A stretch of 64,000 bases of DNA. Origin: Actinomycetospora endophytica. GTDB lineage: Bacteria; Actinomycetota; Actinomycetes; Mycobacteriales; Pseudonocardiaceae. Both the position numbers and the translations under genes were made by a program. Positions within the stretch are counted from its first letter, which is position 1. Every line of letters begins with the position of its first letter. The stretch spans positions 310,001-374,000 of the forward strand of contig NZ_JAJNDB010000002.1 of assembly GCF_021026375.1 (NCBI RefSeq). The letters run 5' to 3'. Below are positions 1 through 64,000 of this stretch, in pieces. The notes below the pieces were generated by a model. That model searched no databases, was not told the DNA's origin, and saw nothing but the letters and a program-made list of their open reading frames with translations.

Positions 1-231
1 CTCCGCGCCGGTCGGCGTGAGGCCGAGCGCCAGCCCGACCCCGCCGACGCTCAGGGCGCCGAACGCCGCCACCGCCGCGGGCACGGCCGTGGCCCGACGA
101 CGACGGGTGCGGGCGGCGCGTGGGGCGGCCTCGTCGAGCAGTGCGGCCATCTCGTCCGCGCGCTCGCGCATCTCGCCCGCGCGCCCGCGACCGCCGTTCC
201 CACCGGGACGGCCTCGTCCGGCTCGGCTCAC
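1..231 (-). CDS. Hypothetical membrane protein, N-terminal part only
   Basis: The first 77 codons of a gene that runs off the left edge. The GTG start at 231 is preceded by a good ribosome binding site (GGGAGGA) about 7 nt away. The visible protein starts with a Gly/Arg-rich stretch, then an acidic helix with repeated Glu/Asp-Met pairs, then an RTRRRR basic cluster and a hydrophobic Ala/Val/Gly/Leu segment that looks like one transmembrane helix. The layout resembles a single-pass protein with a cytosolic N-terminus, as in anti-sigma factors, but no family motif is visible and I assign no function. Confidence 0.6.
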   Translation of the reverse strand, partial: MSRAGRGRPGGNGGRGRAGEMRERADEMAALLDEAAPRAARTRRRRATAVPAAVAAFGALSVGGVGLALGLTPTGAE

Positions 232-753
232 GCGTGGTCCTCCCACCGTCGTCTCGTCACGCACGGTTCACGCAACGACTACTGCCGGTCGTCGGCCCAG
301 ACTGCCAGACGGTGCGGCGGCGGGTCATCGGGGTCCGGACACGGACGGCCCGGACGAGTGACGAACGGTGATGAGGTGCCACACACCGGCGAGCGACGGG
401 CGACCCCTACAGTGGTGCCCCGTGACCTCTTCGGGATCCGTCGGTGCGAGCCGCGTCCGGAACCGGTCCCGCCGGGCCGGGCGGGGCCACTCGAACCGGG
501 CTCCCGACGTGGGATCGTTGCGCGTTCGGAGGGCACCAACTGGTCCGGATGGTCGATGACCTACGGGCTGCTCACCGGATGATTTGAGTCCGAACGGCCA
601 GATCCTTTTCCGTTGTCCGGCCGTGATGATGGACGGCGGGCGCGCGGGGGTCCGGCTCGGGTCGTCCGGGGACGACGGTGATGGACAGGGACATCGCCGG
701 CGTCGCGGGCGATCGGCATGACGAAACGGCAGGACCTCGGACACGGAGGTGGC
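232..753. other. Non-coding gap upstream of the nitric-oxide synthase
   Basis: About 520 bases between two divergent genes. Reading frames here have no ribosome binding sites and the Arg/Pro-rich composition expected of shadow frames, so I see no gene. It should hold the promoters of both flanking genes, but I could not pick a convincing -10/-35 pair. The codons 718-753 are open and in frame with the synthase; I leave them out because the strong GGAGGT site lies just before the ATG at 754. Confidence 0.4.
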
Positions 754-2484
754 ATGGCGCGCGGCATGGCCACGATGGCCGTGAACGGTTCCTCGGCGGA
801 CGCCGAGGACCCGAGCACGCCGGCCGGCGGTATCCCGACCCCGGACCGGTCGGCGGTCGTCCCCGACCCCGGTCACGCCGGAGAGCCGACGGCACCGCTG
901 ATGGCGCAGGATGCGAGCGGTCCGGCGCCGACGGCGTCCGGGACGCCGTCTCCCGCCTCCGAGTCGTCCGCCCCCGAGCCGTCCGCAGCCGAGCCCTCGG
1001 CGTCCGAAGAGGCTGCGCGTCCCCGGCCCACTCCGCGGCCGCGGCCCTTCCGGAAGCCGTCCGACCAGCCCGCGTCCGGCCCGTCCGAGGACCCGGCGCC
1101 GACCGTGGCGTCGCGGCCCACCGACCCGGCCGCGACGGCGGTGGCCCCCCGGGTGCCCGCCGCCCGGACGGCCTCCCCTCCGGACGGGGCCACGGACCCC
1201 ACGGCCGGCCCGGACCCCGCCGACGCCGCTCCCGACCCGGACGCCGTGCCTGACGGCGCCCCCGCCGCCACGGACGGCGCCGACCCGACGTCGTGGGGTG
1301 CGCCCGCGTCGTCGTCGACCTCGGTGGCACCGGTCGATCCCGAGGAGGCCGAGGAGTTCCTCCGGCTCTTCTACGCCGAGGCCGACGAGCCCGGCGCCAC
1401 CGCCGTCAAGGGCTCCGCCGGCCGGACCGCCCCGCTCGAGGAGCGCCTCGAGGAGGTCCGCGACGAGATCGAGCGGACCGGCACGTACGTCCACACCTCC
1501 GCGGAGCTGGCTTTCGGGGCCCGCGTCGCCTGGCGGAGCTCCGCGCGCTGCATCGGCCGGCTGTACTGGCGCAGCCTGCACCTGCGCGACCGCCGCCACG
1601 TCGTCGCGCCCGACGAGGTCGCGGCCGAGTGCGTCGGGCACCTCGACGACGCGACCCGGCGCGGCCGGATCCGTTCGACGATCACGGTGTTCGCCCCGGA
1701 CACCCCGACCGCCCCGGGTCCGCGGGTCTGGAACGAGCAGCTCATCCGCTACGCCGGGTACCGCACCGGCGGCCGGGTGCTCGGCGACCCGCGCTACGTC
1801 GGGTTCACCGACCACGCCCGCTCGCTCGGCTGGGTCCCGCCCTCGCCGATGGGCCGCTTCGACGTGCTCCCGCTCGTGGTCTCGGGCGGCGGGGAGTGGG
1901 CCGAGAAGGGCCCGCAGTTCTACGAGGTGCCGCCGGAGTCCGCGCTCGAGGTGGAGCTCACCCACCCCGACCACGACTGGTTCGCGGAGCTGGGACTGCG
2001 CTGGCACGCCCTGCCGGTGATCAGCAACATGCGGCTCGACATCGGCGGCGTCTCCTACCCCGCGGCCCCGTTCAACGGCTGGTACATGGCCACCGAGATC
2101 GGGGCGCGGAACCTGTCGGACTCGGAGCGCTACGACATGCTCTCCGAGGTCGCCGAGCGCATGGGCCTGGACACCTCGACCGACCGGACCATGTGGCGCG
2201 ACCGGGCCGCCGTCGAGCTGACCCTCGCCGTCCAGCACTCGTTCGACCAGGCCGGCGTCTCGATGGCCGACCACCACGGCGAGTCGCAGCGCTTCCTGCG
2301 CCACCTCGAGCGTGAGGAGAGCGCCGGGCGGACCTGCCCGGTCGACTGGAGCTGGATCGTCCCGCCGATCTCCGGGGGACTCACGCCGGTGTTCCACCGG
2401 TACTACGACGAGCCGTCCGAGTCCGGCCCGATGTTCCGCATGGACCCGCAGCAGGCCGCGCGGGGTCAGGGCTGCCCCATGTGA
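754..2484 (+). CDS. nos: Bacterial nitric-oxide synthase oxygenase with long N-terminal extension
   Basis: Heme protein that makes nitric oxide and citrulline from arginine, using electrons from separate cellular reductases since no reductase domain is present. Residues from about 194 to the end (576 aa total) match the bacterial NOS oxygenase: the heme-thiolate motif WRSSARCIGRLYWRS with Cys near 266, FDVLPLV, KGPQFYEVP, and the arginine-binding stretch GWYMATEIGARNLSD with the Glu near 448. Usual bacterial NOS proteins are about 360-390 aa, so the extra 190 N-terminal residues are unusual; they are Pro/Ala/Ser/Asp-rich and probably disordered. The ATG at 754 has a GGAGGTGGC site directly upstream; an in-frame ATG at 718 is less well placed. 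The gene stands alone and ends in a palindrome shared with the converging mftM. Confidence 0.93.
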   Translation: MARGMATMAVNGSSADAEDPSTPAGGIPTPDRSAVVPDPGHAGEPTAPLMAQDASGPAPTASGTPSPASESSAPEPSAAEPSASEEAARPRPTPRPRPFRKPSDQPASGPSEDPAPTVASRPTDPAATAVAPRVPAARTASPPDGATDPTAGPDPADAAPDPDAVPDGAPAATDGADPTSWGAPASSSTSVAPVDPEEAEEFLRLFYAEADEPGATAVKGSAGRTAPLEERLEEVRDEIERTGTYVHTSAELAFGARVAWRSSARCIGRLYWRSLHLRDRRHVVAPDEVAAECVGHLDDATRRGRIRSTITVFAPDTPTAPGPRVWNEQLIRYAGYRTGGRVLGDPRYVGFTDHARSLGWVPPSPMGRFDVLPLVVSGGGEWAEKGPQFYEVPPESALEVELTHPDHDWFAELGLRWHALPVISNMRLDIGGVSYPAAPFNGWYMATEIGARNLSDSERYDMLSEVAERMGLDTSTDRTMWRDRAAVELTLAVQHSFDQAGVSMADHHGESQRFLRHLEREESAGRTCPVDWSWIVPPISGGLTPVFHRYYDEPSESGPMFRMDPQQAARGQGCPM

Positions 2485-2601
2485 ACGATTTTGGTCGCTC
2501 TGACGACCAAAATCGCACACGTGACCGACGGTCAGCCGCCCCGCTCAGTGGACTCGCTGGGGCGTGCGATTCTGGTCGTCAGAGCAACCACATTCGTTCA
2601 C
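2481..2601. repeat. Composite palindromic element between converging genes
   Basis: Two 38-nt arms, 2481-2518 and 2564-2601, are imperfect inverted copies of each other (most bases match; differences cluster near the middle of one half). The left arm is itself a hairpin: GATTTTGGTCG and CGACCAAAATC separated by 6 nt. The spacer contains TGACCG-A-CGGTCA. Each outer arm end reads GTGAAC, and the TGA inside it is the stop codon of the flanking gene: nos on the left and mftM on the right. It probably works as a bidirectional terminator. Confidence 0.75.
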
Positions 2602-3536
2602 AAGTCGCAGACGAGCCAGCCGCCGTGGTCCTCGTCCACGCGGAACCGGGCGCCGGTGCGCTCGCCGAGCGCGGTCAGCGTGTCGGGGTCGAAGCGGCAC
2701 AGGTGGCCGTAGACCGGGTCGGGGACCTCCTCGTACGGCACCGCCACCACCACCCGCCGTCGGGCGACCCGGCACGCCTCGGCGAGCACCGCGGCCGACT
2801 CGCCCGTGGGCAGGTGCTCCAGCAGGTGGATCGCGGTGACCGTGTCGACGGCGTCGTCGACCAGCGGGACCGCCCGCGCGTCACAGGCCAGGGTGCGCAG
2901 CCGCGACGCCGCCTCCGGGACCACCCCGGCGGCGGCCACCGCCGACAGGAGCCGCATCGTGCCCGAGGTGTGGTCGGTCGCGGTCACGTCGAGCCCGCGC
3001 TCGGTCATGAGGAGCGGGAGGAAGCCGAAGCAGGTCCCGAGGTCGACGACCGACGTGCCCACGACCTCGTCGAGCGCCCGCGCGTGCACCGGCGCGAAGC
3101 CGGCGAGCGAGGCCTCCGGCGGCCCGTCCGCGGCCGCGCGCTCCGGGTGGCGCAGGACGGCGAGGGAGTTGGCGTAGAACGTCGACCACGCCGTCAGCGG
3201 GTCGCCCACCGTCGAGCGGATGATGCCGGTGACGACCCGCTCGAAGACCGGCGCCGAGTCCACCACCGCGCCGAGCTCGCCCGCGACCAGCGCCGAGACG
3301 TCGTCGTCGAGCTCGTCGGGACGGAAGCGGTGCAGGACGAGCAGGCGGCCGCCGGGACGGTGGACCTCGAAGTGCTCGGTGAGCAGCTCCGGGGTGCGCT
3401 GCGAGGCGAGCCGGACCGGGACGGCGGCGCGGTCGAGGTGGCACACCACCACGGAGCCGTTCTCCCACCGGCCGGGATGGCCGGGGGCGAGCGGGTCGAT
3501 GCGGGCACTGCCTGCCGCGGGCGGGGTGAGGGTCAC
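2598..3536 (-). CDS. mftM: Mycofactocin oligosaccharide methyltransferase MftM
   Basis: SAM-dependent methyltransferase predicted to O-methylate a glucose of the mycofactocin sugar chain. The 312-aa protein has an N-terminal region with PGRWENGSVVV and RPGGRLLVLHRF, as I recall for MftM proteins, then a Rossmann-type methyltransferase domain with the SAM loop VVDLGTCFGFLPLL and the later VDTVTAIHLLEHLP segment. The GTG start lies 5 nt after the stop of the VWA gene, so the two are surely co-transcribed. Neighbouring methanol dehydrogenase and mftABC support the assignment. The family call rests on remembered sequence similarity; a generic class I methyltransferase is the fallback. Confidence 0.75.
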   Translation of the reverse strand: MTLTPPAAGSARIDPLAPGHPGRWENGSVVVCHLDRAAVPVRLASQRTPELLTEHFEVHRPGGRLLVLHRFRPDELDDDVSALVAGELGAVVDSAPVFERVVTGIIRSTVGDPLTAWSTFYANSLAVLRHPERAAADGPPEASLAGFAPVHARALDEVVGTSVVDLGTCFGFLPLLMTERGLDVTATDHTSGTMRLLSAVAAAGVVPEAASRLRTLACDARAVPLVDDAVDTVTAIHLLEHLPTGESAAVLAEACRVARRRVVVAVPYEEVPDPVYGHLCRFDPDTLTALGERTGARFRVDEDHGGWLVCDL

Positions 3537-3541
3537 CGCCG

Positions 3542-5086
3542 CTATCGCCCGATCATCTCGGCGACCATGTCGTGGCTGACCTCCGAGAGTCCGGTCAGGT
3601 CGCGGACCACGCGGATGCGGTCGACGAACTCGGCGTACTGCGGCAGGTCGCACGCGCCCAGGCCCCACGAGTAGCGGGGCTCCGGGGTCAGCCAGATCGT
3701 CTCGCGGGCGCGCCGCGAGATCTCGGCGAACGCCTCGATGTTCGGGTCGTTCCCGTTGCCGCGCCCGTCGCCGAGGATGATCACCGTGGAGCGTCGGTTC
3801 ACCGCGGACGCGTGGTCCTCGAGGAAGGTGCCGAACGCCTCGCCGTAGTTGGAGTTGGCGTCCACGTCGAGCATGTCGCCGCCGAAGATCAGCCCGAGGG
3901 CGTCCTCCACGGTGTGGTCGGCGAACAGGTCGGTGACCTCGACCAGGTCCTCCACGAACGCGAACGAGCGCACCTGGCCGAACATGTCCTGCAGCCCGTG
4001 CACGAGGTGCAGGGTGAACCGCGCGGTGGCGCGCACCGAGAGCGAGACATCGGCGAGGATCACCAGGCGCGGCTTGTCCTCGGTCCGGCTGACCGTCACC
4101 GGGGTGAACGGGATGCCGTCGAAGCGCATGTTCCGGCGCATGGTCCGGCCGGCGTCGATACGGCCCCGCGGGGACTGGCGCCGGCGGTGGGTCAGCGCCC
4201 CGTGCAGCGTCTTCGCCAGCCGCCGCAGCGAGTCCTCGAGCTGCTGGCGCTCGTGCTCCTCGGCGCGGTCGACCTCCGCCTTGTGCGCGTCCTCGTCGGC
4301 GCACCCGCCGTCCATGACCCGCTGCTCGATCTCCAGCAGCCGCTCGAGGTGCGCCTTGATCGCCTCGGGGAGGTTCTCGAGCATCCCGGCGAGGCGGCGG
4401 CGCAGGGCCATCGCGTCGGTCTCGTCGCCCTCGTCGTCGATGCCGTCCTCGACGCCCTGCAGCCAGCCCAGCAGCGCCTCCTGCTGGGCCACGTTGAGGT
4501 CGGCGTCGACCTTGGTTCCCGACGACGTCGCGATCTCACCCGGGATGCCGCCACCGTGCAGGTGGTCGGTCTCGATCTGGACCTTCTCGCCGGTGTTCGT
4601 CTGGTCGGTGGCGCCGTCCTTGGAGAAGACGATCTCGTCGGTCATCGCCGCGAGGTCGATCTTGTTGGCCTCCTGGTGCAGGTTGTACTGCTGCGCCATG
4701 TCCTCCGGGTCGAAGAACTCCTTGATGTCCACCGGCTTGCCGTGGTCGTGACCCTGCTCCGGGGTCTCCGACGGCTCCTCGGAGAGGGTGAAGTTGTCCA
4801 GCGACCCGTCGTCGGAGAGGTCCTCGTGGCCGTGCCCGTGGCCGTGCCCGGTGTCCTCCGTGCCGATCCGCACCAGGGCGAAGAACGCATCGAAGATCTC
4901 TTCGAAGGTGGCCTCGTCGCGGATGTCCTTGATCAGTGCGACCTGCAGCGCGGCCTTGAGCGTCGCACGGTCGGCGAGCACGCCCGGCTCCCGCGCACAC
5001 CGCATGGCGTCGAGGACCTCCGAGGTGGAGATCCGGACCTGGCGGATGCGCAGGAGCCGCACGAAGCGGTGGATGCTGGCCTCCAT
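3542..5086 (-). CDS. VWA-domain protein (CoxE-like partner of MoxR), His-rich
   Basis: 514-aa protein, partner of the MoxR ATPase encoded just upstream. A von Willebrand A domain starts near residue 338 with the metal-site motif DVSLS (about 346) and later ILGDGRGNG. The N-terminal third is helical and the middle is acidic, with GHGHGHGHED near residue 80 and GHDHGK near 115. MoxR/VWA pairs usually act as a chaperone that matures or inserts metal into an enzyme encoded beside them, here the methanol dehydrogenase (inference). The ATG at 5086 has a GAGGAGG site 8 nt upstream. The gap to moxR is 37 nt and to mftM only 5 nt, so this is one operon. Confidence 0.85.
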   Translation of the reverse strand: MEASIHRFVRLLRIRQVRISTSEVLDAMRCAREPGVLADRATLKAALQVALIKDIRDEATFEEIFDAFFALVRIGTEDTGHGHGHGHEDLSDDGSLDNFTLSEEPSETPEQGHDHGKPVDIKEFFDPEDMAQQYNLHQEANKIDLAAMTDEIVFSKDGATDQTNTGEKVQIETDHLHGGGIPGEIATSSGTKVDADLNVAQQEALLGWLQGVEDGIDDEGDETDAMALRRRLAGMLENLPEAIKAHLERLLEIEQRVMDGGCADEDAHKAEVDRAEEHERQQLEDSLRRLAKTLHGALTHRRRQSPRGRIDAGRTMRRNMRFDGIPFTPVTVSRTEDKPRLVILADVSLSVRATARFTLHLVHGLQDMFGQVRSFAFVEDLVEVTDLFADHTVEDALGLIFGGDMLDVDANSNYGEAFGTFLEDHASAVNRRSTVIILGDGRGNGNDPNIEAFAEISRRARETIWLTPEPRYSWGLGACDLPQYAEFVDRIRVVRDLTGLSEVSHDMVAEMIGR

Positions 5087-5123
5087 CGCGGGGCCTCCTC
5101 TCGAGAGCGGCCGGGCGGCGGAG

Positions 5124-6407
5124 CTACAGGGCGCGGCGCTTGCCGAGGCCGCCGCCGAACGACCGGCTGCCCTGGCTCGAGCTGACCGGTCGCGGCTTCG
5201 ACTCCGGACCCTCGCCGCGGCGCGCGGCCTCCTTGGCCTCGGTGCCCGCCGCGTAGTGGCCCACGTGGCGACCCTCCTGGTCCTTCGCCGCCCGCACCGC
5301 GCGGCCGTCGGGACCGTCGTCCTCGTCGTCGACGGTGGCGGGGCGGCTCTGCCCGTTCGCGGGCGCGTCGTGCGAGTGGTCGCCGTCGTGCCCGTGGCCG
5401 TGCCCATGTCCGTGGCCGTGCCCGTGCGCGTCGTCGACGACGGTGTTCGGGTCCACGAGCTTCGGGAGCGCGCCGAGCGCCTTCGTGACGTCCTTGTCGT
5501 ACTTCACGACGACGGAGACCGTGTCGGCGAGGATCTGGGAGTTCAGCTCGTCGACCCCGAGCACGGCGAGCGTGCGGGCCCAGTCGATCGTCTCGGAGAT
5601 GCTGGGCGCCTTGCGCAGCTCCAGCTCACGCAGCCCGCGAACCACCTCGACGAGCTCCCGCGCGGCGGCCTCGGGCAGCCCGGTGTGCTTCGAGCGGACG
5701 ATCTCGAGCTCCCGCTCGGCACTCGGGTAGTCGAGGAACAGGTGCAGGCAGCGGCGCTTGAGGGCGGCGGCCAGGTCGCGGGTGTTGTTGCTGGTGAGGA
5801 TCACGTAGGGCGCGTTCTCCGCGGCGAAGGTCCCGACCTCGGGCACCGAGATCTGGAACTCGCCCAGGGTCTCGAGCAGGACCGCCTCGAGCGCCTCGTC
5901 GGCCCGGTCGACCTCGTCGATGAGCAGGACGACCGGCTCCTCGGAGCGGATCGCCTGGAGCAGCGGGCGCGGCGCCAGGAAGCGCTCGGAGAAGAAGACC
6001 GAGTCCTGCGCGCCGATCCGGTCCACGGCGCTGGGGATGTCGGGGGCGTCCTCGACGACCTGCCCGATCTTCTCCCGGAGGATCTGGGTGTAGAGCAGCT
6101 GCTTGCCGTAGTCCCACTCGTAGAGGGCCTTGGTCTCGTCCTGACCCTCGTAGCACTGCAGCCGCAGGAACCGCCTGCCGGTCGCGACGGCGAGCATCTT
6201 GGCCAGTTCGGTCTTCCCGACGCCGGCCGGGCCCTCCAGCAGGAGCGGCTTCTCGAGGCGGGTGAGGAGGAAGACGGTGGTGGCCAGCCGCCGGTCGGCG
6301 ATGTAGCCCTGGGCCGAGAGTGCCTCGACCACGGCGTCGACCGAGTCGAACGGGCCGGCCTGGGCGGCCGTGGTCTCGGGGGCGGCCTGCTCGGACGTGC
6401 TGGTCAC
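5124..6407 (-). CDS. moxR: MoxR-family AAA+ ATPase with C-terminal His-rich tract
   Basis: 427-aa AAA+ ATPase. Walker A is EGPAGVGKTELAK (about 58-70) and Walker B VLLIDEVDRAD (about 162-172), followed by sensor-1 ILTSNNTRDL. The C-terminal part carries a run of alternating His-Gly (about 333-345) followed by DGDHSHD, then a basic tail. The neighbouring VWA protein has a shorter His-Gly run, which suggests a shared metal-handling role. MoxR ATPases remodel or activate partner enzymes, classically in methanol dehydrogenase loci. GTG start at 6407 with GGAAGGA upstream; it follows the methanol dehydrogenase by 100 nt on the same strand. Confidence 0.9.
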   Translation of the reverse strand: MTSTSEQAAPETTAAQAGPFDSVDAVVEALSAQGYIADRRLATTVFLLTRLEKPLLLEGPAGVGKTELAKMLAVATGRRFLRLQCYEGQDETKALYEWDYGKQLLYTQILREKIGQVVEDAPDIPSAVDRIGAQDSVFFSERFLAPRPLLQAIRSEEPVVLLIDEVDRADEALEAVLLETLGEFQISVPEVGTFAAENAPYVILTSNNTRDLAAALKRRCLHLFLDYPSAERELEIVRSKHTGLPEAAARELVEVVRGLRELELRKAPSISETIDWARTLAVLGVDELNSQILADTVSVVVKYDKDVTKALGALPKLVDPNTVVDDAHGHGHGHGHGHGHDGDHSHDAPANGQSRPATVDDEDDGPDGRAVRAAKDQEGRHVGHYAAGTEAKEAARRGEGPESKPRPVSSSQGSRSFGGGLGKRRAL

Positions 6408-6507
6408 GCGGGGTCCTTCCTACGGTGCACGGTCGGGGAACGCACCGGTGCCCGGCGGGCCCTGGAGGGCTCCGCCGGGCACCGGGTACCAGTATCAGCC
6501 AGGGAAC

Positions 6508-7800
6508 TCAGCTGAGCAGGTCGTCGAGGTCGCCGTTGAGGCAGTGGTCGACGACGGGGCGCACCGTGGTGAAGGTGCACTCCTTCGGGTTGCCCGGCGT
6601 GCAGGCGTCACCGAGGACGTGGTTGGTGATGCGGTCCACGTCGGCGTCGTTACCCGTGATGGTCTTCTCGTTCTCGTAGAACTTCGTCGGGCCCTGGCCC
6701 AGACGGTTCTTCGAGTACGAGTCCTGGGTGACGTCGGTGAACTTCTCCGGGATGCCCACGTCGCGGAGCAGCCGGATGGAGGCGGCGAGCGCGGCCTCCG
6801 CGGCCTGCACGTCGGTCATGTGCGTGGTGTCCACGCCCATGGCCGTCGCGATCTTCGCGAAGCGCTTGTAGGCGACCGGCATGTTGAACGCCCACACGCG
6901 GGGGAGCGCGACGGCGTTGTTCAGGCCGTGGTGGGTGTCGTAGAAGGCCGACACCGCGTGCGAGATCGAGTGGATGATCCCGAGGCCACCGGAGTTGAAC
7001 GCCTGGGCGGCGATGTACTGCGCGTACATCATGCCCTCGCGGCCGGGGAGGTCCTGGCCGTTCCACACCGCCTCGCGCAGGTTCGCCGCGGTCAGTTCGA
7101 TGGCCCGCAGCGCGTTGCCGAGGCTCGGCTCGAAGTTCAGCCGCGAGACGTAGGGCTCCGAGGCGTGCGCGAGGACGTCGAACCCGCACTGGGCGGTGAA
7201 GTCGATCGGGCAGTCGTAGTAGAGCACCGGGTCGTCGATGGCCAGGGAGGTCACCGAGTTGTCGTCGAACGCGACGTACTTGTGCGGGTTGTTCGGGTCC
7301 GTCGTCGTGTCGGTGATGACGTAGGCCCAGGAGGTCTCCGAGCCGGTGCCGGCCGTGGTGGAGACCGCGATGTGCGGGGGGTTCTTCGGGTTCTCGGACT
7401 GGTTGAAGCCCTCGAACTCGTTGACGTTGCGGCCGTCGTGCGAGACCGAGATCCGGGCGCCCTTGCAGGCGTCGTGGGAGGAGCCGCCGCCGATCGACAC
7501 GAAGCTGTCGCAGGCGTTCTCCTGGTACAGCTTCACGGCGTCCATGACGTTGTAGTCCTTGGGGTTGGACTCAACCTGGTCATAGATCACGGTGTCGACG
7601 CCGTGGTACTTCATGGACTCGCTGATCTTGTGCACGATGTCGGTGCCGCGCAGGCCCGACGTCATGATCAAGGTCTTCTTGAAGCCCATCTTCAGGGCCT
7701 CGGGGCCGATCATCTCGTGCGAACCGGGCCCGAGGAGCGCCCGCGGGAACGGGTGGAACTCCTTGATCGGGAACGGCTTGAGCAGCTCGTCGACCTGCAT
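6508..7800 (-). CDS. mno: NDMA-dependent (mycofactocin-dependent) methanol dehydrogenase
   Basis: 430-aa iron-family alcohol dehydrogenase oxidising methanol and related alcohols to aldehydes with tightly bound NAD(P)H, which is re-oxidised in vitro by the dye NDMA and in vivo through mycofactocin. The sequence closely follows the Mno/Mdo proteins of Amycolatopsis and mycobacteria as I know them: start MQVDELLKPFPIKEFHPFPR, nucleotide site IGGGSSHDACKGAR, STTAGTGSETSWAYV, and the metal-site helix IIHSISHAVSAFYDTHHGL. ATG start with GAGAGG upstream. First gene of the mno-moxR-VWA-mftM operon. Its codon use looks less extreme than its neighbours, as expected for a highly expressed enzyme. Confidence 0.93.
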   Translation of the reverse strand: MQVDELLKPFPIKEFHPFPRALLGPGSHEMIGPEALKMGFKKTLIMTSGLRGTDIVHKISESMKYHGVDTVIYDQVESNPKDYNVMDAVKLYQENACDSFVSIGGGSSHDACKGARISVSHDGRNVNEFEGFNQSENPKNPPHIAVSTTAGTGSETSWAYVITDTTTDPNNPHKYVAFDDNSVTSLAIDDPVLYYDCPIDFTAQCGFDVLAHASEPYVSRLNFEPSLGNALRAIELTAANLREAVWNGQDLPGREGMMYAQYIAAQAFNSGGLGIIHSISHAVSAFYDTHHGLNNAVALPRVWAFNMPVAYKRFAKIATAMGVDTTHMTDVQAAEAALAASIRLLRDVGIPEKFTDVTQDSYSKNRLGQGPTKFYENEKTITGNDADVDRITNHVLGDACTPGNPKECTFTTVRPVVDHCLNGDLDDLLS

Positions 7801-8062
7801 CTCGATCCTCTCGTCGTCGGGCGGACCCGCCTAGGTGCAGCCGGTCTGGCGTCCGCCGCGGACGGTAGGGGTGGCCGGAGTCACGGGCGAGAGCCCGCGC
7901 GTGATCCCGTTCACGGAGCGGGGAGATCACCCCGACGTTCGGAGGGTTTCGGGTGCTGCCCTTCGTGCCGCGCCGTGAGAATTCTGCAGTTGCCATCTTG
8001 TGGCGATAAATGATCGGGCACAAGCCCCGATTCGCGAGGTCGGTCGTGGGCAACTCGACGGG
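7801..8062. promoter_or_regulatory. Divergent control region of methanol dehydrogenase and SDR
   Basis: About 260 bases between mno (minus) and the SDR (plus). It holds the inverted pair GTGATC (7900-7905) and GATCAC (7925-7930), with CCGTTCACGG, itself nearly symmetric, between them; also an AT-richer stretch near 7975-8035 with ATCGGGC-ACAA-GCCCCGAT. These are candidate operators for a methanol-responsive regulator. I see no gene in it. The SDR frame is open from a GTG at 8000, so part could be coding. Confidence 0.4.
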
Positions 8063-8782
8063 GTGGACGGAACGGATCTGGGCGGTCGCACCGCCGTCGT
8101 GACCGGCGCGAGCCGAGGTCTGGGGCGGGAGATCGCGACGCGGCTGGCGTCGTCGGGGGCGCGCGTCGTGGCGGTCGCGCGTGATGCGGCGGGGCTCTCG
8201 GACGCCGTCTCCGGTCTGGACGGTGACGTGTCGGCGCTGCCCGTGGATCTCGCCGACGTGGACGGGATCGCGGACGCCGTGGCCGGCGTCGGGGACGTGG
8301 ACGTGCTGGTCAACGCGGCCGCGGTGATGAGCGCGCGGCGGTCGAAGACGCTGGAGATCTCATTGGACTCCTGGCGCTCGGTCCGGGCGATCGACCTGGA
8401 CGCGCCGTTCGCGCTGATCTCCGCGTTCGTGCCCGGGATGGTCGAGCGCCGGTGGGGCCGGGTCGTCAACGTGACCGCGTGCCTCGGCCGGATGAGCGGG
8501 CCCGGGACGGCGGGCGGGCTCGCGCCGTACCGGGTGGCCAAGGCGGGGCTGAACGCGATGACGCGCAACCTCGCCCACGAGCTCGGGATGGGCCGGCGCG
8601 GCGTGCTCGTCGACGCCACCTGCCCGGGCCACTGCCGCACCGACATGGGCGGGCCGGACGCGCCCCGGTCGGTCGAGGAGGGGGCGGACACCGCGGTGTG
8701 GTTGGCGTGCCGGGGTGGGTCGCTGTCGGACCCGCCGCCGACGGGTCGGCTGTGGGAGGACCGGGTGGAGGTGCCCTGGTAG
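8063..8782 (+). CDS. Short-chain dehydrogenase/reductase
   Basis: Classical SDR of 239 aa. The Rossmann motif TGASRGLG lies near residue 13, the NAA-type motif VNAAAV near 80, and the catalytic YRVAK (Tyr-x3-Lys) in the second half, preceded by VTACLGRMSG, which puts a Cys where the usual catalytic Ser-containing strand ends. Substrate unknown. Start chosen at GTG 8063 because it gives the normal short lead to the first beta strand; GTG 8000 would add 21 residues without a ribosome binding site. Divergent from the methanol dehydrogenase, so it might handle a related alcohol or aldehyde, but nothing in the sequence proves it. Confidence 0.8.
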   Translation: MDGTDLGGRTAVVTGASRGLGREIATRLASSGARVVAVARDAAGLSDAVSGLDGDVSALPVDLADVDGIADAVAGVGDVDVLVNAAAVMSARRSKTLEISLDSWRSVRAIDLDAPFALISAFVPGMVERRWGRVVNVTACLGRMSGPGTAGGLAPYRVAKAGLNAMTRNLAHELGMGRRGVLVDATCPGHCRTDMGGPDAPRSVEEGADTAVWLACRGGSLSDPPPTGRLWEDRVEVPW

Positions 8783-8785
8783 GGC

Positions 8786-9721
8786 TCAGGCCAGCTTGCG
8801 CATCACCCGGGCCGCCAGCTGGTCGAACGCCGCGGCGTCGAGCAGCATCGCCGAGGTCACGCGGGTGATGTCCCAACCGAGGTCGCCCAGATCGCCGTCA
8901 CGGAAGGCGTCGCGGTTCTGGCCGGCGATCGTGCGGTGCTCGGGGCCGTCATACTCCAGTGCGACCTTCACGTGCGGCCACGCCAGGTCGAGCCGGACGC
9001 GCTTACCGCCGAGGAGGACCACGCGGTACTGCGGCACCGCCGGTGGCACCCCACGATCGAGCAGCCCGAGGCGGAGGCGCGTTTCGGGCAACGACTCCGC
9101 CCGCGGATCCGTGAGCTCCAGGACCCGCCGGACCTGCACCGTTCCCCGCGCCCGCGGGTGTGCGGCCGCGATCCGTCGGAGGTGTTCCGAGGTCAGGTGA
9201 CAGCGATGGGCGACGGCGTCGACCGCGGCGACGGCCTCGACGAGAGGCACTCGTCGGGCGAGGTCGAAGGCGGTACGAGCGGGCGAGGTGATCGGGCAGC
9301 CATGCCGTTCGACGACCTCGTCCGACGGGAGGTGGTCGGTCCGCGTGGCGATGTCGTCCGGGGCCAGTCGGCAGTGCTGCGGCAGGACGACCTCGGCGTC
9401 GTCCCAGGGGCAGTCCGCGCCGTAGGCGAGTGCCGCCAGTGGCCCGGCGACGATCCCGCGCTCCCGGCTCCACGCGTGGAGGGCCTGGACGCGGACCCGG
9501 GTGTCGATCTCGGTGTCGGCCCCGACGTAGACATCCCGGTGCAGGTGGACGAAGTTGGGCCCCCGGAGCTGGTCGGCGGTCAGCAGGCCGAGTCCGACCG
9601 CGAGCGAGCCCCGGAACGGCACCCGTGTCTGTCGCGTCGGCGTCTCCACATCCGCTTGGAGTCGGTCCGGCGCCGATCGGTTCCATCGGATGTCCTGGCG
9701 CTGTGGGATCGGGCGGCCCAT
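8786..9721 (-). CDS. DUF559 / AbiEi-type endonuclease-like protein
   Basis: 311-aa protein of a family very common in actinobacteria. The N-terminal half looks like the winged-helix and AbiEi-like part (GLLTADQLRG..HLHRDVYVG), and the C-terminal half has the DUF559 Vsr-like nuclease core: KRVRLDLAWPHVKVALEYDGPEH with the Asp/Glu residues, ending in a WDITRVTSAML strand-helix. These proteins are often called type IV antitoxins or VSR-like endonucleases, but their role is not established. It converges on the SDR with only 3 nt between the stops. The start could be ATG 9721 or an internal GTG. Confidence 0.75.
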   Translation of the reverse strand: MGRPIPQRQDIRWNRSAPDRLQADVETPTRQTRVPFRGSLAVGLGLLTADQLRGPNFVHLHRDVYVGADTEIDTRVRVQALHAWSRERGIVAGPLAALAYGADCPWDDAEVVLPQHCRLAPDDIATRTDHLPSDEVVERHGCPITSPARTAFDLARRVPLVEAVAAVDAVAHRCHLTSEHLRRIAAAHPRARGTVQVRRVLELTDPRAESLPETRLRLGLLDRGVPPAVPQYRVVLLGGKRVRLDLAWPHVKVALEYDGPEHRTIAGQNRDAFRDGDLGDLGWDITRVTSAMLLDAAAFDQLAARVMRKLA

Positions 9722-9724
9722 CGA

Positions 9725-9787
9725 TGATCACCGGGCACCTGGCGGGGCGGAGCGAGATCCACGAGCCCGCTATGTGCCCGGTGATCA
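9725..9787. repeat. Palindromic repeat, copy 1 (GGGCACCTGGCGGGG element)
   Basis: A 63-nt element with perfect 14-nt outer arms, 9725-9738 and 9774-9787 (TGATCACCGGGCAC and its complement), and inner GGCGGG/CCCGCT pairing. Part of it (GGGCACCTGGCGGGG then CGAGATCC, and GTGCCCGGTGATCA at the end) recurs about 200 nt further on, in the same orientation. It lies just upstream of the DUF559 gene start. Confidence 0.7.
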
Positions 9788-9806
9788 AGGGCCGGTCGAG
9801 CCCGAT

Positions 9807-9829
9807 GTCAGCGATGCCGCATCGCTGAC
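9807..9829. repeat. GTCAGCG-family palindrome, short copy
   Basis: Perfect inverted repeat GTCAGCGATG, 3-nt loop, CATCGCTGAC. It belongs to the dispersed family also seen at 10001, 28175, 53412, 53441 and 58908. Confidence 0.7.
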
Positions 9830-9928
9830 GCGGGGCGAGGCGGGGCGTCCGTAGAGGGGTGCCGAGGGTGGCCGGCGAGTGGTGCTCGGTCCCTGCGCGC
9901 CCGGCCCAGCCATTGGCGCGCGTTCAAC

Positions 9929-9982
9929 GGGCACCTGGCGGGGTCGAACGAGATCCGCCAGCCCACCAGGTGCCCGGTGATC
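9929..9982. repeat. Palindromic repeat, copy 2 (GGGCACCTGGCGGGG element)
   Basis: Second copy of the element at 9725, same orientation. Outer arms GGGCACCTGG (9929-9938) and CCAGGTGCCC (9966-9975), followed by the same GGTGATCA tail. The loop has diverged from copy 1, but base pairing of the stem is kept, which suggests selection for structure. The gap 9830-9928 between the elements has no gene that I can support. Confidence 0.7.
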
Positions 9983-10000
9983 ATGGTGCGGCCGCCCAGA

Positions 10001-10045
10001 TGTCAGCGTCCTACTGAGCACACCGATAGGGGACCATCGCTGACA
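10001..10045. repeat. GTCAGCG-family palindrome, long-loop copy
   Basis: Arms TGTCAGCG (10001-10008) and CGCTGACA (10038-10045), with additional inner pairing of TCC with GGA. It ends just before the stop of the GntR gene on the minus strand and could end its transcript. Confidence 0.6.
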
Positions 10046-10059
10046 AGAGGGCGCCGGAG

Positions 10060-10434
10060 CTACCCGTCCGCCAGCGCCGCCCGCGCCAGATCCACCGCCC
10101 GCTCCGGCGACACCCCCAACGACCGCATCCGCGCCGCGTACTCCTGCGCCGCCTCCCGGGCCTCGTCACGCCCACCGCCGGAGGCATCCACCACGAACGT
10201 CCCCAACCGCCCGCGGGTCTCGACCACCCCGGCCGCCTCGAGCTCCCGGTACGCCCGCGCGACGGTGTTCGCCGCGAGCCCGAGATCCACCGCGAGCCGC
10301 CGCACCGCGGGCAGCCGCGTGTGCGGGGCCAACCGGCCGGAGCGCACCAGCGACGTCACCGACGCCCGTACCTGCTCGTAGGGCGCGACGGACGAGGCGG
10401 GGTCGACGTCGATCAACGTCACCGGATCGGTCAC
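10060..10434 (-). CDS. GntR-family (YtrA-type) transcriptional regulator
   Basis: 124-aa DNA-binding protein with the GntR winged helix: PYEQVRASVTSLVRSGRL, then PAVRRLAVDLGLAANTVARAYRELEAAGVVETR, and a short C-terminal helix, which is the compact YtrA pattern with no large ligand domain. Such proteins usually repress an ABC transporter or their own operon. The gene follows mftR by 7 nt on the same strand, so the two are probably co-transcribed, though its target is unknown. Confidence 0.85.
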   Translation of the reverse strand: MTDPVTLIDVDPASSVAPYEQVRASVTSLVRSGRLAPHTRLPAVRRLAVDLGLAANTVARAYRELEAAGVVETRGRLGTFVVDASGGGRDEAREAAQEYAARMRSLGVSPERAVDLARAALADG

Positions 10435-10441
10435 CGGGGGA

Positions 10442-11029
10442 TCATCGCGCGGCGAACCCGCGCCCGAGGTCGTCGAACGCCTCCGCGGCCAGCGCGCGCA
10501 GCGCCGAGCCGTCCGCGCCCGGCATCGCCAGCCACGTCGTGAACACGCCCCGCATCGCCGCCACGACCACCCGGGCGAACACCTGCGGCCGCAGCTCGCC
10601 GGACGAACACCCCCACCGAGAGGCCGCGTCCACCGCGATCGCCTGCTCCCACGCCGCGTACCGGACGGCGGCCCGCGCGGCCACCTCGGGCACCGTCTCG
10701 ATCAGCCCCAGACGGCGCCGCAGCACGGGGACGTCATCGTCGGCGTACGCGTTGACCTGCAGGAACGCCTGCCGGGCGGCCGTGACCGGGTCGAGCTCGG
10801 ACGGCCCCGTGCGCAGCGCCGTGACCAGCGCGGCCAGGGCGTCGTCGAGCTCCCCGAGGACGACGTCGAGCTTGGTCGGGAAGTACCGGAAGAAGGTCCG
10901 CCGTCCGACGCCGCCGGCGGCCGCGAGGTCGTCGACGGTGACCGCGTCGAACCCGCGCACCGTGAACAGCTCCAGGGCGGCCGCCTCGAGCCGGCGGGCC
11001 CGCACGGTGCGCGTGGTGGCGGATGTCAC
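10442..11029 (-). CDS. mftR: TetR-family mycofactocin regulator MftR
   Basis: 195-aa TetR regulator. The N-terminal helix-turn-helix is clear: AALELFTVRGFDAVTVDDLAAAGGVGRRTFFRYFPTK, followed by a helical ligand domain. It is divergent from mftA, the standard location of MftR, which in mycobacteria represses mycofactocin synthesis and responds to acyl-CoA. The GTG at 11029 fits the usual short lead before the first helix. Two symmetric sequences in the mftR-mftA gap are candidate operators. Confidence 0.85.
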   Translation of the reverse strand: MTSATTRTVRARRLEAAALELFTVRGFDAVTVDDLAAAGGVGRRTFFRYFPTKLDVVLGELDDALAALVTALRTGPSELDPVTAARQAFLQVNAYADDDVPVLRRRLGLIETVPEVAARAAVRYAAWEQAIAVDAASRWGCSSGELRPQVFARVVVAAMRGVFTTWLAMPGADGSALRALAAEAFDDLGRGFAAR

Positions 11030-11106
11030 GCCGACCAGTGTCCCCCGTCCGGGACGTCCGAAGCGACCACCTTCCTCGCGCGTACCAAACGAGATCGCGA
11101 TCACGC

Positions 11107-11124
11107 CCCGCCCGTTCGGGCGGG
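11107..11124. promoter_or_regulatory. Perfect palindrome in the mftR-mftA control region
   Basis: CCCGCCCG-TT-CGGGCGGG, an 8-nt perfect inverted repeat with a 2-nt centre, between the divergent mftR and mftA. It is a candidate MftR site; a hairpin in the mftR leader is the alternative. Confidence 0.5.
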
Positions 11125-11153
11125 ACGTACTGCCCACGCCGACCCTGGCGAAT

Positions 11154-11176
11154 GGCACCGAGTGCCGCTTAGTGTC
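11154..11176 (+). promoter_or_regulatory. Putative mftA promoter with overlapping inverted repeat
   Basis: GGCAC-CGA-GTGCC (11154-11166) sits directly before TAGTGT (11170-11175), which fits the actinobacterial -10 pattern TANNNT. TGGCGA at 11146-11151 could serve as a weak -35 at 18-nt spacing. A repressor on the repeat would block polymerase. Leader to mftA is about 33 nt with a strong AGGAGGT site. Confidence 0.45.
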
Positions 11177-11214
11177 TCGCTCGCCCGAGGTGATCTGACC
11201 CGCAGGAGGTAGCC

Positions 11215-11313
11215 ATGGCCGAGCCCACCACCGACGTGAGCCAGGAGGCCCCGCTCGTCGAGGAGACCCTCGTCGAGGAGGTCTCGATCGACGGCATGTG
11301 CGGCGTCTACTGA
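11215..11313 (+). CDS. mftA: Mycofactocin precursor peptide MftA
   Basis: 32-aa precursor peptide, too short for ordinary gene finding. It ends in the invariant tail IDGMCGVY, whose last Val-Tyr is decarboxylated and cyclised by MftC and then released by MftE to form the core of mycofactocin. The acidic leader (VEETLVEEV) is typical and is bound by MftB. AGGAGGT lies 5 nt before the ATG. The stop TGA overlaps the mftB ATG (TGATGA). Confidence 0.97.
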   Translation: MAEPTTDVSQEAPLVEETLVEEVSIDGMCGVY

Positions 11314-11621
11314 TGACCGCGGCTCCGGTGGGGACGGCCGAGGCCGCCCCCACCGGCGCCTTCGACCCGGCCGCCCCGTACCGCCTCGCCGAGTCGGTGT
11401 CGCTGCGCCCGGAGTCGTTCGGCGCCCTCGTCTACGACTTCCACACCCGCCGGCTGTCCTTCCTCAAGACGAAGCCGCTGGTCCGGGTGGTCGAGGCCCT
11501 CGCACACCACGACGACGTCCACGGCGCGCTCACCGCTGCCGAGGTCCCGGACGACCAGCGCGACCAGTACCTGCGCGCCCTCGCCGGCCTCGCGCAGGCG
11601 GGCACGATCCAGCCGCGGTAA
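11313..11621 (+). CDS. mftB: Mycofactocin peptide chaperone MftB
   Basis: 102-aa RiPP recognition element (PqqD-like winged helix) that binds the MftA leader and presents it to MftC. Visible family features are the strand pair YRLAESVSLRPESFGALVYDFHTRRLSFLKTK and the following helices. The ATG at 11313 overlaps the mftA stop by one base, so translation is coupled; a start at 11298 would lie inside mftA and is less likely. mftC follows after 16 nt. Confidence 0.95.
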   Translation: MTAAPVGTAEAAPTGAFDPAAPYRLAESVSLRPESFGALVYDFHTRRLSFLKTKPLVRVVEALAHHDDVHGALTAAEVPDDQRDQYLRALAGLAQAGTIQPR

Positions 11622-11637
11622 AGGGAGCCACCACCAC

Positions 11638-12852
11638 ATGAAGCTCGTCGAGCACTTCACCCACGGCCTGACCTCCCCGATCTGCCTGACCTGGGAGCTC
11701 ACCTACGCCTGCAACCTGAGCTGCGTCCACTGCCTCTCGAGCTCCGGGCGCCGCGACCCGAACGAACTGTCGACGGACGAGGCCAAGGCCGTCATCGACG
11801 AGCTCCAGCGCATGCAGGTCTTCTACGTGAACATCGGCGGCGGCGAGCCGACGGTGCGCAGCGACTTCTGGGAGCTGCTGGACTACGCGATCGCCCACGA
11901 CGTCGGCGTCAAGTTCTCCACCAACGGCGTCAAGCTCGACAAGGCCCGCGCCGAACAGCTCGCGAAGACCGACTACGTCGACGTGCAGATCTCCCTCGAC
12001 GGCGCGACGGCGGAGGTCAACGACCACGTCCGCGGCCCCGGCTCGTACGACACCGCGATCCGGGCGATGGAGAACCTCTACGAGGCCGGCTTCGGCCAGT
12101 TCAAGATCAGCGTGGTGGTGACCCGCCAGAACGTCGACCAGCTCGACGACTTCAAGGCGATCGCCGACCGCTACGGCGCCCAGCTGCGGATCACCCGGCT
12201 GCGCCCGAGCGGTCGCGGCGCCGACACCTGGGACGAGCTCCACCCGACCCAGCCGCAGCAGAAGCAGCTCTACGACTGGCTCGTCGCGCGCGGCGAGGAC
12301 GTCCTCACCGGCGACTCGTTCTTCCACCTCTCCGCGTACGGCCAGGAGCTCCCGGGCCTCAACCTCTGCGGGGCCGGGCGCGTGGTGTGCCTGATCGACC
12401 CGGTCGGCGACGTGTACGCCTGCCCGTTCGCCATCCACGACCAGTTCCTCGCCGGCAACGTCCGCTCCGAGGGTGGGTTCCGGACGGTCTGGCAGGACAG
12501 CGAGCTGTTCGCCGAGCTGCGCGGCCCGCAGTCCGGCGGGGCGTGCACCAAGTGCTCGCACTACGACGCCTGCCAGGGCGGCTGCATGGCGGCCAAGTTC
12601 TTCACCGGCCTGCCGCTCGACGGCCCGGACCCGGAGTGCGTGCTGGGGAACGGCGAGACCGAGCTGGCGAAGCTGGAGATGGACACGATCGTCCCCAAGC
12701 CGTCGCTGGACCACTCGCACCGCACGACCCCGCAGCGCAAGGACGGCCCGGTGCCGCTGACGCTCTCGGTGCGCCGGCCGGACAAGGCGTGCGACTCCGA
12801 CCCGCTCGCCGGAGAGGGACGTCGTCTGCCCGCCGGGGTCCGGGTGAACTGA
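11638..12852 (+). CDS. mftC: Mycofactocin radical SAM maturase MftC
   Basis: 404-aa radical SAM/SPASM enzyme that oxidatively decarboxylates the C-terminal Tyr of MftA and then forms the Val-Tyr carbon-carbon bond. The radical SAM motif CNLSCVHC (Cx3Cx2C) lies near residue 24, GGGEP follows near 65, and the C-terminal SPASM domain carries several Cys (CGAGRVVC, YACPF, CTKCSHYDACQGGC and a late Cys in PDPEC) for two auxiliary clusters. AAAGGGAG precedes the ATG. mftD, which usually follows mftC, is absent; a terminator-like hairpin and the Calvin genes come instead. Confidence 0.97.
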   Translation: MKLVEHFTHGLTSPICLTWELTYACNLSCVHCLSSSGRRDPNELSTDEAKAVIDELQRMQVFYVNIGGGEPTVRSDFWELLDYAIAHDVGVKFSTNGVKLDKARAEQLAKTDYVDVQISLDGATAEVNDHVRGPGSYDTAIRAMENLYEAGFGQFKISVVVTRQNVDQLDDFKAIADRYGAQLRITRLRPSGRGADTWDELHPTQPQQKQLYDWLVARGEDVLTGDSFFHLSAYGQELPGLNLCGAGRVVCLIDPVGDVYACPFAIHDQFLAGNVRSEGGFRTVWQDSELFAELRGPQSGGACTKCSHYDACQGGCMAAKFFTGLPLDGPDPECVLGNGETELAKLEMDTIVPKPSLDHSHRTTPQRKDGPVPLTLSVRRPDKACDSDPLAGEGRRLPAGVRVN

Positions 12853-12873
12853 GCCGGGTCGACCGAAGACCTC

Positions 12874-12908
12874 CCCCGGTGCCGCGGGCGATCCTCGCGG
12901 CACCGGGG
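12874..12908 (+). terminator. Hairpin terminator after mftC
   Basis: Perfect 13-nt stem CCCCGGTGCCGCG and its complement around a 9-nt loop, starting 21 nt after the mftC stop. There is no T-run, as is common in actinobacteria. It separates mftABC from the aldolase gene. Confidence 0.7.
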
Positions 12909-12973
12909 TGAGCCCCAGGGCTACGTCCCCCGGCCGGTCCTCCGCGCGAGGGAGGTGGGGACGGGCCGGGGTA

Positions 12974-12982
12974 CCTAGCGTC
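12974..12982 (+). promoter_or_regulatory. Promoter-like motif CCTAGCGTC upstream of aldolase
   Basis: Contains TAGCGT, a TANNNT-type -10. The identical nonamer lies upstream of phosphoribulokinase at 19901, and in both cases GGGAG lies 18-19 nt before it. The leader to the ATG at 13031 would be about 45 nt. Confidence 0.45.
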
Positions 12983-13030
12983 CGTGGTCGTGCCCGGCGG
13001 CTCCGCCGGGCCGGCCACGGAGGTTCTGCG

Positions 13031-14026
13031 ATGACGACGACGGCGCCCGGCACCCGGGCGAGCGCCCTGCACACGACGGCCGCCGGCCTCGTCGGTGACG
13101 GCACGGGGATCCTCGCCGCGGACGAGAGCATCGCCACGATGTCGCGGCGCCTCTCCGACGCCGGCGTGTCGCCCACCGAGGAGCACCGCCGCGCCTACCG
13201 CGAGCTGCTCGTCACCACGGCCGACCTCGCCCGCGGGATCAGCGGGGTCATCCTCTGCGAGGAGACGCTGCACCAGCACGTCACCGACGGCCGGGACTTC
13301 CCGACGGCGCTCGCGGCGCTCGGTCTGGCCACGGGCGTCAAGGTCGACACCGGGACCGTCCCGCTGGCGGGCGCTCCGGGCGAGACGATCACCGAGGGAC
13401 TCGACGGTCTGGCCGAACGGGTCGCGGACTGCGCCGCCCGCGCGGCCGTGTTCGCGAAGTGGCGCGCCGTGCTGACCATCGGCCACGGGACGCCCGGCGC
13501 CTGGGCGATCGAGGCCAACGCGCACGCCCTCGCCCGCTACGCCCGCGTGTGCCAGGACGTCGGGGTGGTCCCGGTGGTCGAGCCGGAGGTGCTGACGGCC
13601 GGGTCGCACCCGCTCGAGGTCTGCGCCGCGGTCACCCGGCGGGTGCTCGCCACGCTGCGCCGGGCCCTCGACGAGGCCGAGGTCGACCCGGCGGGCATGG
13701 TCCTCAAGCCGAACATGGTCACGCCCGGGTCGGGAGCCGCTCCGGTGGGACCCGACGCGGTGGCCCGCGCGACGGTCGACGCGCTGACCGCGACGATGCC
13801 CGATGATCTCGCCGGCGTCGCCTTCCTCTCCGGCGGCCAGTCCTCCGTCGACGCCGCGGCCAACCTCGCGGCGATCCGGGCCCTCCCGACGCCGTGGCCG
13901 GTGACGTTCTCGTTCGGCCGGGCCCTCGTCACGCCCGCGCTGGCCGCGTGGGCCGGGGACCCGGAGGCGGTCGGCGCCGCGCAGGCGGCGCTGATCCGCG
14001 AGGTCGGCCGCAACGTCGCGGCCTGA
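13031..14026 (+). CDS. fba: Class I fructose-bisphosphate aldolase
   Basis: 331-aa Schiff-base aldolase acting on fructose-1,6-bisphosphate and, in the Calvin cycle, sedoheptulose-1,7-bisphosphate. Family signatures are GILAADESIATMSRRL near the N-terminus, ILCEETL, GVKVDTG, VEPEVL, and the Schiff-base lysine in VLKPNMVTPG; FLSGGQS follows. ATG start with GGAGG upstream. It sits between mftABC and the RuBisCO operon and converges on cbbR with 1 nt between stops, so it is part of the Calvin group though on the other strand. Confidence 0.95.
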   Translation: MTTTAPGTRASALHTTAAGLVGDGTGILAADESIATMSRRLSDAGVSPTEEHRRAYRELLVTTADLARGISGVILCEETLHQHVTDGRDFPTALAALGLATGVKVDTGTVPLAGAPGETITEGLDGLAERVADCAARAAVFAKWRAVLTIGHGTPGAWAIEANAHALARYARVCQDVGVVPVVEPEVLTAGSHPLEVCAAVTRRVLATLRRALDEAEVDPAGMVLKPNMVTPGSGAAPVGPDAVARATVDALTATMPDDLAGVAFLSGGQSSVDAAANLAAIRALPTPWPVTFSFGRALVTPALAAWAGDPEAVGAAQAALIREVGRNVAA

Positions 14027-14027
14027 G

Positions 14028-14912
14028 TCAGGGCTGCTCGGCCCGGTCCCACCCCGGGACGTGGCCGGCGTGGACGTCGCGCACCAGCAGCTCGGTGCTC
14101 GCCGTCGCGTCGGGGTGGGTGACCAGGTGCCAGGGCCGCGCGAGCGGGGTCCCCGGCAGCGGCAGTTCGACCAGCGTCCCGTCCGCGATGAGGTCGCGCA
14201 CCGCCTCGCGGGACACCAGCGTCGCGCCGAGCCCGGCGCGCGCGGCCGCGATCGTGGCCCCGTGCGAGCCCATGGTGAGGCTGCGCGGCTCGACCCCGAG
14301 GTCGTCGAGCAGCCCCGCGAGGGTGCTGCGTACCCCGGACCCCGGTTCGCGGAGCAGCCACGTCGCCGCCGCCGGGTCGAACCCGTCCGCCGTCGCCGGG
14401 GCGCCCACGACGGCGAGGGTGTTGGCCCGGGTGGCCCGGATCCGGGCGACGCTGCCGGCGGGCGGACGCCCGGCGACGACGACGTCCACCTCGTGGTCGC
14501 GCAGCAACGACCACACCCGCGTGCTGGGGGCGACGTCCACCCCGAGCTCGACGGCCGGGTGGCGGGCGCGGAAGGCGGCGAGCAGGTCGGGCAGCAGGTG
14601 CTCGCCCGCGGTGGTCACGGCGCCGAGCCGCACGTGGCCGTGCTCCGGGTCGGCCTCGCCGCGGGCGGCGGCGGTGGCCTCGTCGAGCAGGCCGAGCACC
14701 CGTCGGGCGTAGTCGGCGTACCGGCGCCCCGCCGGGGTGAGGCGTACCCCTCGTCCGTCCCGCTCGAGCAGCGGGACGCCGATCTCCTCGCCGAGCGCCC
14801 GGACGGCCGCCGAGACGGTGGACTCGGTGACGACGAGGTGGGCGGCCGCGCCGCGCACCGACCCGGCCTCGGCGAGCGCGACGAACGCGCGCATCCGCGA
14901 GGTCGTCGTCAC
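14028..14912 (-). CDS. cbbR: LysR-family regulator, CbbR-like
   Basis: 294-aa LysR regulator: N-terminal helix-turn-helix (RMRAFVALAEAGSVRGAAAHLVVTESTVSAAVRALGEEIG), then a periplasmic-binding-like effector domain from about residue 90. Location at the end of cbbL-cbbS-cbbX suggests CbbR, the activator of Calvin genes. The position is odd: CbbR is normally divergent from the genes it controls, here it is last on the same strand, 16 nt after cbbX. The GTG at 14912 has GGGAGG upstream. The name is inferred from context rather than from a diagnostic motif. Confidence 0.8.
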   Translation of the reverse strand: MTTTSRMRAFVALAEAGSVRGAAAHLVVTESTVSAAVRALGEEIGVPLLERDGRGVRLTPAGRRYADYARRVLGLLDEATAAARGEADPEHGHVRLGAVTTAGEHLLPDLLAAFRARHPAVELGVDVAPSTRVWSLLRDHEVDVVVAGRPPAGSVARIRATRANTLAVVGAPATADGFDPAAATWLLREPGSGVRSTLAGLLDDLGVEPRSLTMGSHGATIAAARAGLGATLVSREAVRDLIADGTLVELPLPGTPLARPWHLVTHPDATASTELLVRDVHAGHVPGWDRAEQP

Positions 14913-14928
14913 CGGCCACCTCCCCGGC

Positions 14929-15945
14929 TCAGGTCCCCGAGGCGGCCAGACCTCCGGTGAACACCCGGCTGGCGCGCAGGTCCGCCGCGCGCAGGGTGAC
15001 CAGGTCGTCCAGGCCGACCAGCCGGGAGCCGCCCTCCGAGAGTCGCCGCGCCTGGCGCATCCTCGCGCGGTCCAGCCCGTTGCGCACGCTCCGCGCGCCG
15101 GCGAACCACGGCTGGGAGACCCGCAGCGCGAGGTACTCCCGCAGCGCCGCCGCCGCGCCGTCGTCGAGCCGCAGCCCCCGCTCGCCCGCCATCGACGCCG
15201 CGATCGTCGTGAGCTCGTCGACGGTGAAGTCCGGGAAGTCGACGTGGTGGGCGACGCGGCTCTGCATCCCCGGGTTCGCGGTGAAGAACGACTCCATCCG
15301 GTCCGCGTAGCCGGCGAGGACGACGACGAGGTCGTCCCGGTGGGACTCCATCGCCTGCAGCAGGATCTCGATGGCCTCACCGCCGTAGTCGCGCTCGTTG
15401 CCCGGGCGGTGCAGGTAGTAGGCCTCGTCGACGAAGAGCACGCCGCCGATGGCCTTCCCGACGATCTCCTTGGTCTTCGGGGCGGTGTGCCCGACGTACT
15501 GGCCGACCAGGTCGTCCCGGGTGGCCGTCACGAGGTGCCCGCGCCGCAGGTAGCCGAGGCCGTGGAGCAGGTCGCCGATGCGCAGCGCCACGGTCGTCTT
15601 GCCGGTGCCCGGGTTGCCGGTGAAGCACATGTGCAGCGTCGGCGGGTCGCCCGCCACCCCGAACCGCTCCCGGACCCGGTCGACGACGAGCAGCGCGGCG
15701 AGCTCGCGCAGCCGCTCCTTGACCGGGGCGAGCCCGACCAGCTCGCGGTCGAGCGCGTCGAGCACGTCGTCGACGCGCGCCTCCCGGCGGACCTCGTCGA
15801 GGTCGACGACGGCGTCGGGGGCCAGCTCCGGCACCGGACCGTCGCCGTCCTCCGGGACCGGATCGACGGCGGCGACGGCGGGCACGCCGGTCGAGCGGCC
15901 CGCCGTCGCGAACCCGACGCGGCCCCGCTGCTCAGCGCCGGGCAT
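14929..15945 (-). CDS. cbbX: Red-type RuBisCO activase CbbX
   Basis: 338-aa AAA+ ATPase that threads the C-terminus of the large RuBisCO subunit through its pore and releases inhibitory sugar phosphates. Walker A is [13 protein letters not shown] (about 118), the pore loop YVGHTAPKT, Walker [12 protein letters not shown], and sensor regions AGYADRM and NPGMQSRV. An acidic, probably flexible 50-residue N-terminus precedes the domain. It overlaps the end of cbbS by 14 nt. The presence of CbbX marks the RuBisCO as red-type. Confidence 0.95.
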
Positions 15946-16387
15946 GGCCGTTCCCCCGCGGGTCCGGCGCCGGGTAGCGCGAGCCCGCCGGGGCCTCCGT
16001 CGCGTACGGATGGACGGTGTAGCCGATCCGGCGGTCGGCCCCCTCGGCGCGGTCCAGCCGGAACCCGGGCTCGACGTCGGGGCGGTTCACCAGGAACGAC
16101 AGCGCCACGGTCTGGCGGCCCAGGCTCGCGTCGTAGGCGGTGACCCGCACGTAGTGCTGCGGGTGCTCCTCCCGGCACGCGCGGACCTCGTCCATCACGG
16201 CGGCGGGGTCGACGAGGTCGAACATCGGCAGCCCCCACATCTCCCAGTAGGTGTTCCGGGGGTGCGGGTCGTCGGTGAACTCGACCGAGCACGGCCAGCC
16301 GTGCTCGAGCGCGTACGAGATCTGGCTCCGGATCTCGTCGTCGGTCAGGTCGGGCAGGAACGAGAAGGTGCCCTGGGTGATCCTCAC
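15932..16387 (-). CDS. cbbS: RuBisCO small subunit
   Basis: 151-aa small subunit of form I RuBisCO. It begins [19 protein letters not shown] and includes [27 protein letters not shown], both family hallmarks. The C-terminal extension after YVRVTAYD...SFLVNRP is the long hairpin found in red-type small subunits. GTG start with GAGGAGG placed over the cbbL stop; 10 nt from cbbL. Confidence 0.97.
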
Positions 16388-16397
16388 GGTGTCCTCC

Positions 16398-19118
<2,721 letters not shown>

Positions 19119-19122
<4 letters not shown>

Positions 19123-19796
19123 CGGAACACCCCTTCCCGCAGCGCCGCCGCCACGGCAGCCGTGCGGTCCGGGACCTGCAGCTTGCGCAGCACCGAGCGC
19201 ACGTGGCTCTTCACCGTCTCGTCGCCGATCACCAGGCGGGACGCGATCGCGCGGTTGCTGCACCCCGAGACGAGCAGCGCCAGTACCTCGCTCTCGCGGT
19301 GGGTGAGCCCGAGGTGCGCGCCCGGCCAGAACTCGTCGCGCTCCAGGCGGGCGGCGGACTCGACGACCCGGCCGGCCATCGTCGCGTCGATCACCGTGGT
19401 GCCGGTCGCGGCGAGCTCGAGCTGGCCGACCAGCTCCTCGCCGCGGATGCGCTTGAGCAGGTAGCCCGCGGCGCCCGCGCGCAGCGCCTGGAAGAGGTAC
19501 TGCTCGTCGTCGTAGACCGAGAGCAGCACGACGCGGGCCTCGGGCATCCGTTCGGCCAGGCGGCGGCACAGGTCGAGCCCGCTCTCGCCCTGCATCCGGA
19601 CGTCGGCGAGCACGAGGTCCGGGCGCAGCGACCCGACGAGGTCGAGGGCGTCCGCCACGCCGTGTGCGGAACCGACCACCCGGATCCGCCCGGTGAACGG
19701 CGCGAGCATCGCCTTCAGGCCGGCCACGACCATCTCGTGGTCGTCGACCACGACGACCCGCAGCGGACCTGCCGTCGAGGGTGTGACGGAGGCCAT
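19119..19796 (-). CDS. LuxR/NarL-type response regulator
   Basis: 225-aa two-component regulator. Receiver domain: VVVVDDHEMVVAGL, phospho-acceptor Asp in LVLADVRMQGESG, Thr/Ser and Lys in VVLLSVYD and GYLLKRI. Output: LuxR helix-turn-helix LTHRESEVLALLVSGCSNRAIASRLVIGDETVKSHVRSVLRKL. ATG at 19796 gives an ordinary N-terminus. First gene of the regulator-kinase-cbbLSX-cbbR series and divergent from phosphoribulokinase, so the shared upstream region could be one of its targets. Confidence 0.92.
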
Positions 19797-19862
19797 CCCC
19801 TCACGATAGGTGCTCGGACGGCCTCCGGTGGACCACTCGCACCACCTCGATCTCCCCCCTCG

Positions 19863-19909
19863 TCCCCCCGCTGCGGGGGGAGTGGCGTGGCTCACCGCTG
19901 CCTAGCGTC
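19863..19909. promoter_or_regulatory. Divergent control region: perfect palindrome and cbbP promoter motif
   Basis: TCCCCCCGC-T-GCGGGGGGA (19863-19881) is a perfect 9-nt inverted repeat between the response regulator and phosphoribulokinase genes. Downstream at 19901-19909 is CCTAGCGTC, with TAGCGT as a likely -10 for cbbP; the same nonamer lies before the aldolase gene. The palindrome lies about where a regulator would sit upstream of -35. Confidence 0.5.
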
Positions 19910-19932
19910 GTCGGCATCGAGGAGGTGTCGCC

Positions 19933-20886
19933 GTGCCCGACAAGAACCTGCGCATCCGCCGAGCCGGACCCGACGAACCCCGGCGCCGGCCGGTGATGAT
20001 CGCGATCGCGGGCGACAGCGCCGCGGGGAAGACCACGCTCACCCGGGGGCTCGTGGACGCTCTCGGGCCCCAGCGGTGCGTGTCGCTGTGCACCGACGAC
20101 TACCACCGCTACGACCGGGCGGAGCGCCGGGACCTGCCGTTCACGGCGCTCCACCCGGACTGCAACTACCTCGAGATCATGGAGCAGCACCTGCAGCTGC
20201 TGGCCACGGGCTCGCCGATCCTCAAGCCGGTCTACGACCACGCGACCGGCGAACTGGTGCGCCCGGAACTGGTCGAGCCCGCCCCGATCGTCATCGTCGA
20301 GGGGCTGTTCCCGCTCCACAGCCGCCTGTCGCGGGCCTGCTTCGACGTGACCGTCTTCCTCGACCCGCCCGAGGAGATCCGGCGCGGGTGGAAGATCGCC
20401 CGGGACACCGGCAAGCGGGGGTACTCGACGGAGGCGGTGCTGGCCGAGCTCGACCGTCGCGAGGCGGAGTCGGCGGCCTTCATCCGCCCGCAGCGCGCCA
20501 CCGCGGACCTCGTCGTGCGCTTCGCCCCGATCGAGACCCGGGACGACCCGGCCGACACGCCGCTGTCGGCCACCGTGATGCTGCGCCCGACGATCGACCA
20601 CCCGGACCTCACCGGGGTTCTGCAGCCCGGCCTGACCCGCGCGATGCACCTCAAACTCGAGCGTGATCCCGACGGGCGCCCGGTCGAGTCGCTGCACGTG
20701 CACGGCTACGTCCCGCGCGAGGAGAGCATCGCGGTCGAGAAGGCGATCTGGGCCTCCCTCGACGCCCCGGACACCGACACCCCGGACTGCCTCGGCCGGG
20801 TCGGCGACGGGCGCAGCGAACCACTCGCGATCGCCCAGTTGCTGCTGCTCTACCACCTGATGGATCTCGATCGGGGCCGGCCGTGA
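19933..20886 (+). CDS. cbbP: Phosphoribulokinase
   Basis: 317-aa kinase making ribulose-1,5-bisphosphate, the RuBisCO substrate. P-loop IAGDSAAGKTTLTRGL near residue 25, then the PRK signature CTDDYHRYDRAERRDL, HPDCNYLEIMEQHL, KPVYDHATG and IVEGLFPLH. C-terminal domain unusually ends in a short Asp-rich tail. GTG start with GAGGAGGT; stop overlaps cbbY by 4 nt. Divergent from the RuBisCO regulators. Confidence 0.95.
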   Translation: MPDKNLRIRRAGPDEPRRRPVMIAIAGDSAAGKTTLTRGLVDALGPQRCVSLCTDDYHRYDRAERRDLPFTALHPDCNYLEIMEQHLQLLATGSPILKPVYDHATGELVRPELVEPAPIVIVEGLFPLHSRLSRACFDVTVFLDPPEEIRRGWKIARDTGKRGYSTEAVLAELDRREAESAAFIRPQRATADLVVRFAPIETRDDPADTPLSATVMLRPTIDHPDLTGVLQPGLTRAMHLKLERDPDGRPVESLHVHGYVPREESIAVEKAIWASLDAPDTDTPDCLGRVGDGRSEPLAIAQLLLLYHLMDLDRGRP

Positions 20887-21617
20887 GCCCGCTGCCGGCG
20901 GCCGTCGTGTTCGACCTCGACGGCACGCTCGCCGACACCGAGCGCGACGGGCACCGGGTCGCGTTCAACCGGGCCTTCGCCGCGCACGGGATCGATCTCT
21001 TCTGGGACATCGAGCACTACGGCTGTCTCCTCGCGGTCACCGGCGGGCGGCGCCGCATCGTCGCCGACCTCGCCCGGCGCGACGAGACCGACGACCTCGC
21101 CGCGGACGAGACCGCGCTCGAGGAGCTCGCCGAGACCGTGCACCGGACCAAGACACGGATCTTCGCCGAGGAGGTCCGCCGCGGCGCCATCACGGCCCGC
21201 CCGGGTGTCCGCTCGCTCGTCGCCGACCTGGTCGCGCACCGCGTGCCGGTGGCGGTGGCGACGACCGGGACGCGGGCGTGGGCGGAGCCGCTGGTCGAGC
21301 GGCTGCTCGGGCCGGGGACGGCGCGGGTGACGGTGTTCGGCGACGACGTCCGGGCGCTCAAGCCGGATCCGGAGGCCTACCTGCTCGCGCTGGAGCGGCT
21401 CGGCGTGGCGGCGGAGGACGCGGTGGCCGTCGAGGACGCCGCGCCGGGGCTGGCGGCCGCACGGGCGGCCGGGCTGGCCACCGTCGTCGTCACCAACCAC
21501 TACACCCGCTGGCACGACGTGCGAGGGGCCGCGCTGGTGCGCGAGGAGTTCGACGACCCGCGGCCGCTCACCGCGGTCGCGCTCGGCGAGGTGCTGACGG
21601 CGGCGCAGGCGGCGTAG
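20883..21617 (+). CDS. cbbY: HAD phosphatase CbbY (xylulose-1,5-bisphosphate phosphatase type)
   Basis: 244-aa haloacid-dehalogenase phosphatase. Motif I FDLDGTLADTE has both catalytic Asp residues; the cap helix HRVAFNRAFAAHGIDLFWDIEHYGCLLAVTGG matches the CbbY pattern rather than phosphoglycolate phosphatase; motif II VATTGT, motif III KPDPEAY and motif IV VEDAAPG follow. CbbY destroys xylulose-1,5-bisphosphate, a RuBisCO inhibitor made by misfire, and works together with CbbX. Translationally coupled to phosphoribulokinase. Confidence 0.88.
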   Translation: MSPLPAAVVFDLDGTLADTERDGHRVAFNRAFAAHGIDLFWDIEHYGCLLAVTGGRRRIVADLARRDETDDLAADETALEELAETVHRTKTRIFAEEVRRGAITARPGVRSLVADLVAHRVPVAVATTGTRAWAEPLVERLLGPGTARVTVFGDDVRALKPDPEAYLLALERLGVAAEDAVAVEDAAPGLAAARAAGLATVVVTNHYTRWHDVRGAALVREEFDDPRPLTAVALGEVLTAAQAA

Positions 21618-21644
21618 CGACCTGGCGGGGGTTAGCGTCCCGCG

Positions 21645-23573
21645 GTGCCCCGCCGTCCGGTTCTCACCGCGCCCGGACGCCTCGCCGCGCGGACGGTCCC
21701 GTCCCCGGTGCTGTTCGGTCCGCACGCGACGAACCTCGCGGACCCGCGGCGGCCCGGCGCCCTCTCCGCGGACCACGTCTCGTACTACGCGCGGCGGGCC
21801 GCGGGCGGTGTCGGCGTGATCGTCACCGAGGTCGCCTCGGTGCACGACTCCGACCGTCCCTACGAGCGTGCCCCTCTCGCGGCCGAGGCCGGGCCGGGGT
21901 GGGCGGCGATCGCCGAGGCCTGTGTGGCGTCCGGGACCGTCGTGCTCGCGGGCCTCGGGCACGCGGGCACCCAGGGGAGCTCGGCGTACCACCGTCGTCC
22001 GCTGTGGGGGCCGTCGGCGGCGGCCGATCCGGTGTCGCGACAGGTGCCGGCCGCGATGGACGAGGCCGCGATCGCGGCGGTGATCGACGGGTTCGTGACG
22101 GCGGCCGCACTGGCCCGCGACGCCGGGCTCGACGGCGTCGAGATCCAGGCCGGGCAGTACGCCCTGCTGCGGCAGTTCCTCTCGCCGCTGACCAACCACC
22201 GGACCGACCGCTGGGGCGCCGAGCGGGATCTCCTGCTGCGCGAGACGGTCGCCGCGGTGCGCGCGGCCGTCGGTGACGACGCCGTCATCGGCCTGCGGCT
22301 CGCGGTCGACGAGCTCGCGCCGTGGGCGGGCCTGACCCCGGACGACGTCCGGGTGCCCGCCGGCCTGGACTACGTCGTCGGGGTGCGGGGGAGCGGCCTC
22401 GCGGTCGGGGCCACCCGCCCGGACGCCCACACCCCGCCCGGGCACGGGCTGCCGCTCGCGGCGGCGCTGCGCCGGGCCGCGCCGGACGGGACGGCGGTGG
22501 TCCTCGCCGGCAGCGTCGTCGATCCGGGCGAGGCCGAGGCAGCGCTGGTCGACGGCACGGCGGATCTCGTCGAGATGACCCGCGCGCTGATCGCGGACCC
22601 GGACCTCGTCGGTCGGATCCGGGTCGGGAGCGCTCCCCGGCCGTGCGTGCTGACCAACGAGCGCTGCCGCGTGCGCGACGGCCGCAACGCCATCGTGTCG
22701 TGCAGCGTCTCGCCGGTCGAGGAGGCGTACGGGGTCCCGACGGTGCCTCCGGGTGACGGTTCCGCGGTGCGGGTGGTCGGCGGCGGCCCGGCCGGGCTGG
22801 AGGGGGCGCGGGTGCTCGCGGCCGCCGGGTACCGCGTGACGCTGCACGAGCGCGACGACTCACTCGGCGGCGCGCTGCGCGTCGTGGCTCGGCTGCCCGG
22901 GCGGGGCCGGTACGCCGCGCTGGTCGACTGGTGGCGGGCCGAGCTGGAGCGACTCGGCGTCGGCGTGTGCCTGGGCGACGAGGCCGGGTTCGACGACGAC
23001 CGCGTCCCGACCCTGTGGGCGACCGGCGGCCTCGACCGCGAGCCCCCGGTGCCCGGCGCCCCGACCTGGAGCGCCGCCGCCGTGCTCGGCGGGACAGTGC
23101 CTCCCGGAACCGAGCCGCCGCCCGGACCCGTCGTCGTGCTCGACCCGGTCGGTGAGGCCACCGGGGTGGGGGTGGCCGAGCTGCTCGCGGCGGACGGCCG
23201 GGAGGTCGCGCTGGTGACCCCGGACCCCGTCGTCGGGCACGAGCTCGGACCCCCCGGGGACCTCGTGCCCGCGCACACCCGGCTCGCGGCTGCCGGGGTG
23301 ACCCGGGTGGTCCGGACGGTGCCGGTCCGCTGGGAGCGTGCCGAGCTGCACCTGCGCGACGCGGACACCGGGGCGCCCTCGACGCTGCCCTGCGCGGCGG
23401 TCGTCGACGCCGCTCGCCGTCGCCCCCGTCCGGTGCCGGAGGGTGCGGAGCCGAGGGACGGCCTGCTCGTCGCGGGCCGGACCGTGCTCGCCGGCGACCT
23501 CCTCGCGCCCCGCACCGTGCACGACGCGGTGCTCGACGCCCGCCGGGCCGCGGCGCTGCTGGGCACGCCATGA
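21645..23573 (+). CDS. Mycofactocin-system FadH/OYE-family oxidoreductase, first copy
   Basis: 642-aa flavoprotein of the 2,4-dienoyl-CoA reductase type: an OYE-like FMN barrel (about 1-330), an iron-sulfur segment, and an FAD/NAD domain (VRVVGGGPAGLEGARVLAAAGY near 370). Such proteins occur with mycofactocin loci and may pass electrons to or from the cofactor; activity is unproven. Of the four cluster cysteines expected at 334, 337, 341 and 353, position 337 is Thr, so the 4Fe-4S site is incomplete. A TTAGCGTC motif 5 nt before the GTG start suggests a leaderless mRNA. The second copy follows with a 4-nt overlap. Confidence 0.85.
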   Translation: MPRRPVLTAPGRLAARTVPSPVLFGPHATNLADPRRPGALSADHVSYYARRAAGGVGVIVTEVASVHDSDRPYERAPLAAEAGPGWAAIAEACVASGTVVLAGLGHAGTQGSSAYHRRPLWGPSAAADPVSRQVPAAMDEAAIAAVIDGFVTAAALARDAGLDGVEIQAGQYALLRQFLSPLTNHRTDRWGAERDLLLRETVAAVRAAVGDDAVIGLRLAVDELAPWAGLTPDDVRVPAGLDYVVGVRGSGLAVGATRPDAHTPPGHGLPLAAALRRAAPDGTAVVLAGSVVDPGEAEAALVDGTADLVEMTRALIADPDLVGRIRVGSAPRPCVLTNERCRVRDGRNAIVSCSVSPVEEAYGVPTVPPGDGSAVRVVGGGPAGLEGARVLAAAGYRVTLHERDDSLGGALRVVARLPGRGRYAALVDWWRAELERLGVGVCLGDEAGFDDDRVPTLWATGGLDREPPVPGAPTWSAAAVLGGTVPPGTEPPPGPVVVLDPVGEATGVGVAELLAADGREVALVTPDPVVGHELGPPGDLVPAHTRLAAAGVTRVVRTVPVRWERAELHLRDADTGAPSTLPCAAVVDAARRRPRPVPEGAEPRDGLLVAGRTVLAGDLLAPRTVHDAVLDARRAAALLGTP

Positions 23574-25462
23574 CCCCGCCCCGCCCCGGCGACCCGATCA
23601 CCGTCGGCCCGCTGCGGCTGCGCAACCGGATCGTCTTCCCGGCCCACCTGACCAACGCCGCCGTAGGAGAGATGCCGACCGCCCAGCACGCCGCCTACTA
23701 CGCCGCGCGCGCCGAGGGGGGCGCCGCGCTGGTGATCACCGAGGAGCACTCCGCGGGCGAGCACGACCGGCCCTACGAGAAGCTCGTCCGCGGCACCGAC
23801 CCGGCGATCGTCCCCGGCCTGCGCCGGATCACCGACGCCGTCCACGCCCACGACGCGGCGGTGCTCGCGCAGGTCGGGCACAACGGCGGGCAGTCCTCGT
23901 CGCGGTACTCGGGAGTGGCCGTCACGGCGCCGTCCCCGCTGCCCGACCCGATGTTCCGCGAGGTCCCCCGCGCCCTGACCCCGCGCGATCTCGACGACCT
24001 CGTCGCCGGGTTCGCTCGGACCGCCGAGCACTGCGTCGCGGGTGGCTACGACGGGGTCGAGATCCAGTGCTCGCAGGCGTCGGTGGTGCGCCAGTTCCTC
24101 TCCCCGGTCACCAACCACCGCGACGACGACTACGGCGAGGACCCCGCGCGGCTGCTCGTCGAGATCCTCGCGGCGGTCCGTGCAGTCCTCGGCCCCGATC
24201 AGGTGCTCGGCGTGCGGCTGCAGGGCGACGAGGGCCTCGCCGGCGGGCTGGGGGCGGCCGACGCGGCCCGGGTCGCGCTCCGGGTCGAGGGCGCCGTGGA
24301 CTACGTGAACACCGCGGTCGGGGTGGCCACCGCGACGCTCCCGCTGATCGAGCCCCCGATGGGTGTGCCCGCCGGGTACGCGGCGGCCGTGCCCACCGCG
24401 GTGCGGGCGGCGGTGTCGGTGCCGGTGATCGGGGTCGGACGGTTCACGACGCCGGAGCACGTGGCCGCGACGCTGGCCGGCGGGTCGTGCGACCTGGTGG
24501 GGGTGACGCGCGGGCAGATCGCGGACCCGTCGTTCGCGCGCCGGGCGGTCACGGGCGCGCGGGTGCGGCGCTGTGTCGGCTGCAACCAGGAGTGCATCGG
24601 CGCCGTGGGGCTGGGGCGGCGGTTGGGGTGCGTCGTGAATCCGCGGGCGGGGCGGGAGGCGCAGCCGCTCCCGCCGCCGCGGGCCCGGCGGCGGGTGCTG
24701 GTCGCGGGCGGCGGCCCGGCGGGTCTGGCCGCCGCCGTCACCGCGGCCGGGCGGGGTCACGAGGTGGAGCTCGTCGAGGCGGGCGACGTCCTCGGCGGGC
24801 AGGTCGTCTGGGCCGCGAGCGCGCCCGGGCGGTCGGAGCTCGGGCACGCCGTCGAGGACCTGATCACCGACCTCGGCGCGGTGTGGGTCTCGGTGGGGAC
24901 GAGGGTGGACGTGGCGCTGATCGCCGACCGGGCGCCCGACGTCGTCGTCGACGCCACGGGGTCGGAGGCCGCGGCCCCGTCGTGGGGGGCCGACGGTGTG
25001 CTCGACGTCGAGCACGTCCTGCGCGGCCGCGCCACCCCGACCGGACGCGTCCTCGTCGTCGACGAGGCCGGCGGACACGCGGCACCGTCGACCGCCGAAC
25101 TGCTCGCGCGCCGCGGCGCCGCGGTGACCACGGTGACCTCCGCGCTCGTCGCGGCCGGCGATCTCGGGCCGACCCTCGAGGGCCCGCGGTGGGCGCGCCG
25201 GGCGGCCGCGCTGGGCATCGTCCAGGAGACCGGGCGGGTGGTGCTGGGGATCGAGGGCCGCATGGTCCGGCTGCTCGACCACGTGTCCGGCGTCGAGGAG
25301 CAGCGGGAGGTCGACGCCGTCGTCGCCGCCGTGCCACGGCGCGCGCGCGGCCTCGTCGTGCCGGCTGGACCCGCCGTGGTCCGGATCGGGGACGCCCTCG
25401 CCCCGCGGCTGCTCGACGCCGCCGTCCGGGAGGGGCACGACGCGGCGGTCGAACTGGGATAG
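23570..25462 (+). CDS. Mycofactocin-system FadH/OYE-family oxidoreductase, second copy
   Basis: 630-aa paralogue of the preceding protein, with the same OYE barrel and FAD/NAD domain (RVLVAGGGPAGLAAAVTAAG). Here the cluster motif is complete: CVGCNQEC then Cys 12 residues later (residues 335, 338, 342, 354), matching the 4Fe-4S spacing of E. coli FadH. Barrel features include HNGGQSSSRYSG and GYDGVEIQCSQASVVRQFLSPVTNHR. ATG overlaps the previous stop (ATGA). The pair may form a heteromeric electron-transfer complex (inference). Confidence 0.87.
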   Translation: MTPPRPGDPITVGPLRLRNRIVFPAHLTNAAVGEMPTAQHAAYYAARAEGGAALVITEEHSAGEHDRPYEKLVRGTDPAIVPGLRRITDAVHAHDAAVLAQVGHNGGQSSSRYSGVAVTAPSPLPDPMFREVPRALTPRDLDDLVAGFARTAEHCVAGGYDGVEIQCSQASVVRQFLSPVTNHRDDDYGEDPARLLVEILAAVRAVLGPDQVLGVRLQGDEGLAGGLGAADAARVALRVEGAVDYVNTAVGVATATLPLIEPPMGVPAGYAAAVPTAVRAAVSVPVIGVGRFTTPEHVAATLAGGSCDLVGVTRGQIADPSFARRAVTGARVRRCVGCNQECIGAVGLGRRLGCVVNPRAGREAQPLPPPRARRRVLVAGGGPAGLAAAVTAAGRGHEVELVEAGDVLGGQVVWAASAPGRSELGHAVEDLITDLGAVWVSVGTRVDVALIADRAPDVVVDATGSEAAAPSWGADGVLDVEHVLRGRATPTGRVLVVDEAGGHAAPSTAELLARRGAAVTTVTSALVAAGDLGPTLEGPRWARRAAALGIVQETGRVVLGIEGRMVRLLDHVSGVEEQREVDAVVAAVPRRARGLVVPAGPAVVRIGDALAPRLLDAAVREGHDAAVELG

Positions 25463-25507
25463 GCAACTTCGGGGTTGCCTGTTCCGACAGGCAACCGATA
25501 GGTTGCT
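25461..25507 (+). promoter_or_regulatory. Double inverted repeat, likely ArsR operator
   Basis: AGGCAAC...GTTGCCT (25461-25480) is followed by GCAACC-GATA-GGTTGC (25491-25506), directly before the regulator start at 25512. Both use the same half-site GCAAC. The first repeat overlaps the stop of the preceding gene. This is the typical place for self-repression by an ArsR protein. Confidence 0.6.
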
Positions 25508-25511
25508 CGTC

Positions 25512-26339
25512 ATGGACGACGACGGGGTGTTCCGGGCGCTCGCCGACCCGACCCGGCGTCATCTGCTGGATGCGCTGTATGAGCACGACGGCCGAACCCT
25601 CTCGGAGCTGGCCGACGGGCTCGCGATGTCGCGGCAGGCGGTGACCAAGCACCTCGCGGTGCTGGGGGAGGCGGGGCTGGTGACGGCGGTCCGCCGGGGG
25701 CGGGAGCGCCACCACCACCTCAACCCGGCGGCGCTCGGGGACATCGCCGACCGCTGGATCCGCAAGTACCACCGGGGGCGTGTGGACGCCCTCACCGACC
25801 TGCGACGAGCCCTGGAGGGCCCCGTGAGCGAGACGACGACCGCTGTGACGCACCCGGGGGCGACCGCCTTCGTCTATGTCAGCTACATCCGCACGACCCC
25901 CGAGAAGCTGTGGGAGGCGCTGACGACGCCGGCGTTCGTCCGGCGCTACTTCGACGGCGGCGGGCCGGACTCGGACTGGGCGGAGGGGGCGTCGGTGCGG
26001 TGGAGCATGGGCGGGGAGCCCGCCCAGGACTGGGGCCAGCACGTCCTCGAGTCCGACCCGCCGCGCCGGCTCGCCTACACCTGGCACAACTACCGGCCGG
26101 AGATGCAGGAGATGTTCGGCTGGTCGGACGAGAAGCTGGCGCAGCTGCAGCAGGAGCCGATCTCGCGGGTCGCGTTCGAGATCGAGCCCGTCGCCGATGG
26201 CGCCGTCAAGCTGACGGTCACGCACGACGGCTTCGTGCCCGGCAGCGAGATGCTGGCCGGGGTGTCGGGTGGCTGGCCCGGGATCCTGTCCAACCTCAAG
26301 TCGCTGCTCGAGACCGGCGAGGTCGTCGCGGGTCGATGA
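25512..26339 (+). CDS. ArsR-type regulator fused to SRPBCC (AHSA1-like) domain
   Basis: 275 aa. Residues 1-100 are an ArsR winged helix (RALADPTRRHLLDALYEHDGRTLSELADGLAMSRQAVTKHLAVL) without an obvious metal-binding Cys motif. Residues 115-275 form an SRPBCC fold with the AHSA1 pattern SYIRTTPEKLWEALTTPAFVRRYF, a hydrophobic ligand pocket. The fused form would let a hydrophobic ligand control DNA binding. It lies between the OYE pair and mftE, so it may regulate mycofactocin genes; a general ligand-sensing repressor is the alternative. Confidence 0.82.
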   Translation: MDDDGVFRALADPTRRHLLDALYEHDGRTLSELADGLAMSRQAVTKHLAVLGEAGLVTAVRRGRERHHHLNPAALGDIADRWIRKYHRGRVDALTDLRRALEGPVSETTTAVTHPGATAFVYVSYIRTTPEKLWEALTTPAFVRRYFDGGGPDSDWAEGASVRWSMGGEPAQDWGQHVLESDPPRRLAYTWHNYRPEMQEMFGWSDEKLAQLQQEPISRVAFEIEPVADGAVKLTVTHDGFVPGSEMLAGVSGGWPGILSNLKSLLETGEVVAGR

Positions 26340-26358
26340 CCTGACAGGGTGGGCGCCC

Positions 26359-27036
26359 GTGGAGGTCTCCCGCGCCCGTGCCGCCGACTGCGCCGACACC
26401 CCGTTGCTGCTGGTGCCCGTCGGCGCGCTCGAACAGCACGGCCCGCACCTGCCGCTCGGGACCGACAGCGCGGTGGCGACGACGGTGGCCGGGCGGACCG
26501 GGCTGCCGGTCACCCCGCCGATCGCGTTCGGTGCCTCGGGCGAGCACGAGGGCTTCCCCGGCACGGTGTCGATCGGCACCGAGGCGCTGGCCGCGGTGCT
26601 GGTGGAGACCGGCCGGTCGGCGTGCCGGTGGGCGCCGCGGCTGCTCTTCGTCAACGGGCACGGCGGGAACCTCCCGGCCCTGGTGGCGGCGACGACGTTG
26701 CTGCGCGCGGAGTCCCGCGACGTGGCCTGGCACTCCTGCGGGGTGCCGGGCGCCGACGCGCACGCGGGGCGGCACGAGACGTCGCTGATGCTCGCGCTGG
26801 CTCCCGATGACGTCCGGCCGGAGCTGGCGGAGGCCGGCAACACCGCGCCGCTGGCCGAGCTGATGCCGGCGATCCGGTCGGGTTCGGTGGCCGACGTGAG
26901 CCCGAACGGGGTGCTCGGTGACCCCGCGGGGGCGGGCGCGGCGGAGGGCGCGGAGACGACGTCGGTGATGGTCGCGGCGCTGCTCGACGCGATCGCCGAC
27001 TGGCGCGTCGACGAGCAGGGCCGGCTGGGTGTCTGA
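26359..27036 (+). CDS. mftE: Mycofactocin peptidase MftE (creatininase family)
   Basis: 225-aa metal-dependent creatininase-family peptidase that releases the Val-Tyr-derived dipeptide (AHDP) from modified MftA. The metal-site motifs VGALEQHGPHLPLGTDS and FVNGHGGNLPAL are present. The start is uncertain: GTG 26359 is the best in-frame choice, but the conserved fold seems to begin slightly upstream at GW, where only CTG 26341 is available. The next gene, mftF, overlaps by 8 nt. Separated from mftC by about 13.5 kb, which is unusual. Confidence 0.9.
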   Translation: MEVSRARAADCADTPLLLVPVGALEQHGPHLPLGTDSAVATTVAGRTGLPVTPPIAFGASGEHEGFPGTVSIGTEALAAVLVETGRSACRWAPRLLFVNGHGGNLPALVAATTLLRAESRDVAWHSCGVPGADAHAGRHETSLMLALAPDDVRPELAEAGNTAPLAELMPAIRSGSVADVSPNGVLGDPAGAGAAEGAETTSVMVAALLDAIADWRVDEQGRLGV

Positions 27037-28564
27037 GCCGCGTCCGCCCCGACTCCCCGACGGCTGGACCGTCCGGTCCGACCCCCGCACCTGGCGGGTC
27101 GACGGCGGCGCGACGTGGATCGGCGGCTCGCCACCGCGCGTGCTGCGGCTGTCGGCGGCCGCGCGGTCACGGCTCGCCGGTCCCGAGCTCGTCGTCGCCG
27201 ACGCCACCACCGCCGCGCTGGCGCGCCTGCTCTCCGATGCGGGCGTCGCCCATCCCGACCCGGCCCGCGCGCCGTCGGTCCCCGGGCCGGACGAGGTCAC
27301 CGTCGTCGTGCCGGTGCGCGACCGGACCGTCGAGCTCGAGCGCCTCCTCGCCGCCGTGCGGGCCACCGCTCCGGGGCTGGGCGGGATCGTCGTCGTCGAC
27401 GACGGGTCGGCAGACCCCGATGCGACCGAGCGGGTCGTCGCGGCGCACGGCGGGCGGGTCGTGCGGCACCCGTCGTCGCGGGGTCCGTCGGCGGCGCGCA
27501 ACACCGGGGCGCGGGCCTCGACGACGGGCATCGTGGCGTTCCTGGACTCGGACGTCGTCCCCGAGCCGGGCTGGTTGACGACGCTGCTCGGGCACCTGGG
27601 CGACGCGGCGGTGGGCGCGGTGGCGCCGCGGATCGTGGCCTGGGCTTCCCCGGGCGATCAGGAGAATCCGGTGACCCGCTACGAGCGCCGCCGTTCCTCG
27701 CTGGACCTGGGGGAGCGGCCGGCCCCGGTGACGGCGCGGTCGCGGGTGGCGTACGTGCCGAGCGCGGCGCTGCTGGTGCGGCGCTCCGCGTTCGGCGAGG
27801 GCTTCCGCGAGGACATGCCGGTGGCCGAGGACGTCGACCTGGTGTGGCGGATCGCCGCGTCGGGCTGGCGGCTGCGCTACGAGCCGGCCGCGCGGGTGGC
27901 GCACGAGCATCGCGCGAGCGTGCGGGCGTGGCTGGGGCGCAAGGCGTTCTACGGGACCGGGGCGGCGCCGTTGGCCCGGCACCATCCCCGGCGGGTGCCG
28001 CCGGTGGCGCTGGCGCCGTGGACGGCGGCGGCGATGACGCTGCTCGGGGTGCAACGGCGCTGGTCGGTGGCGGCCGCGGGCGCGGTGACGGTGGTGGCGA
28101 CGGCGAGGCTGGCGCGGGGGCTGCGCAAGCCGGGCGAGCCGTGGATCGGTCGGGCGGATCGAGGATGTGGAGCTGCTGACGTCCAGCGTCAGCGGTGCCG
28201 CATCGCTGACGTCACGACCGGCCCGATCCCCCTCGCCCTCGTGCTCGCCCCGTGGGGACTCGGCGGCGCGGCGTGGCAGGCGGCGGGCGCGCTGACCCGG
28301 CACTGGTGGCCCGCGGCCGTGCTCGGTGCGGTGGTGAGCAGGCGGGTGCGGCGCGCGCTGCTGGCCGCCGCCGTCGTCGAGGGTCTGGCCGACTGGCTGC
28401 GGTTCCGGGACCGTGGCGCCGGCCCGGTCGACGCCGTCCTGCACGTGGCGGCCCACCGCGCGGACGACCTCGCCTACGGCGCCGGGCTGTGGTGGGGAGC
28501 CTGGCGCCACCGCACCGTCGAGCCGCTGCGGCCGGACCTGTCCGGGAAAGGACCCGACGGCTGA
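27029..28564 (+). CDS. mftF: Mycofactocin glycosyltransferase MftF
   Basis: 511-aa membrane-associated GT2 glycosyltransferase that adds glucose units to the mycofactocin core. The catalytic domain (about 90-300) shows VTVVVPVRDR, IVVVDDGSADP, the DxD motif FLDSDVVP and the late EDVDLVWRI; C-terminal hydrophobic helices (MTLLGVQRRWSVAAAGAVTVVA, LVLAPWGLGG) are membrane segments. Around residues 381-396, between two such segments, the gene contains a palindromic repeat of the GTCAGCG family that adds a Cys/Arg/Gln-rich peptide in frame (QRQRCRIAD). GTG start inside mftE. Confidence 0.92.
   Translation: MSEPRPPRLPDGWTVRSDPRTWRVDGGATWIGGSPPRVLRLSAAARSRLAGPELVVADATTAALARLLSDAGVAHPDPARAPSVPGPDEVTVVVPVRDRTVELERLLAAVRATAPGLGGIVVVDDGSADPDATERVVAAHGGRVVRHPSSRGPSAARNTGARASTTGIVAFLDSDVVPEPGWLTTLLGHLGDAAVGAVAPRIVAWASPGDQENPVTRYERRRSSLDLGERPAPVTARSRVAYVPSAALLVRRSAFGEGFREDMPVAEDVDLVWRIAASGWRLRYEPAARVAHEHRASVRAWLGRKAFYGTGAAPLARHHPRRVPPVALAPWTAAAMTLLGVQRRWSVAAAGAVTVVATARLARGLRKPGEPWIGRADRGCGAADVQRQRCRIADVTTGPIPLALVLAPWGLGGAAWQAAGALTRHWWPAAVLGAVVSRRVRRALLAAAVVEGLADWLRFRDRGAGPVDAVLHVAAHRADDLAYGAGLWWGAWRHRTVEPLRPDLSGKGPDG
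28175..28211. repeat. GTCAGCG-family palindrome inside mftF
   Basis: Half-sites GCTGACG (28175), CGTCAGC (28187) and CGCTGACG (28204) form overlapping inverted repeats within the mftF coding frame. It is read without stops as QRQR..IAD, the same frame and nearly the same peptide as the copy inside the MFS gene at 58908. Confidence 0.75.
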
Positions 28565-28977
28565 GCACCTCCGCGAGCGCCGTGTGAGGACGGGTTGAGG
28601 TCGACCCCTCCGAACGGAGAGGGTGTTCCGCTGTCCGGCTCGCCCGAATCGGGTCGACCACGGCCCGTCACCACCGGTCTCGGCCCCGCTGGACGACGCA
28701 GCTGCGGAAGCATCCGCAGAATGCCTCCGCATCTTCGGAAGTGTTGATCAGCACCACCTCTGACCAGGGCGGACGCCGTTCCGGACGCCCCCTGGCCGGG
28801 CGTTGCGCGCGAACGATCTCGGGGGTGTGATGTGGCCGCCGCCACCCTGACGGGCGTGGCGACGCCGTGGCTCGGACGGGTCCCTCCCGACCGTCGCGAC
28901 GGCCCCACCACCACGACGACGTGCTCGCCTCTTCAGGTCCGCGGAAACGCGGGACCGGGCGTGTGAGGAGTGAACCC
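28565..28977 (+). promoter_or_regulatory. Control region upstream of the cox operon
   Basis: 413 bases between mftF and coxS with no gene I can support. The best signal is CTGCGG-AAGCAT-CCGCAG at 28702-28719, followed by another TCCGCA at 28726, giving three spaced half-sites; CTTCGGAAG follows at 28734. The string ATCCGCAGAATGC (28712) nearly recurs before moaA at 41506. This region probably holds the cox promoter and activator site. A GAGGAG ribosome site lies just before coxS. Confidence 0.45.
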
Positions 28978-29496
28978 ATGGCACGCATCCGGACCACCGT
29001 CGACGGCCTCGTCTACGAGGACGACGTCGAGCCCCGCATGCTGCTCGTGCAGTACCTGAGGGAACGCCTCGGCAAGACCGGCACGGTGATCGGCTGCGAC
29101 ACCAGCAACTGCGGCGCCTGCACCGTGCACCTCGACGGCCTGTCGGTGAAGTCCTGCTCGGTGCTGGCCGTGCAGGCCAACGGCAGCGAGGTGCTCACCG
29201 TCGAGGGCCTCGAGCGCGACGGCCAGCTCCACCCGGTCCAGCAGGCGTTCCACGACAACCACGCGCTGCAGTGCGGCTACTGCACGCCGGGCATGATCAT
29301 GCAGTCGATCGACCTCCTCGGCGACAACCCGGACCCGACCGAGCGCGAGGTCCGCGAGGGCATCGAGGGCAACCTCTGCCGGTGCACCGGCTACCAGAAC
29401 ATCGTGCGGGCGGTGCAGGACGCGGCCCAGAAGATGAAGCCGGGCGCCCACGCCGCGCCGCAGGCACCGCAGTCCGTCGCGGGCGGGGGTGCGTGA
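28978..29496 (+). CDS. coxS: CO dehydrogenase small (2Fe-2S) subunit
   Basis: 172-aa iron-sulfur subunit of a molybdenum hydroxylase. The first plant-type cluster is [15 protein letters not shown] with a later Cys; the second is CGYCTPGM and [10 protein letters not shown]. The C-terminus is extended by a short Ala/Gln-rich tail. ATG with GAGGAG 8 nt upstream. First of coxS-coxL-coxM, the order typical of form II enzymes. Confidence 0.95.
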
Positions 29497-29497
29497 G

Positions 29498-31984
29498 ATG
29501 ACGACCATGGACAGGCCGGTCCAGGAGATCGGTCGTGACCGCCGCCGCAAGGAGGACCGCCGCCTCATCACCGGGCGCACGCGCTGGACCGACAACCAGG
29601 CCATCACCGGACTGCTCCACATCTCGATCGTGCGCAGCCCGTTCGCCCACGCCGACATCAAGGGCATCGACACCAGCGCGGCGAAGCAGGTCCCGGGCGT
29701 CGTCGGGGTCTACACCGCGGCCGACCTCGGCGCCGACGCGGTCCAGCTGCCCTGCGCCTGGCCGATCACCAAGGACATGAAGGCCCCGCAGCGCCCGGCG
29801 CTCGCAGGCGGCCGGGTGAACTTCGCCGGTGAGGGCGTGGCCGTCGTCGTCGCACGCTCCGCGGCGATCGCGAAGGACGCCGCCGAGCTCATCGAGGTCG
29901 ACTACGCCGAGCTCGACCCGGTCCTGGACATGGAGGAGGCGCTCAAGGAGGGCGCCACCCTCGTCCACCCGGAGCTGGGCACCAACGAGAACGCCCAGTG
30001 GGTGTTCGACTCCGGCGAGGCCGGCTCGGGCGGGTCCGCCGCCGAGGCGATCGCGAAGGCCGAGAAGGCCGACGACCAGGTCGTCGTCCGCCGCCGCTTC
30101 CGGCAGCAGCGCCTCGTGCCGGTGTTCATGGAGCCGCGCTCCACGGTCGTCGACCCGACCGGCGAGCAGCTGGTCATGTGGTCGTCCACGCAGATCCCGC
30201 ACATCCTCAAGACGATGCTGGCGCTGACCCTCGGCCTGCCCGAGAACAAGGTCCGCGTCATCGCGCCGGACGTCGGCGGCGGGTTCGGCGGCAAGATCGC
30301 CGTGGCGCCGGAGGAGGTCGTCACGCTGCTGGTGGCCCGCAAGCTCGGCAAGCCGGTGAAGTGGACCGAGACCCGGTCGGAGTCGCTGCTCACCGCACAC
30401 CACGGCCGGGACCAGATCCAGGACCTCACGGTCAGCGTCACCCGGGACGGCAAGATCACCGGCCTGGACGTGAAGCTGATCGCCGACATGGGCGCCTACC
30501 TCGGCCTCGTCGGGCCGGGCGTACCGATCCTCGGCGCGTTCATGTTCAACGCGATCTACAAGATCCCGGCCTACCGGTTCGACTGCACCAACGTCTTCAC
30601 CACCAAGACGCTCACCGACGCCTACCGCGGCGCCGGGCGCCCGGAGGCCACCTTCGGGATCGAGCGGATGATGGACGAGGTCGCGCTCGAGCTCGGCATC
30701 GAGCCGATGGAGCTGCGGAAGCGGAACTGGATCTCCCACGAGGAGTTCCCGTTCACGACGGTCAGCACGCTGACCTACGACACGGGCAACTACGAGGCCG
30801 CGACCGACCAGGCCATGGCCATGTTCGACTACGCCGGCCTGCGCCGGGAGCAGGACGAGCGCCGCAAGCGCGGCGACGTCAAGCAGCTCGGCATCGGCAT
30901 CTCGACCTTCACCGAGATGTGCGGCCTCGCCCCGTCCCGCGTGCTCGGCTCGCTGGACTACGGCGCCGGCGGCTGGGAGACCGCGTCCATCCGGATGCTG
31001 CCCACCGGCAAGGCCGAGGTCGTCGTCGGCGTCAGCCCGCACGGGCAGGGCCACGAGACCGCGTTCTCGCAGATCGTCGCGGACAAGCTCGGCATCCCGT
31101 TCGACGACGTCGAGATCCTGCACGGCGACACCCAGTCGTCCTACCGCGGCCTGGACACCTACGGCTCGCGCTCGCTGGCCGTCGGCGGCATCGCCATGGT
31201 CAAGGCGGCCGAGAAGGTGATCGAGAAGGCGAAGCCGATCGCCGCGCACATGCTCGAGGCCTCCGAGGACGACCTCGAGTTCACCGCCGGGAAGTTCGGC
31301 GTGAAGGGCACCGACAAGGGCGTGGGCATCGCGGACGTGGCCCTGGCCGTGTTCGCCGCGCACGACTACCCCGAGGGCATCGAGCCCGACATCGACGCCC
31401 ACGCGACGTTCGACCCGGAGAACTTCTCGTTCCCGCACGGCACCCACCTGTGCGCGGTCGAGGTCGACACCGAGACCGGCTTCGTGCAGCTCCACCGCTA
31501 CGTGTGCGTGGACGACGTCGGCACGGTGATCAACCCGCTGATCGTCGAGGGCCAGGTGCACGGCGGACTCGCGCAGGGCATCGCGCAGGCGCTCTACGAG
31601 GAGGCCCCGTACGACGAGTCCGGGACGCTGCTCTCCGGCACGCTGGTCGACTACACGCTGCCCTCGGCGGCCGACCTGATCAGCTTCGACACGGCGAACA
31701 CCTCGACCCCGTCGACGACCAACCCGCTGGGCGTCAAGGGCGTCGGCGAGGCGGGCACGATCGCCTCGACACCCGCCGTCGTGAACGCCGTCCTCGACGC
31801 CGTGCGGCAGTACGGCGTCGCCGACATCGACATGCCGACGACGCCCTTCCGGGTGTGGACGGCGATCAACTCCGCGAAGGGCACCGCCGGCCGCGGCGAC
31901 GAGGCGAACGTCGCCTCGCCGGGCGCCGGTCTCGGGTCCAACGTCAAGGACAGCTCGGTGAAGAACCAGGGAGGCGCGCTGTGA
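29498..31984 (+). CDS. coxL: CO dehydrogenase large (molybdopterin) subunit, form II type
   Basis: 828-aa catalytic subunit binding the molybdopterin cytosine dinucleotide cofactor. Visible motifs: GGGFGGK, the active-site loop AYRGAGRPE, and the catalytic Glu in [16 protein letters not shown] rather than AYRCSFR marks form II, whose physiological substrate is less certain than for true (form I) CO dehydrogenase. The ATG at 29498 follows the coxS stop by 1 nt; a GTG at 29489 would overlap it. The stop overlaps coxM. Confidence 0.93.
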
Positions 31985-32832
31985 TCCCGGCATCGTTCGA
32001 CTACGTCCGGCCCACCACGGTCGGCGAGGCGGTGCAGGCCCTGTCCGACGGCGGCGACGACGCCAAGCTGCTGGCCGGCGGCCAGAGCTTCATCCCCGTG
32101 CTGCGCCTGCGCATGGGTGACCCGTCGCTGGTCGTCGACCTGGGCGGCATCGCCGAGCTGCGCGGTGTGCGCGAGGAGGGCGACGCGATCGTCGTCGGGG
32201 CCATGACGACCCACCACGACGTGACCCGCGACGAGCTGCTCGGCCGGCACGTCGCGCTGATCGCCGAGGCCACGAGGACGGTGGCGGACCCCCAGGTCCG
32301 CCACCGCGGCACCCTCGGCGGGGCCCTGGCCCACGCCGACCCGGCCGGTGACCTCGCGGCGCCGACGCTCGCGCTCGACGCCGAGCTCGTCGTCGTCGGG
32401 CCCTCCGGCGAGCGCCGGGTGCCCGCGTCGGAGTTCTTCGAGGACTACTTCACGACGGCCATCGGCCCGACGGAGATCCTCACCGCGATCCGGTTCCCGA
32501 AGTACACCGGCTGGGGGGCGCGCTACGAGAAGTTCAACCGCGTCGCGCAGGCCTGGTCGATCGTCGCCGTGGCCGCGACGGTCAAGGTGGACGGCGGGAA
32601 GATCACCGACGCGCGTATCGGTCTGACCAACATGGCCGGAACCCCGGTGCGCGCGCGTGGTGTGGAGTCGGCCCTGGTGGGACAGTCGATGTCGGAGGAG
32701 ACGGTCCGCGCCGCGGCGCAGGCCGCCGCCGAGGGCACCAGCCCCACGTCGGACGCCGACGCCGGCTCGGACTACCGCGAGCACCTCGCCAGGGTGCTCA
32801 CCGGCCGCGCGGTGCTCGCCGCCGCTGGATAG
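31981..32832 (+). CDS. coxM: CO dehydrogenase medium (FAD) subunit
   Basis: 283-aa flavoprotein subunit passing electrons from the iron-sulfur clusters to FAD and on to the acceptor. FAD-binding motifs AGGQSFIPVLRLRMG (about 32) and TLGGALAHADPAGD (about 111) are intact, and the CO dehydrogenase C-terminal domain follows. GTG start within the coxL stop (GTGA), so translation is coupled. Confidence 0.95.
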   Translation: MIPASFDYVRPTTVGEAVQALSDGGDDAKLLAGGQSFIPVLRLRMGDPSLVVDLGGIAELRGVREEGDAIVVGAMTTHHDVTRDELLGRHVALIAEATRTVADPQVRHRGTLGGALAHADPAGDLAAPTLALDAELVVVGPSGERRVPASEFFEDYFTTAIGPTEILTAIRFPKYTGWGARYEKFNRVAQAWSIVAVAATVKVDGGKITDARIGLTNMAGTPVRARGVESALVGQSMSEETVRAAAQAAAEGTSPTSDADAGSDYREHLARVLTGRAVLAAAG

Positions 32833-32927
32833 CCCTCAAGCTCTACCGCTACGAGGCCCGCCTCCGCTCCTCCACCGCGGCGGCGGGCCTCGCGCGCGTC
32901 ACCCTTCGTGCCGTATGGAGGCTTGTC

Positions 32928-33791
32928 ATGCAGCTGGAGAACTCGTTCACCGTCCCCGTGGACATCGACACCGTCTACGACGCTCTCAACGACCCCGAGA
33001 AGGTCACCCCCTGCTTCCCGGGCGCGACCCTGACCTCCACCGACGGTGACGACTTCACCGGCACCGTGAAGGTCAAGCTCGGCCCGATCTCGATGACCTA
33101 CAAGGGCAAGGGCACGTTCGTCGAGCGGGACAAGGCCAACCACAAGGTCGTCGTGGACGCCTCGGGCCGCGACTCGCGCGGCAACGGCACCGCCTCGGCC
33201 AAGGCCACGCTGACCATGAAGGACTCGGGCGGCGGGAAGACCACCGTCACCGTGCTCACCGAGATGCAGGTGACCGGCAAGCCCGCGCAGTTCGGCCGCG
33301 GCGTGATGGCCGACGTCGGGGACAAGATCCTCGGGCAGTTCGCGTCCTGCCTGGCCGACGAGTTCGCCGAGGCGCCCGCTCCTGCGGCGTCGTCGGGGTC
33401 GTCGGCGGGCTCGTCGTCCAACGGTGCCGCCGCGCCCGCGGCGTCATCGGGGGCGGCCGGTGCCGCGGCACCGGTGTCGCAGCCGGCCGCTCCGGCCCCC
33501 GTCGCCACCTCGTCCGGGGCCCCGGAGCCCGCGCCGGTCGCCTCGACGGTCGCGGAGGCCAAGAAGGACAACGCGACCGCGGCGAAGCCGGGCGCCTCCC
33601 CGGCGACGAGCGCGCCGCAGCCGGTGCCGTCCGCGTCCAGCGGTCCGGCGCGTCCGCAGCGTCAGCAGGTCGAGGCGATCGACCTCCTCGAGGCCTCCGG
33701 GGACGCGCTCACCAAGCGGCTCGTTCCGGTGGCGGCCGGCGTCGGGGTGCTCGCGCTGATCTTCCTGATCATCCGGCTCGCGCGCCGCTGA
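32928..33791 (+). CDS. coxG: CoxG-type SRPBCC protein with membrane anchor
   Basis: 287 aa in three parts: an SRPBCC hydrophobic-pocket domain (residues 1-150; VDIDTVYDALNDPEKVTPCFPGA), a 100-residue Ala/Pro/Ser linker, and a C-terminal transmembrane helix (VPVAAGVGVLALIFLIIRLA). CoxG proteins are reported to bind the membrane quinone and carry electrons from the Cox enzyme to the respiratory chain; the flexible linker and anchor fit that role. It follows coxM by 95 nt on the same strand. Confidence 0.88.
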   Translation: MQLENSFTVPVDIDTVYDALNDPEKVTPCFPGATLTSTDGDDFTGTVKVKLGPISMTYKGKGTFVERDKANHKVVVDASGRDSRGNGTASAKATLTMKDSGGGKTTVTVLTEMQVTGKPAQFGRGVMADVGDKILGQFASCLADEFAEAPAPAASSGSSAGSSSNGAAAPAASSGAAGAAAPVSQPAAPAPVATSSGAPEPAPVASTVAEAKKDNATAAKPGASPATSAPQPVPSASSGPARPQRQQVEAIDLLEASGDALTKRLVPVAAGVGVLALIFLIIRLARR

Positions 33792-33805
33792 GTCCGCGAT
33801 TCCGA

Positions 33806-33912
33806 GCGAAGGGCACCTTCGGTCGCATAGATCGACCGAAGGTGCCCTTCGCTGCGCGGCGGCCGTTCCGGCGGTGGGCGCCCTTCGTCGGACAGATCGA
33901 GCGAAGGTGCCC
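33806..33912. terminator. Two tandem hairpins after coxG
   Basis: First, 33806-33852: a perfect 20-nt stem with a 7-nt loop, starting GCGAAGGGCACC and ending with its complement. Second, 33876-33912: GGGCGCCCTTCG pairs with CGAAGGTGCCC, with a similar stem sequence. They lie between coxG and the CoA-transferase gene, both on the plus strand, and probably end the cox transcript. Confidence 0.75.
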
Positions 33913-33956
33913 GTCGGTCGATACGGACCGGGCCGGACCGCCGCGACCGGGCCAGA

Positions 33957-35192
33957 ATGTCGACCATGACGACGACGCCTGCCGACGCGGATTCCTCCGT
34001 CGCCGGCCCCCTCGCGGGCCTGCGGGTGCTGGAGATGGGCACGATCATCGCGGGCCCGTTCGCGGCCCGGATCCTGGGCGACTACGGGGCCGACGTCGTC
34101 AAGATCGAGCCGCCCGGCCGTCCCGACCCGGTCCGCGAGTGGGGCCAGGGCGAGTACCACGGCCACCGCTTCATGTGGACCGTGATCGGGCGGAACAAGC
34201 GCTGCATCACCCTCGACCTGCGCAGCGAGCGTGGGCAGGAGGTGCTGATGCGCCTGATCGAGCAGACCGACATCGTCGTCGAGAACTTCCGGCCCGGAAC
34301 GCTCGAGCGCTGGAACCTCTCCTACGAGCGGCTGGCCGAGGTCAACCCCGGCCTGATCCTCGGCCGCGTCTCCGGGTACGGGCAGACCGGGCCGTACGCG
34401 TCGCTGCCCGGGTACGCCTCGGTCGCCGAGGCGATGAGCGGCCTGCGCGGGATCAACGGCTACCCCGACCAGCCGCCGCCGCGGACCGCGGTCTCGCTCG
34501 GCGACTCGCTCGCCGGGATGGTCGCGGTCCAGGGCGTGCTCGCCGCGCTGTACCGGCGCTCGGTGACCGGGAAGGGCCAGGTCGTCGACATCGCGATCAC
34601 CGAGGCGTGCCTGTCGGTGCTCGAGTCGTGCATCCCGGAGTACGACAAGCTCGGCCGCGTCCGCCGCCCGTCCGGGACCCGGCTCGACGGGATCGCCCCC
34701 TCGAACATCTACCAGGCCTCCGACGGCCTCTGGATGGTCGTCGCGGCGAACCAGGACACCGTCTTCCGGCGGCTGTGCTCGGTCATGGAGCGCCCGGAGC
34801 TGGCCGAGGACCCGAAGTTCGTGGACCACGCGGCGCGCGGCGAGAACCAGGACGAGATCGACGGGATCGTCGCCGCCTGGGTCGCGGCCCGCCCGGCCGC
34901 CGAGGTGCGCCGGCTGCTCGACGAGGCCGGGGTGATCGTCGGGCCGATCAACACGATCGCCGAGGTCGTCGACGACGAGCAGTTCCGCGCCCGCGACATG
35001 CTCGTCCCGCACCACGACGAGCGGTTCGACGAGGACGTGCTCGGCCCCGGCGTCGTCCCCACCTTCGACGCGACCCCGGGCAGCGTCCGCCGCGCGGGGG
35101 CTGCCCCCGGCGCGGACAACCGGGAGGTCTACGGCGAACTCGGCCTCGGCGCCGACGAGGTCGACGGGCTCGCCGCGGACGGGGTGATCTGA
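33957..35192 (+). CDS. Family III CoA-transferase (CaiB/BaiF)
   Basis: 411-aa CoA-transferase. Family features: LAGLRVLEMGTIIAGPFAARILGDYGADVVKIE, the substrate stretch GRNKRCITLDL, VENFRPGTLERW, and the likely catalytic Asp in SLGDSLAGM. Such enzymes move CoA between carboxylic acids; the substrate cannot be told. Start at ATG 33957 or ATG 33966. It leads four genes with overlapping ends (CoA-transferase, S58 peptidase, EEP hydrolase, AraC). Confidence 0.9.
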   Translation: MSTMTTTPADADSSVAGPLAGLRVLEMGTIIAGPFAARILGDYGADVVKIEPPGRPDPVREWGQGEYHGHRFMWTVIGRNKRCITLDLRSERGQEVLMRLIEQTDIVVENFRPGTLERWNLSYERLAEVNPGLILGRVSGYGQTGPYASLPGYASVAEAMSGLRGINGYPDQPPPRTAVSLGDSLAGMVAVQGVLAALYRRSVTGKGQVVDIAITEACLSVLESCIPEYDKLGRVRRPSGTRLDGIAPSNIYQASDGLWMVVAANQDTVFRRLCSVMERPELAEDPKFVDHAARGENQDEIDGIVAAWVAARPAAEVRRLLDEAGVIVGPINTIAEVVDDEQFRARDMLVPHHDERFDEDVLGPGVVPTFDATPGSVRRAGAAPGADNREVYGELGLGADEVDGLAADGVI

Positions 35193-36166
35193 TGCGCGTC
35201 GGCCACGCCCAGCGGATCGGGGACGGCGCCCTGACCGGGACCACCGTCGTCGTGCCGGGTCCCGACGGTGCCGTGGCCGGCGTCGACGTGCGCGGCGGCG
35301 GTCCCGGGACCCGGGAGACCGACGCGCTCGACCCGCGCACGCTCGTCGACCGGGTGCACGCGGTGGTCCTCTCCGGCGGCTCCGCGTACGGGCTCGCCGC
35401 GGCGACCGGGGTGATGGACACCCTGGGCGAGGCCGGGACGGGGTTCCCGGTGAGCCCGCGCGCCGGCGAGGTGGTGCCGATCGTGCCTGCGGCTGTCGTG
35501 TTCGACCTGGGCCGCGGCGGCGACTTCCGTGCTCGTCCGGATGCGGCGCTCGGGGTTGACGCGCTCCGGGCTGCCGTCGACGGGCCCTCGGCGCAGGGCG
35601 TGGTCGGCGCCGGCACCGGGACGCTCGTCGGTGGGCTCAAGGGCGGGGTGGGGACGGCGTCGGTGGGTCTTGACGGCGGCGACACGGTCACCGCGTTGTG
35701 CGTGGTCAACGCCGCGGGCTCGGCCGTCGACCCGCGCACCGGCGAGCTCTGGGCCGCGCGCCATCTGACCGGCGAGGACGCCGTCCCGCCCGTGTTGCCC
35801 GCCGACCGCGGCCCGCTGCTCGAGCGCCTCGCCGCCGCGGCCGCCCCGCCGACGCTGAACACGACGATCGGGGTCGTCTGGACCGACGCCACGCTGACCG
35901 TCGCCCAGTGCTCGAAGCTCGCCGCGGTGGCCCACGACGGGCTGGCCCGCGCGATCCGCCCGGTGCACGGCATGACCGACGGCGACACCTTCTTCGGCCT
36001 GTCCACCACCGAGCGCCCCGCCCCCGACCTCGCCGGGCTGCAGGGGCTCCTCACCGGCGCGGCCGACGCCGTCACCCGCGCCGTCGGGAACGCGGTCCTG
36101 GCGGCGGAGACGGTGTCGGTGGCCGGTGGTACGTATCGCTCGTACCGGGACGTGGTGACGGGGTGA
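35192..36166 (+). CDS. P1/S58-family peptidase (DmpA-like N-terminal nucleophile hydrolase)
   Basis: 324-aa member of the S58 aminopeptidase/self-cleaving family. It shows GTTVVVPGPDGAVAGVDVRGGGPGTRETD, LSGGSAYGLAAATGVMD and GTLVGGLKGGVGTAS, and the probable self-cleavage site before a Thr in LNTTIGVV, which would make that Thr the N-terminal nucleophile. No signal peptide. The ATG overlaps the previous stop by 1 nt and the stop overlaps the next start by 4 nt. Confidence 0.88.
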   Translation: MRVGHAQRIGDGALTGTTVVVPGPDGAVAGVDVRGGGPGTRETDALDPRTLVDRVHAVVLSGGSAYGLAAATGVMDTLGEAGTGFPVSPRAGEVVPIVPAAVVFDLGRGGDFRARPDAALGVDALRAAVDGPSAQGVVGAGTGTLVGGLKGGVGTASVGLDGGDTVTALCVVNAAGSAVDPRTGELWAARHLTGEDAVPPVLPADRGPLLERLAAAAAPPTLNTTIGVVWTDATLTVAQCSKLAAVAHDGLARAIRPVHGMTDGDTFFGLSTTERPAPDLAGLQGLLTGAADAVTRAVGNAVLAAETVSVAGGTYRSYRDVVTG

Positions 36167-37005
36167 GCGGTGTGGGGTGCACGCAGCTGCGCGTGGCCAC
36201 GTGGAACCTGTGGTGGCGCCACGGCGACCCCGAGAAGCGGACGCCGGCGATCCTCGACACCCTGCGCGAGCTCGACGCCGACGTCCTCGCGCTGCAGGAG
36301 GTGTGGTGGCACGCCGACGGGTCGTTCGCCGACGAGCTGGCGGCCGAGCTCGGGATGCACGTCGCGCTGCGGCCCTCGCGCGACCCGTCGTCGTGGACCT
36401 CGAAGCTCCCCGACTCGGAGAACTACGGCATCGGGAACGCGGTGCTCGCCCGCGACCCGCTCGGCGAGCCGACCGTCGCGACGCTGCCGGCGCCGCCACG
36501 GGAGGGGGCGGGCCGACTGTTCCTCGACGTCGTCGTGACGACCCCGGCCGGGACGTGCCGCGTGGTGGCCGTCCACCTGACGTCGACCCCGTCGTCGGCC
36601 CTGCGCTGCGAGCAGGTCCGGGCGGTCGCGGCGCACCTGGCCGCGGCGCCGCCGACCGATCTGCCCCCGATCGTGCTCGGCGACTTCAACGCCGAGGCCG
36701 ACTCCGACGAGATGCGGATGCTCGAGGGGCTGCTCACCACGCCCGCCGAACGCGGGCTGCTGCTGATCAACACCCGCCGTTGGGCCGCCGCCCCGGACGC
36801 ACCGACGTGGACCCCGGTGAACCCCCACGTTGCAGCCACCGGGTCGCCGCCGGTGCGCATCGACCACGTGCTGATCGGGGTCGGTCGGGGCACGGTGCCG
36901 GTGAGGGTGGCGGATTCGGCCGTGTTCGGGGACCGTCCGGTCGACGGCGTGTGGCCCTCGGACCACGCGGGCGTGGTGGTGGACCTGGAGGTGGGCGATG
37001 GGTGA
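36163..37005 (+). CDS. Endonuclease/exonuclease/phosphatase-family hydrolase
   Basis: 280-aa metal-dependent phosphoesterase of the EEP fold. Motifs in order: ATWNLWWR, VLALQEVWW (metal-binding Glu), VVAVHLTST, IVLGDFNAEADSDE and WPSDHAGVVVDL (catalytic Asp-His). The substrate may be nucleic acid, a phosphodiester or a sphingomyelin-like lipid; it cannot be chosen. GTG start overlapping the peptidase stop; the stop lies 5 nt inside the AraC gene. Confidence 0.87.
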   Translation: MSGVGCTQLRVATWNLWWRHGDPEKRTPAILDTLRELDADVLALQEVWWHADGSFADELAAELGMHVALRPSRDPSSWTSKLPDSENYGIGNAVLARDPLGEPTVATLPAPPREGAGRLFLDVVVTTPAGTCRVVAVHLTSTPSSALRCEQVRAVAAHLAAAPPTDLPPIVLGDFNAEADSDEMRMLEGLLTTPAERGLLLINTRRWAAAPDAPTWTPVNPHVAATGSPPVRIDHVLIGVGRGTVPVRVADSAVFGDRPVDGVWPSDHAGVVVDLEVGDG

Positions 37006-37630
37006 GGCCGGCCTGCACCCGTGGGCCCGCGATGCCTCCGGCCCGTCGCTGATCCTCCCGGACGGGTGCTTGGACGTGATCGTGCGTCCGGACGGGGTGG
37101 CGGTCGTCGCGGGTCCGGACGTGACGGCCCGCGAGTACGACGACGAGGGCCGCCACGTCGGGGTGCGCTTCTCCCACGGCCTCGGCCCGCTGGTGCTCCG
37201 GGTCCCGGCCGACGAGCTCACCGGCCGGGTGGTTCCGCTGGCCGACGTGGTGGGCCGGGCCGCCGCGGCCGGGCTCGAGCCCGGTGACGACGTCGCGCTG
37301 CGGCGGTGGGTGGCGCGCCGGCTCACGACGGTGCGCGACGACGACCCGTGGGCGCCGGCGGCGTTCACCGCGGCCGCCGTCGGGACGCCGGTGGCGACGA
37401 TCGCCGCGCGGGCCGGGCTGTCCGCCCGCACCCTGCAGCGGCGCTGCAACGTCCGGTTCGGCTACGGCCCGCAGCACCTCGCACGGGTGCTGCGGCTGCA
37501 GCGGGCGCTGGCGCTGCGTCGTCGGGGAGAACCGTGGGCGTCGGTCGCCGCGGACGCGGGTTACGTCGATCAGCCGCACCTGGCGCGGGAGTGCCGGGCA
37601 CTGACGGGACGGGCGCCGACCCTGCTGTGA
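36998..37630 (+). CDS. AraC-family transcriptional regulator
   Basis: 210 aa. The C-terminal third is a clear AraC DNA-binding domain with two helix-turn-helix units (VATIAARAGLSARTLQRRCNVRFGYGPQHLARVLRLQRAL and WASVAADAGYVDQPHLARECRALTG). The N-terminal part resembles the short ligand domain of DUF6597-type regulators (ILPDGCLDVIVRPDG). It overlaps the EEP gene, so it is probably part of that operon and its local regulator. Confidence 0.9.
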   Translation: MGEAGLHPWARDASGPSLILPDGCLDVIVRPDGVAVVAGPDVTAREYDDEGRHVGVRFSHGLGPLVLRVPADELTGRVVPLADVVGRAAAAGLEPGDDVALRRWVARRLTTVRDDDPWAPAAFTAAAVGTPVATIAARAGLSARTLQRRCNVRFGYGPQHLARVLRLQRALALRRRGEPWASVAADAGYVDQPHLARECRALTGRAPTLL

Positions 37631-37773
37631 ATCGCGTGCCTCGGTGGCCGACGCGGGCGATGACCGATGGGCGACCGCGGTCGACGTGCCGGGCCCTGGC
37701 GGTGCGGCTGTGAGTCCGGTGGCGATGTCCGGTTCGGGTCACGCTGTCGGGGGGTCGCGCTACTCTCTCGAAC

Positions 37774-38124
37774 ATGCATTCGAACGAGGTGGTGGGGGAC
37801 GCGGTCAGCGCCGAGCTGACCGCGCTGCTCGCGCGCCTCGGGGAACTCGCCTGTGCTGAGGACGCGGCGGTTTCGGACGCGGCGCGGGTCGATCGGATCG
37901 CTCTGTTCGAGCAGATCCGGCACCGGGACCACATCCGGCCCCGCCGCGCCGGCGGCCCCACCAGCCTCGCGAACGGGCGCGGGGTGTGTGCCCGCGGGAA
38001 CTACGTCAAGGAAATGCCCGGCTGGCACACCGAGACCGTCCACGACGGCCTCGGCGACCAGCCGCACACCGTGCGGACCACCACCCCGACCGGCCACACC
38101 TACACCAGCCGCGCCGGACCCTGA
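37774..38124 (+). pseudogene. Internally deleted DUF222/HNH protein remnant
   Basis: 116-aa frame made of the two ends of a DUF222-HNH family protein: residues 1-50 match the usual start (SAELTALLARLGELACAEDAAVSDAARVDRIALFEQ) and residues 53-116 match the end after the HNH motif (LANGRGVCARGNYVKEMPGWHTE...HTVRTTTPTGHTYTSRAP). About 300 central residues, including most of the HNH core, are missing and the join is in frame. This family is present in many copies in these genomes and such remnants are frequent. Whether the product is made is unknown. Confidence 0.7.
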
Positions 38125-38125
38125 G

Positions 38126-38527
38126 CTACTGCGGAAGCCAGCCGAACAGGTCGACCCCGACGCCGTCGGGGTCGAGGACCGTGGCGTAGCGCTGACCCCA
38201 GAACGCGTCGAACGGGGCGCGCTCGCCGTGGTACCCGGCGCCGGTGAGGTCCGCGAACGTCGCGTCGACGCCGGCCGGCGTGCCGCAGTCGAACGCGATC
38301 GCGACCCGGCCGGCCTCCTTCGGCGGCGTGAAGTGCGGGTCGAACGAGCGGATCGTGTCCTCGGTGTCGAGGGCTAGGACCAGCGGGCCGAACGGGATGT
38401 TGACGTGCGGCTCGGTCTCGGCGCCCTCGGGGACGTCGAGCCCGATCGCGTGGTAGAAGGCGACGGACGCGGCCATGTCGGCGACGACGATCCCGACGAA
38501 CGCGGGCTGCGGAGTGGGGCTGCTCAT
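38126..38527 (-). CDS. VOC-family (glyoxalase-like) protein
   Basis: 133-aa member of the vicinal-oxygen-chelate superfamily: one pair of beta-alpha-beta-beta-beta units, with FVGIVVADMAASVAFYHAIGLDVPEG and the closing YATVLDPDGVGVDLFGWLP. Probably a small metalloenzyme or resistance-type binding protein of unknown substrate. Its ATG overlaps the divergent glycosylase ATG at a CATG sequence. It ends 1 nt after the HNH remnant. Confidence 0.83.
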   Translation of the reverse strand: MSSPTPQPAFVGIVVADMAASVAFYHAIGLDVPEGAETEPHVNIPFGPLVLALDTEDTIRSFDPHFTPPKEAGRVAIAFDCGTPAGVDATFADLTGAGYHGERAPFDAFWGQRYATVLDPDGVGVDLFGWLPQ

Positions 38528-39458
38528 GCCGTGCGACGCTAGGCCGGTGGGGGCGGCCGGGTCGTGGATCCATCGGACACGCGAGCTCGGGTTCACCCCG
38601 CCGCTGAACCCCGAGAACCTCTACGGGCACCTCGTCGCCACCGCCGTGCCGGGGATCGAGGAGTGGCACGACGGGGCCTACCGGCGCACCCTCGCGCTGG
38701 CCGGCGGCCCGGGCGTCGTCGCGCTGCCGCCGCCGTCGGGAGACACCGTGACGGCGAGCTTCCTGCTGGCTGACGCCAGCGACGAGGACGAGGCCGTCCG
38801 GCATGCCCGCGGCATCCTCGACCTGGACGCCGACCCGGCCGCGTTCGACGACGTCCTGCGCGCCGACGACGTCCTGGCCCCCCTCGTGGACGCCGCACCC
38901 GGGCGCCGCATCCCCGGTAGCCCCGACCCCGACGAGTTCGCGGTGCGCGCCGTGCTCGGCCAGCAGGTCTCGACAGCGGCCGCCCGGACCCACGCCGCAC
39001 GGCTGGTCCGAGCGCACGGGACGCCCCTCCCGGCGCCTACCGCGGAGGGGTCGACGCTGACGTATCTGTTCCCGTCGGCCCACCAGCTCACCGCGCTCAC
39101 CGACGAGGAGCTCGGGATGCCGGCGAGCCGCAAGCGCACCCTGCACGGGCTGGTCGCGGCGCTCGCCGACGGCACCGTCGACCTGCACGCCGACCTCGCC
39201 ACGGCCCGCCGCGACCTCGGAGCGCTGCGCGGGATCGGGCCGTGGACGGTCGACTCGGTCGCGATGCGGGCACTCGGCGATCCCGACGCCTTCCTGCCCG
39301 CCGACCTCGGGATCCGCGTGGCCGCCCGCACGCTCGGCCTGCCCGAACGCGACCGCGACCTGGTCACCCGCGCCGAGGCCTGGCGGCCGTACCGGGCCTA
39401 CGCGACGCAGTACCTGTGGTCGGCGCTCGACCACGCGGTCAACACGATGCCCGGCTGA
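38526..39458 (+). CDS. DNA-3-methyladenine glycosylase, AlkA type
   Basis: 310-aa base-excision repair glycosylase. N-terminal AlkA domain (FTPPLNPENLYGHLVATAVPGIEEW) and a helix-hairpin-helix-GPD domain: VLGQQVSTAAARTHAARLV, then LRGIGPWTVDSVAMRALGDPDAFLPADLGIR with the catalytic Asp in PADLGI. Repairs alkylated bases. Followed 53 nt later by ogt on the other strand, so two alkylation-repair genes converge. The start may be GTG 38547 instead. Confidence 0.9.
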   Translation: MPCDARPVGAAGSWIHRTRELGFTPPLNPENLYGHLVATAVPGIEEWHDGAYRRTLALAGGPGVVALPPPSGDTVTASFLLADASDEDEAVRHARGILDLDADPAAFDDVLRADDVLAPLVDAAPGRRIPGSPDPDEFAVRAVLGQQVSTAAARTHAARLVRAHGTPLPAPTAEGSTLTYLFPSAHQLTALTDEELGMPASRKRTLHGLVAALADGTVDLHADLATARRDLGALRGIGPWTVDSVAMRALGDPDAFLPADLGIRVAARTLGLPERDRDLVTRAEAWRPYRAYATQYLWSALDHAVNTMPG

Positions 39459-39511
39459 CCTCGGCCCGCGGAGCGCGTGCGCGGTGTGCCCTCGCCGGAA
39501 ACCGATCGGCC

Positions 39512-39988
39512 CTAGAACAGCATCCGGTCCGCGGCCTCGAGATCGAGCAGGGTGCGCTTGCGCTCCAGCCCGCCGGCGTAGCCGGTGAGCGACCCGTCCG
39601 ACCCGACCACGCGGTGGCACGGCACGACGATCGCCACCGGGTTGCGGGCCATCGCTCCGCCCACGCGGCGGGACTCGGACACCGGCAGCCCCACCGACGT
39701 CGCGAGATCGCCGTAGGTGATCGTCTGGCCCCAGCCGACCGGCGCGAGGCCGTCGAGCACCCGGCGGTGCGCCGCGCTGAGGCCGGACAGGTCGACGGGC
39801 ACGGTGAACTCCCGGAGCGTGCCGTCGAGGTAGGCGTCGAGCTCCGCGCACGCCTGCGCGACGATCCGGTCACCGGCCTCGCTGGGGGTGGCGGGTTCCT
39901 CGGGCGGGGAGAAGCCGAGCAGGGTGAGCCCGACGTCGGACGCCTCCAGATACAGCGTCCCGATCCGGGTCTCGTGCGTGACGGTCAT
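39512..39988 (-). CDS. ogt: Methylated-DNA--protein-cysteine methyltransferase
   Basis: 158-aa suicide enzyme that removes alkyl groups from O6-alkylguanine. Active-site motif VVPCHRVVGSDGSLTGYAGG with the acceptor Cys, and the helix-turn-helix GDLATSVGLPVSESRRVGGAMARNP that holds the DNA. ATG at 39988. It converges with the AlkA-type glycosylase; a shared role in alkylation damage is likely. Confidence 0.95.
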   Translation of the reverse strand: MTVTHETRIGTLYLEASDVGLTLLGFSPPEEPATPSEAGDRIVAQACAELDAYLDGTLREFTVPVDLSGLSAAHRRVLDGLAPVGWGQTITYGDLATSVGLPVSESRRVGGAMARNPVAIVVPCHRVVGSDGSLTGYAGGLERKRTLLDLEAADRMLF

Positions 39989-40026
39989 GTCCGGGAGAAC
40001 ACCACCGGCGCCGGGACCGTTGCGGC

Positions 40027-40356
40027 TCAGCCGCCCGCGAAGGGCGGGAGCACGTCGACCGTGGCCCCGTCGGGCAGCGGCTCGTCCCGGTCGTGGACCG
40101 CGCGGCCGTCGAGCAACAGGCTGCACGCCCCCAGGACGCGGGCGAGCGCCTCGCCGTGGTCGGCGGCCACCGCGGCGACCACGTCCGCGACGGTGGTGCC
40201 CCCGGGCAGCGTCATCGTCTCGGTGGCCGTGCCCGCGGCGGCCTTCGCGGCGGCGAAGTACCGCACGGTGGCGGTGATGTCGGTGCGGATCCCGCCGGCG
40301 CCCCGGAACGGGGCCTCGAGGGAACGGGTCACGGTGGTGGCTCCCATCCGGTTCAT
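40027..40356 (-). CDS. moaD: Molybdopterin synthase sulfur carrier MoaD
   Basis: 109-aa ubiquitin-like protein ending in PPFAGG, whose last Gly-Gly is thiocarboxylated to donate sulfur to molybdopterin. Body shows ITATVRYFAAAKAAAG and LPDGATVDVLPPF. A 20-residue N-terminal lead before the beta-grasp fold is longer than usual, so the start could be ATG 40347. The first ATG overlaps the moaA stop (ATGA), so the two are coupled. Confidence 0.9.
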   Translation of the reverse strand: MNRMGATTVTRSLEAPFRGAGGIRTDITATVRYFAAAKAAAGTATETMTLPGGTTVADVVAAVAADHGEALARVLGACSLLLDGRAVHDRDEPLPDGATVDVLPPFAGG

Positions 40357-41441
40357 CCGCCGATCGCGCTCATCGGCCGGTCGGGCTGCAGGAAGCCCGG
40401 GTCGTCGATCCCGTGGCCGGGCTTCTTGCCCCACATCGCGACCCGCCAGGCGTCGGCCAGCTCGTCGTCGGTGCCGCCGCCGCGGAGCAGGCCCCGCAGG
40501 TCGTTCTCGGTGCGGGCGAACAGGCAGGTCCGGACCTGGCCGTCCGCGGTGAGCCTGGTCCGGTCGCAGTTCCCGCAGAACGGCCGGGTCACCGACGCGA
40601 TGATGCCGACCCGGGCCGGGCCGCCGTCGGGGCGACCGTACCCGTCGACGAGGAACCGCTCGGCCGGAGCGCCCCCGCGCTCGGCCGGGTCCGGCGTGAG
40701 GGTGAAGTGCTCGCGCAGCGAGCCGAGGACCTGGTCGGCGGTGACCATCCGGTCGCGCTGCCAGGAGTGGCCGGCGTCCAGCGGCATCTGCTCGATGATC
40801 CGCAGCTCGAAGCCCTCGGCGAGCGCCCACGCCAGCAGGTCCGGGGCCTCGTCGTCGTTCAGGCCGGGCATCAGCACGGTGTTGATCTTCACCGGGGTCA
40901 GCCCGGCGTCGCGGGCGGCGGCCAGCCCGTCGAGGACGTCGCCGAGGCGGTCGCGGCGGGTGATCTCGGCGAACCGCTCCGGGCGCAGGGTGTCCAGCGA
41001 GACGTTCACGCGGTCCAGGCCGGCCGCGGCGAGCCCCCGGGCGCGCCGGGCGAGGCCGAGCGCGTTGGTGGTCACCGAGGTCTCGGGCCGCTGCGGCAAC
41101 GCCGCGGTCGCCGCGACGATGTCCTCGAGGCCGCGCCGCAGCAGCGGCTCGCCGCCGGTGAAGCGGATCTCGCGGACCCCGAGGTGCCCGACGGCGACCC
41201 GGACGAGCCGGACCACCTCGTCGTCGGTGAGGGCCTCCTCGGTCGGCATCCACTCCAGGCCCTCGGCGGGCATGCAGTAGGTGCAGCGCAGGTTGCAGCG
41301 GTCGGTCAGCGAGATCCGCAGATCGGTCGCGACGCGCCCGAAACGGTCGACCAGGCGGTTCTCGCCGGGCCGATCCGAGGTGTCGACTCGGTCCGCGCCC
41401 GGGGCGGGCACGGACGGGACGCCGAGGTCGAGGATCGTCAT
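40353..41441 (-). CDS. moaA: GTP 3',8-cyclase MoaA
   Basis: 362-aa radical SAM enzyme for the first step of molybdopterin synthesis. N-terminal cluster motif CNLRCTYC, GGEP later, and the C-terminal second cluster in FCGNCDRTRLTADGQVRTCLF; the C-terminus ends in Gly-Gly, needed for activity. Start at ATG 41441; an in-frame ATG at 41459 is possible. With moaD it supplies the cofactor required by the Cox enzyme. Confidence 0.96.
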   Translation of the reverse strand: MTILDLGVPSVPAPGADRVDTSDRPGENRLVDRFGRVATDLRISLTDRCNLRCTYCMPAEGLEWMPTEEALTDDEVVRLVRVAVGHLGVREIRFTGGEPLLRRGLEDIVAATAALPQRPETSVTTNALGLARRARGLAAAGLDRVNVSLDTLRPERFAEITRRDRLGDVLDGLAAARDAGLTPVKINTVLMPGLNDDEAPDLLAWALAEGFELRIIEQMPLDAGHSWQRDRMVTADQVLGSLREHFTLTPDPAERGGAPAERFLVDGYGRPDGGPARVGIIASVTRPFCGNCDRTRLTADGQVRTCLFARTENDLRGLLRGGGTDDELADAWRVAMWGKKPGHGIDDPGFLQPDRPMSAIGG

Positions 41442-41690
41442 CGACACCACGATAACCATGTGGCGAACGGCGGCGTGAGCCGTATCTCCGCAGGTCGCAG
41501 CGGTGATCCGCAGATGCGGGATGCCGTGCCCGGCACGGACGCACGTGCGGGGAGGTGCTGCGCAGGACCGTGCGAACGGGCAGGTCGGGCCGTCCTGGCG
41601 AGGCCTGGCGGCGTCGTCGCTCGTCCGGGTGACACGCCGACGGGTTCCCGCCTCCGGGGCGACGGACACCGTGGTCATTACCGTTCGGTC
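41442..41690. promoter_or_regulatory. Divergent control region of moaA and the adaptor-like gene
   Basis: About 250 bases without a gene. ATCCGCAGATGC (41506-41517) with CCGCA-GA-TGCGG symmetry, and an upstream CCGCAG at 41488, resembles the half-sites before coxS. TACCGT (41679-41684) lies 6 nt before the GTG of the downstream gene and fits a leaderless promoter. A molybdenum-cofactor riboswitch before moaA is possible, but I could not confirm its fold by eye. Confidence 0.4.
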
Positions 41691-42752
41691 GTGCCCTCCG
41701 CCGGGATCTCCACGGTCGTCAGCCCGGCGGTCCGGCCTCCGCGACGGCCCCGCCGACGTCGTCGCCCGATCGTGGCCGTGGTCCTCCTCGTCGTGCTCGC
41801 GGCCGCCGTCGGACTGGCCCTGCTGGGCGGCGACTCGCCCTTCGCCCCGCAGACCGCCGTGCCGGTGGTGCGCGGCACGGTCACCTCGGAGGTCAGCGCG
41901 CCAGGCTCCGTCGTCAGCGCCACGTCCTCGGCCCCGGGCTTCGCGGCCGACGGCACGGTCGCCGCCGTCGATGCGACCGTCGGGATGCCGGTGCGCACCG
42001 GGGACGTCCTCGCCACCCTCGACGACGGGACCGCCCGGGCCCGTGCGGGTGCGGCGGCTGCGACGCTCGCGGCGGACCAGCGGGCGCGGGACGCGGCGGC
42101 CGCGGTGCCGGTCCCGGACCCCGTCGCGCTCGCCCGGCTCGACGCCGCGATCGCGACGGACCGGGTGGGCGTGACCGAGAGCGGCCGGGCGCTCGACGCG
42201 ACGGTGCTGCGCGCGCCCCAGGACGGCACCGTCACCGAGGTCGGGGCCCACCCCGGCGACCGGATCACCGCTGCCTCCCCACCGGCGGTGCACATCGCCG
42301 ACCTCACGACCCTCGTCGTCCGGATCGGGGTCGGCCCGCGGGACGTGGCCGCCATGGCGGCCGGCGAGACCGCGACGGTCTCCGTGGACGGCGGACCGCC
42401 CGCGAACGGCCAGGTCGCCGACGTCGCTCCGGCCCCCGGCCCGGACGGGCGCTACACCGTCGCCGTCGACGCCATGCTCCCGCCGACGGCGCGGATCGGG
42501 CAGCCCGCCGCGGCGACCGTGATCCTCGACCAGCGCCCCGACGTCCTCGTCGTGCCCGCCGCGGCCGTGCAGCCCGGAGGCACCGTGCTCGTCAGCGAGC
42601 CCGACGGGATACGGCCGCACGCGGTGACGGTCGGGCTGGTGGGCCGGGAGGGCGTCGAGATCCTCGACGGGCTGGCCGCGGGTCAGTTCGTCGTCGTGTC
42701 CGATCCGGCGGAGGCGACGGAGACGTCCGTCCCGGGACGCACCGCGTCGTAG
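41691..42752 (+). CDS. Membrane-anchored HlyD-like adaptor protein
   Basis: 353 aa. One N-terminal transmembrane helix (IVAVVLLVVLAAAVGLALLG) after an RRPRRRRR basic run, then a biotinyl-lipoyl hairpin with VDATVGMPVRTGDVLATLD, a short coiled helix pair, LRAPQDGTVTEVGAHPGDRI and beta-barrel repeats (VLVVPAAAVQPGGTVLV). This is the periplasmic-adaptor fold of MacA/HlyD type; it is normally encoded with an ABC transporter, which is not present here. The last 70 nt overlap the converging gene on the other strand. Confidence 0.82.
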   Translation: MPSAGISTVVSPAVRPPRRPRRRRRPIVAVVLLVVLAAAVGLALLGGDSPFAPQTAVPVVRGTVTSEVSAPGSVVSATSSAPGFAADGTVAAVDATVGMPVRTGDVLATLDDGTARARAGAAAATLAADQRARDAAAAVPVPDPVALARLDAAIATDRVGVTESGRALDATVLRAPQDGTVTEVGAHPGDRITAASPPAVHIADLTTLVVRIGVGPRDVAAMAAGETATVSVDGGPPANGQVADVAPAPGPDGRYTVAVDAMLPPTARIGQPAAATVILDQRPDVLVVPAAAVQPGGTVLVSEPDGIRPHAVTVGLVGREGVEILDGLAAGQFVVVSDPAEATETSVPGRTAS

Positions 42753-44455
42753 CTCTCCCCGAGGGCGGCGCCGGTGAGGTCGGCCGTCGCGGTGCCGGTG
42801 TTCGCGGTGTCGCGGTAGAGCCCGACCTTCCAGTAGCTCGACAGCCCCGGGTACAGCGTGCCGCCGGGCGGCCGGTAGCCGGTGACCTTCTGCTGCCCGT
42901 CGAGCCACACGTCCACCCGGCCCTTGCCCGGGTCGGACGAGAACGTGATCCCGACGACGATGTCCACGGGCCGTCCGGTGATCACCGGCGCGATGTCGGT
43001 GGAGAACAGCCGCGACCCGCCGGGACGGCCGTAGCCCCCGCCGAGCACGAAGTGGCCCTTCTCGACGCGCAGCTCCAGCGGCGGCGATCCGTCACCGTCG
43101 TTCTTCCACTGGCTGGCGAGCTGGAAGCCCTGCGGGTCGGTCGGGAACGACGACGGCAGGACGTAGGTCAGCCGGAAGTAGCGGGTCTGGCCCTCGGAGA
43201 ACTCGCCGACGTCGGGTTCGATCTCGGCGCGCTGCGACCCGGCCGGGACGGTGAAGCGGATCGCCTTCGGGGGCCCGTCGACGACGGTGACGCTCGAGCT
43301 CCCGGTGATGTTGTACGGGGTGTCCTTGAACGCCTTCAGGCCGCTGGTGGCGATCGAGGCATCCCACAAGGGCTTGGCCGCGGACCCGACGGTGCCGCCG
43401 GGTGCGGGACTCGTGGTGGTGGCCGGTGTGGTGGGGCGGGTCGGGGCTGTCGTACCGGTCGGCGGCGTCGTCGGGGTCGTCGGTGACGTGCTGGCCGGCG
43501 CGGCGGTCGTCGTCGTGGGCTTCGCGGTCGCCGCCGCGGGCACGATCTGCGGGACCGCGACCGGCGGGACCGCGACGGGCGGGATCGTGATCGGCGGGAT
43601 CCCGACGACGGGCGGCGCCGTCGTCGTGGTCGTCGTCGTGGTGGTCGTCGTGGTGGTCGTCGTGGTGGTCGGCGGCGTGGTGGTGGTCGGCGGACCCGGA
43701 GGCTTCGGCGGACCCGGCGGCGTGGGCCGGGTGGGCGGCCCCGGCTTCGTCGTGGTCGTCGGAGCGGTGGTCGTCGTCGTGGGCCGGGTCGTCGTGGTCG
43801 TCGGGCTCGTCGTCGTCGGCTTGGTGGTGGTGGTGGTGGTCGTCGTCGACGGCGGGGGCTTCGTCGTCGTGGTGGCAGGCGTCGTGGTGGCAAGCGGTGC
43901 CACCCCCAGCGCCGAGAGCCAGACCTCCCGCACGACCGGGGTCGCCCCGTTCGCCGCCCCGTGCAGGAGGAGTCGCACCTGGACGTCCACCGTCGGCGCC
44001 GCGAACCGGGCGGGCGAGCCACCGCGGATCGGGAGCCAGTCACCCCAGACGCCGCGGCGGTCGAGCCCCCGGGCCTGGACGTCGACGGCGGTCCCGGCCG
44101 GGAGGTCCGCCGTCAGGACCCCCGCCAGTCCGGACGCGGGCGAGGCGAGGCGGCGCGGCGCCAGCGTCAGCACGCCGTCGGCCGGGCGACCCGGCGTCGT
44201 GACCGGGGTCAGGCGGACGCCGCCGTCGCCGAGGATCACCCCGGAGTCGTCACCGCCGTCGAGCGCGAGCTCGGCGGCCCAGGACTCGCCGAGGGCGGCG
44301 GTACTGGTGGCGGGGACGGGGGTCGGGGTGACGACGGCGACCGCGGTCCCGACGCCACTCATCAGCAGGCCCACCGTCAGCGCGGCGGCCAGCCCGCCGC
44401 GGCGCAGCGTGCATCGCGGGCATGCCGACTGGGCGCGCTCAGCACGCGGGGACAT
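42683..44455 (-). CDS. Exported protein with Thr-rich linker and polysaccharide-lyase-like domain
   Basis: 590 aa. Signal peptide (GGLAAALTVGLLMSGVGTAVA), an N-terminal beta domain (about 45-170: ESWAAELALDGGDD...TVDVQVRLLLHGAANGATP), a 170-residue Thr/Pro linker with long Thr runs, and a C-terminal jelly-roll domain (about 370-590) with QFK-like FQLASQWKNDGDGSPPLELRV and WKVGLYRD, as in alginate/glucuronan lyase folds. It probably acts on or binds a cell-surface glycan. The N-terminal domain is repeated in the next gene. Start overlaps that gene by 17 nt. Confidence 0.75.
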   Translation of the reverse strand: MSPRAERAQSACPRCTLRRGGLAAALTVGLLMSGVGTAVAVVTPTPVPATSTAALGESWAAELALDGGDDSGVILGDGGVRLTPVTTPGRPADGVLTLAPRRLASPASGLAGVLTADLPAGTAVDVQARGLDRRGVWGDWLPIRGGSPARFAAPTVDVQVRLLLHGAANGATPVVREVWLSALGVAPLATTTPATTTTKPPPSTTTTTTTTKPTTTSPTTTTTRPTTTTTAPTTTTKPGPPTRPTPPGPPKPPGPPTTTTPPTTTTTTTTTTTTTTTTTAPPVVGIPPITIPPVAVPPVAVPQIVPAAATAKPTTTTAAPASTSPTTPTTPPTGTTAPTRPTTPATTTSPAPGGTVGSAAKPLWDASIATSGLKAFKDTPYNITGSSSVTVVDGPPKAIRFTVPAGSQRAEIEPDVGEFSEGQTRYFRLTYVLPSSFPTDPQGFQLASQWKNDGDGSPPLELRVEKGHFVLGGGYGRPGGSRLFSTDIAPVITGRPVDIVVGITFSSDPGKGRVDVWLDGQQKVTGYRPPGGTLYPGLSSYWKVGLYRDTANTGTATADLTGAALGESYDAVRPGTDVSVASAGSDTTTN

Positions 44456-45674
44456 CGCTGACCTCCAGGGCGTCGGCGGGGACGTAGCGTTCGGGTCCAA
44501 TGCGCAGCCAGCCGCCCGGGTTCGTGGCGGCGCGGCCGGCCACCGCCTGCACGGATGTCAGGCACTGCACCGGGACCCGGGCGTGCGGCGAGATCACACC
44601 GACGTCGCGGCCGTCGGCGGCGGCGGAGGCCCGGACCGTCACCGGGGCGTCGCCGCTCGCGGTCCCGGAGCGGCCGGTGCCGGTCCAGAGGTAGGTGGCC
44701 TGGACCCAGGAGTTGTCGCGCAGCCCGAGGTCGGCGCTGAAGGTGCCGTCGGCCAGGTCGATGCCCGCCGGGTTGGTGACCTTGCGCCCGGAACCGTCGT
44801 GCCCGCCCGCGTAGCCGTCGGTGGCCGCGGCCTGCGCCTCGGGGACGCCGCGCGGCAGGTCGCCGAAGGACTCGCGGGTGCCGGGCGTGGACCAGTAGTC
44901 GTCCCGGGTGTTCCACGGCCCGAGGTCCCACACCGGCGCCCAGGCGCAGCGCCCGGCGTCGGTGCAGACCTGCACGGTGTAGTCGCCGGCGCCGTCCGGG
45001 GCGAGGCCCCGGCGCGAGGGCAGCGCGACGAAGCGGTCGTTCGAGACCACGCGGTGCCCGTTGGCCGTGCGGTTGCCGACCAGGCCGACGCGGGTGGCGA
45101 ACACCCGCGCGGTGAGGGCGTCCGTCGTCGCGGGCGGTGTGCTCGAGGCGGGCGCGCGGTCGGCGGTGAGCCAGAGCCGGCTCAGCGAGGGAGACGCCCC
45201 GCCGGCCCCGGCGACGAGCGTGACCCGCACCTGCACCTCGAGCGTCGCCTCGGGCAGGAGCGCGGGCGCCGTGGCCGTCGCGGTCGTCCACTGGCTCCAC
45301 GACCCGTCGCTGCGCAGCCCGCGGACCGCGACGACGACGTCCGAGCCCGCGGGTCGGGCGGTGGTCGCGTCGGCCGCCACCCGGTCGGTCACGGCCGCGA
45401 CCCGGCGCGGCGGCAGGAGGAGCTCGCCCTCGGCGGCCGCCGGGCCGGTCGACGTCGTGCGCGGGGTGGTGCTCGCCAACCGGATCGCCCCGTCGCGCGC
45501 GACGACGTTCGCGTCGTCACCGCCGCCGACCGAGAGCTCCGCGGCCCACGACTCGCTGCCCGCGATGGCCCACGCCGCGCCACCGGGCAGCGTCACGGCG
45601 CCGAGGGTCAGGACGACGACCGCCGCCGCTCGTGCCCAGCGGACCCGCCGCCGTGGGCCGTTCCGACTCGCCAT
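44439..45674 (-). CDS. Exported protein sharing the N-terminal module of its neighbour
   Basis: 411 aa with a signal peptide (AAAVVVLTLGAVTLPGGAAWA) and then a module (about 40-175: ESWAAELSVGGGDD...LEVQVRVTLVAGAGGASPS) clearly related to that of the next gene. The C-terminal 230 residues contain CTDAGRCAWAPVWDLGPWNTRDDYWS and two late Cys, and resemble secreted actinobacterial proteins of unknown role. I do not recognise an enzyme. Both genes probably come from a duplication of the module. The upstream 230 nt (45675-45904) show no gene. Confidence 0.7.
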   Translation of the reverse strand: MASRNGPRRRVRWARAAAVVVLTLGAVTLPGGAAWAIAGSESWAAELSVGGGDDANVVARDGAIRLASTTPRTTSTGPAAAEGELLLPPRRVAAVTDRVAADATTARPAGSDVVVAVRGLRSDGSWSQWTTATATAPALLPEATLEVQVRVTLVAGAGGASPSLSRLWLTADRAPASSTPPATTDALTARVFATRVGLVGNRTANGHRVVSNDRFVALPSRRGLAPDGAGDYTVQVCTDAGRCAWAPVWDLGPWNTRDDYWSTPGTRESFGDLPRGVPEAQAAATDGYAGGHDGSGRKVTNPAGIDLADGTFSADLGLRDNSWVQATYLWTGTGRSGTASGDAPVTVRASAAADGRDVGVISPHARVPVQCLTSVQAVAGRAATNPGGWLRIGPERYVPADALEVSDVPAC

Positions 45675-45904
45675 CACCGCTCCCGGTCCGAGCCCGCCCT
45701 GGTGTGGGCCGTCCGGAGAGCACTGAACGATCATCGCTCGCTGTGGTCAATCGAAACGTCCGTGACGCGTGTGAGTGAGAACCAGGCGGGTGAATTACAC
45801 CGATGTCGTGAGCTTCGGCGCGGTCAGGGCCTCCGGCCGTGCACTCGGACGAGTGACGCGGTAGGTGTTCCAGTCGAGGCTGGGGCGGCCGAGGGGGCAC
45901 ATCG
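45675..45904. other. Divergent non-coding gap
   Basis: 230 bases between the exported-protein gene (minus) and the LuxR regulator (plus). No gene seen. It is less GC-rich than its surroundings near 45725-45810, consistent with promoters, but no confident -10/-35 pair can be given. Confidence 0.35.
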
Positions 45905-46564
45905 ATGGGCAGGACATGCGTGGTGCACGACGCGCGGGAGCAGGCGCGGCATCGGCTGGAGCTGTTGCTGCGGGCTCATGCGGACGTCGACGAGATCATC
46001 GCGACGGCCGACGACGACGATCTGCTCGCCCGGGCGGGCGAGGGGCCGACGGAGCTCGTCGTCCTGGGGATCTCACGGACCGGCGACCCTGCGGGGATGG
46101 TCCGACGCATCCGGGAGGTGTCCCCGACGACGGCGGTGCTGCTCGCCGGGGCCGCCGAGGACGCCGGGTCGGTCGCCGCGGCCCTGGCCGCCGGTGCGGT
46201 CGGGTTCCTGCGCTGGGAGGCGCCGCGCGCACTGGTGCGGACCCTGGTCCAGGTGGCGGGCGAGTCGTCGGCCGGGGAGGACCTGCTCCCGTTGACCGCC
46301 GCCGGGCCGGGGGAGGACGCGCGGTCCGGCGAGGTGCGGGTCGACCTCGGTGTTCAGCGGTCCCTCGGGCTGTCGGTGCGCGAGGTCCAGGTGCTGATCG
46401 GCGTCGGGCGCGGGCTGACCAACGCCGACATCGGACGCCGGCTCTACCTGTCGGGGCAGACGGTGAAGACCCACGCGACCCGCCTCTTCCGCAAGCTCGG
46501 CGCGACCGACCGCGCGGAGGCGGTCGGCCGGGCCTGGGCTCTCGGGCTGTTCATCCGCATCTAG
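45905..46564 (+). CDS. LuxR-family regulator with degenerate receiver domain
   Basis: 219 aa. The C-terminus is a standard LuxR helix-turn-helix ([45 protein letters not shown]). The N-terminal 120 residues keep the receiver fold, but the strand that should carry the phospho-acceptor reads [10 protein letters not shown], with Gly where Asp is expected, so it is unlikely to be phosphorylated. It is an orphan with no adjacent kinase. It converges on the acyl-CoA dehydrogenase with both stops sharing the CTAG at 46561-46564. Confidence 0.85.
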
Positions 46565-47766
46565 GAGCGGGACTTGACCTCCTGGCGGGCGACCGAGCGC
46601 AGGTGCACCTCGTCGGGCCCGTCGGCCAGGCGCAGCGCGCGGGCCCAGGCGTAGGCGTAGGCGAGCGGGAAGTCGTCGGACACCCCGCCGCCGCCGTGCA
46701 CCTGGATGGCGCGGTCGATCACCCCGCAGGCCATCCGCGGGCAGATCACCTTGATCGCCGCGATCTCGCTCGCCGCGCCGCGGGCGCCCACCTCGTCGAT
46801 GAGGTAGGCGGTCTTGAGCACCAGCAGGCGGGCCTGCTCGATCTCGATGCGGCTCTCGGCGATCTGCTCCTGCACCACGCCCTGCGCGGCCAACGGCTTG
46901 CCGAACGCGACCCGATCGTTGGCCCGGCGCACCATCGCGTCCAGGGCGCGCTCGGCCATCCCGATCAGCCGCATGCAGTGGTGGATGCGCCCGGGGCCGA
47001 GGCGGGCCTGGGCGATCGCGAAGCCGCCGCCCTCCTCGCCGAGCAGGTTGGAGGCCGGCACCCGCACGTCGTCGAGCTCGATCTCGCAGTGCCCGTGCTG
47101 GTCCTGGTAGCCGAAGACGGGCAGCGGCCGGGTGATCGTCAGGCCGGGGGTGTCGCGCGGGACCAGGATCATCGACTGCTGGCGGTGCGCCGAGGCCTCC
47201 GGGTCGGTCTTGCCCATGACGATGAAGATCTGGCAGCGCGGGTCGGACGCGCCCGAGATCCACCACTTCGTCCCGTTGATGACGTAGTCGTCGCCGTCGC
47301 GGCGGATCGAGGTGGTGATGTTGGTGGCGTCCGACGACGCGACCGCGGGCTCGGTCATCGCGAACGCGGAGCGGATCTCGCCCGCGAGCAGCGGGGTGAG
47401 CCAGTCCTGCTTCTGCTCAGCGGTGCCGAACAGGTGCAGCGTCTCCATGTTCCCGGTGTCGGGCGCCTGGCAGTTGATCACCTCGGGGGCGATCACCGGC
47501 GACCACCCGGTGACCTCGGCGACCGGGGCGTACTCGAGGTTCGACAGCCCGGACTCGGCGGGCAGGAAGAGGTTCCACAGCCCGCGCTCGCGCGCCTCGG
47601 CCTTCAGCGTCTCGACGACCGGCGGCAGGTCGTGCTCGGCCGGCGTCCCGCGGCGTTCCTCGCGCCAGGCGTCGTACTCCGCCTCGGCGGGGAGGATCGA
47701 CTCGTCGAGGAAGGCGCGCATGCGCTTCGTGTAGTCATCGGCCACGGCGCTGGGTGCGAAGTCCAC
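46561..47766 (-). CDS. Acyl-CoA dehydrogenase (ACAD11/FadE type)
   Basis: 401-aa FAD-dependent acyl-CoA dehydrogenase. FAD and substrate motifs: [66 protein letters not shown] and the late [22 protein letters not shown]. The pattern is that of the ACAD10/11-like branch. GTG start with GGGAG upstream. Its acyl substrate is unknown. Confidence 0.92.
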
Positions 47767-47873
47767 GCCCGGACTCTCCCACCGGGCGCACCCGATCGCG
47801 AGAGCGCTCGTGATCACGTGACACGGTTTTCGTTGCCCTCCGACACGAAATTCCCGAGTGAAGGCCGCAGCGC

Positions 47874-47896
47874 AACCGCTTGTGCGGTTCTACACT
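47874..47896 (+). promoter_or_regulatory. Putative autoregulated promoter of the molybdate operon
   Basis: AACCGC-TTGT-GCGGTT (47874-47889), a perfect 6-nt inverted repeat, abuts TACACT (47891-47896), a TANNNT -10. The regulator GTG is 9 nt downstream, so the mRNA is probably leaderless. The encoded regulator likely binds the palindrome. Confidence 0.5.
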
Positions 47897-47904
47897 CCGT
47901 CGCC

Positions 47905-48309
47905 GTGACGCAGTTCCGGATCGCCGAGGCAGCCCGTCTGCTGGGCGTCAGCGACGACACCGTACGTCGCTGGACCGACGGCGGAGCGCTGCCGGTCGAG
48001 GCCGACACCAGTGGCCGCAAGGTCATCGCCGGTGCCGACCTGGCGTCGTTCGCCCGCGCCCAGGCCCACGCCACCCCGGATCCGTCCGGGGTCGGACGAT
48101 CCGCTCGCAACCGGTTCGTCGGCCTGGTCACGGACATCCAGAGCGACAAGGTGATGTCCCAGGTGGAGGTCCAGTGCGGCCCCCACCGGGTCGTCTCGCT
48201 CATGAGCACCGAGGCCGTCAACGAGCTCGCCCTCGAGGTGGGCTCGCTCGCGGTGGCCGTCGTCAAGGCCACGCACATCATCGTCGAGACTCCTGGAGGT
48301 ACCGCGTGA
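47905..48309 (+). CDS. Molybdate-binding regulator with Mop domain
   Basis: 134 aa. A MerR-like/excisionase-type helix-turn-helix (FRIAEAARLLGVSDDTVRRWTDGGALPVEADTSGR) is joined to a single Mop domain (RNRFVGLVTDIQSDKVMSQVEVQCGPHRVVSLMSTEAVNELAL) that binds molybdate. Such proteins regulate molybdate uptake and store the anion. It overlaps modA by 4 nt (GTGA), so it is the first gene of the modABC operon. Confidence 0.92.
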   Translation: MTQFRIAEAARLLGVSDDTVRRWTDGGALPVEADTSGRKVIAGADLASFARAQAHATPDPSGVGRSARNRFVGLVTDIQSDKVMSQVEVQCGPHRVVSLMSTEAVNELALEVGSLAVAVVKATHIIVETPGGTA

Positions 48310-49127
48310 GCATCCAGCGTTCTCCCCGGACGGCCCGCCGCAGCGCCGTCCTGTTCGCGGCCCTCGCGGCCCTCCTGGGACTGGCGCTCGCCGCCTGCGG
48401 TGGATCGGGCTCCGGTTCGGCCCCGTCCACCTCGGCCCAGGCCGCGCCCAAGACGCTCACCGTCTCCGCGGCGGCCTCGCTCACGAACGTGTACCAGAGC
48501 CTCGGCCAGCAGTTCCAGGCGGCGAACCCCGGCGTCACCGTCAAGTTCAACTTCGGCGGCTCCGACCAGCTCGCCCAGCAGGTCGTGCAGGGCGCACCCG
48601 TCGACGTCCTCGCCACCGCGAGCTCGAAGACGATGCAGACCGCCGTCGCGGCCGGGAAGATCCAGGGCGAGCCGATCGTCTACGCGACGAACCAGCCGCA
48701 GATCGCGGTCGCGCCGAACAACCCGAAGCAGATCGCCCAGTTCGCCGACCTGAACAAGCCCGGCGTCAGCACCGTCGTCTGCGCGCCGGCCGTCCCGTGC
48801 GGCGCCGCCGCCACCGCCGCCGAGCAGGCCACGCAGGTGACCCTGCACCCGGTCAGCGAGGAGCAGGACGTCCGCAGCGTGCTCACCAAGGTCGAGACCG
48901 GCAACGCCGACGCGGGCGTCGTCTACGTCACCGACGTCAAGAGCGCGAACGGCAAGGTCGCCGGCGTCAGCTTCCCGCAGGCCACCGCCCAGGGCGTCAT
49001 CCAGTCGTACCCGATCGGCGTGGTCAACGGCAGCCAGAACGCCCAGCTCGCGCAGTCCTGGGTGAGCCTGGTGACCGGCCCGCAGGGCAAGGCGGCGCTC
49101 CAGCAGGCGGGCTTCACCACGAAGTGA
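48306..49127 (+). CDS. modA: Molybdate ABC transporter substrate-binding lipoprotein
   Basis: 273-aa binding protein. Signal peptide with lipobox LAAC (Cys near 34), then the ModA fold with LTVSAAASLTNVYQSLGQQF and FNFGGSDQLAQQVVQGAPVDVLATAS, the molybdate-binding segments. It is anchored to the outer face of the membrane and hands molybdate or tungstate to ModB. Spaced 31 nt from modB. Confidence 0.95.
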   Translation: MSIQRSPRTARRSAVLFAALAALLGLALAACGGSGSGSAPSTSAQAAPKTLTVSAAASLTNVYQSLGQQFQAANPGVTVKFNFGGSDQLAQQVVQGAPVDVLATASSKTMQTAVAAGKIQGEPIVYATNQPQIAVAPNNPKQIAQFADLNKPGVSTVVCAPAVPCGAAATAAEQATQVTLHPVSEEQDVRSVLTKVETGNADAGVVYVTDVKSANGKVAGVSFPQATAQGVIQSYPIGVVNGSQNAQLAQSWVSLVTGPQGKAALQQAGFTTK

Positions 49128-49158
49128 CGGTGAGCTCGGACCAGGTGGCGGGGGGCGC

Positions 49159-49932
49159 GTGAGCCGCGTCCCCCGTTTCCTGTGGCTGCCCGCGGCGCTG
49201 GCGTGGCTCCTGGTGGCGGTCCCGATCGTGGGGCTCGTCGTCCGGGTCGACCTGTCGAACTTCTTCAGCCTGGTCACCTCGGAGGCGGCGCTCTCGGCGC
49301 TGTGGCTCTCGCTGAAGACCGGGCTCGCGACGATGGTCCTGTGCCTGCTCTTCGGCGGGCCGCTGGCCGTCGTCCTCGCCCGGTCGCAGCTGCCCGGCCT
49401 GCCGTTCATCCGGTCGGTGGTGCTGCTGCCGCTGGTGCTGCCCCCGGTGGTCGGCGGCCTGACCCTGCTGTTCCTCCTCGGCCGCACTGGACCGATCGGC
49501 GGGCCCCTCTACGACAACTTCGGCATCACCATCCCGTTCTCGACGACGGCGGTCGTGCTCGCCCAGACGTTCGTCGCGATGCCGTTCCTCGTCGTCTCGC
49601 TCGAGGGGTCGCTGCGTACGGCGGGCGAGCGCTACGAGGCGGTCGCGGCCACGCTCGGCGCGTCGCCGCTGACGACGCTGCGGCGGGTGACGATCCCCGT
49701 CGTCCTGCCCGGGCTGGTCTCCGGCAGCGTGCTCGCCTTCGCCCGGGCACTCGGTGAGTTCGGTGCCACGATCACCTTCGCCGGCTCCCTGCAGGGCACG
49801 ACGCGGACGCTCCCGTTGCTGATCTACCTGCAGTCCCAGGACGACATCGACGGTGCGGTGGCGATGTCGTTGGTCCTCGTCGTCATCGCCATCGTCGTCA
49901 TCCTCGTGACGCGCACCCGGGACGTGCGATGA
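49159..49932 (+). CDS. modB: Molybdate ABC transporter permease
   Basis: 257-aa permease with about six membrane helices. The ABC-coupling motif ERYEAVAATLGASPLTTLRRVTIP (EAA loop) is intact, and SVLAFARALGEFGATITFAG follows, as in ModB. GTG start; the stop overlaps modC (ATGA). Confidence 0.95.
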   Translation: MSRVPRFLWLPAALAWLLVAVPIVGLVVRVDLSNFFSLVTSEAALSALWLSLKTGLATMVLCLLFGGPLAVVLARSQLPGLPFIRSVVLLPLVLPPVVGGLTLLFLLGRTGPIGGPLYDNFGITIPFSTTAVVLAQTFVAMPFLVVSLEGSLRTAGERYEAVAATLGASPLTTLRRVTIPVVLPGLVSGSVLAFARALGEFGATITFAGSLQGTTRTLPLLIYLQSQDDIDGAVAMSLVLVVIAIVVILVTRTRDVR

Positions 49933-51017
49933 GCCGGCTGTCGGCGGACGTCGCCGTCGTCCGCGGCTCGTTCGAGCTCGACGTGTCGCTCGCGGTGTCC
50001 ACCGGCGAGGTGGTCGGCGTGCTCGGCTCGAACGGGGCGGGCAAGTCGACCCTGCTCGGCGTCCTCGCTGGGCTGCACCTGCCCAGCCGCGGCGAGATCG
50101 TGCTGGGTGAGCGCACGCTCTCCTCCCCGGACGGGTCGGTCCCGGCGTACCGCCGCCGGGTCGGCCTGCTCAGCCAGCAGGCGCTGCTCTTCCCGCACCT
50201 GTCCGCGATCGACAACGTCGCGTTCGGGCCCCGCTCGACGGGGGCCGGCCGACGGGCGGCGCGGGAGACCGCGGAGCGCTGGCTCGCCGAGGTCGACGCG
50301 TCCACGCTCGCCGACCGCAAGCCCGCGCAGCTCTCCGGCGGCCAGGCGCAGCGCGTCGCGATCGCCCGGGCCCTGGCCTGCGACCCCGAACTGCTCCTGC
50401 TCGACGAGCCCTTCGCCGCGCTCGACGTCGACGCCACCCCGGCGATCCGCTCGCTGCTGCGCCGGGTCGTGCGCGCGACCGGCGTGACGACGCTGATGGT
50501 CACCCACGACGTCCTCGACGCGGTCGTCCTCGCGGACCGCATCGTCGTGCTCGACGCGGGCCGGGTCGTCGAGTCCGGGACCACCACCGAGGTCCTCGCC
50601 CGGCCGCGATCGGCGTTCGCGGCGCGGATCGCGGGGCTCGACCTCGTCCCCGGCCAGTCGTGCGCCGACGGCCTCAAAACCGACGAGGGCACGCTCGTCG
50701 CCGGCACCCACCCGGATCCCGTCGACGACGGCGAGCGTGCGGTCGCGCTGTTCGCCCCGGCCTCGGTGGCGGTGTTCCGGGACGAGCCGGGCGGCTCCCC
50801 GCGCACCGCGCTGCCGGTCCGGCTCGCCGCGATGGAACCGCACGGCGAGCTCATCCGGCTGCGGGCGGCACCCCGGCCCGGCGGCCCGGACTGGCTGGAG
50901 GGCCTCGCCGCCGACGTCACCCCGGCCGCCGTCGCCGAGCTCGGGGTGGAGCCCGGCGAGGAGGTCTGGTTCGCGGTCAAGGCGGCCGAGGTGACGGTGC
51001 ACCCGGCGGGTCGCTGA
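49929..51017 (+). CDS. modC: Molybdate ABC transporter ATPase
   Basis: 362-aa ATPase. Walker A GSNGAGKST, signature LSGGQAQRVAIARAL, Walker B LLLLDEPFAALD and the switch His in VTHD are present. The C-terminal 120 residues form a TOBE/Mop-like domain that may sense molybdate and inhibit uptake. The stop is followed at once by a long palindrome. Confidence 0.95.
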   Translation: MSRLSADVAVVRGSFELDVSLAVSTGEVVGVLGSNGAGKSTLLGVLAGLHLPSRGEIVLGERTLSSPDGSVPAYRRRVGLLSQQALLFPHLSAIDNVAFGPRSTGAGRRAARETAERWLAEVDASTLADRKPAQLSGGQAQRVAIARALACDPELLLLDEPFAALDVDATPAIRSLLRRVVRATGVTTLMVTHDVLDAVVLADRIVVLDAGRVVESGTTTEVLARPRSAFAARIAGLDLVPGQSCADGLKTDEGTLVAGTHPDPVDDGERAVALFAPASVAVFRDEPGGSPRTALPVRLAAMEPHGELIRLRAAPRPGGPDWLEGLAADVTPAAVAELGVEPGEEVWFAVKAAEVTVHPAGR

Positions 51018-51087
51018 GTTCGGCTCCGCCATGTGCGTGCGTTTCCGTGTCCCAGCACGGAAACGCACGCACATGGCGAAGCCGAAC
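51018..51087. terminator. Long hairpin after modC
   Basis: Arms of 32 nt, 51018-51049 and 51056-51087, with one mismatch and a 6-nt loop. The stem begins GTTCGGCTCCGCC. It lies directly after the modC stop and before clpP on the same strand, so it probably ends the mod transcript. Confidence 0.8.
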
Positions 51088-51161
51088 TGCTCAGAGCGGA
51101 TCCGCGCTGCCAGCAGCGGATCTCGTGGCGGGTGGGGTCTCCCGGGCACGACGGTGGGCTC

Positions 51162-51773
51162 ATGACCGACTCGACCTCCGGCACGTTCTCGCCGGAACTC
51201 CGCGCCCACCTGCTGCGCCACCGGGTGCTCGTGCTCGACGGCGCCCTCGACGACGACAACGGCACGGCCCTCACCGGGCACCTGCTCACGCTCGCCGCCG
51301 AGAACGACTCCGCCGACGTCGCGCTCTGGATCCACTCGCCCGGCGGGTCGGTGCCGGCGATGCTGGCGATCCGGGACGTGATGCGTCTCGTGCCCTGCGA
51401 CGTGTCGACGCTCGCGCTGGGCCTGGCGTGCAGCGCCGGTCAGTTCCTGCTCTCGGCCGGCACGCCGGGGAAGCGATACGCGCTCCCGCACGCCAAGATC
51501 CTGATGCACCAGGGGTCGTCCGGCATCGGGGGATCGGCGGTGGAGGTCGAGGTCCAGGCCAACGACCTCCGCCACACCCGCGACACCGTGCTCGGCCTCA
51601 TCGCCTCCGACACCGGCCAGCCGCCCGAGCGGGTCTTCGAGGACTCGCTGCACGACCGGTGGTTCACCGCCGAGCAGGCCCGCGACTACGGATTCGTCGA
51701 CCACATCGTCTCGAGCTTCGACCAGGTCATGCCGGTGCGCCGGCTGCGCGTGGGGATGGGGGTGGCGGCATGA
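51162..51773 (+). CDS. clpP: ClpP-family serine peptidase, catalytic copy
   Basis: 203-aa ClpP subunit. The catalytic Ser (about 91) is in GLACSAGQFLLSAG, His in ILMHQGSSG, and Asp in the LHDRWFTAEQARDYGF stretch. The heptameric peptidase degrades proteins delivered by a Clp ATPase. ATG at 51162; the stop overlaps the second ClpP by 4 nt. This is an extra pair outside the usual clpP-clpX-tig setting. Confidence 0.9.
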   Translation: MTDSTSGTFSPELRAHLLRHRVLVLDGALDDDNGTALTGHLLTLAAENDSADVALWIHSPGGSVPAMLAIRDVMRLVPCDVSTLALGLACSAGQFLLSAGTPGKRYALPHAKILMHQGSSGIGGSAVEVEVQANDLRHTRDTVLGLIASDTGQPPERVFEDSLHDRWFTAEQARDYGFVDHIVSSFDQVMPVRRLRVGMGVAA

Positions 51774-52357
51774 GCAGCTACACGATCCCGAACGTCGTCA
51801 CCCGGGACGCGCGCGGCGAGCGCATCGTCGACGTCTACTCCCACCTGCTCTCCGAGCGGATCGTCTACCTCGGCACCGCCATCGACGCCGGCGTCGCGAA
51901 CGCGCTCATCGCCCAACTGCTCCACCTCGAGGCGGACGCCCCGGAGCAGGAGATCTCGATGTACGTCAACTGCGAGGGCGGCGACATCGCGGCGATGCTC
52001 GCGGTCTACGACACCATGCAGTACGTCCGCGCCCCGGTCGCGACGACGTGCGTGGGCCAGGCCGTGGCCGCGGGTGCGGTGCTGCTCGCGGCGGGCGCGG
52101 CCGGCCGGCGCTCGGCGCTGCCCCACACCCGCGTGGTGCTCCACCAGCCGGCGGCCCAGGGCCGGGGCGCCATCCCCGATCTCATCCTCGCCGCCGACGA
52201 GGTGGTGCGCGTGCGGTCCGAGATGGAGACGATCCTCGCCGCGCACACGGGCCGCGACACCGACACGTTGCGCCACGACACCGACCGCGACCTCGTCCTC
52301 ACCGCCCCGGCGGCCCGGGACTACGGGATCGTCGACCAGGTGATCGCGGCCCGGTAG
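51770..52357 (+). CDS. ClpP-like subunit lacking the catalytic serine
   Basis: 195-aa ClpP homologue. Where active ClpP has GQAASMGA it reads GQAVAAGA, so the catalytic Ser is Ala (about residue 100); the His (RVVLHQP) and the Asp region (TDRDLVL) remain. It is therefore expected to be an inactive partner of the preceding subunit, as ClpR is in other lineages. Translationally coupled to that gene. Its stop lies within a long palindrome. Confidence 0.88.
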   Translation: MSSYTIPNVVTRDARGERIVDVYSHLLSERIVYLGTAIDAGVANALIAQLLHLEADAPEQEISMYVNCEGGDIAAMLAVYDTMQYVRAPVATTCVGQAVAAGAVLLAAGAAGRRSALPHTRVVLHQPAAQGRGAIPDLILAADEVVRVRSEMETILAAHTGRDTDTLRHDTDRDLVLTAPAARDYGIVDQVIAAR

Positions 52358-52430
52358 GTGCGCTCTGCGCCCGTGAGCAGTAATTGAGGCTCTGGCGTCA
52401 ATTACTGCTCACGGGCGCGGAGCGCACCTA
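52355..52430. terminator. Long palindrome shared by converging ClpP-like and XRE genes
   Basis: Arms of 33 nt (52355-52387 and 52398-52430), one mismatch, 10-nt loop. Each arm starts with TAG, and this TAG is the stop codon of the ClpP-like gene on one strand and of the XRE gene on the other. It should end transcription both ways. Confidence 0.8.
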
Positions 52431-52787
52431 CGCGGCGAGCATCACCGGACCGCTCGGGGAGCCGGCGCGGAGCGCGAGGTCGGCGTGGGCCCGCCGGACC
52501 ACCTCGCGCACCGGTACGCCGAGCGCCCCGGCGACGGCCGCCAACATCTCGCTCGACGGATCCTTGCGGCCGCGCTCGAGTTCGGAGAGGTACTGCGGCG
52601 ACATCCCGGCCCGCGCGGCGGTGTCGGCGAGGCGGTCGCCCCGGGCGCGTCGGAGGTCGCGCAGCCCGCGCCCGACGGCCTCCCGCCACAACGGTTCGGT
52701 GTCCGGCTCCGGCGCGCGGCGCAGGGGCGTCGGCGCCGGGGGAACGCTCCTCCGGCGGCGGCTCTCGAGAGGGATGACCTCGCCCAT
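52428..52787 (-). CDS. XRE-family regulator (ClgR-like)
   Basis: 119 aa with one helix-turn-helix, RLADTAARAGMSPQYLSELERGRKDPSSEMLAAVAGALGV, of the pattern seen in ClgR, the regulator of clp genes. About 30 residues precede it and are Arg/Pro-rich. It converges with the ClpP pair, which suggests but does not prove that it controls it. ATG at 52787. The palindrome at its end supplies its stop. Confidence 0.82.
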   Translation of the reverse strand: MGEVIPLESRRRRSVPPAPTPLRRAPEPDTEPLWREAVGRGLRDLRRARGDRLADTAARAGMSPQYLSELERGRKDPSSEMLAAVAGALGVPVREVVRRAHADLALRAGSPSGPVMLAA

Positions 52788-52894
52788 GACCGGGACGTTA
52801 GGGCTTCCCGACGGTGCCGTCGCCGGTTTCCGCCGCAGGCGAACGGCCGGGTCAGGCGATCATGGCCGGCTCCGCGGGCACGGAGATCCGCGGA

Positions 52895-53356
52895 TCAGAG
52901 CTGCCGGCTCCACAGCCACACGAACAGCACGGCCGCCACGAGCAGCACCGTCGCCACCACGACCGCCCAGGCCGTCCGCCGCTCACCCCGGACGTGCGCG
53001 GTGACCCGGTCGGCCAGCACGACGACCGCCCACCACATCAGAAGCGCCGCCACGGCCACTCCGACCCACACCGCGGCGTGCACGGCCCACGCGCCGGCCA
53101 ACGACGGCCCACCCCAGGCGTCGTCGTACGGACCCGGAACCACGAACCCGTAGAGCGGTCCCCGCAGGAACCCGACGACCACCAGGTACGCCACGAACCA
53201 GGCCCAGACGCCGAGCCCCACGCCGAAGATCCCGGCGACGAGGTCCCGCGGACGCCTCCGACCGACGGCCAGAACCGCCATGACCACCGACCGCGGGAGC
53301 AGGACGAGCGCCCGGAGCCCCGGATACGAGGAGCGTCGGCGGCCGATCCCGGTCAC
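52895..53356 (-). CDS. Small integral membrane protein, unknown function
   Basis: 153 aa with three or four hydrophobic helices (LVAGIFGVGLGVWAWFVAYLVVVGFL, AVHAAVWVGVAVAALLMWWAVVVLA, VVVATVLLVAAVLFVWLW) and an Arg-rich N-terminus. No family motif recognised. GTG start. Confidence 0.65.
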   Translation of the reverse strand: MTGIGRRRSSYPGLRALVLLPRSVVMAVLAVGRRRPRDLVAGIFGVGLGVWAWFVAYLVVVGFLRGPLYGFVVPGPYDDAWGGPSLAGAWAVHAAVWVGVAVAALLMWWAVVVLADRVTAHVRGERRTAWAVVVATVLLVAAVLFVWLWSRQL

Positions 53357-53411
53357 GAGGGCCTCCGAGTTCAGGCCGGACGGATCTCCACGATACGGAC
53401 GACCCGCCCGA

Positions 53412-53434
53412 TGTCAGGAAGGGTTCATCCTGAC
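53412..53434. repeat. GTCAGCG-family palindrome variant
   Basis: TGTCAGGA (53412) and TCCTGAC (53428-53434) around an 8-nt loop; a variant of the family core with GGA in place of GCG. Tandem with the next copy, between the membrane-protein and AMP nucleosidase genes. Confidence 0.55.
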
Positions 53435-53440
53435 GTCAGG

Positions 53441-53465
53441 TGTCAGCGGTGGTTCATCGCTGACA
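53441..53465. repeat. GTCAGCG-family palindrome
   Basis: Perfect arms TGTCAGCG (53441-53448) and CGCTGACA (53458-53465) with a 9-nt loop. It ends 8 nt before the AMP nucleosidase stop and may terminate that gene. Confidence 0.7.
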
Positions 53466-53473
53466 CCGGGTCC

Positions 53474-54787
53474 CTACGTATCCGACGGCCCCCCGAACAG
53501 CGGCTCGTCGACCGACCGGATCTCCTGGCTCGGCAGGCCCTCCGGGTGCTCCTGGCGCACCCGGTCCACCGCCGACAGGGCGATCCCGAGGTGCTGGCGC
53601 TTGGACGTCTCGTAGAACTGCTGCGCGCCCGCAGAAAGCTTCGGCGACCCGTGCAGCGGCTTGTCCGAGACGCACAGCAGCGTCGCGTTCGGGACCCGGT
53701 AGCGGAAGCCGTTCGCGGCGATCGTCGCCGACTCCATGTCGACCGCGACCGAGCGCGAGGCCTGCATCGCGGCCAACGTCGTCCGCTGGTTGAGCTCCCA
53801 GTTGCGGTTGTCCGTGGTGTGCACGGTGCCGATCCGGTACTCCGCGCCCGTGCCCTGCAGCGCCTCCAGGAGGAACGTGTTGAGCCGGTGGTTGGGGATC
53901 ACCGGGACGTTGAGCGGCAGCACCTCGTCGAGCACGTGGTCGAAGCGCTGGTAGCCCGTGGCCAGGACGAAGTCGCCCTTCTGCTGGTGGTTCCGCAGGC
54001 CCCCGCAGTGGCCGATCATGATCATGGTGTCGGGCCGCAGGACGGCGACGTGGTCGGTCGCCGTCTTCGCGTTCGCCGGACCGACGCCGATGTTGACCAG
54101 CGAGACGCCGTCGCCGTCGTCGGTGACGTGGTGGTACGCGGGCATCTGGACGTCGTGGTCCGGCCGCACCGCCCCGGGGTAGCGCTCGAGGAACGCCTCC
54201 ATGTGCATCGCGTAGTTGGTGAAGAGCACGTGACGCTGGAAGGCCTCGGCGGGCGTGCCGGTGTAGTGGCCGAGCCGGTCGACCGAGAGTCCCATCCGCT
54301 CCGGGCCGAACAGGAAGAGCTTCTTCGAGCGGGCGTCGACGCGGTCCTCGTCGAGGGAGGCGAAGAACGACGGGTCGTCGAACCCGAGCGCGGGACGGGC
54401 GGGGCGGGCCGTCACCCGCGCGCCCGCCCGCAGCAGCGCCTCGAGCTCCCGGTGCAGGTAGCGCCGGATCGCGTGGGTCCGGGAGAACTCGCCGGTCAGT
54501 CGCGGGTTCACGGACGACCAGGGCCGGACGACCTCGATCGTCGAGTACCAGCCGTCGTCGTCGATCGCCGCCAGGGTGTCGACGAGGCGGTCGGCGGCCG
54601 CGATCACGTCGGCGGCCGCGAGCGCGGCGCCGTCGACGCTCGCGCTGGTGGCGGCCCCCGACGCGCCGGAGGAGGTCGTGGCCGAGGAGTCGGTGGCCGT
54701 CACGGGAGACGATCGTGCCAGTCCGGCCCCGGACTCCGGAGAGGGATGCGCGATCGCCGCGCGCGAAGGCATAGTGAGCGGGACCAC
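53474..54787 (-). CDS. amn: AMP nucleosidase
   Basis: 437-aa enzyme that splits AMP into adenine and ribose-5-phosphate. The N-terminal AMP nucleosidase domain (about 50-210; [13 protein letters not shown]) precedes a nucleoside-phosphorylase-type domain with [38 protein letters not shown] and the late [12 protein letters not shown] and CVSDKPLHG. The first 50 residues are Ser/Ala-rich and probably disordered. GTG start at 54787; ATG 54772 is possible. Divergent from the acyl-CoA ligase, 26 nt apart. Confidence 0.92.
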
Positions 54788-54813
54788 GATCCTGCCGTCA
54801 GGAGGCCGTACCG

Positions 54814-56466
54814 GTGAGCGCCCCCGCCGTCCCGTCCCTGCCCTCGTACGCCTCGGGGATCTCCGACGAGCCCCTGCTCGGGGACACCATCGGCGACAAC
54901 CTCGACCGCACCGCCGCCCGCGTCCCCGACGGCGAGGCGCTCGTCGACCGCGCGCAGGGCCTGCGCTACACGTGGGCCGAGTTCGTCACCGAGGTCGACG
55001 CGCTGGCGGTCGGGCTGCTGGACCTGGGCATCGCCAAGGGCGAGCGCGTCGGGATCTGGGCGCCGAACTGCGCGCAGTGGACCCTGCTGCAGTACGCGAC
55101 CGCCAAGGTCGGCGCGATCCTGGTCAACATCAACCCGGCGTACCGGACCCACGAGCTGGAGTTCGTGCTCAACCAGGCCGGGATCCGGATGCTGGTCGCG
55201 GCGCGCAGCTTCAAGACCTCGATGTACGCCGAGATGATCGAGAGCGTGCGGCCGAACTGTCCGGCGCTCGAGCGGATCGTCATCACCGACACCGAACAGT
55301 GGGCGCAGTTGTTCGTCCACGACGGCGACGTCGGCCGCGTCCGGGAGCGCCAGGGCGAGCTCTCCGCCGACGACGCGATCAACATCCAGTACACGAGCGG
55401 GACCACCGGCTTCCCGAAGGGCGCCACGCTCTCGCACCACAACATCCTGAACAACGGGTACTTCGTGGGTCGGCTCTGCGGCTACACCGAGGTCGACCGG
55501 GTGTGCATCCCGGTGCCCTTCTACCACTGCTTCGGCATGGTCATGGGCAACCTCGCGTGCTCCAGCTCCGGCGCGACGATGGTCATCCCGGCGCCGGGGT
55601 TCGACCCGAAGCTCACCCTCGAGGCCTGCGCCGAGGAGCGCTGCACCAGCCTCTACGGCGTCCCGACGATGTTCATCGCCGAGCTGTCGCTGCCCGACGC
55701 CGACTCCTACGACCTCGCCCCGCTGCGCACCGGGATCATGGCCGGCTCGCCGTGCCCGATCGAGGTCATGAAGCAGGTCGTGGAGCGCTTCGGGATGAGC
55801 GAGGTGTCGATCTGCTACGGCATGACCGAGACCTCGCCGGTCTCCACCCAGACCCGCGCCGACGACTCGCTGGACCGCCGGGTCTCGACCGTCGGCCGGA
55901 CGATGCCGCACCTCGAGTCGAAGATCGTCGACCCGGAGACCGGGCTGACGGTCCCGCGCGGGACCCCGGGCGAGCTCTGCACCCGCGGCTACTCGGTGAT
56001 GCTGGGCTACTGGGAGCAGCCGGAGAAGACCGCCGAGGTGATCGACCGGGCCCGCTGGATGCACACCGGCGACCTCGGGGTGATGGACGACGAGGGCTAC
56101 GTCAACATCACCGGCCGCATCAAGGACATGGTCATCCGCGGCGGGGAGAACGTGTACCCGCGGGAGATCGAGGAGTTCCTCTACACGCATCCGGACATCC
56201 TCGACGCGCAGGTCATCGGGGTCCCGGACGAGCGCTACGGCGAGGAGCTGATGGCCTGGGTGCGGCTGCGCGACGGCGTCGCCGACCTCACCGCCGAGGC
56301 GGTGCGGGAGTTCGCGAACGGCAGGCTCGCGCACTACAAGATCCCGCGCTACGTGCGCGTGGTCGACGAGTTCCCGATGACCGTGACCGGCAAGGTCCGC
56401 AAGGTCGAGATGCGGGCCGAGTCGGTCGAGCTCCTCGGTCTCGGGAACGTCAGTCCGACCGCCTGA
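54814..56466 (+). CDS. AMP-binding acyl-CoA ligase (FadD type)
   Basis: 550-aa adenylate-forming ligase activating a carboxylic acid to its CoA ester. Core motifs: [69 protein letters not shown] and the late catalytic Lys in [10 protein letters not shown]. The pattern fits medium/long-chain fatty-acid:CoA ligases. GTG start. A GC hairpin (about 56478-56498) follows its stop. Confidence 0.93.
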
Positions 56467-56504
56467 GCGGTGATCACCCGGGGCTCCGACGGCCCCGGCG
56501 GGGA

Positions 56505-56573
56505 TACGATGGAGCGACGCGCTCCGGCAGTCGCCGGGGCGCGTTCTCGTCGATGAGAGAACAGGTGAGCACG
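56505..56573 (+). promoter_or_regulatory. Promoter and structured leader of cold-shock gene
   Basis: TACGAT (56505-56510) after GGGA fits an extended -10. The leader forms a hairpin CGCGCTCCGGC/GCCGGGGCGCG (56518-56543, one mismatch) and then a second short one, TTCTC with GAGAGAA, just before the AGGTGA ribosome site. Such leaders in cold-shock genes can change shape with temperature; here that is inference. Confidence 0.5.
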
Positions 56574-56960
56574 GTGCCGACCGGCAAGGTCAAGTGGTAC
56601 GACGCCGAGAAGGGCTTCGGCTTCCTCTCCCAGGAGGAGGGCGCCGACGTGTACGTGCCGAAGGGCTCGCTCCCGCGTGAGGTCGAGGCGCTGAAGTCCG
56701 GTCAGCGGGTCGAGTTCGGGATCGCCGAGGGCCGCCGCGGCCCGCAGGCCCTGCAGGTCCGGCTGGTCGACCCGCTGCCCTCGGTCGCCGAGGCCAAGCG
56801 CCGCTCGCCCGACGAGCTCCACGGCCTCATCGACGACATGATCAAGCTGCTCGAGGCGAAGGTGCAGCCCGAGCTGCGCCGCGGCCGCTACCCCGACCGT
56901 CGCAACACCAAGCGGCTCGCCGAGGTCGTCCGGGCCGTCGCCCGCGAGCTGGAGGGCTGA
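56574..56960 (+). CDS. Cold-shock-domain protein with helical C-terminal extension
   Basis: 128 aa. Residues 1-65 are a cold-shock domain with both RNA-binding motifs ([14 protein letters not shown] and DVYVPKGSL; the second motif has Val-Tyr-Val rather than the usual VFVH). Residues 70-128 add a charged helical region ([26 protein letters not shown]), about double the length of a standard Csp. GTG at 56574 has AGGTGA upstream; ATG 56553 is the alternative. It binds single-stranded RNA or DNA. Confidence 0.88.
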
Positions 56961-56970
56961 GGCGGCAGGC

Positions 56971-57519
56971 TCAGCCGTTCACCAGGACCCAGGTGGAGCG
57001 CGTCGAGAACAGGCTCCCCTGGGCCGTCCGGGTCTCGCTCGCCCCGAACTGCTGGACCTCGATGCGCTGCAGCCGCCAGCGCGGGTCCGGCAGCGTGAGG
57101 TGGAACTGGCCGCGGGCGTTCGGCGCGAACACCTGGCTGCGTCCGCCCTGCTGGGCGCCGGTCTCGTCGACGTAGGTGAAGGCCACCTGCCACGGCGTCG
57201 CGAGGACGGTGTCCGGGACGGTGAGATCCAGGGCGGCGCCCGGCGGTAGCGGGAGCGTCGCGACGGCCGTCGGCTCGTTCTCGCAGTCGGTGACCTTTAC
57301 GTCGCAGTAGGACGTCGGCTGCGCGGTCACCGACTGCCCGTTCGCGGTGAACGTGACGTCGCCGGGGGAGTCCGGCCCGGAGGTCAGGACGAGTGCCGTG
57401 ACGGTCGCGGCGACCACGACGACGACCGCCACGACGGCGATCCACACCCACCGCGGCACGCCGCGCAGCCGGGCCGCGAGGCCGCCTGAGGGGGCCGGCC
57501 GGGACTCCTGGTCGGACAT
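56971..57519 (-). CDS. DUF2771-like membrane-anchored protein
   Basis: 182 aa: a cytosolic lead, one transmembrane helix (WIAVVAVVVVVAATVTALVL), then an extracytosolic beta-rich domain with two Cys (SYCDVKVTDCENEP) that could form a disulfide. The pattern matches the actinobacterial DUF2771 family, whose role is unknown. ATG 2 nt after the MFS stop, so it is co-transcribed with the transporter. Confidence 0.78.
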   Translation of the reverse strand: MSDQESRPAPSGGLAARLRGVPRWVWIAVVAVVVVVAATVTALVLTSGPDSPGDVTFTANGQSVTAQPTSYCDVKVTDCENEPTAVATLPLPPGAALDLTVPDTVLATPWQVAFTYVDETGAQQGGRSQVFAPNARGQFHLTLPDPRWRLQRIEVQQFGASETRTAQGSLFSTRSTWVLVNG

Positions 57520-57521
57520 CG

Positions 57522-59054
57522 TCACGTCGTCCCCCGACGGCGGGGGAGCAGCGAATGGCCGCGGGTGGTGAGCACGGTCTGCACCGTACCGACCGCCAGC
57601 ACGGCGCTGATCACGGTGAACCCGATCCACCACTCCGGGGGCAGCAGCACCCCGAGCGCCCCGCCGAACACCCAGGACAGCTGCAGGATCGTCTCGGAGC
57701 GCCCGAACGCCGAGGCGCGCGCCGCCTCCGGCATGTCGCGCTGCATGACGGCGTCGAGACACACCTTGAGCAGCGCGGACGCCGTCGCGCCGACCAGGCC
57801 GACCACGGCCGCCGTCGTCAGCCCGACGAGGATCGCAGCCACCACGGTCGCCGCGAGGGTCGCGCCCAGACCGGCGACGACGACGGTGTCGGGCCGGTCG
57901 AAGCGTCGTCGGGCGCCGAGCGCGTTGCCCAGGAACCCGCCGGCACCCGCGGCCGCCCCGACGATCCCGAGCAGGACCAGCTGGCGGCCCGGCGTGCCCT
58001 CGGTCTGGTGCTTGACCACGAACGCCGAGAAGAGCGTCAGGAAGCCGGTGAGGGCGCGGATCGAGCCGTTGGCCCACAGCGCGGTGACGACGTGGCTGCT
58101 CATCGGCACCCGCCGCGCCTTCGTGCCCGGTCGGGGGATGAGGACCGTCTCCTCCTCGCCCTCGGTGACCTCGACCCACGACGGGATCCGCAGGCACAGC
58201 CACACCCCGACCCCGCAGATCACGGCGGTCGCCCAGGCCGCGCCGGGCGAGCCGAAGAGGAAGGCGATCCCGGCGCCGATCCCGCCGAACACCCCCGAGG
58301 CGATCATGCCGAAGACCGTGAGGCGCGAGTTCGTCGTCACCAGCGTGATGCCCGGCGGCAGCACCCGGGGCGTGACCGCCGCCTTGAGGACGCCGAACGA
58401 CTTCGACAGCACCATGATCCCGAGCGCCGCCGGGTAGAGCGCCCAGGTGTCCATGAACAGGGCGAGCACGACGGCGAGCACGCCCTGGCCCGCCGTCGAG
58501 AGCGCCAGGGCGAGCCGGCGGCCGCGCTGGATGCGGTCGAGCAGCGGGCCGATCACCGGCGCGATGACCGCGAACGGCGCGACGGTGATGAGCAGGTAGA
58601 GCGCGACCTTGTCCTTGGACTCGGCGCTCGCGGCCGAGAAGAACAGGGTGTTGGCGAGGGCGACGGCGAGGGTCGCGTCGGAGGCGTAGTTCGCCATCCA
58701 CGCGTAGGTCAGCGCGGTCAGCCCGGAGCGGTCGGCGCCGTCGGCCGAGGCCGCGCGGTGGAAGGCGCGCACGCCCGCCCGGGTGAGGTTCCGCGTCCGC
58801 GAGGCCGCGACGCGGGTGACGGTGATCTTCTTCGGGCCGGCGTCGTCGGCGTCCTGGCCGGTGAGACGGCGGGTCGGTGGGGGCTCGCGCCGGGTGTCGG
58901 CCTCGTCGTCAGCGATGGTCCGTTGCTGACGTCTGGTGTCAGCAACGGACCTTCGCTGACGCTCGGGGGTGGGCTCCGCTGCGCTGCGCCGTCGCGGCCG
59001 CCCCGCCGACCACCCCGGTCGCCCGGGGTCGGAGGAATGGTCGCTGCGCGTCAC
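57522..59054 (-). CDS. MFS transporter with palindromic element in its 5' coding part
   Basis: 510-aa major-facilitator protein with about 12 membrane helices after a 100-residue hydrophilic N-terminus. I see ITVTRVAA and SGLTALTYAWMANYASDATLAVALANTLFF, and the linker RIQRGRRLALALST. Substrate unknown. Residues 32-49 come from a palindromic repeat and read RQRRSVAD and RQQRTIAD. No in-frame start exists between that repeat and the ITVTRVAA stretch, so the repeat is translated if the gene starts at or near GTG 59054. Confidence 0.85.
   Translation of the reverse strand: MTRSDHSSDPGRPGWSAGRPRRRSAAEPTPERQRRSVADTRRQQRTIADDEADTRREPPPTRRLTGQDADDAGPKKITVTRVAASRTRNLTRAGVRAFHRAASADGADRSGLTALTYAWMANYASDATLAVALANTLFFSAASAESKDKVALYLLITVAPFAVIAPVIGPLLDRIQRGRRLALALSTAGQGVLAVVLALFMDTWALYPAALGIMVLSKSFGVLKAAVTPRVLPPGITLVTTNSRLTVFGMIASGVFGGIGAGIAFLFGSPGAAWATAVICGVGVWLCLRIPSWVEVTEGEEETVLIPRPGTKARRVPMSSHVVTALWANGSIRALTGFLTLFSAFVVKHQTEGTPGRQLVLLGIVGAAAGAGGFLGNALGARRRFDRPDTVVVAGLGATLAATVVAAILVGLTTAAVVGLVGATASALLKVCLDAVMQRDMPEAARASAFGRSETILQLSWVFGGALGVLLPPEWWIGFTVISAVLAVGTVQTVLTTRGHSLLPRRRGTT
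58908..58960. repeat. GTCAGCG-family palindrome inside the MFS gene
   Basis: Longest copy of the family: 23-nt arms, 58908-58930 and 58938-58960, with one mismatch and a 7-nt loop. The arms contain GTCAGCG and an inner GGTCCGTTGCTGAC. It is in frame with the MFS gene on the minus strand and gives a peptide in the same frame as the mftF copy. Confidence 0.8.
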
Positions 59055-59113
59055 CGCTCCATGGTCGCCTACGTCCGCGCCGGGGAAGGGCCGAGGCTGT
59101 CGGGGCGTTCTCC

Positions 59114-59119
59114 TAGACT
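59114..59119 (+). promoter_or_regulatory. Putative mfd promoter -10
   Basis: TAGACT fits TANNNT and lies 37 nt before the mfd GTG, which has GAAGGG 5 nt upstream. No clear -35 is seen. Confidence 0.4.
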
Positions 59120-59155
59120 GGAATCGATCGCCTCAGGTTTCTGCGAAGGGCTCTG

Positions 59156-62100
59156 GTGTCCTCCTCCGCCACTCCCCACGGGCCGACCCCGCTCTCCGGT
59201 CTCGCCTCCGTCGTGCTCGCCGACCCGGGTCTGCGCACCGTCGTCGACGCGGCGGGCCGCGATGCCGCGGTGGAGGGCCCGACGGCGCTGCGCCCGCTGC
59301 TGGCCACCGCGCTCGCCGCGGATCCCGACGGCGAGTCCGGCGGCGCCGGGCGCACCGTGCTGCTCGTGTGCGCCACCGAGCGCGAGGCCGAGGAGCTGGC
59401 CGTGGCGACCGGGGAGCTCCTCGGCGAAGACGTCGTGGCCTATCTGCCCAGCTGGGAGACGCTGCCGCACGAGCGGCTGTCCCCGCGGGCCGACACCGTC
59501 GGCCGCCGGATCGCGATCCTGCGCCGGCTGGCCCACCCCGAGCTCGACCCGCACGGCCGGCTGCACGTCGTCACCGCCGCCACCCGCAGCCTCATCCAGC
59601 CGCTGGTCCCCGGTCTCGGCGACCTCGAGCCGGTGGTGCTGCGCGAGGGCACCGAGATCGAGCTGGAGCACCTCACCGAGCGCCTGGTCGACCTCGCGTA
59701 CGCGCGCGTCGAGATGGTCGAGAAGCGCGGCGAGTTCGCCGTCCGCGGCGGGATCATCGACCTCTTTCCGCCCACGGCCGAGTCGCCCGTGCGCATCGAG
59801 TTCTGGGGCGACGAGGTCTCCGAGCTGCGCTGCTTCTCGGTGGCCGACCAGCGCTCGCTGCCCGACTCGGTGGAGGCCCGGCCCGACGAGGTCGTCGCAC
59901 CGCCGTGCCGCGAGCTGCTGCTGACCGCCGACGTCCGCGAGCGCGCCGCCGAGCTGTCACGCACCCATGCGGGCACCGGCACCTTCGGCGGGGACAAGGC
60001 GCTCGGCGAGCTGCTGGGCAAGGTCGCCGCCGGGATCCCGACCGAGGGCATGGAGTCGCTGATCCCGGCCCTGCTGCCGGGCGAGCTCCAGTTGCTGCCC
60101 CAGTTGCTCCCCGACGGCGGGCACGTCGTCGTCTGCCACCCGGAGCGGGTGGAGCGCCGCGCGGCCGACCTGGTGCGCACCGGCCAGGAGTTCCTCGAGG
60201 CGAGCTGGCTGGTGGCGGCCGACTCCACCGAGGGCCGCGCCCCCATCGACCTCGGCGCCTCGGCCTATCGCGACCTCGACGTCGTCCGCACCGCCTCGCA
60301 CGAGGGCGGACACCCCTGGTGGACGCTCTCCAGCCTGGCGACCGACCCGGACATCGAGGACGACTCGCACACCCGCGACGGCGTCCGGGTGGTGCGCACC
60401 GGCATCACCGGGGTCGAGTCGTACCGCGGCGACTGGGAGAAGGCGGCGGTCGACCTCCGGGCCCACGCCGCCTCCGGTGGCGCGGCCCTCGTCGTCGTAC
60501 CGGCGGCCGGGACCGCGCAGCGCGCGGTCGAGCAGCTCACCGAGTTCGTCGGTGAGGACGTGCCGGTGGTGCAGGGCGACGGGACGGCGCAGGCCGGCGC
60601 GATCGCGGTCCTCCAGGGGCGGCTCGGCGACGGGTTCGTCGCACCGGAGAGCCGGCTGGTCCTGCTCACCGAGGCCGACCTCACCGGCAGCCGGGCCGCC
60701 GGCGGCGACGCCCCGACCAAGCGCGCCGCGGTCAAGCGCCGCAACGCGGTCGACCCGCTGACGTTGCAGACCGGGGACTTCGTCGTCCACGCCCAGCACG
60801 GCATCGGCAAGTTCGTCGAGATGACCCAGCGGACCACCGGCACCGGCAAGGCCGCGACCACCCGCGAGTACCTCGTGCTGGAGTACTCGAGCTCCAAGCG
60901 CGGGCAGCAGTCCGACCGGCTGTTCGTCCCGACCGACCAGCTCGACCAGGTCAGCCGCTACGTCGGCGGCGAGCTGCCGACGCTGAACAAGCTCGGCGGC
61001 TCCGACTGGTCGAAGACGAAGTCCAAGGCGCGCAAGGCCGTCCGCGACATCGCCGCGAGCCTCGTGCAGCTCTACGCCGCTCGGCAGGCCGCGCCCGGCC
61101 ACGCGTTCGCCGACGACACCCCGTGGCAGCGCGAGATGGAGGACGCCTTCCCGTACACCGAGACGCCGGACCAGGCGTCCGCGATCGACGAGGTCAAGGC
61201 CGACATGGAGAAGGCGGTCCCGATGGACCGCGTCATCTCCGGCGATGTCGGCTACGGCAAGACCGAGATCGCGGTGCGGGCGGCGTTCAAGGCGGTGCAG
61301 GACGGCAAGCAGGTCGCGGTGCTCGTCCCGACGACGCTGCTCGCCTCGCAGCACCTGCAGACGTTCACCGACCGGATGCGGAACTTCCCGGTGACGGTGA
61401 AGGGCCTCTCGCGGTTCACCTCGGGCAAGGAGGCGGACGCGACGATCCGCGGGCTCGCGGACGGGACCGTCGACGTCGTCGTCGGGACCCACCGGCTGCT
61501 GCAGACCGGGATCACCTGGAAGGACCTCGGCCTGGTCATCATCGACGAGGAGCAGCGCTTCGGCGTCGAGCACAAGGAGCACATCACCGGGCTGCGGGCC
61601 CACGTCGACATGCTCTCGATGTCGGCCACGCCGATCCCCCGCACGCTGGAGATGAGCCTCGCCGGCATCCGCGAGATGTCGACGATCCTCACGCCCCCGG
61701 AGGAGCGGCACCCCACGCTGACCTACGTCGGCGCCTACGACGAGAAGCAGGTCGCGGCCGCGATCCGCCGCGAGCTGCTGCGCGACGGCCAGGTCTTCTA
61801 CATCCACAACCGGGTCCAGTCGATCGACGACAGCGCCGCGAAGCTGCGCCGCCTCGTCCCGGAGGCCCGCATCGCGACGGCGCACGGCCAGATGGCGGAG
61901 GAGCGGCTCGAGCGCACCGTCAGCGAGTTCTGGGAGCGCGAGCACGACGTCCTGGTCTGCACCACGATCGTCGAGAACGGCCTGGACATCTCCAACGCCA
62001 ACACGCTGATCGTGGAGCGCTCGGACACCCTGGGCCTCTCCCAGCTCCACCAGCTGCGTGGGCGCGTCGGCCGCGGCCGCGAGCGCGGGTACGCGTACTT

Positions 62101-62893
62101 CCTCTACCCGAACGACAAGCCGCTGACCGAGACGTCGCACGAGCGGCTGGCCACCATCGCGCAGCACTCCGAGCTGGGTGCGGGCACCGCGGTCGCGATG
62201 AAGGACCTGGAGATCCGCGGCGCGGGCAACATCCTCGGCGCGGAGCAGTCCGGGCACATCGCCGGTGTGGGGTTCGACCTGTACGTGCGGCTGGTCGGCG
62301 AGGCCGTCGAGGCGTTCAAGAAGCACACCGGGGCCGACACCGACGACGCCGAGGAGCCGCTCGCCGAGGTCCGGGTCGACCTGCCGATCGACGCCCACGT
62401 GCCGCACGACTACGTCGACACCGAGCGGCTGCGTCTCGACGTCTACCGCAAGATCGCCGAGGCGGTCGACGGTCCGGCGCTGGACGCGGTGCGCGAGGAG
62501 CTGGTCGACCGCTACGGCGAGCCGCCGACACCGGTGACCAACCTGCTCGCCGTCGCCGCGTTCCGGCAGGCGTGCCGGCGCTACGGGATCACCGAGGTCT
62601 CCGGGCAGGGCAACCAGATCCGGTTCGCGCCGGTCGACCTGCCGGAGTCCGCGCAGATGCGGCTCAAGCGGCTGCACCCGCGCGCGCAGCTCAAGGCCGC
62701 GTCGCAGACCCTCTCGCTGCCGAAGCCGACCGAGGGGCAGTCCGGGTCGGGTGGGGCCAAGGGTCCGGTGCGCATGGGTGCCGCGCCGCTGCGGGACCTC
62801 GAGCTGCTGGCCTGGTGCGAGCAGCTGTTCGTCGCGCTGTACGGGGAGCGCCCGGCCGCGTCGAGCCCGGAGAAGGTCCCGGCCGGGGTCTAG
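59156..62893 (+). CDS. mfd: Transcription-repair coupling factor Mfd
   Basis: 1245-aa DNA translocase that removes RNA polymerase stalled at lesions and recruits UvrA. In order: UvrB-like N-terminal domains (about 1-430; [31 protein letters not shown]-type stretch), the RNA-polymerase-binding domain ([15 protein letters not shown], near 545), helicase motor with Walker [12 protein letters not shown] (about 698) and [14 protein letters not shown], motif [21 protein letters not shown] and [12 protein letters not shown], and the TRG/C-terminal domain. Full length, GTG start. Confidence 0.97.
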
Positions 62894-62905
62894 GCGGCTC
62901 GGAAA

Positions 62906-62959
62906 GGCACGAACGGCTCGTTCGTCACCTTCGAAGGTGACGAACGAGCCGTTCGTGCC
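62906..62959. terminator. Perfect 54-bp palindrome after mfd
   Basis: 27-nt arms with no loop and no mismatch; centre CACCTTC|GAAGGTG, ends GGCACGAACGG and its complement. It lies between the converging mfd and MBL-fold genes, 13 nt after the mfd stop, and probably terminates both. Confidence 0.85.
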
Positions 62960-62986
62960 GTGGCGACCGAACCAGGACTCGGCCGC

Positions 62987-63889
62987 TCAGGCGAACGGCG
63001 TGAACCCCGACGCGTAGCCCAGCTCGCAGAGCTCGGTGTCGGGCGCCTGCTTCGCCAGAGCCTCGCGGACCGGCCCGACGTCGACGGCGCCGGCGAACCC
63101 GGGCAGCCAGTCGTCGTGGTGGGAGAGCACCAGCCGCCGCGGCCCGAGCCACGAGGCCTCCTCGGCGACGAAGTCGGCCAGCGACCCCTGCACCGGCTCG
63201 CCGTCGCGGTTGCCCCGGCCCGCCGCGGCGAGGATCGCGACGTCGGGTGACTCCGCGCCGAGCACGCCCGTCCACGCCCCGACGGTGTCCTGCACCAGCA
63301 GCGAGCCCTCCGAGGTCTCGACGACGTAGACCAGCGCGCCGCCGTCGCCACGCTCGCCCTGCGAGGCCGCCTGCAGGTGACGCAGCACGTCCCCGCCCAG
63401 TGCCGGCAGCCCGGCGAAGATCGCCGCGATCCGCTCCTGACGCTCCTGCCAGGTCACTCCCAGCTCGCCGAGGCAGACCTGGTCGGCGGCCGGGAAGGAG
63501 GTTCCCGACCAGATGCAGGAGTGCAGGCTCGGCAGGACGCGGACGGTGGTCGTGGCGTCGAGCCGGACCCGCTCCCCGCCGGAGACCGGCACCAGCTGCT
63601 CCTCGGGCACCCCGCAGGCCGCCATCACGCGCACGGTCTCGTAGGACCCGACGATCCGTGCGCCCGTCGCGGCCAGCCGCTCGGCCCCGTAGAGGTGGTC
63701 GAAGTGGGAGTGCCCGACGAGGATCCAGTCGCCCGGGCCCATCCCGGCCGCGACGTCCGCGACGCCGACCCCGCTCTGCGGCGCGTCCGGCACCCGGTCC
63801 AGGTAGGCGTCGAGCATCACGGTGAGGCCCTCGGCGGTGACGAGGCGGAAGGTGGCGCAGCCGTACCAGTCCAGTCGGGCGGTGCTCAT
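62987..63889 (-). CDS. Metallo-beta-lactamase-fold hydrolase
   Basis: 300-aa MBL-fold protein. The metal-binding motif is HSHFDHL, with a late His in LVLSHHDDWLPG. The family resembles UlaG-like and RNase-Z-related hydrolases with unknown substrate. A Cys-rich middle (SLHSCIWSGTSFP) is present. ATG 63889 or 63898. It is divergent from the next gene, 36 nt apart. Confidence 0.82.
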   Translation of the reverse strand: MSTARLDWYGCATFRLVTAEGLTVMLDAYLDRVPDAPQSGVGVADVAAGMGPGDWILVGHSHFDHLYGAERLAATGARIVGSYETVRVMAACGVPEEQLVPVSGGERVRLDATTTVRVLPSLHSCIWSGTSFPAADQVCLGELGVTWQERQERIAAIFAGLPALGGDVLRHLQAASQGERGDGGALVYVVETSEGSLLVQDTVGAWTGVLGAESPDVAILAAAGRGNRDGEPVQGSLADFVAEEASWLGPRRLVLSHHDDWLPGFAGAVDVGPVREALAKQAPDTELCELGYASGFTPFA

Positions 63890-63925
63890 GGGTCCCATCG
63901 AAGCACCGTCCTAGGGTCCGCACCC

Positions 63926-64000
63926 GTGACCCGACTCGCCCTCCTCGCCACCGGCGGCACCATCGCCACCCGCGCCACGTCCGAGGGACGCGCGGTCGCA
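63926..64000 (+). CDS. Asparaginase-family protein, N-terminal part
   Basis: First 25 codons of a gene leaving the right edge. MTRLALLATGGTIATRATSE carries the asparaginase signature TGGTIA with the first catalytic Thr. TAGGGT lies 8 nt before the GTG, suggesting a leaderless mRNA. Too short to separate type I from type II. Confidence 0.75.
   Translation, partial: MTRLALLATGGTIATRATSEGRAVA

Follow-up and report, generated by a model that had tools for sequence, protein, structure and literature searches.

An in-frame palindromic insert in mftF of Actinomycetospora endophytica is probably a copy of a repeat family of this genus

Introduction

Actinomycetospora is a genus of soil bacteria. The mftF gene of Actinomycetospora endophytica, which encodes the mycofactocin glycosyltransferase, contains a palindromic DNA sequence that lies in frame with the protein and seems to be translated with it. 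Where does this sequence come from, and how is it accommodated within a protein gene? An earlier note on this DNA compared it to the Rickettsia palindromic elements (RPEs), which were described there as spreading into protein genes in one tolerated frame. Here, we analyzed the mftF palindrome together with its copies in the same genome and their counterparts in other Actinomycetospora species. The relatives are designated by genome labels (e.g., G004), and "the window" denotes the whole 64,000-nt stretch that was analyzed (G000:C10:310001-374000), which belongs to a genome of 6.98 Mb in 17 contigs (G000).

A palindromic element within mftF

The mftF gene corresponds to the open reading frame at 27029-28564 of the window (forward strand), whose product matches the MftF profile TIGR03965 with 464.2 bits relative to a cut-off of 280. 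The best 14 MftF matches were all from Actinomycetospora (80-86% for the first five). The palindromic element spans positions 28161-28210 on the forward strand and is composed of a left arm (28161-28180; GAGGATGTGGAGCTGCTGAC), a 7-nt spacer (28181-28187; GTCCAGC) and a 23-nt palindrome (28188-28210; GTCAGCGGTGCCGCATCGCTGAC). A copy with all 50 nt identical is present at another locus of the same genome (L099). The earlier note had located the palindrome at 28169-28214, in the mftF frame and encoding the peptide VQRQRCRIADV; its position, frame and peptide were correct, but its limits were not, as this interval starts within the left arm and ends four bases beyond the element. The insert covers approximately residues 378-394 of the protein and is flanked by hydropathy peaks at residues 347-365 and 395-418, in agreement, as judged by hydropathy, with its proposed location between two membrane segments. 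We infer that the element likely lengthens a loop between two hydrophobic segments of MftF. When folded as RNA, this copy reached -31.3 kcal/mol (z = -4.7).

Three other copies were found in the window. The first is a full-palindrome element composed of two 23-nt units separated by a 7-nt spacer (58908-58960, minus strand), which lies in the N-terminal tail of an MFS transporter (open frame 57525-59132, minus strand, 536 codons from stop to stop) and reads RQRRSVADTRRQQRTIAD on the minus strand, as the earlier note had reported. This copy was not called coding by codon score; it was taken as coding because relatives share the N-terminal tail around it. Its RNA folding was the stronger one (-43 kcal/mol; z = -9.0), and its region yielded no match in a plasmid collection. 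The second copy is a two-hairpin element (53413-53464, forward strand) formed by a 22-nt unit, 7 nt and a 23-nt unit, and a coding frame on the minus strand ends 9 nt short of the latter. The third is a single 23-nt palindrome unit (9807-9829, forward strand) with flanks that are non-coding by codon score. We also observed two 71-nt direct repeats at 9728-9994, which are 82% alike and 196 nt apart; after these repeats come the GTCAGC palindrome (9807) and then a disrupted palindrome (10002-10044). Scanning the window against Rfam returned no match.

A palindromic repeat family in Actinomycetospora

We searched the entire genome for the pattern GTCAGC-N11-GCTGAC and identified 87 exact 23-mers in 6.98 Mb, relative to a single occurrence of the reversed-pattern control, which indicates that the palindromes form a family and are not the product of chance. 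These 87 units were grouped into 77 sites. Two of the sites (L083 and L095) fit the 23-mer pattern but their interior is unlike the family, and they were rejected as chance matches, leaving 75 probable elements. The unit is a 23-nt palindrome with the ends GTCAGC...GCTGAC, and the copy of it that was folded forms a 10-bp stem and a 3-nt loop. The full element is composed of two units, or of a variant arm and a unit, usually 7 nt apart (i.e., with a period of 30 nt), for an overall length of 50-53 nt. Several forms were distinguished among the 87 units: family A, to which the mftF element belongs (50 nt, with the left end GAGGATG; 25 units), a 52-nt form whose second unit is 22 nt long (15 units), 53-nt full palindromes (29 units), single units (12) and others (6).

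The exact pattern was found 6 to 87 times per genome across the 18 genomes of the genus, with species-specific interiors (for instance, GTCAGCGGTGGCACACGGCTGAC in G002 and G005 and GTCAGCGATGGCCCACCGCTGAC in G004). Outside the genus, the counts tabulated for 395 genomes of the same order range from 0 to 12 per genome. The counts of G007 (6), G009 (10) and G010 (12) fall within this outsider range and, therefore, the number of exact matches by itself is no proof that the family is present in these three species. In addition, a second palindromic family with the core GGAAAGCGTCGTTGC was identified in 5 of the 18 genomes (197 matches in G013, 108 in G008, 89 in G005, 22 in G002 and 2 in G017), and many of its matches form pairs 30 nt apart.

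Genomic location of the copies

The genomic context of the 77 sites was inferred with a codon-score model, which was trained on 24 long frames of the window and is known to miss genes. Most copies in this genome were not scored as in-gene: 14 sites were assigned to genes, 22 to intergenic regions between same-strand genes, 11 to convergent and 2 to divergent intergenic regions, and 28 presented a flank scoring as non-coding. Among the 22 copies located between same-strand genes, 20 have an upstream frame that ends ahead of the unit, and the stop of the other 2 falls within it. The earlier note had considered that a majority of disruptive copies would contradict its interpretation, and no clear example was seen among these 22.

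The looser codon screen assigned 14 of the 77 sites to genes and a stricter one assigned 11, both including the rejected L083; the stricter screen missed mftF itself. After removing L083 from the looser set and adding the MFS copy on the basis of the comparison with relatives, we accepted 14 in-gene copies among the 75 probable elements. Thus, the palindrome is dispersed, in frame, within many unrelated genes. In-gene copies were also found in relatives, with 2 of 21 sites in G004 and 5 of 40 sites in G005 (where a single gene accounts for two); these figures are part samples, for which regions were picked from the listed matches and some chance-looking ones were omitted.

Two reading phases of the in-gene elements

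Two phases of the unit are open, encoding either VSDxxSLTxxV or RQRxxxAD, and the third phase carries a TGA. The third phase is absent from our set by construction, since the unit holds this stop codon and our screen required an open frame. Nine in-gene elements are read in the VSD phase: in CobIJ between two tetrapyrrole-methylase stretches (L091), in an MFS protein (L080), in the cytochrome bd subunit I (L100), in the Dak1-Dak2 linker of DhaKL (L011), before the LytB/IspH domain (L079), in the P450-flavodoxin linker of CYP102 (L019), at a CN_hydrolase-tRNA_edit junction (L064), in a NuoN-like protein before its Proton_antipo_M domain (L089) and in a glycosyltransferase-acyltransferase linker (L081). 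Five are read in the RQR phase: those of MftF (28161-28210) and of the MFS N-terminal tail (window position 58908), as well as those of a CtaG-like (L086), a Thump-like (L101) and an MGDG-synthase-like protein (L078). The idea of one tolerated frame is therefore contradicted genome-wide by these 14 elements, as both stop-free phases are used. The 9:5 ratio is not significant (P = 0.13, one-sided, computed for 4 of 13 before L078 was accepted as the fifth RQR element).

All but one of the 14 elements lie outside the listed Pfam matches, the element of cytochrome bd being located inside its match. Judging from the sequences, in-gene elements appear to be located mostly at linkers or loops. Three of the four encoded peptides that were scored are polar (GRAVY of -0.7 to -1.9), and the cytochrome bd peptide scored +0.66. 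We also observed that the second unit of the 52-nt elements ends in CTGAC, which places a TGA in frame when the VSD phase is read; the forward-read in-gene copies of this form (L091, L019 and L089) end in CTCAC, as do L013, L014 and L020, although these three were not counted as in-gene.

One of the VSD-phase copies lies at the junction of nitrilase-like and YbaK-like sequences (L064, on G000:C9; element at 1501-1523 of the locus, gene on the minus strand), and a single open frame of 670 codons runs through CN_hydrolase, the element and tRNA_edit. Five relatives, including G004, gave a match, and the junction was read in the other four (G009, G017, G013 and G005). In each of these four, the end of the nitrilase-like gene lies no more than two residues from LPVLANRR, and YbaK-like sequence follows directly after its stop. 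A single stop-free frame of 623 codons was considered for G009 and ruled out, the region consisting of 461 codons, a stop and 161 codons. At the level of reading frames, L064 thus represents a possible gene fusion.

Comparison of the sites across species

We compared 11 of the 14 in-gene sites with those of relatives (L078, L080 and L081 were left out). At most of these sites, some relatives presented no insert or a different one, although some cases are weaker than others. The MftF loop is long (30-53 residues) in 13 of the 16 complete copies of the genus and short in G001, G003 and G010; the gene of G008 is interrupted at the ends of contigs, and no match was obtained for G014. In other actinobacteria, the loop is 8-10 residues long in all 66 MftF proteins, as measured from anchors that differ from those of the 30-53 figure. 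The earlier note had proposed that finding the same peptide conserved in genera lacking the repeat would speak against an insertion; no such peptide was present in these 66 proteins. Homologues without the insert were likewise found for the cytochrome bd subunit I, where the element is present in this genome and absent in all four relatives, with a 54-nt difference to G009.

The mftF element was found to resemble the other copies of its own genome. Indeed, for the mftF copy of this genome, the score is 51 with other copies from this genome and 32 with the copies of G004, and the same two values were obtained in reverse for the mftF copy of G004 (51 with the copies of G004 and 32 with those of this genome); these are the two species in which this match was testable. 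The mftF loop of G013 and G005 carries the second family. In the loop of G002 (L028), a third kind of palindrome is observed (CCGGTGCACGCAGCGACGCATTGCGTGCACCGG), and the mftF gene of G008 is split across two contigs (L034 and L047) at the loop that bears the repeat in relatives, which perhaps reflects an assembly break at the palindrome.

As for the other sites, in CobIJ and in the NuoN-like protein, relatives present element-like sequence in the same linker, in the same phase where the palindrome is recognizable. In the MFS N-terminal tail, G009 and G010 carry an element that belongs to a different subfamily and is read in the same phase, and G017, G013 and G005 carry none. For the Thump-like protein, the corresponding position of G004 is occupied, in the same phase, by an element of the type found in that species. 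The CtaG-like protein lacks an insert in G013, G005 and G017, and the insert of G009 was not assignable to a family. Inserts were observed for IspH in G013 and G009 and none in G004. Finally, in CYP102 and DhaKL, relatives present no recognizable palindrome; these two represent the weakest cases of insertion because the linker length varies among relatives.

Within each site compared, the phase is constant between species wherever the palindrome is recognizable: the same phase is shared by 11 species for mftF, four for the NuoN-like protein, three for MFS and two each for CobIJ and the Thump-like protein. These 11 species are found among the 13 with a long MftF loop, the other two (G009 and G006) presenting no detected palindrome. 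The counts exclude the palindromes detected in other phases at mftF of G002, G007, G012 and G016, which were taken as chance, and a palindrome detected in NuoN of G017; at mftF of G007 and G012, the palindrome detected in phase 1 is the inner one, which encloses the spacer. Our detector found no palindrome in mftF of G009 and G006 nor in CobIJ of G009, G005 and G013, where decayed element-like sequence is visible by eye, and its pattern for IspH yielded zero matches.

Origin and evolution of the in-gene elements

Taken together, these results indicate that the mftF feature is very probably one member of a family of non-autonomous, REP/RPE-like palindromic repeats that belongs to the genus Actinomycetospora. 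Insertions would have survived where the frame was kept and a spare loop or linker was met, and the short and mostly polar peptide that they encode may be neutral or nearly so. We could not associate this family with a mobilizing enzyme or a target duplication: the search for Y1/RAYT proteins (PF01797) was negative in all 18 genomes of the genus and positive in 5 of 14 control genomes, and target duplications of 1 to 12 nt were not significantly enriched across 69 rows representing 59 distinct elements (the best summed z among the 12 lengths were 1.95 for length 6 and 1.74 for length 4), although old duplications could have decayed. Mobility is therefore deduced from copy number and from the presence and absence of the elements across species.

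How can the phase remain fixed at each site while the sequence of the element changes? This pattern leads us to propose, tentatively, that the in-gene elements are old insertions whose sequence was repeatedly overwritten by the current family of the host genome, with the site and the phase remaining fixed. Overwriting might proceed by gene conversion or by a new element displacing the old hairpin. If this is true, a selfish repeat keeps rewriting the linker peptides of housekeeping proteins (MftF, NuoN-like and CobIJ) across the genus. Alternatively, the elements might have been inserted independently in each species at tolerant sites, with older copies never being replaced. This is the main rival to overwriting, and we consider it unlikely. 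In its favor, each mftF element of the tested pair of species is closer to the repeats of its own genome than to those of the other species, and another family is present in mftF of G013 and G005. However, where a palindrome is recognizable, the phase is constant within each site even though both phases are open and used elsewhere; this constancy could also be explained if the protein itself restricts the phase.

Two further explanations concern the role of the insert. It could represent a functional peptide under selection, the DNA palindrome being incidental, and the same phase and similar peptides are indeed found in many members of the genus. This seems very improbable, as a copy located elsewhere in the genome matches the mftF element at all 50 nt, the insert is lacking from 3 of the 16 complete copies of the genus and from all outsiders, and the MftF loop of G013, G005 and G002 contains other palindromes. 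Finally, it is scarcely credible that the palindromes are bound by a transcription factor or nucleoid protein and have a regulatory role in mftF: they do possess strict dyad symmetry, their ends are fixed and their units follow each other at a constant distance of 30 nt, but the units are mostly found in 50-53-nt modules with variable, species-specific interiors, only 2 of the 77 sites were scored as divergent and 14 of the 22 copies between same-strand genes are located no more than 20 nt after the upstream stop.

Overall, retaining the interpretation of a REP/RPE-like repeat family, these results add a GC-rich genus of actinobacteria to the organisms with protein-coding palindromic repeats. 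Its 18 genomes make it possible to trace insertion, the choice of phase, the turnover of sequence and a possible gene fusion across species. They also raise the question of what mobilizes a repeat family without a recognizable Y1 enzyme.

Comparison with known repeats

REPINs are composed of two palindromes in inverted arrangement that form one unit, and are associated with a RAYT transposase. The Actinomycetospora element presents the same inverted two-palindrome unit, but no PF01797 protein was found in any of the 18 genomes. MITEs are small elements with inverted ends and no gene of their own. These properties are shared by the Actinomycetospora elements, for which no significant target duplication was detected.

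The kind of sequence described here is known from RPEs and intragenic REPs, and the family itself appears to be new within the open-licence literature searched; the fixed phase at each site combined with sequence turnover is the newer part. The earlier note knew of no such element in this group, which agrees with our finding none for Actinomycetospora in this literature, but REP counts are tabulated for three species of other Actinomycetota, such as Arthrobacter (PMC12306157). Intragenic REPs of the GTAG and CGTC super-families were described in 2013 in several species beyond Rickettsia (PMC3733652), and the term "Actinobacteria" is absent from the main text of that article. Like the Actinomycetospora elements, these are short palindromes that often form dimers, with many located near gene ends and some inside ORFs, where flexible linkers or loops were argued to accommodate them (PMC3733652). 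The same study reported that, in recB, two Xanthomonas species carry REPs that differ from one another at nearly the same position. CGTC REPs are described there with stems of 8-9 bp and loops of 4-5 nt, in contrast to the 10-bp stem and the 3-nt loop of the Actinomycetospora unit. This stem and loop are at odds with a CGTC-tagged REP as described there, and no unpaired GTAG or CGTC tag was recognized by eye in the listed elements.

RPEs are described as dispersed palindromes found in frame in many unrelated genes and forming several families (PMC10969869; PMC3733652), and RPE-4 and RPE-6 of R. conorii were identified as CGTC repeats (PMC3733652). The Actinomycetospora elements are likewise dispersed, in frame in many unrelated genes and divided into several families. 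The analogy drawn by the earlier note is therefore supported for a dispersed palindrome inserted in frame in several protein genes, but not for a single frame. The two systems, compared here by description, belong to different phyla and differ in size, with 50-53 nt for the Actinomycetospora element relative to about 150 bp for RPEs (PMC10969869). Finally, each RPE is stated to encode a conserved peptide (PMC10969869), whereas the Actinomycetospora element is read in two phases and hence encodes two peptides.
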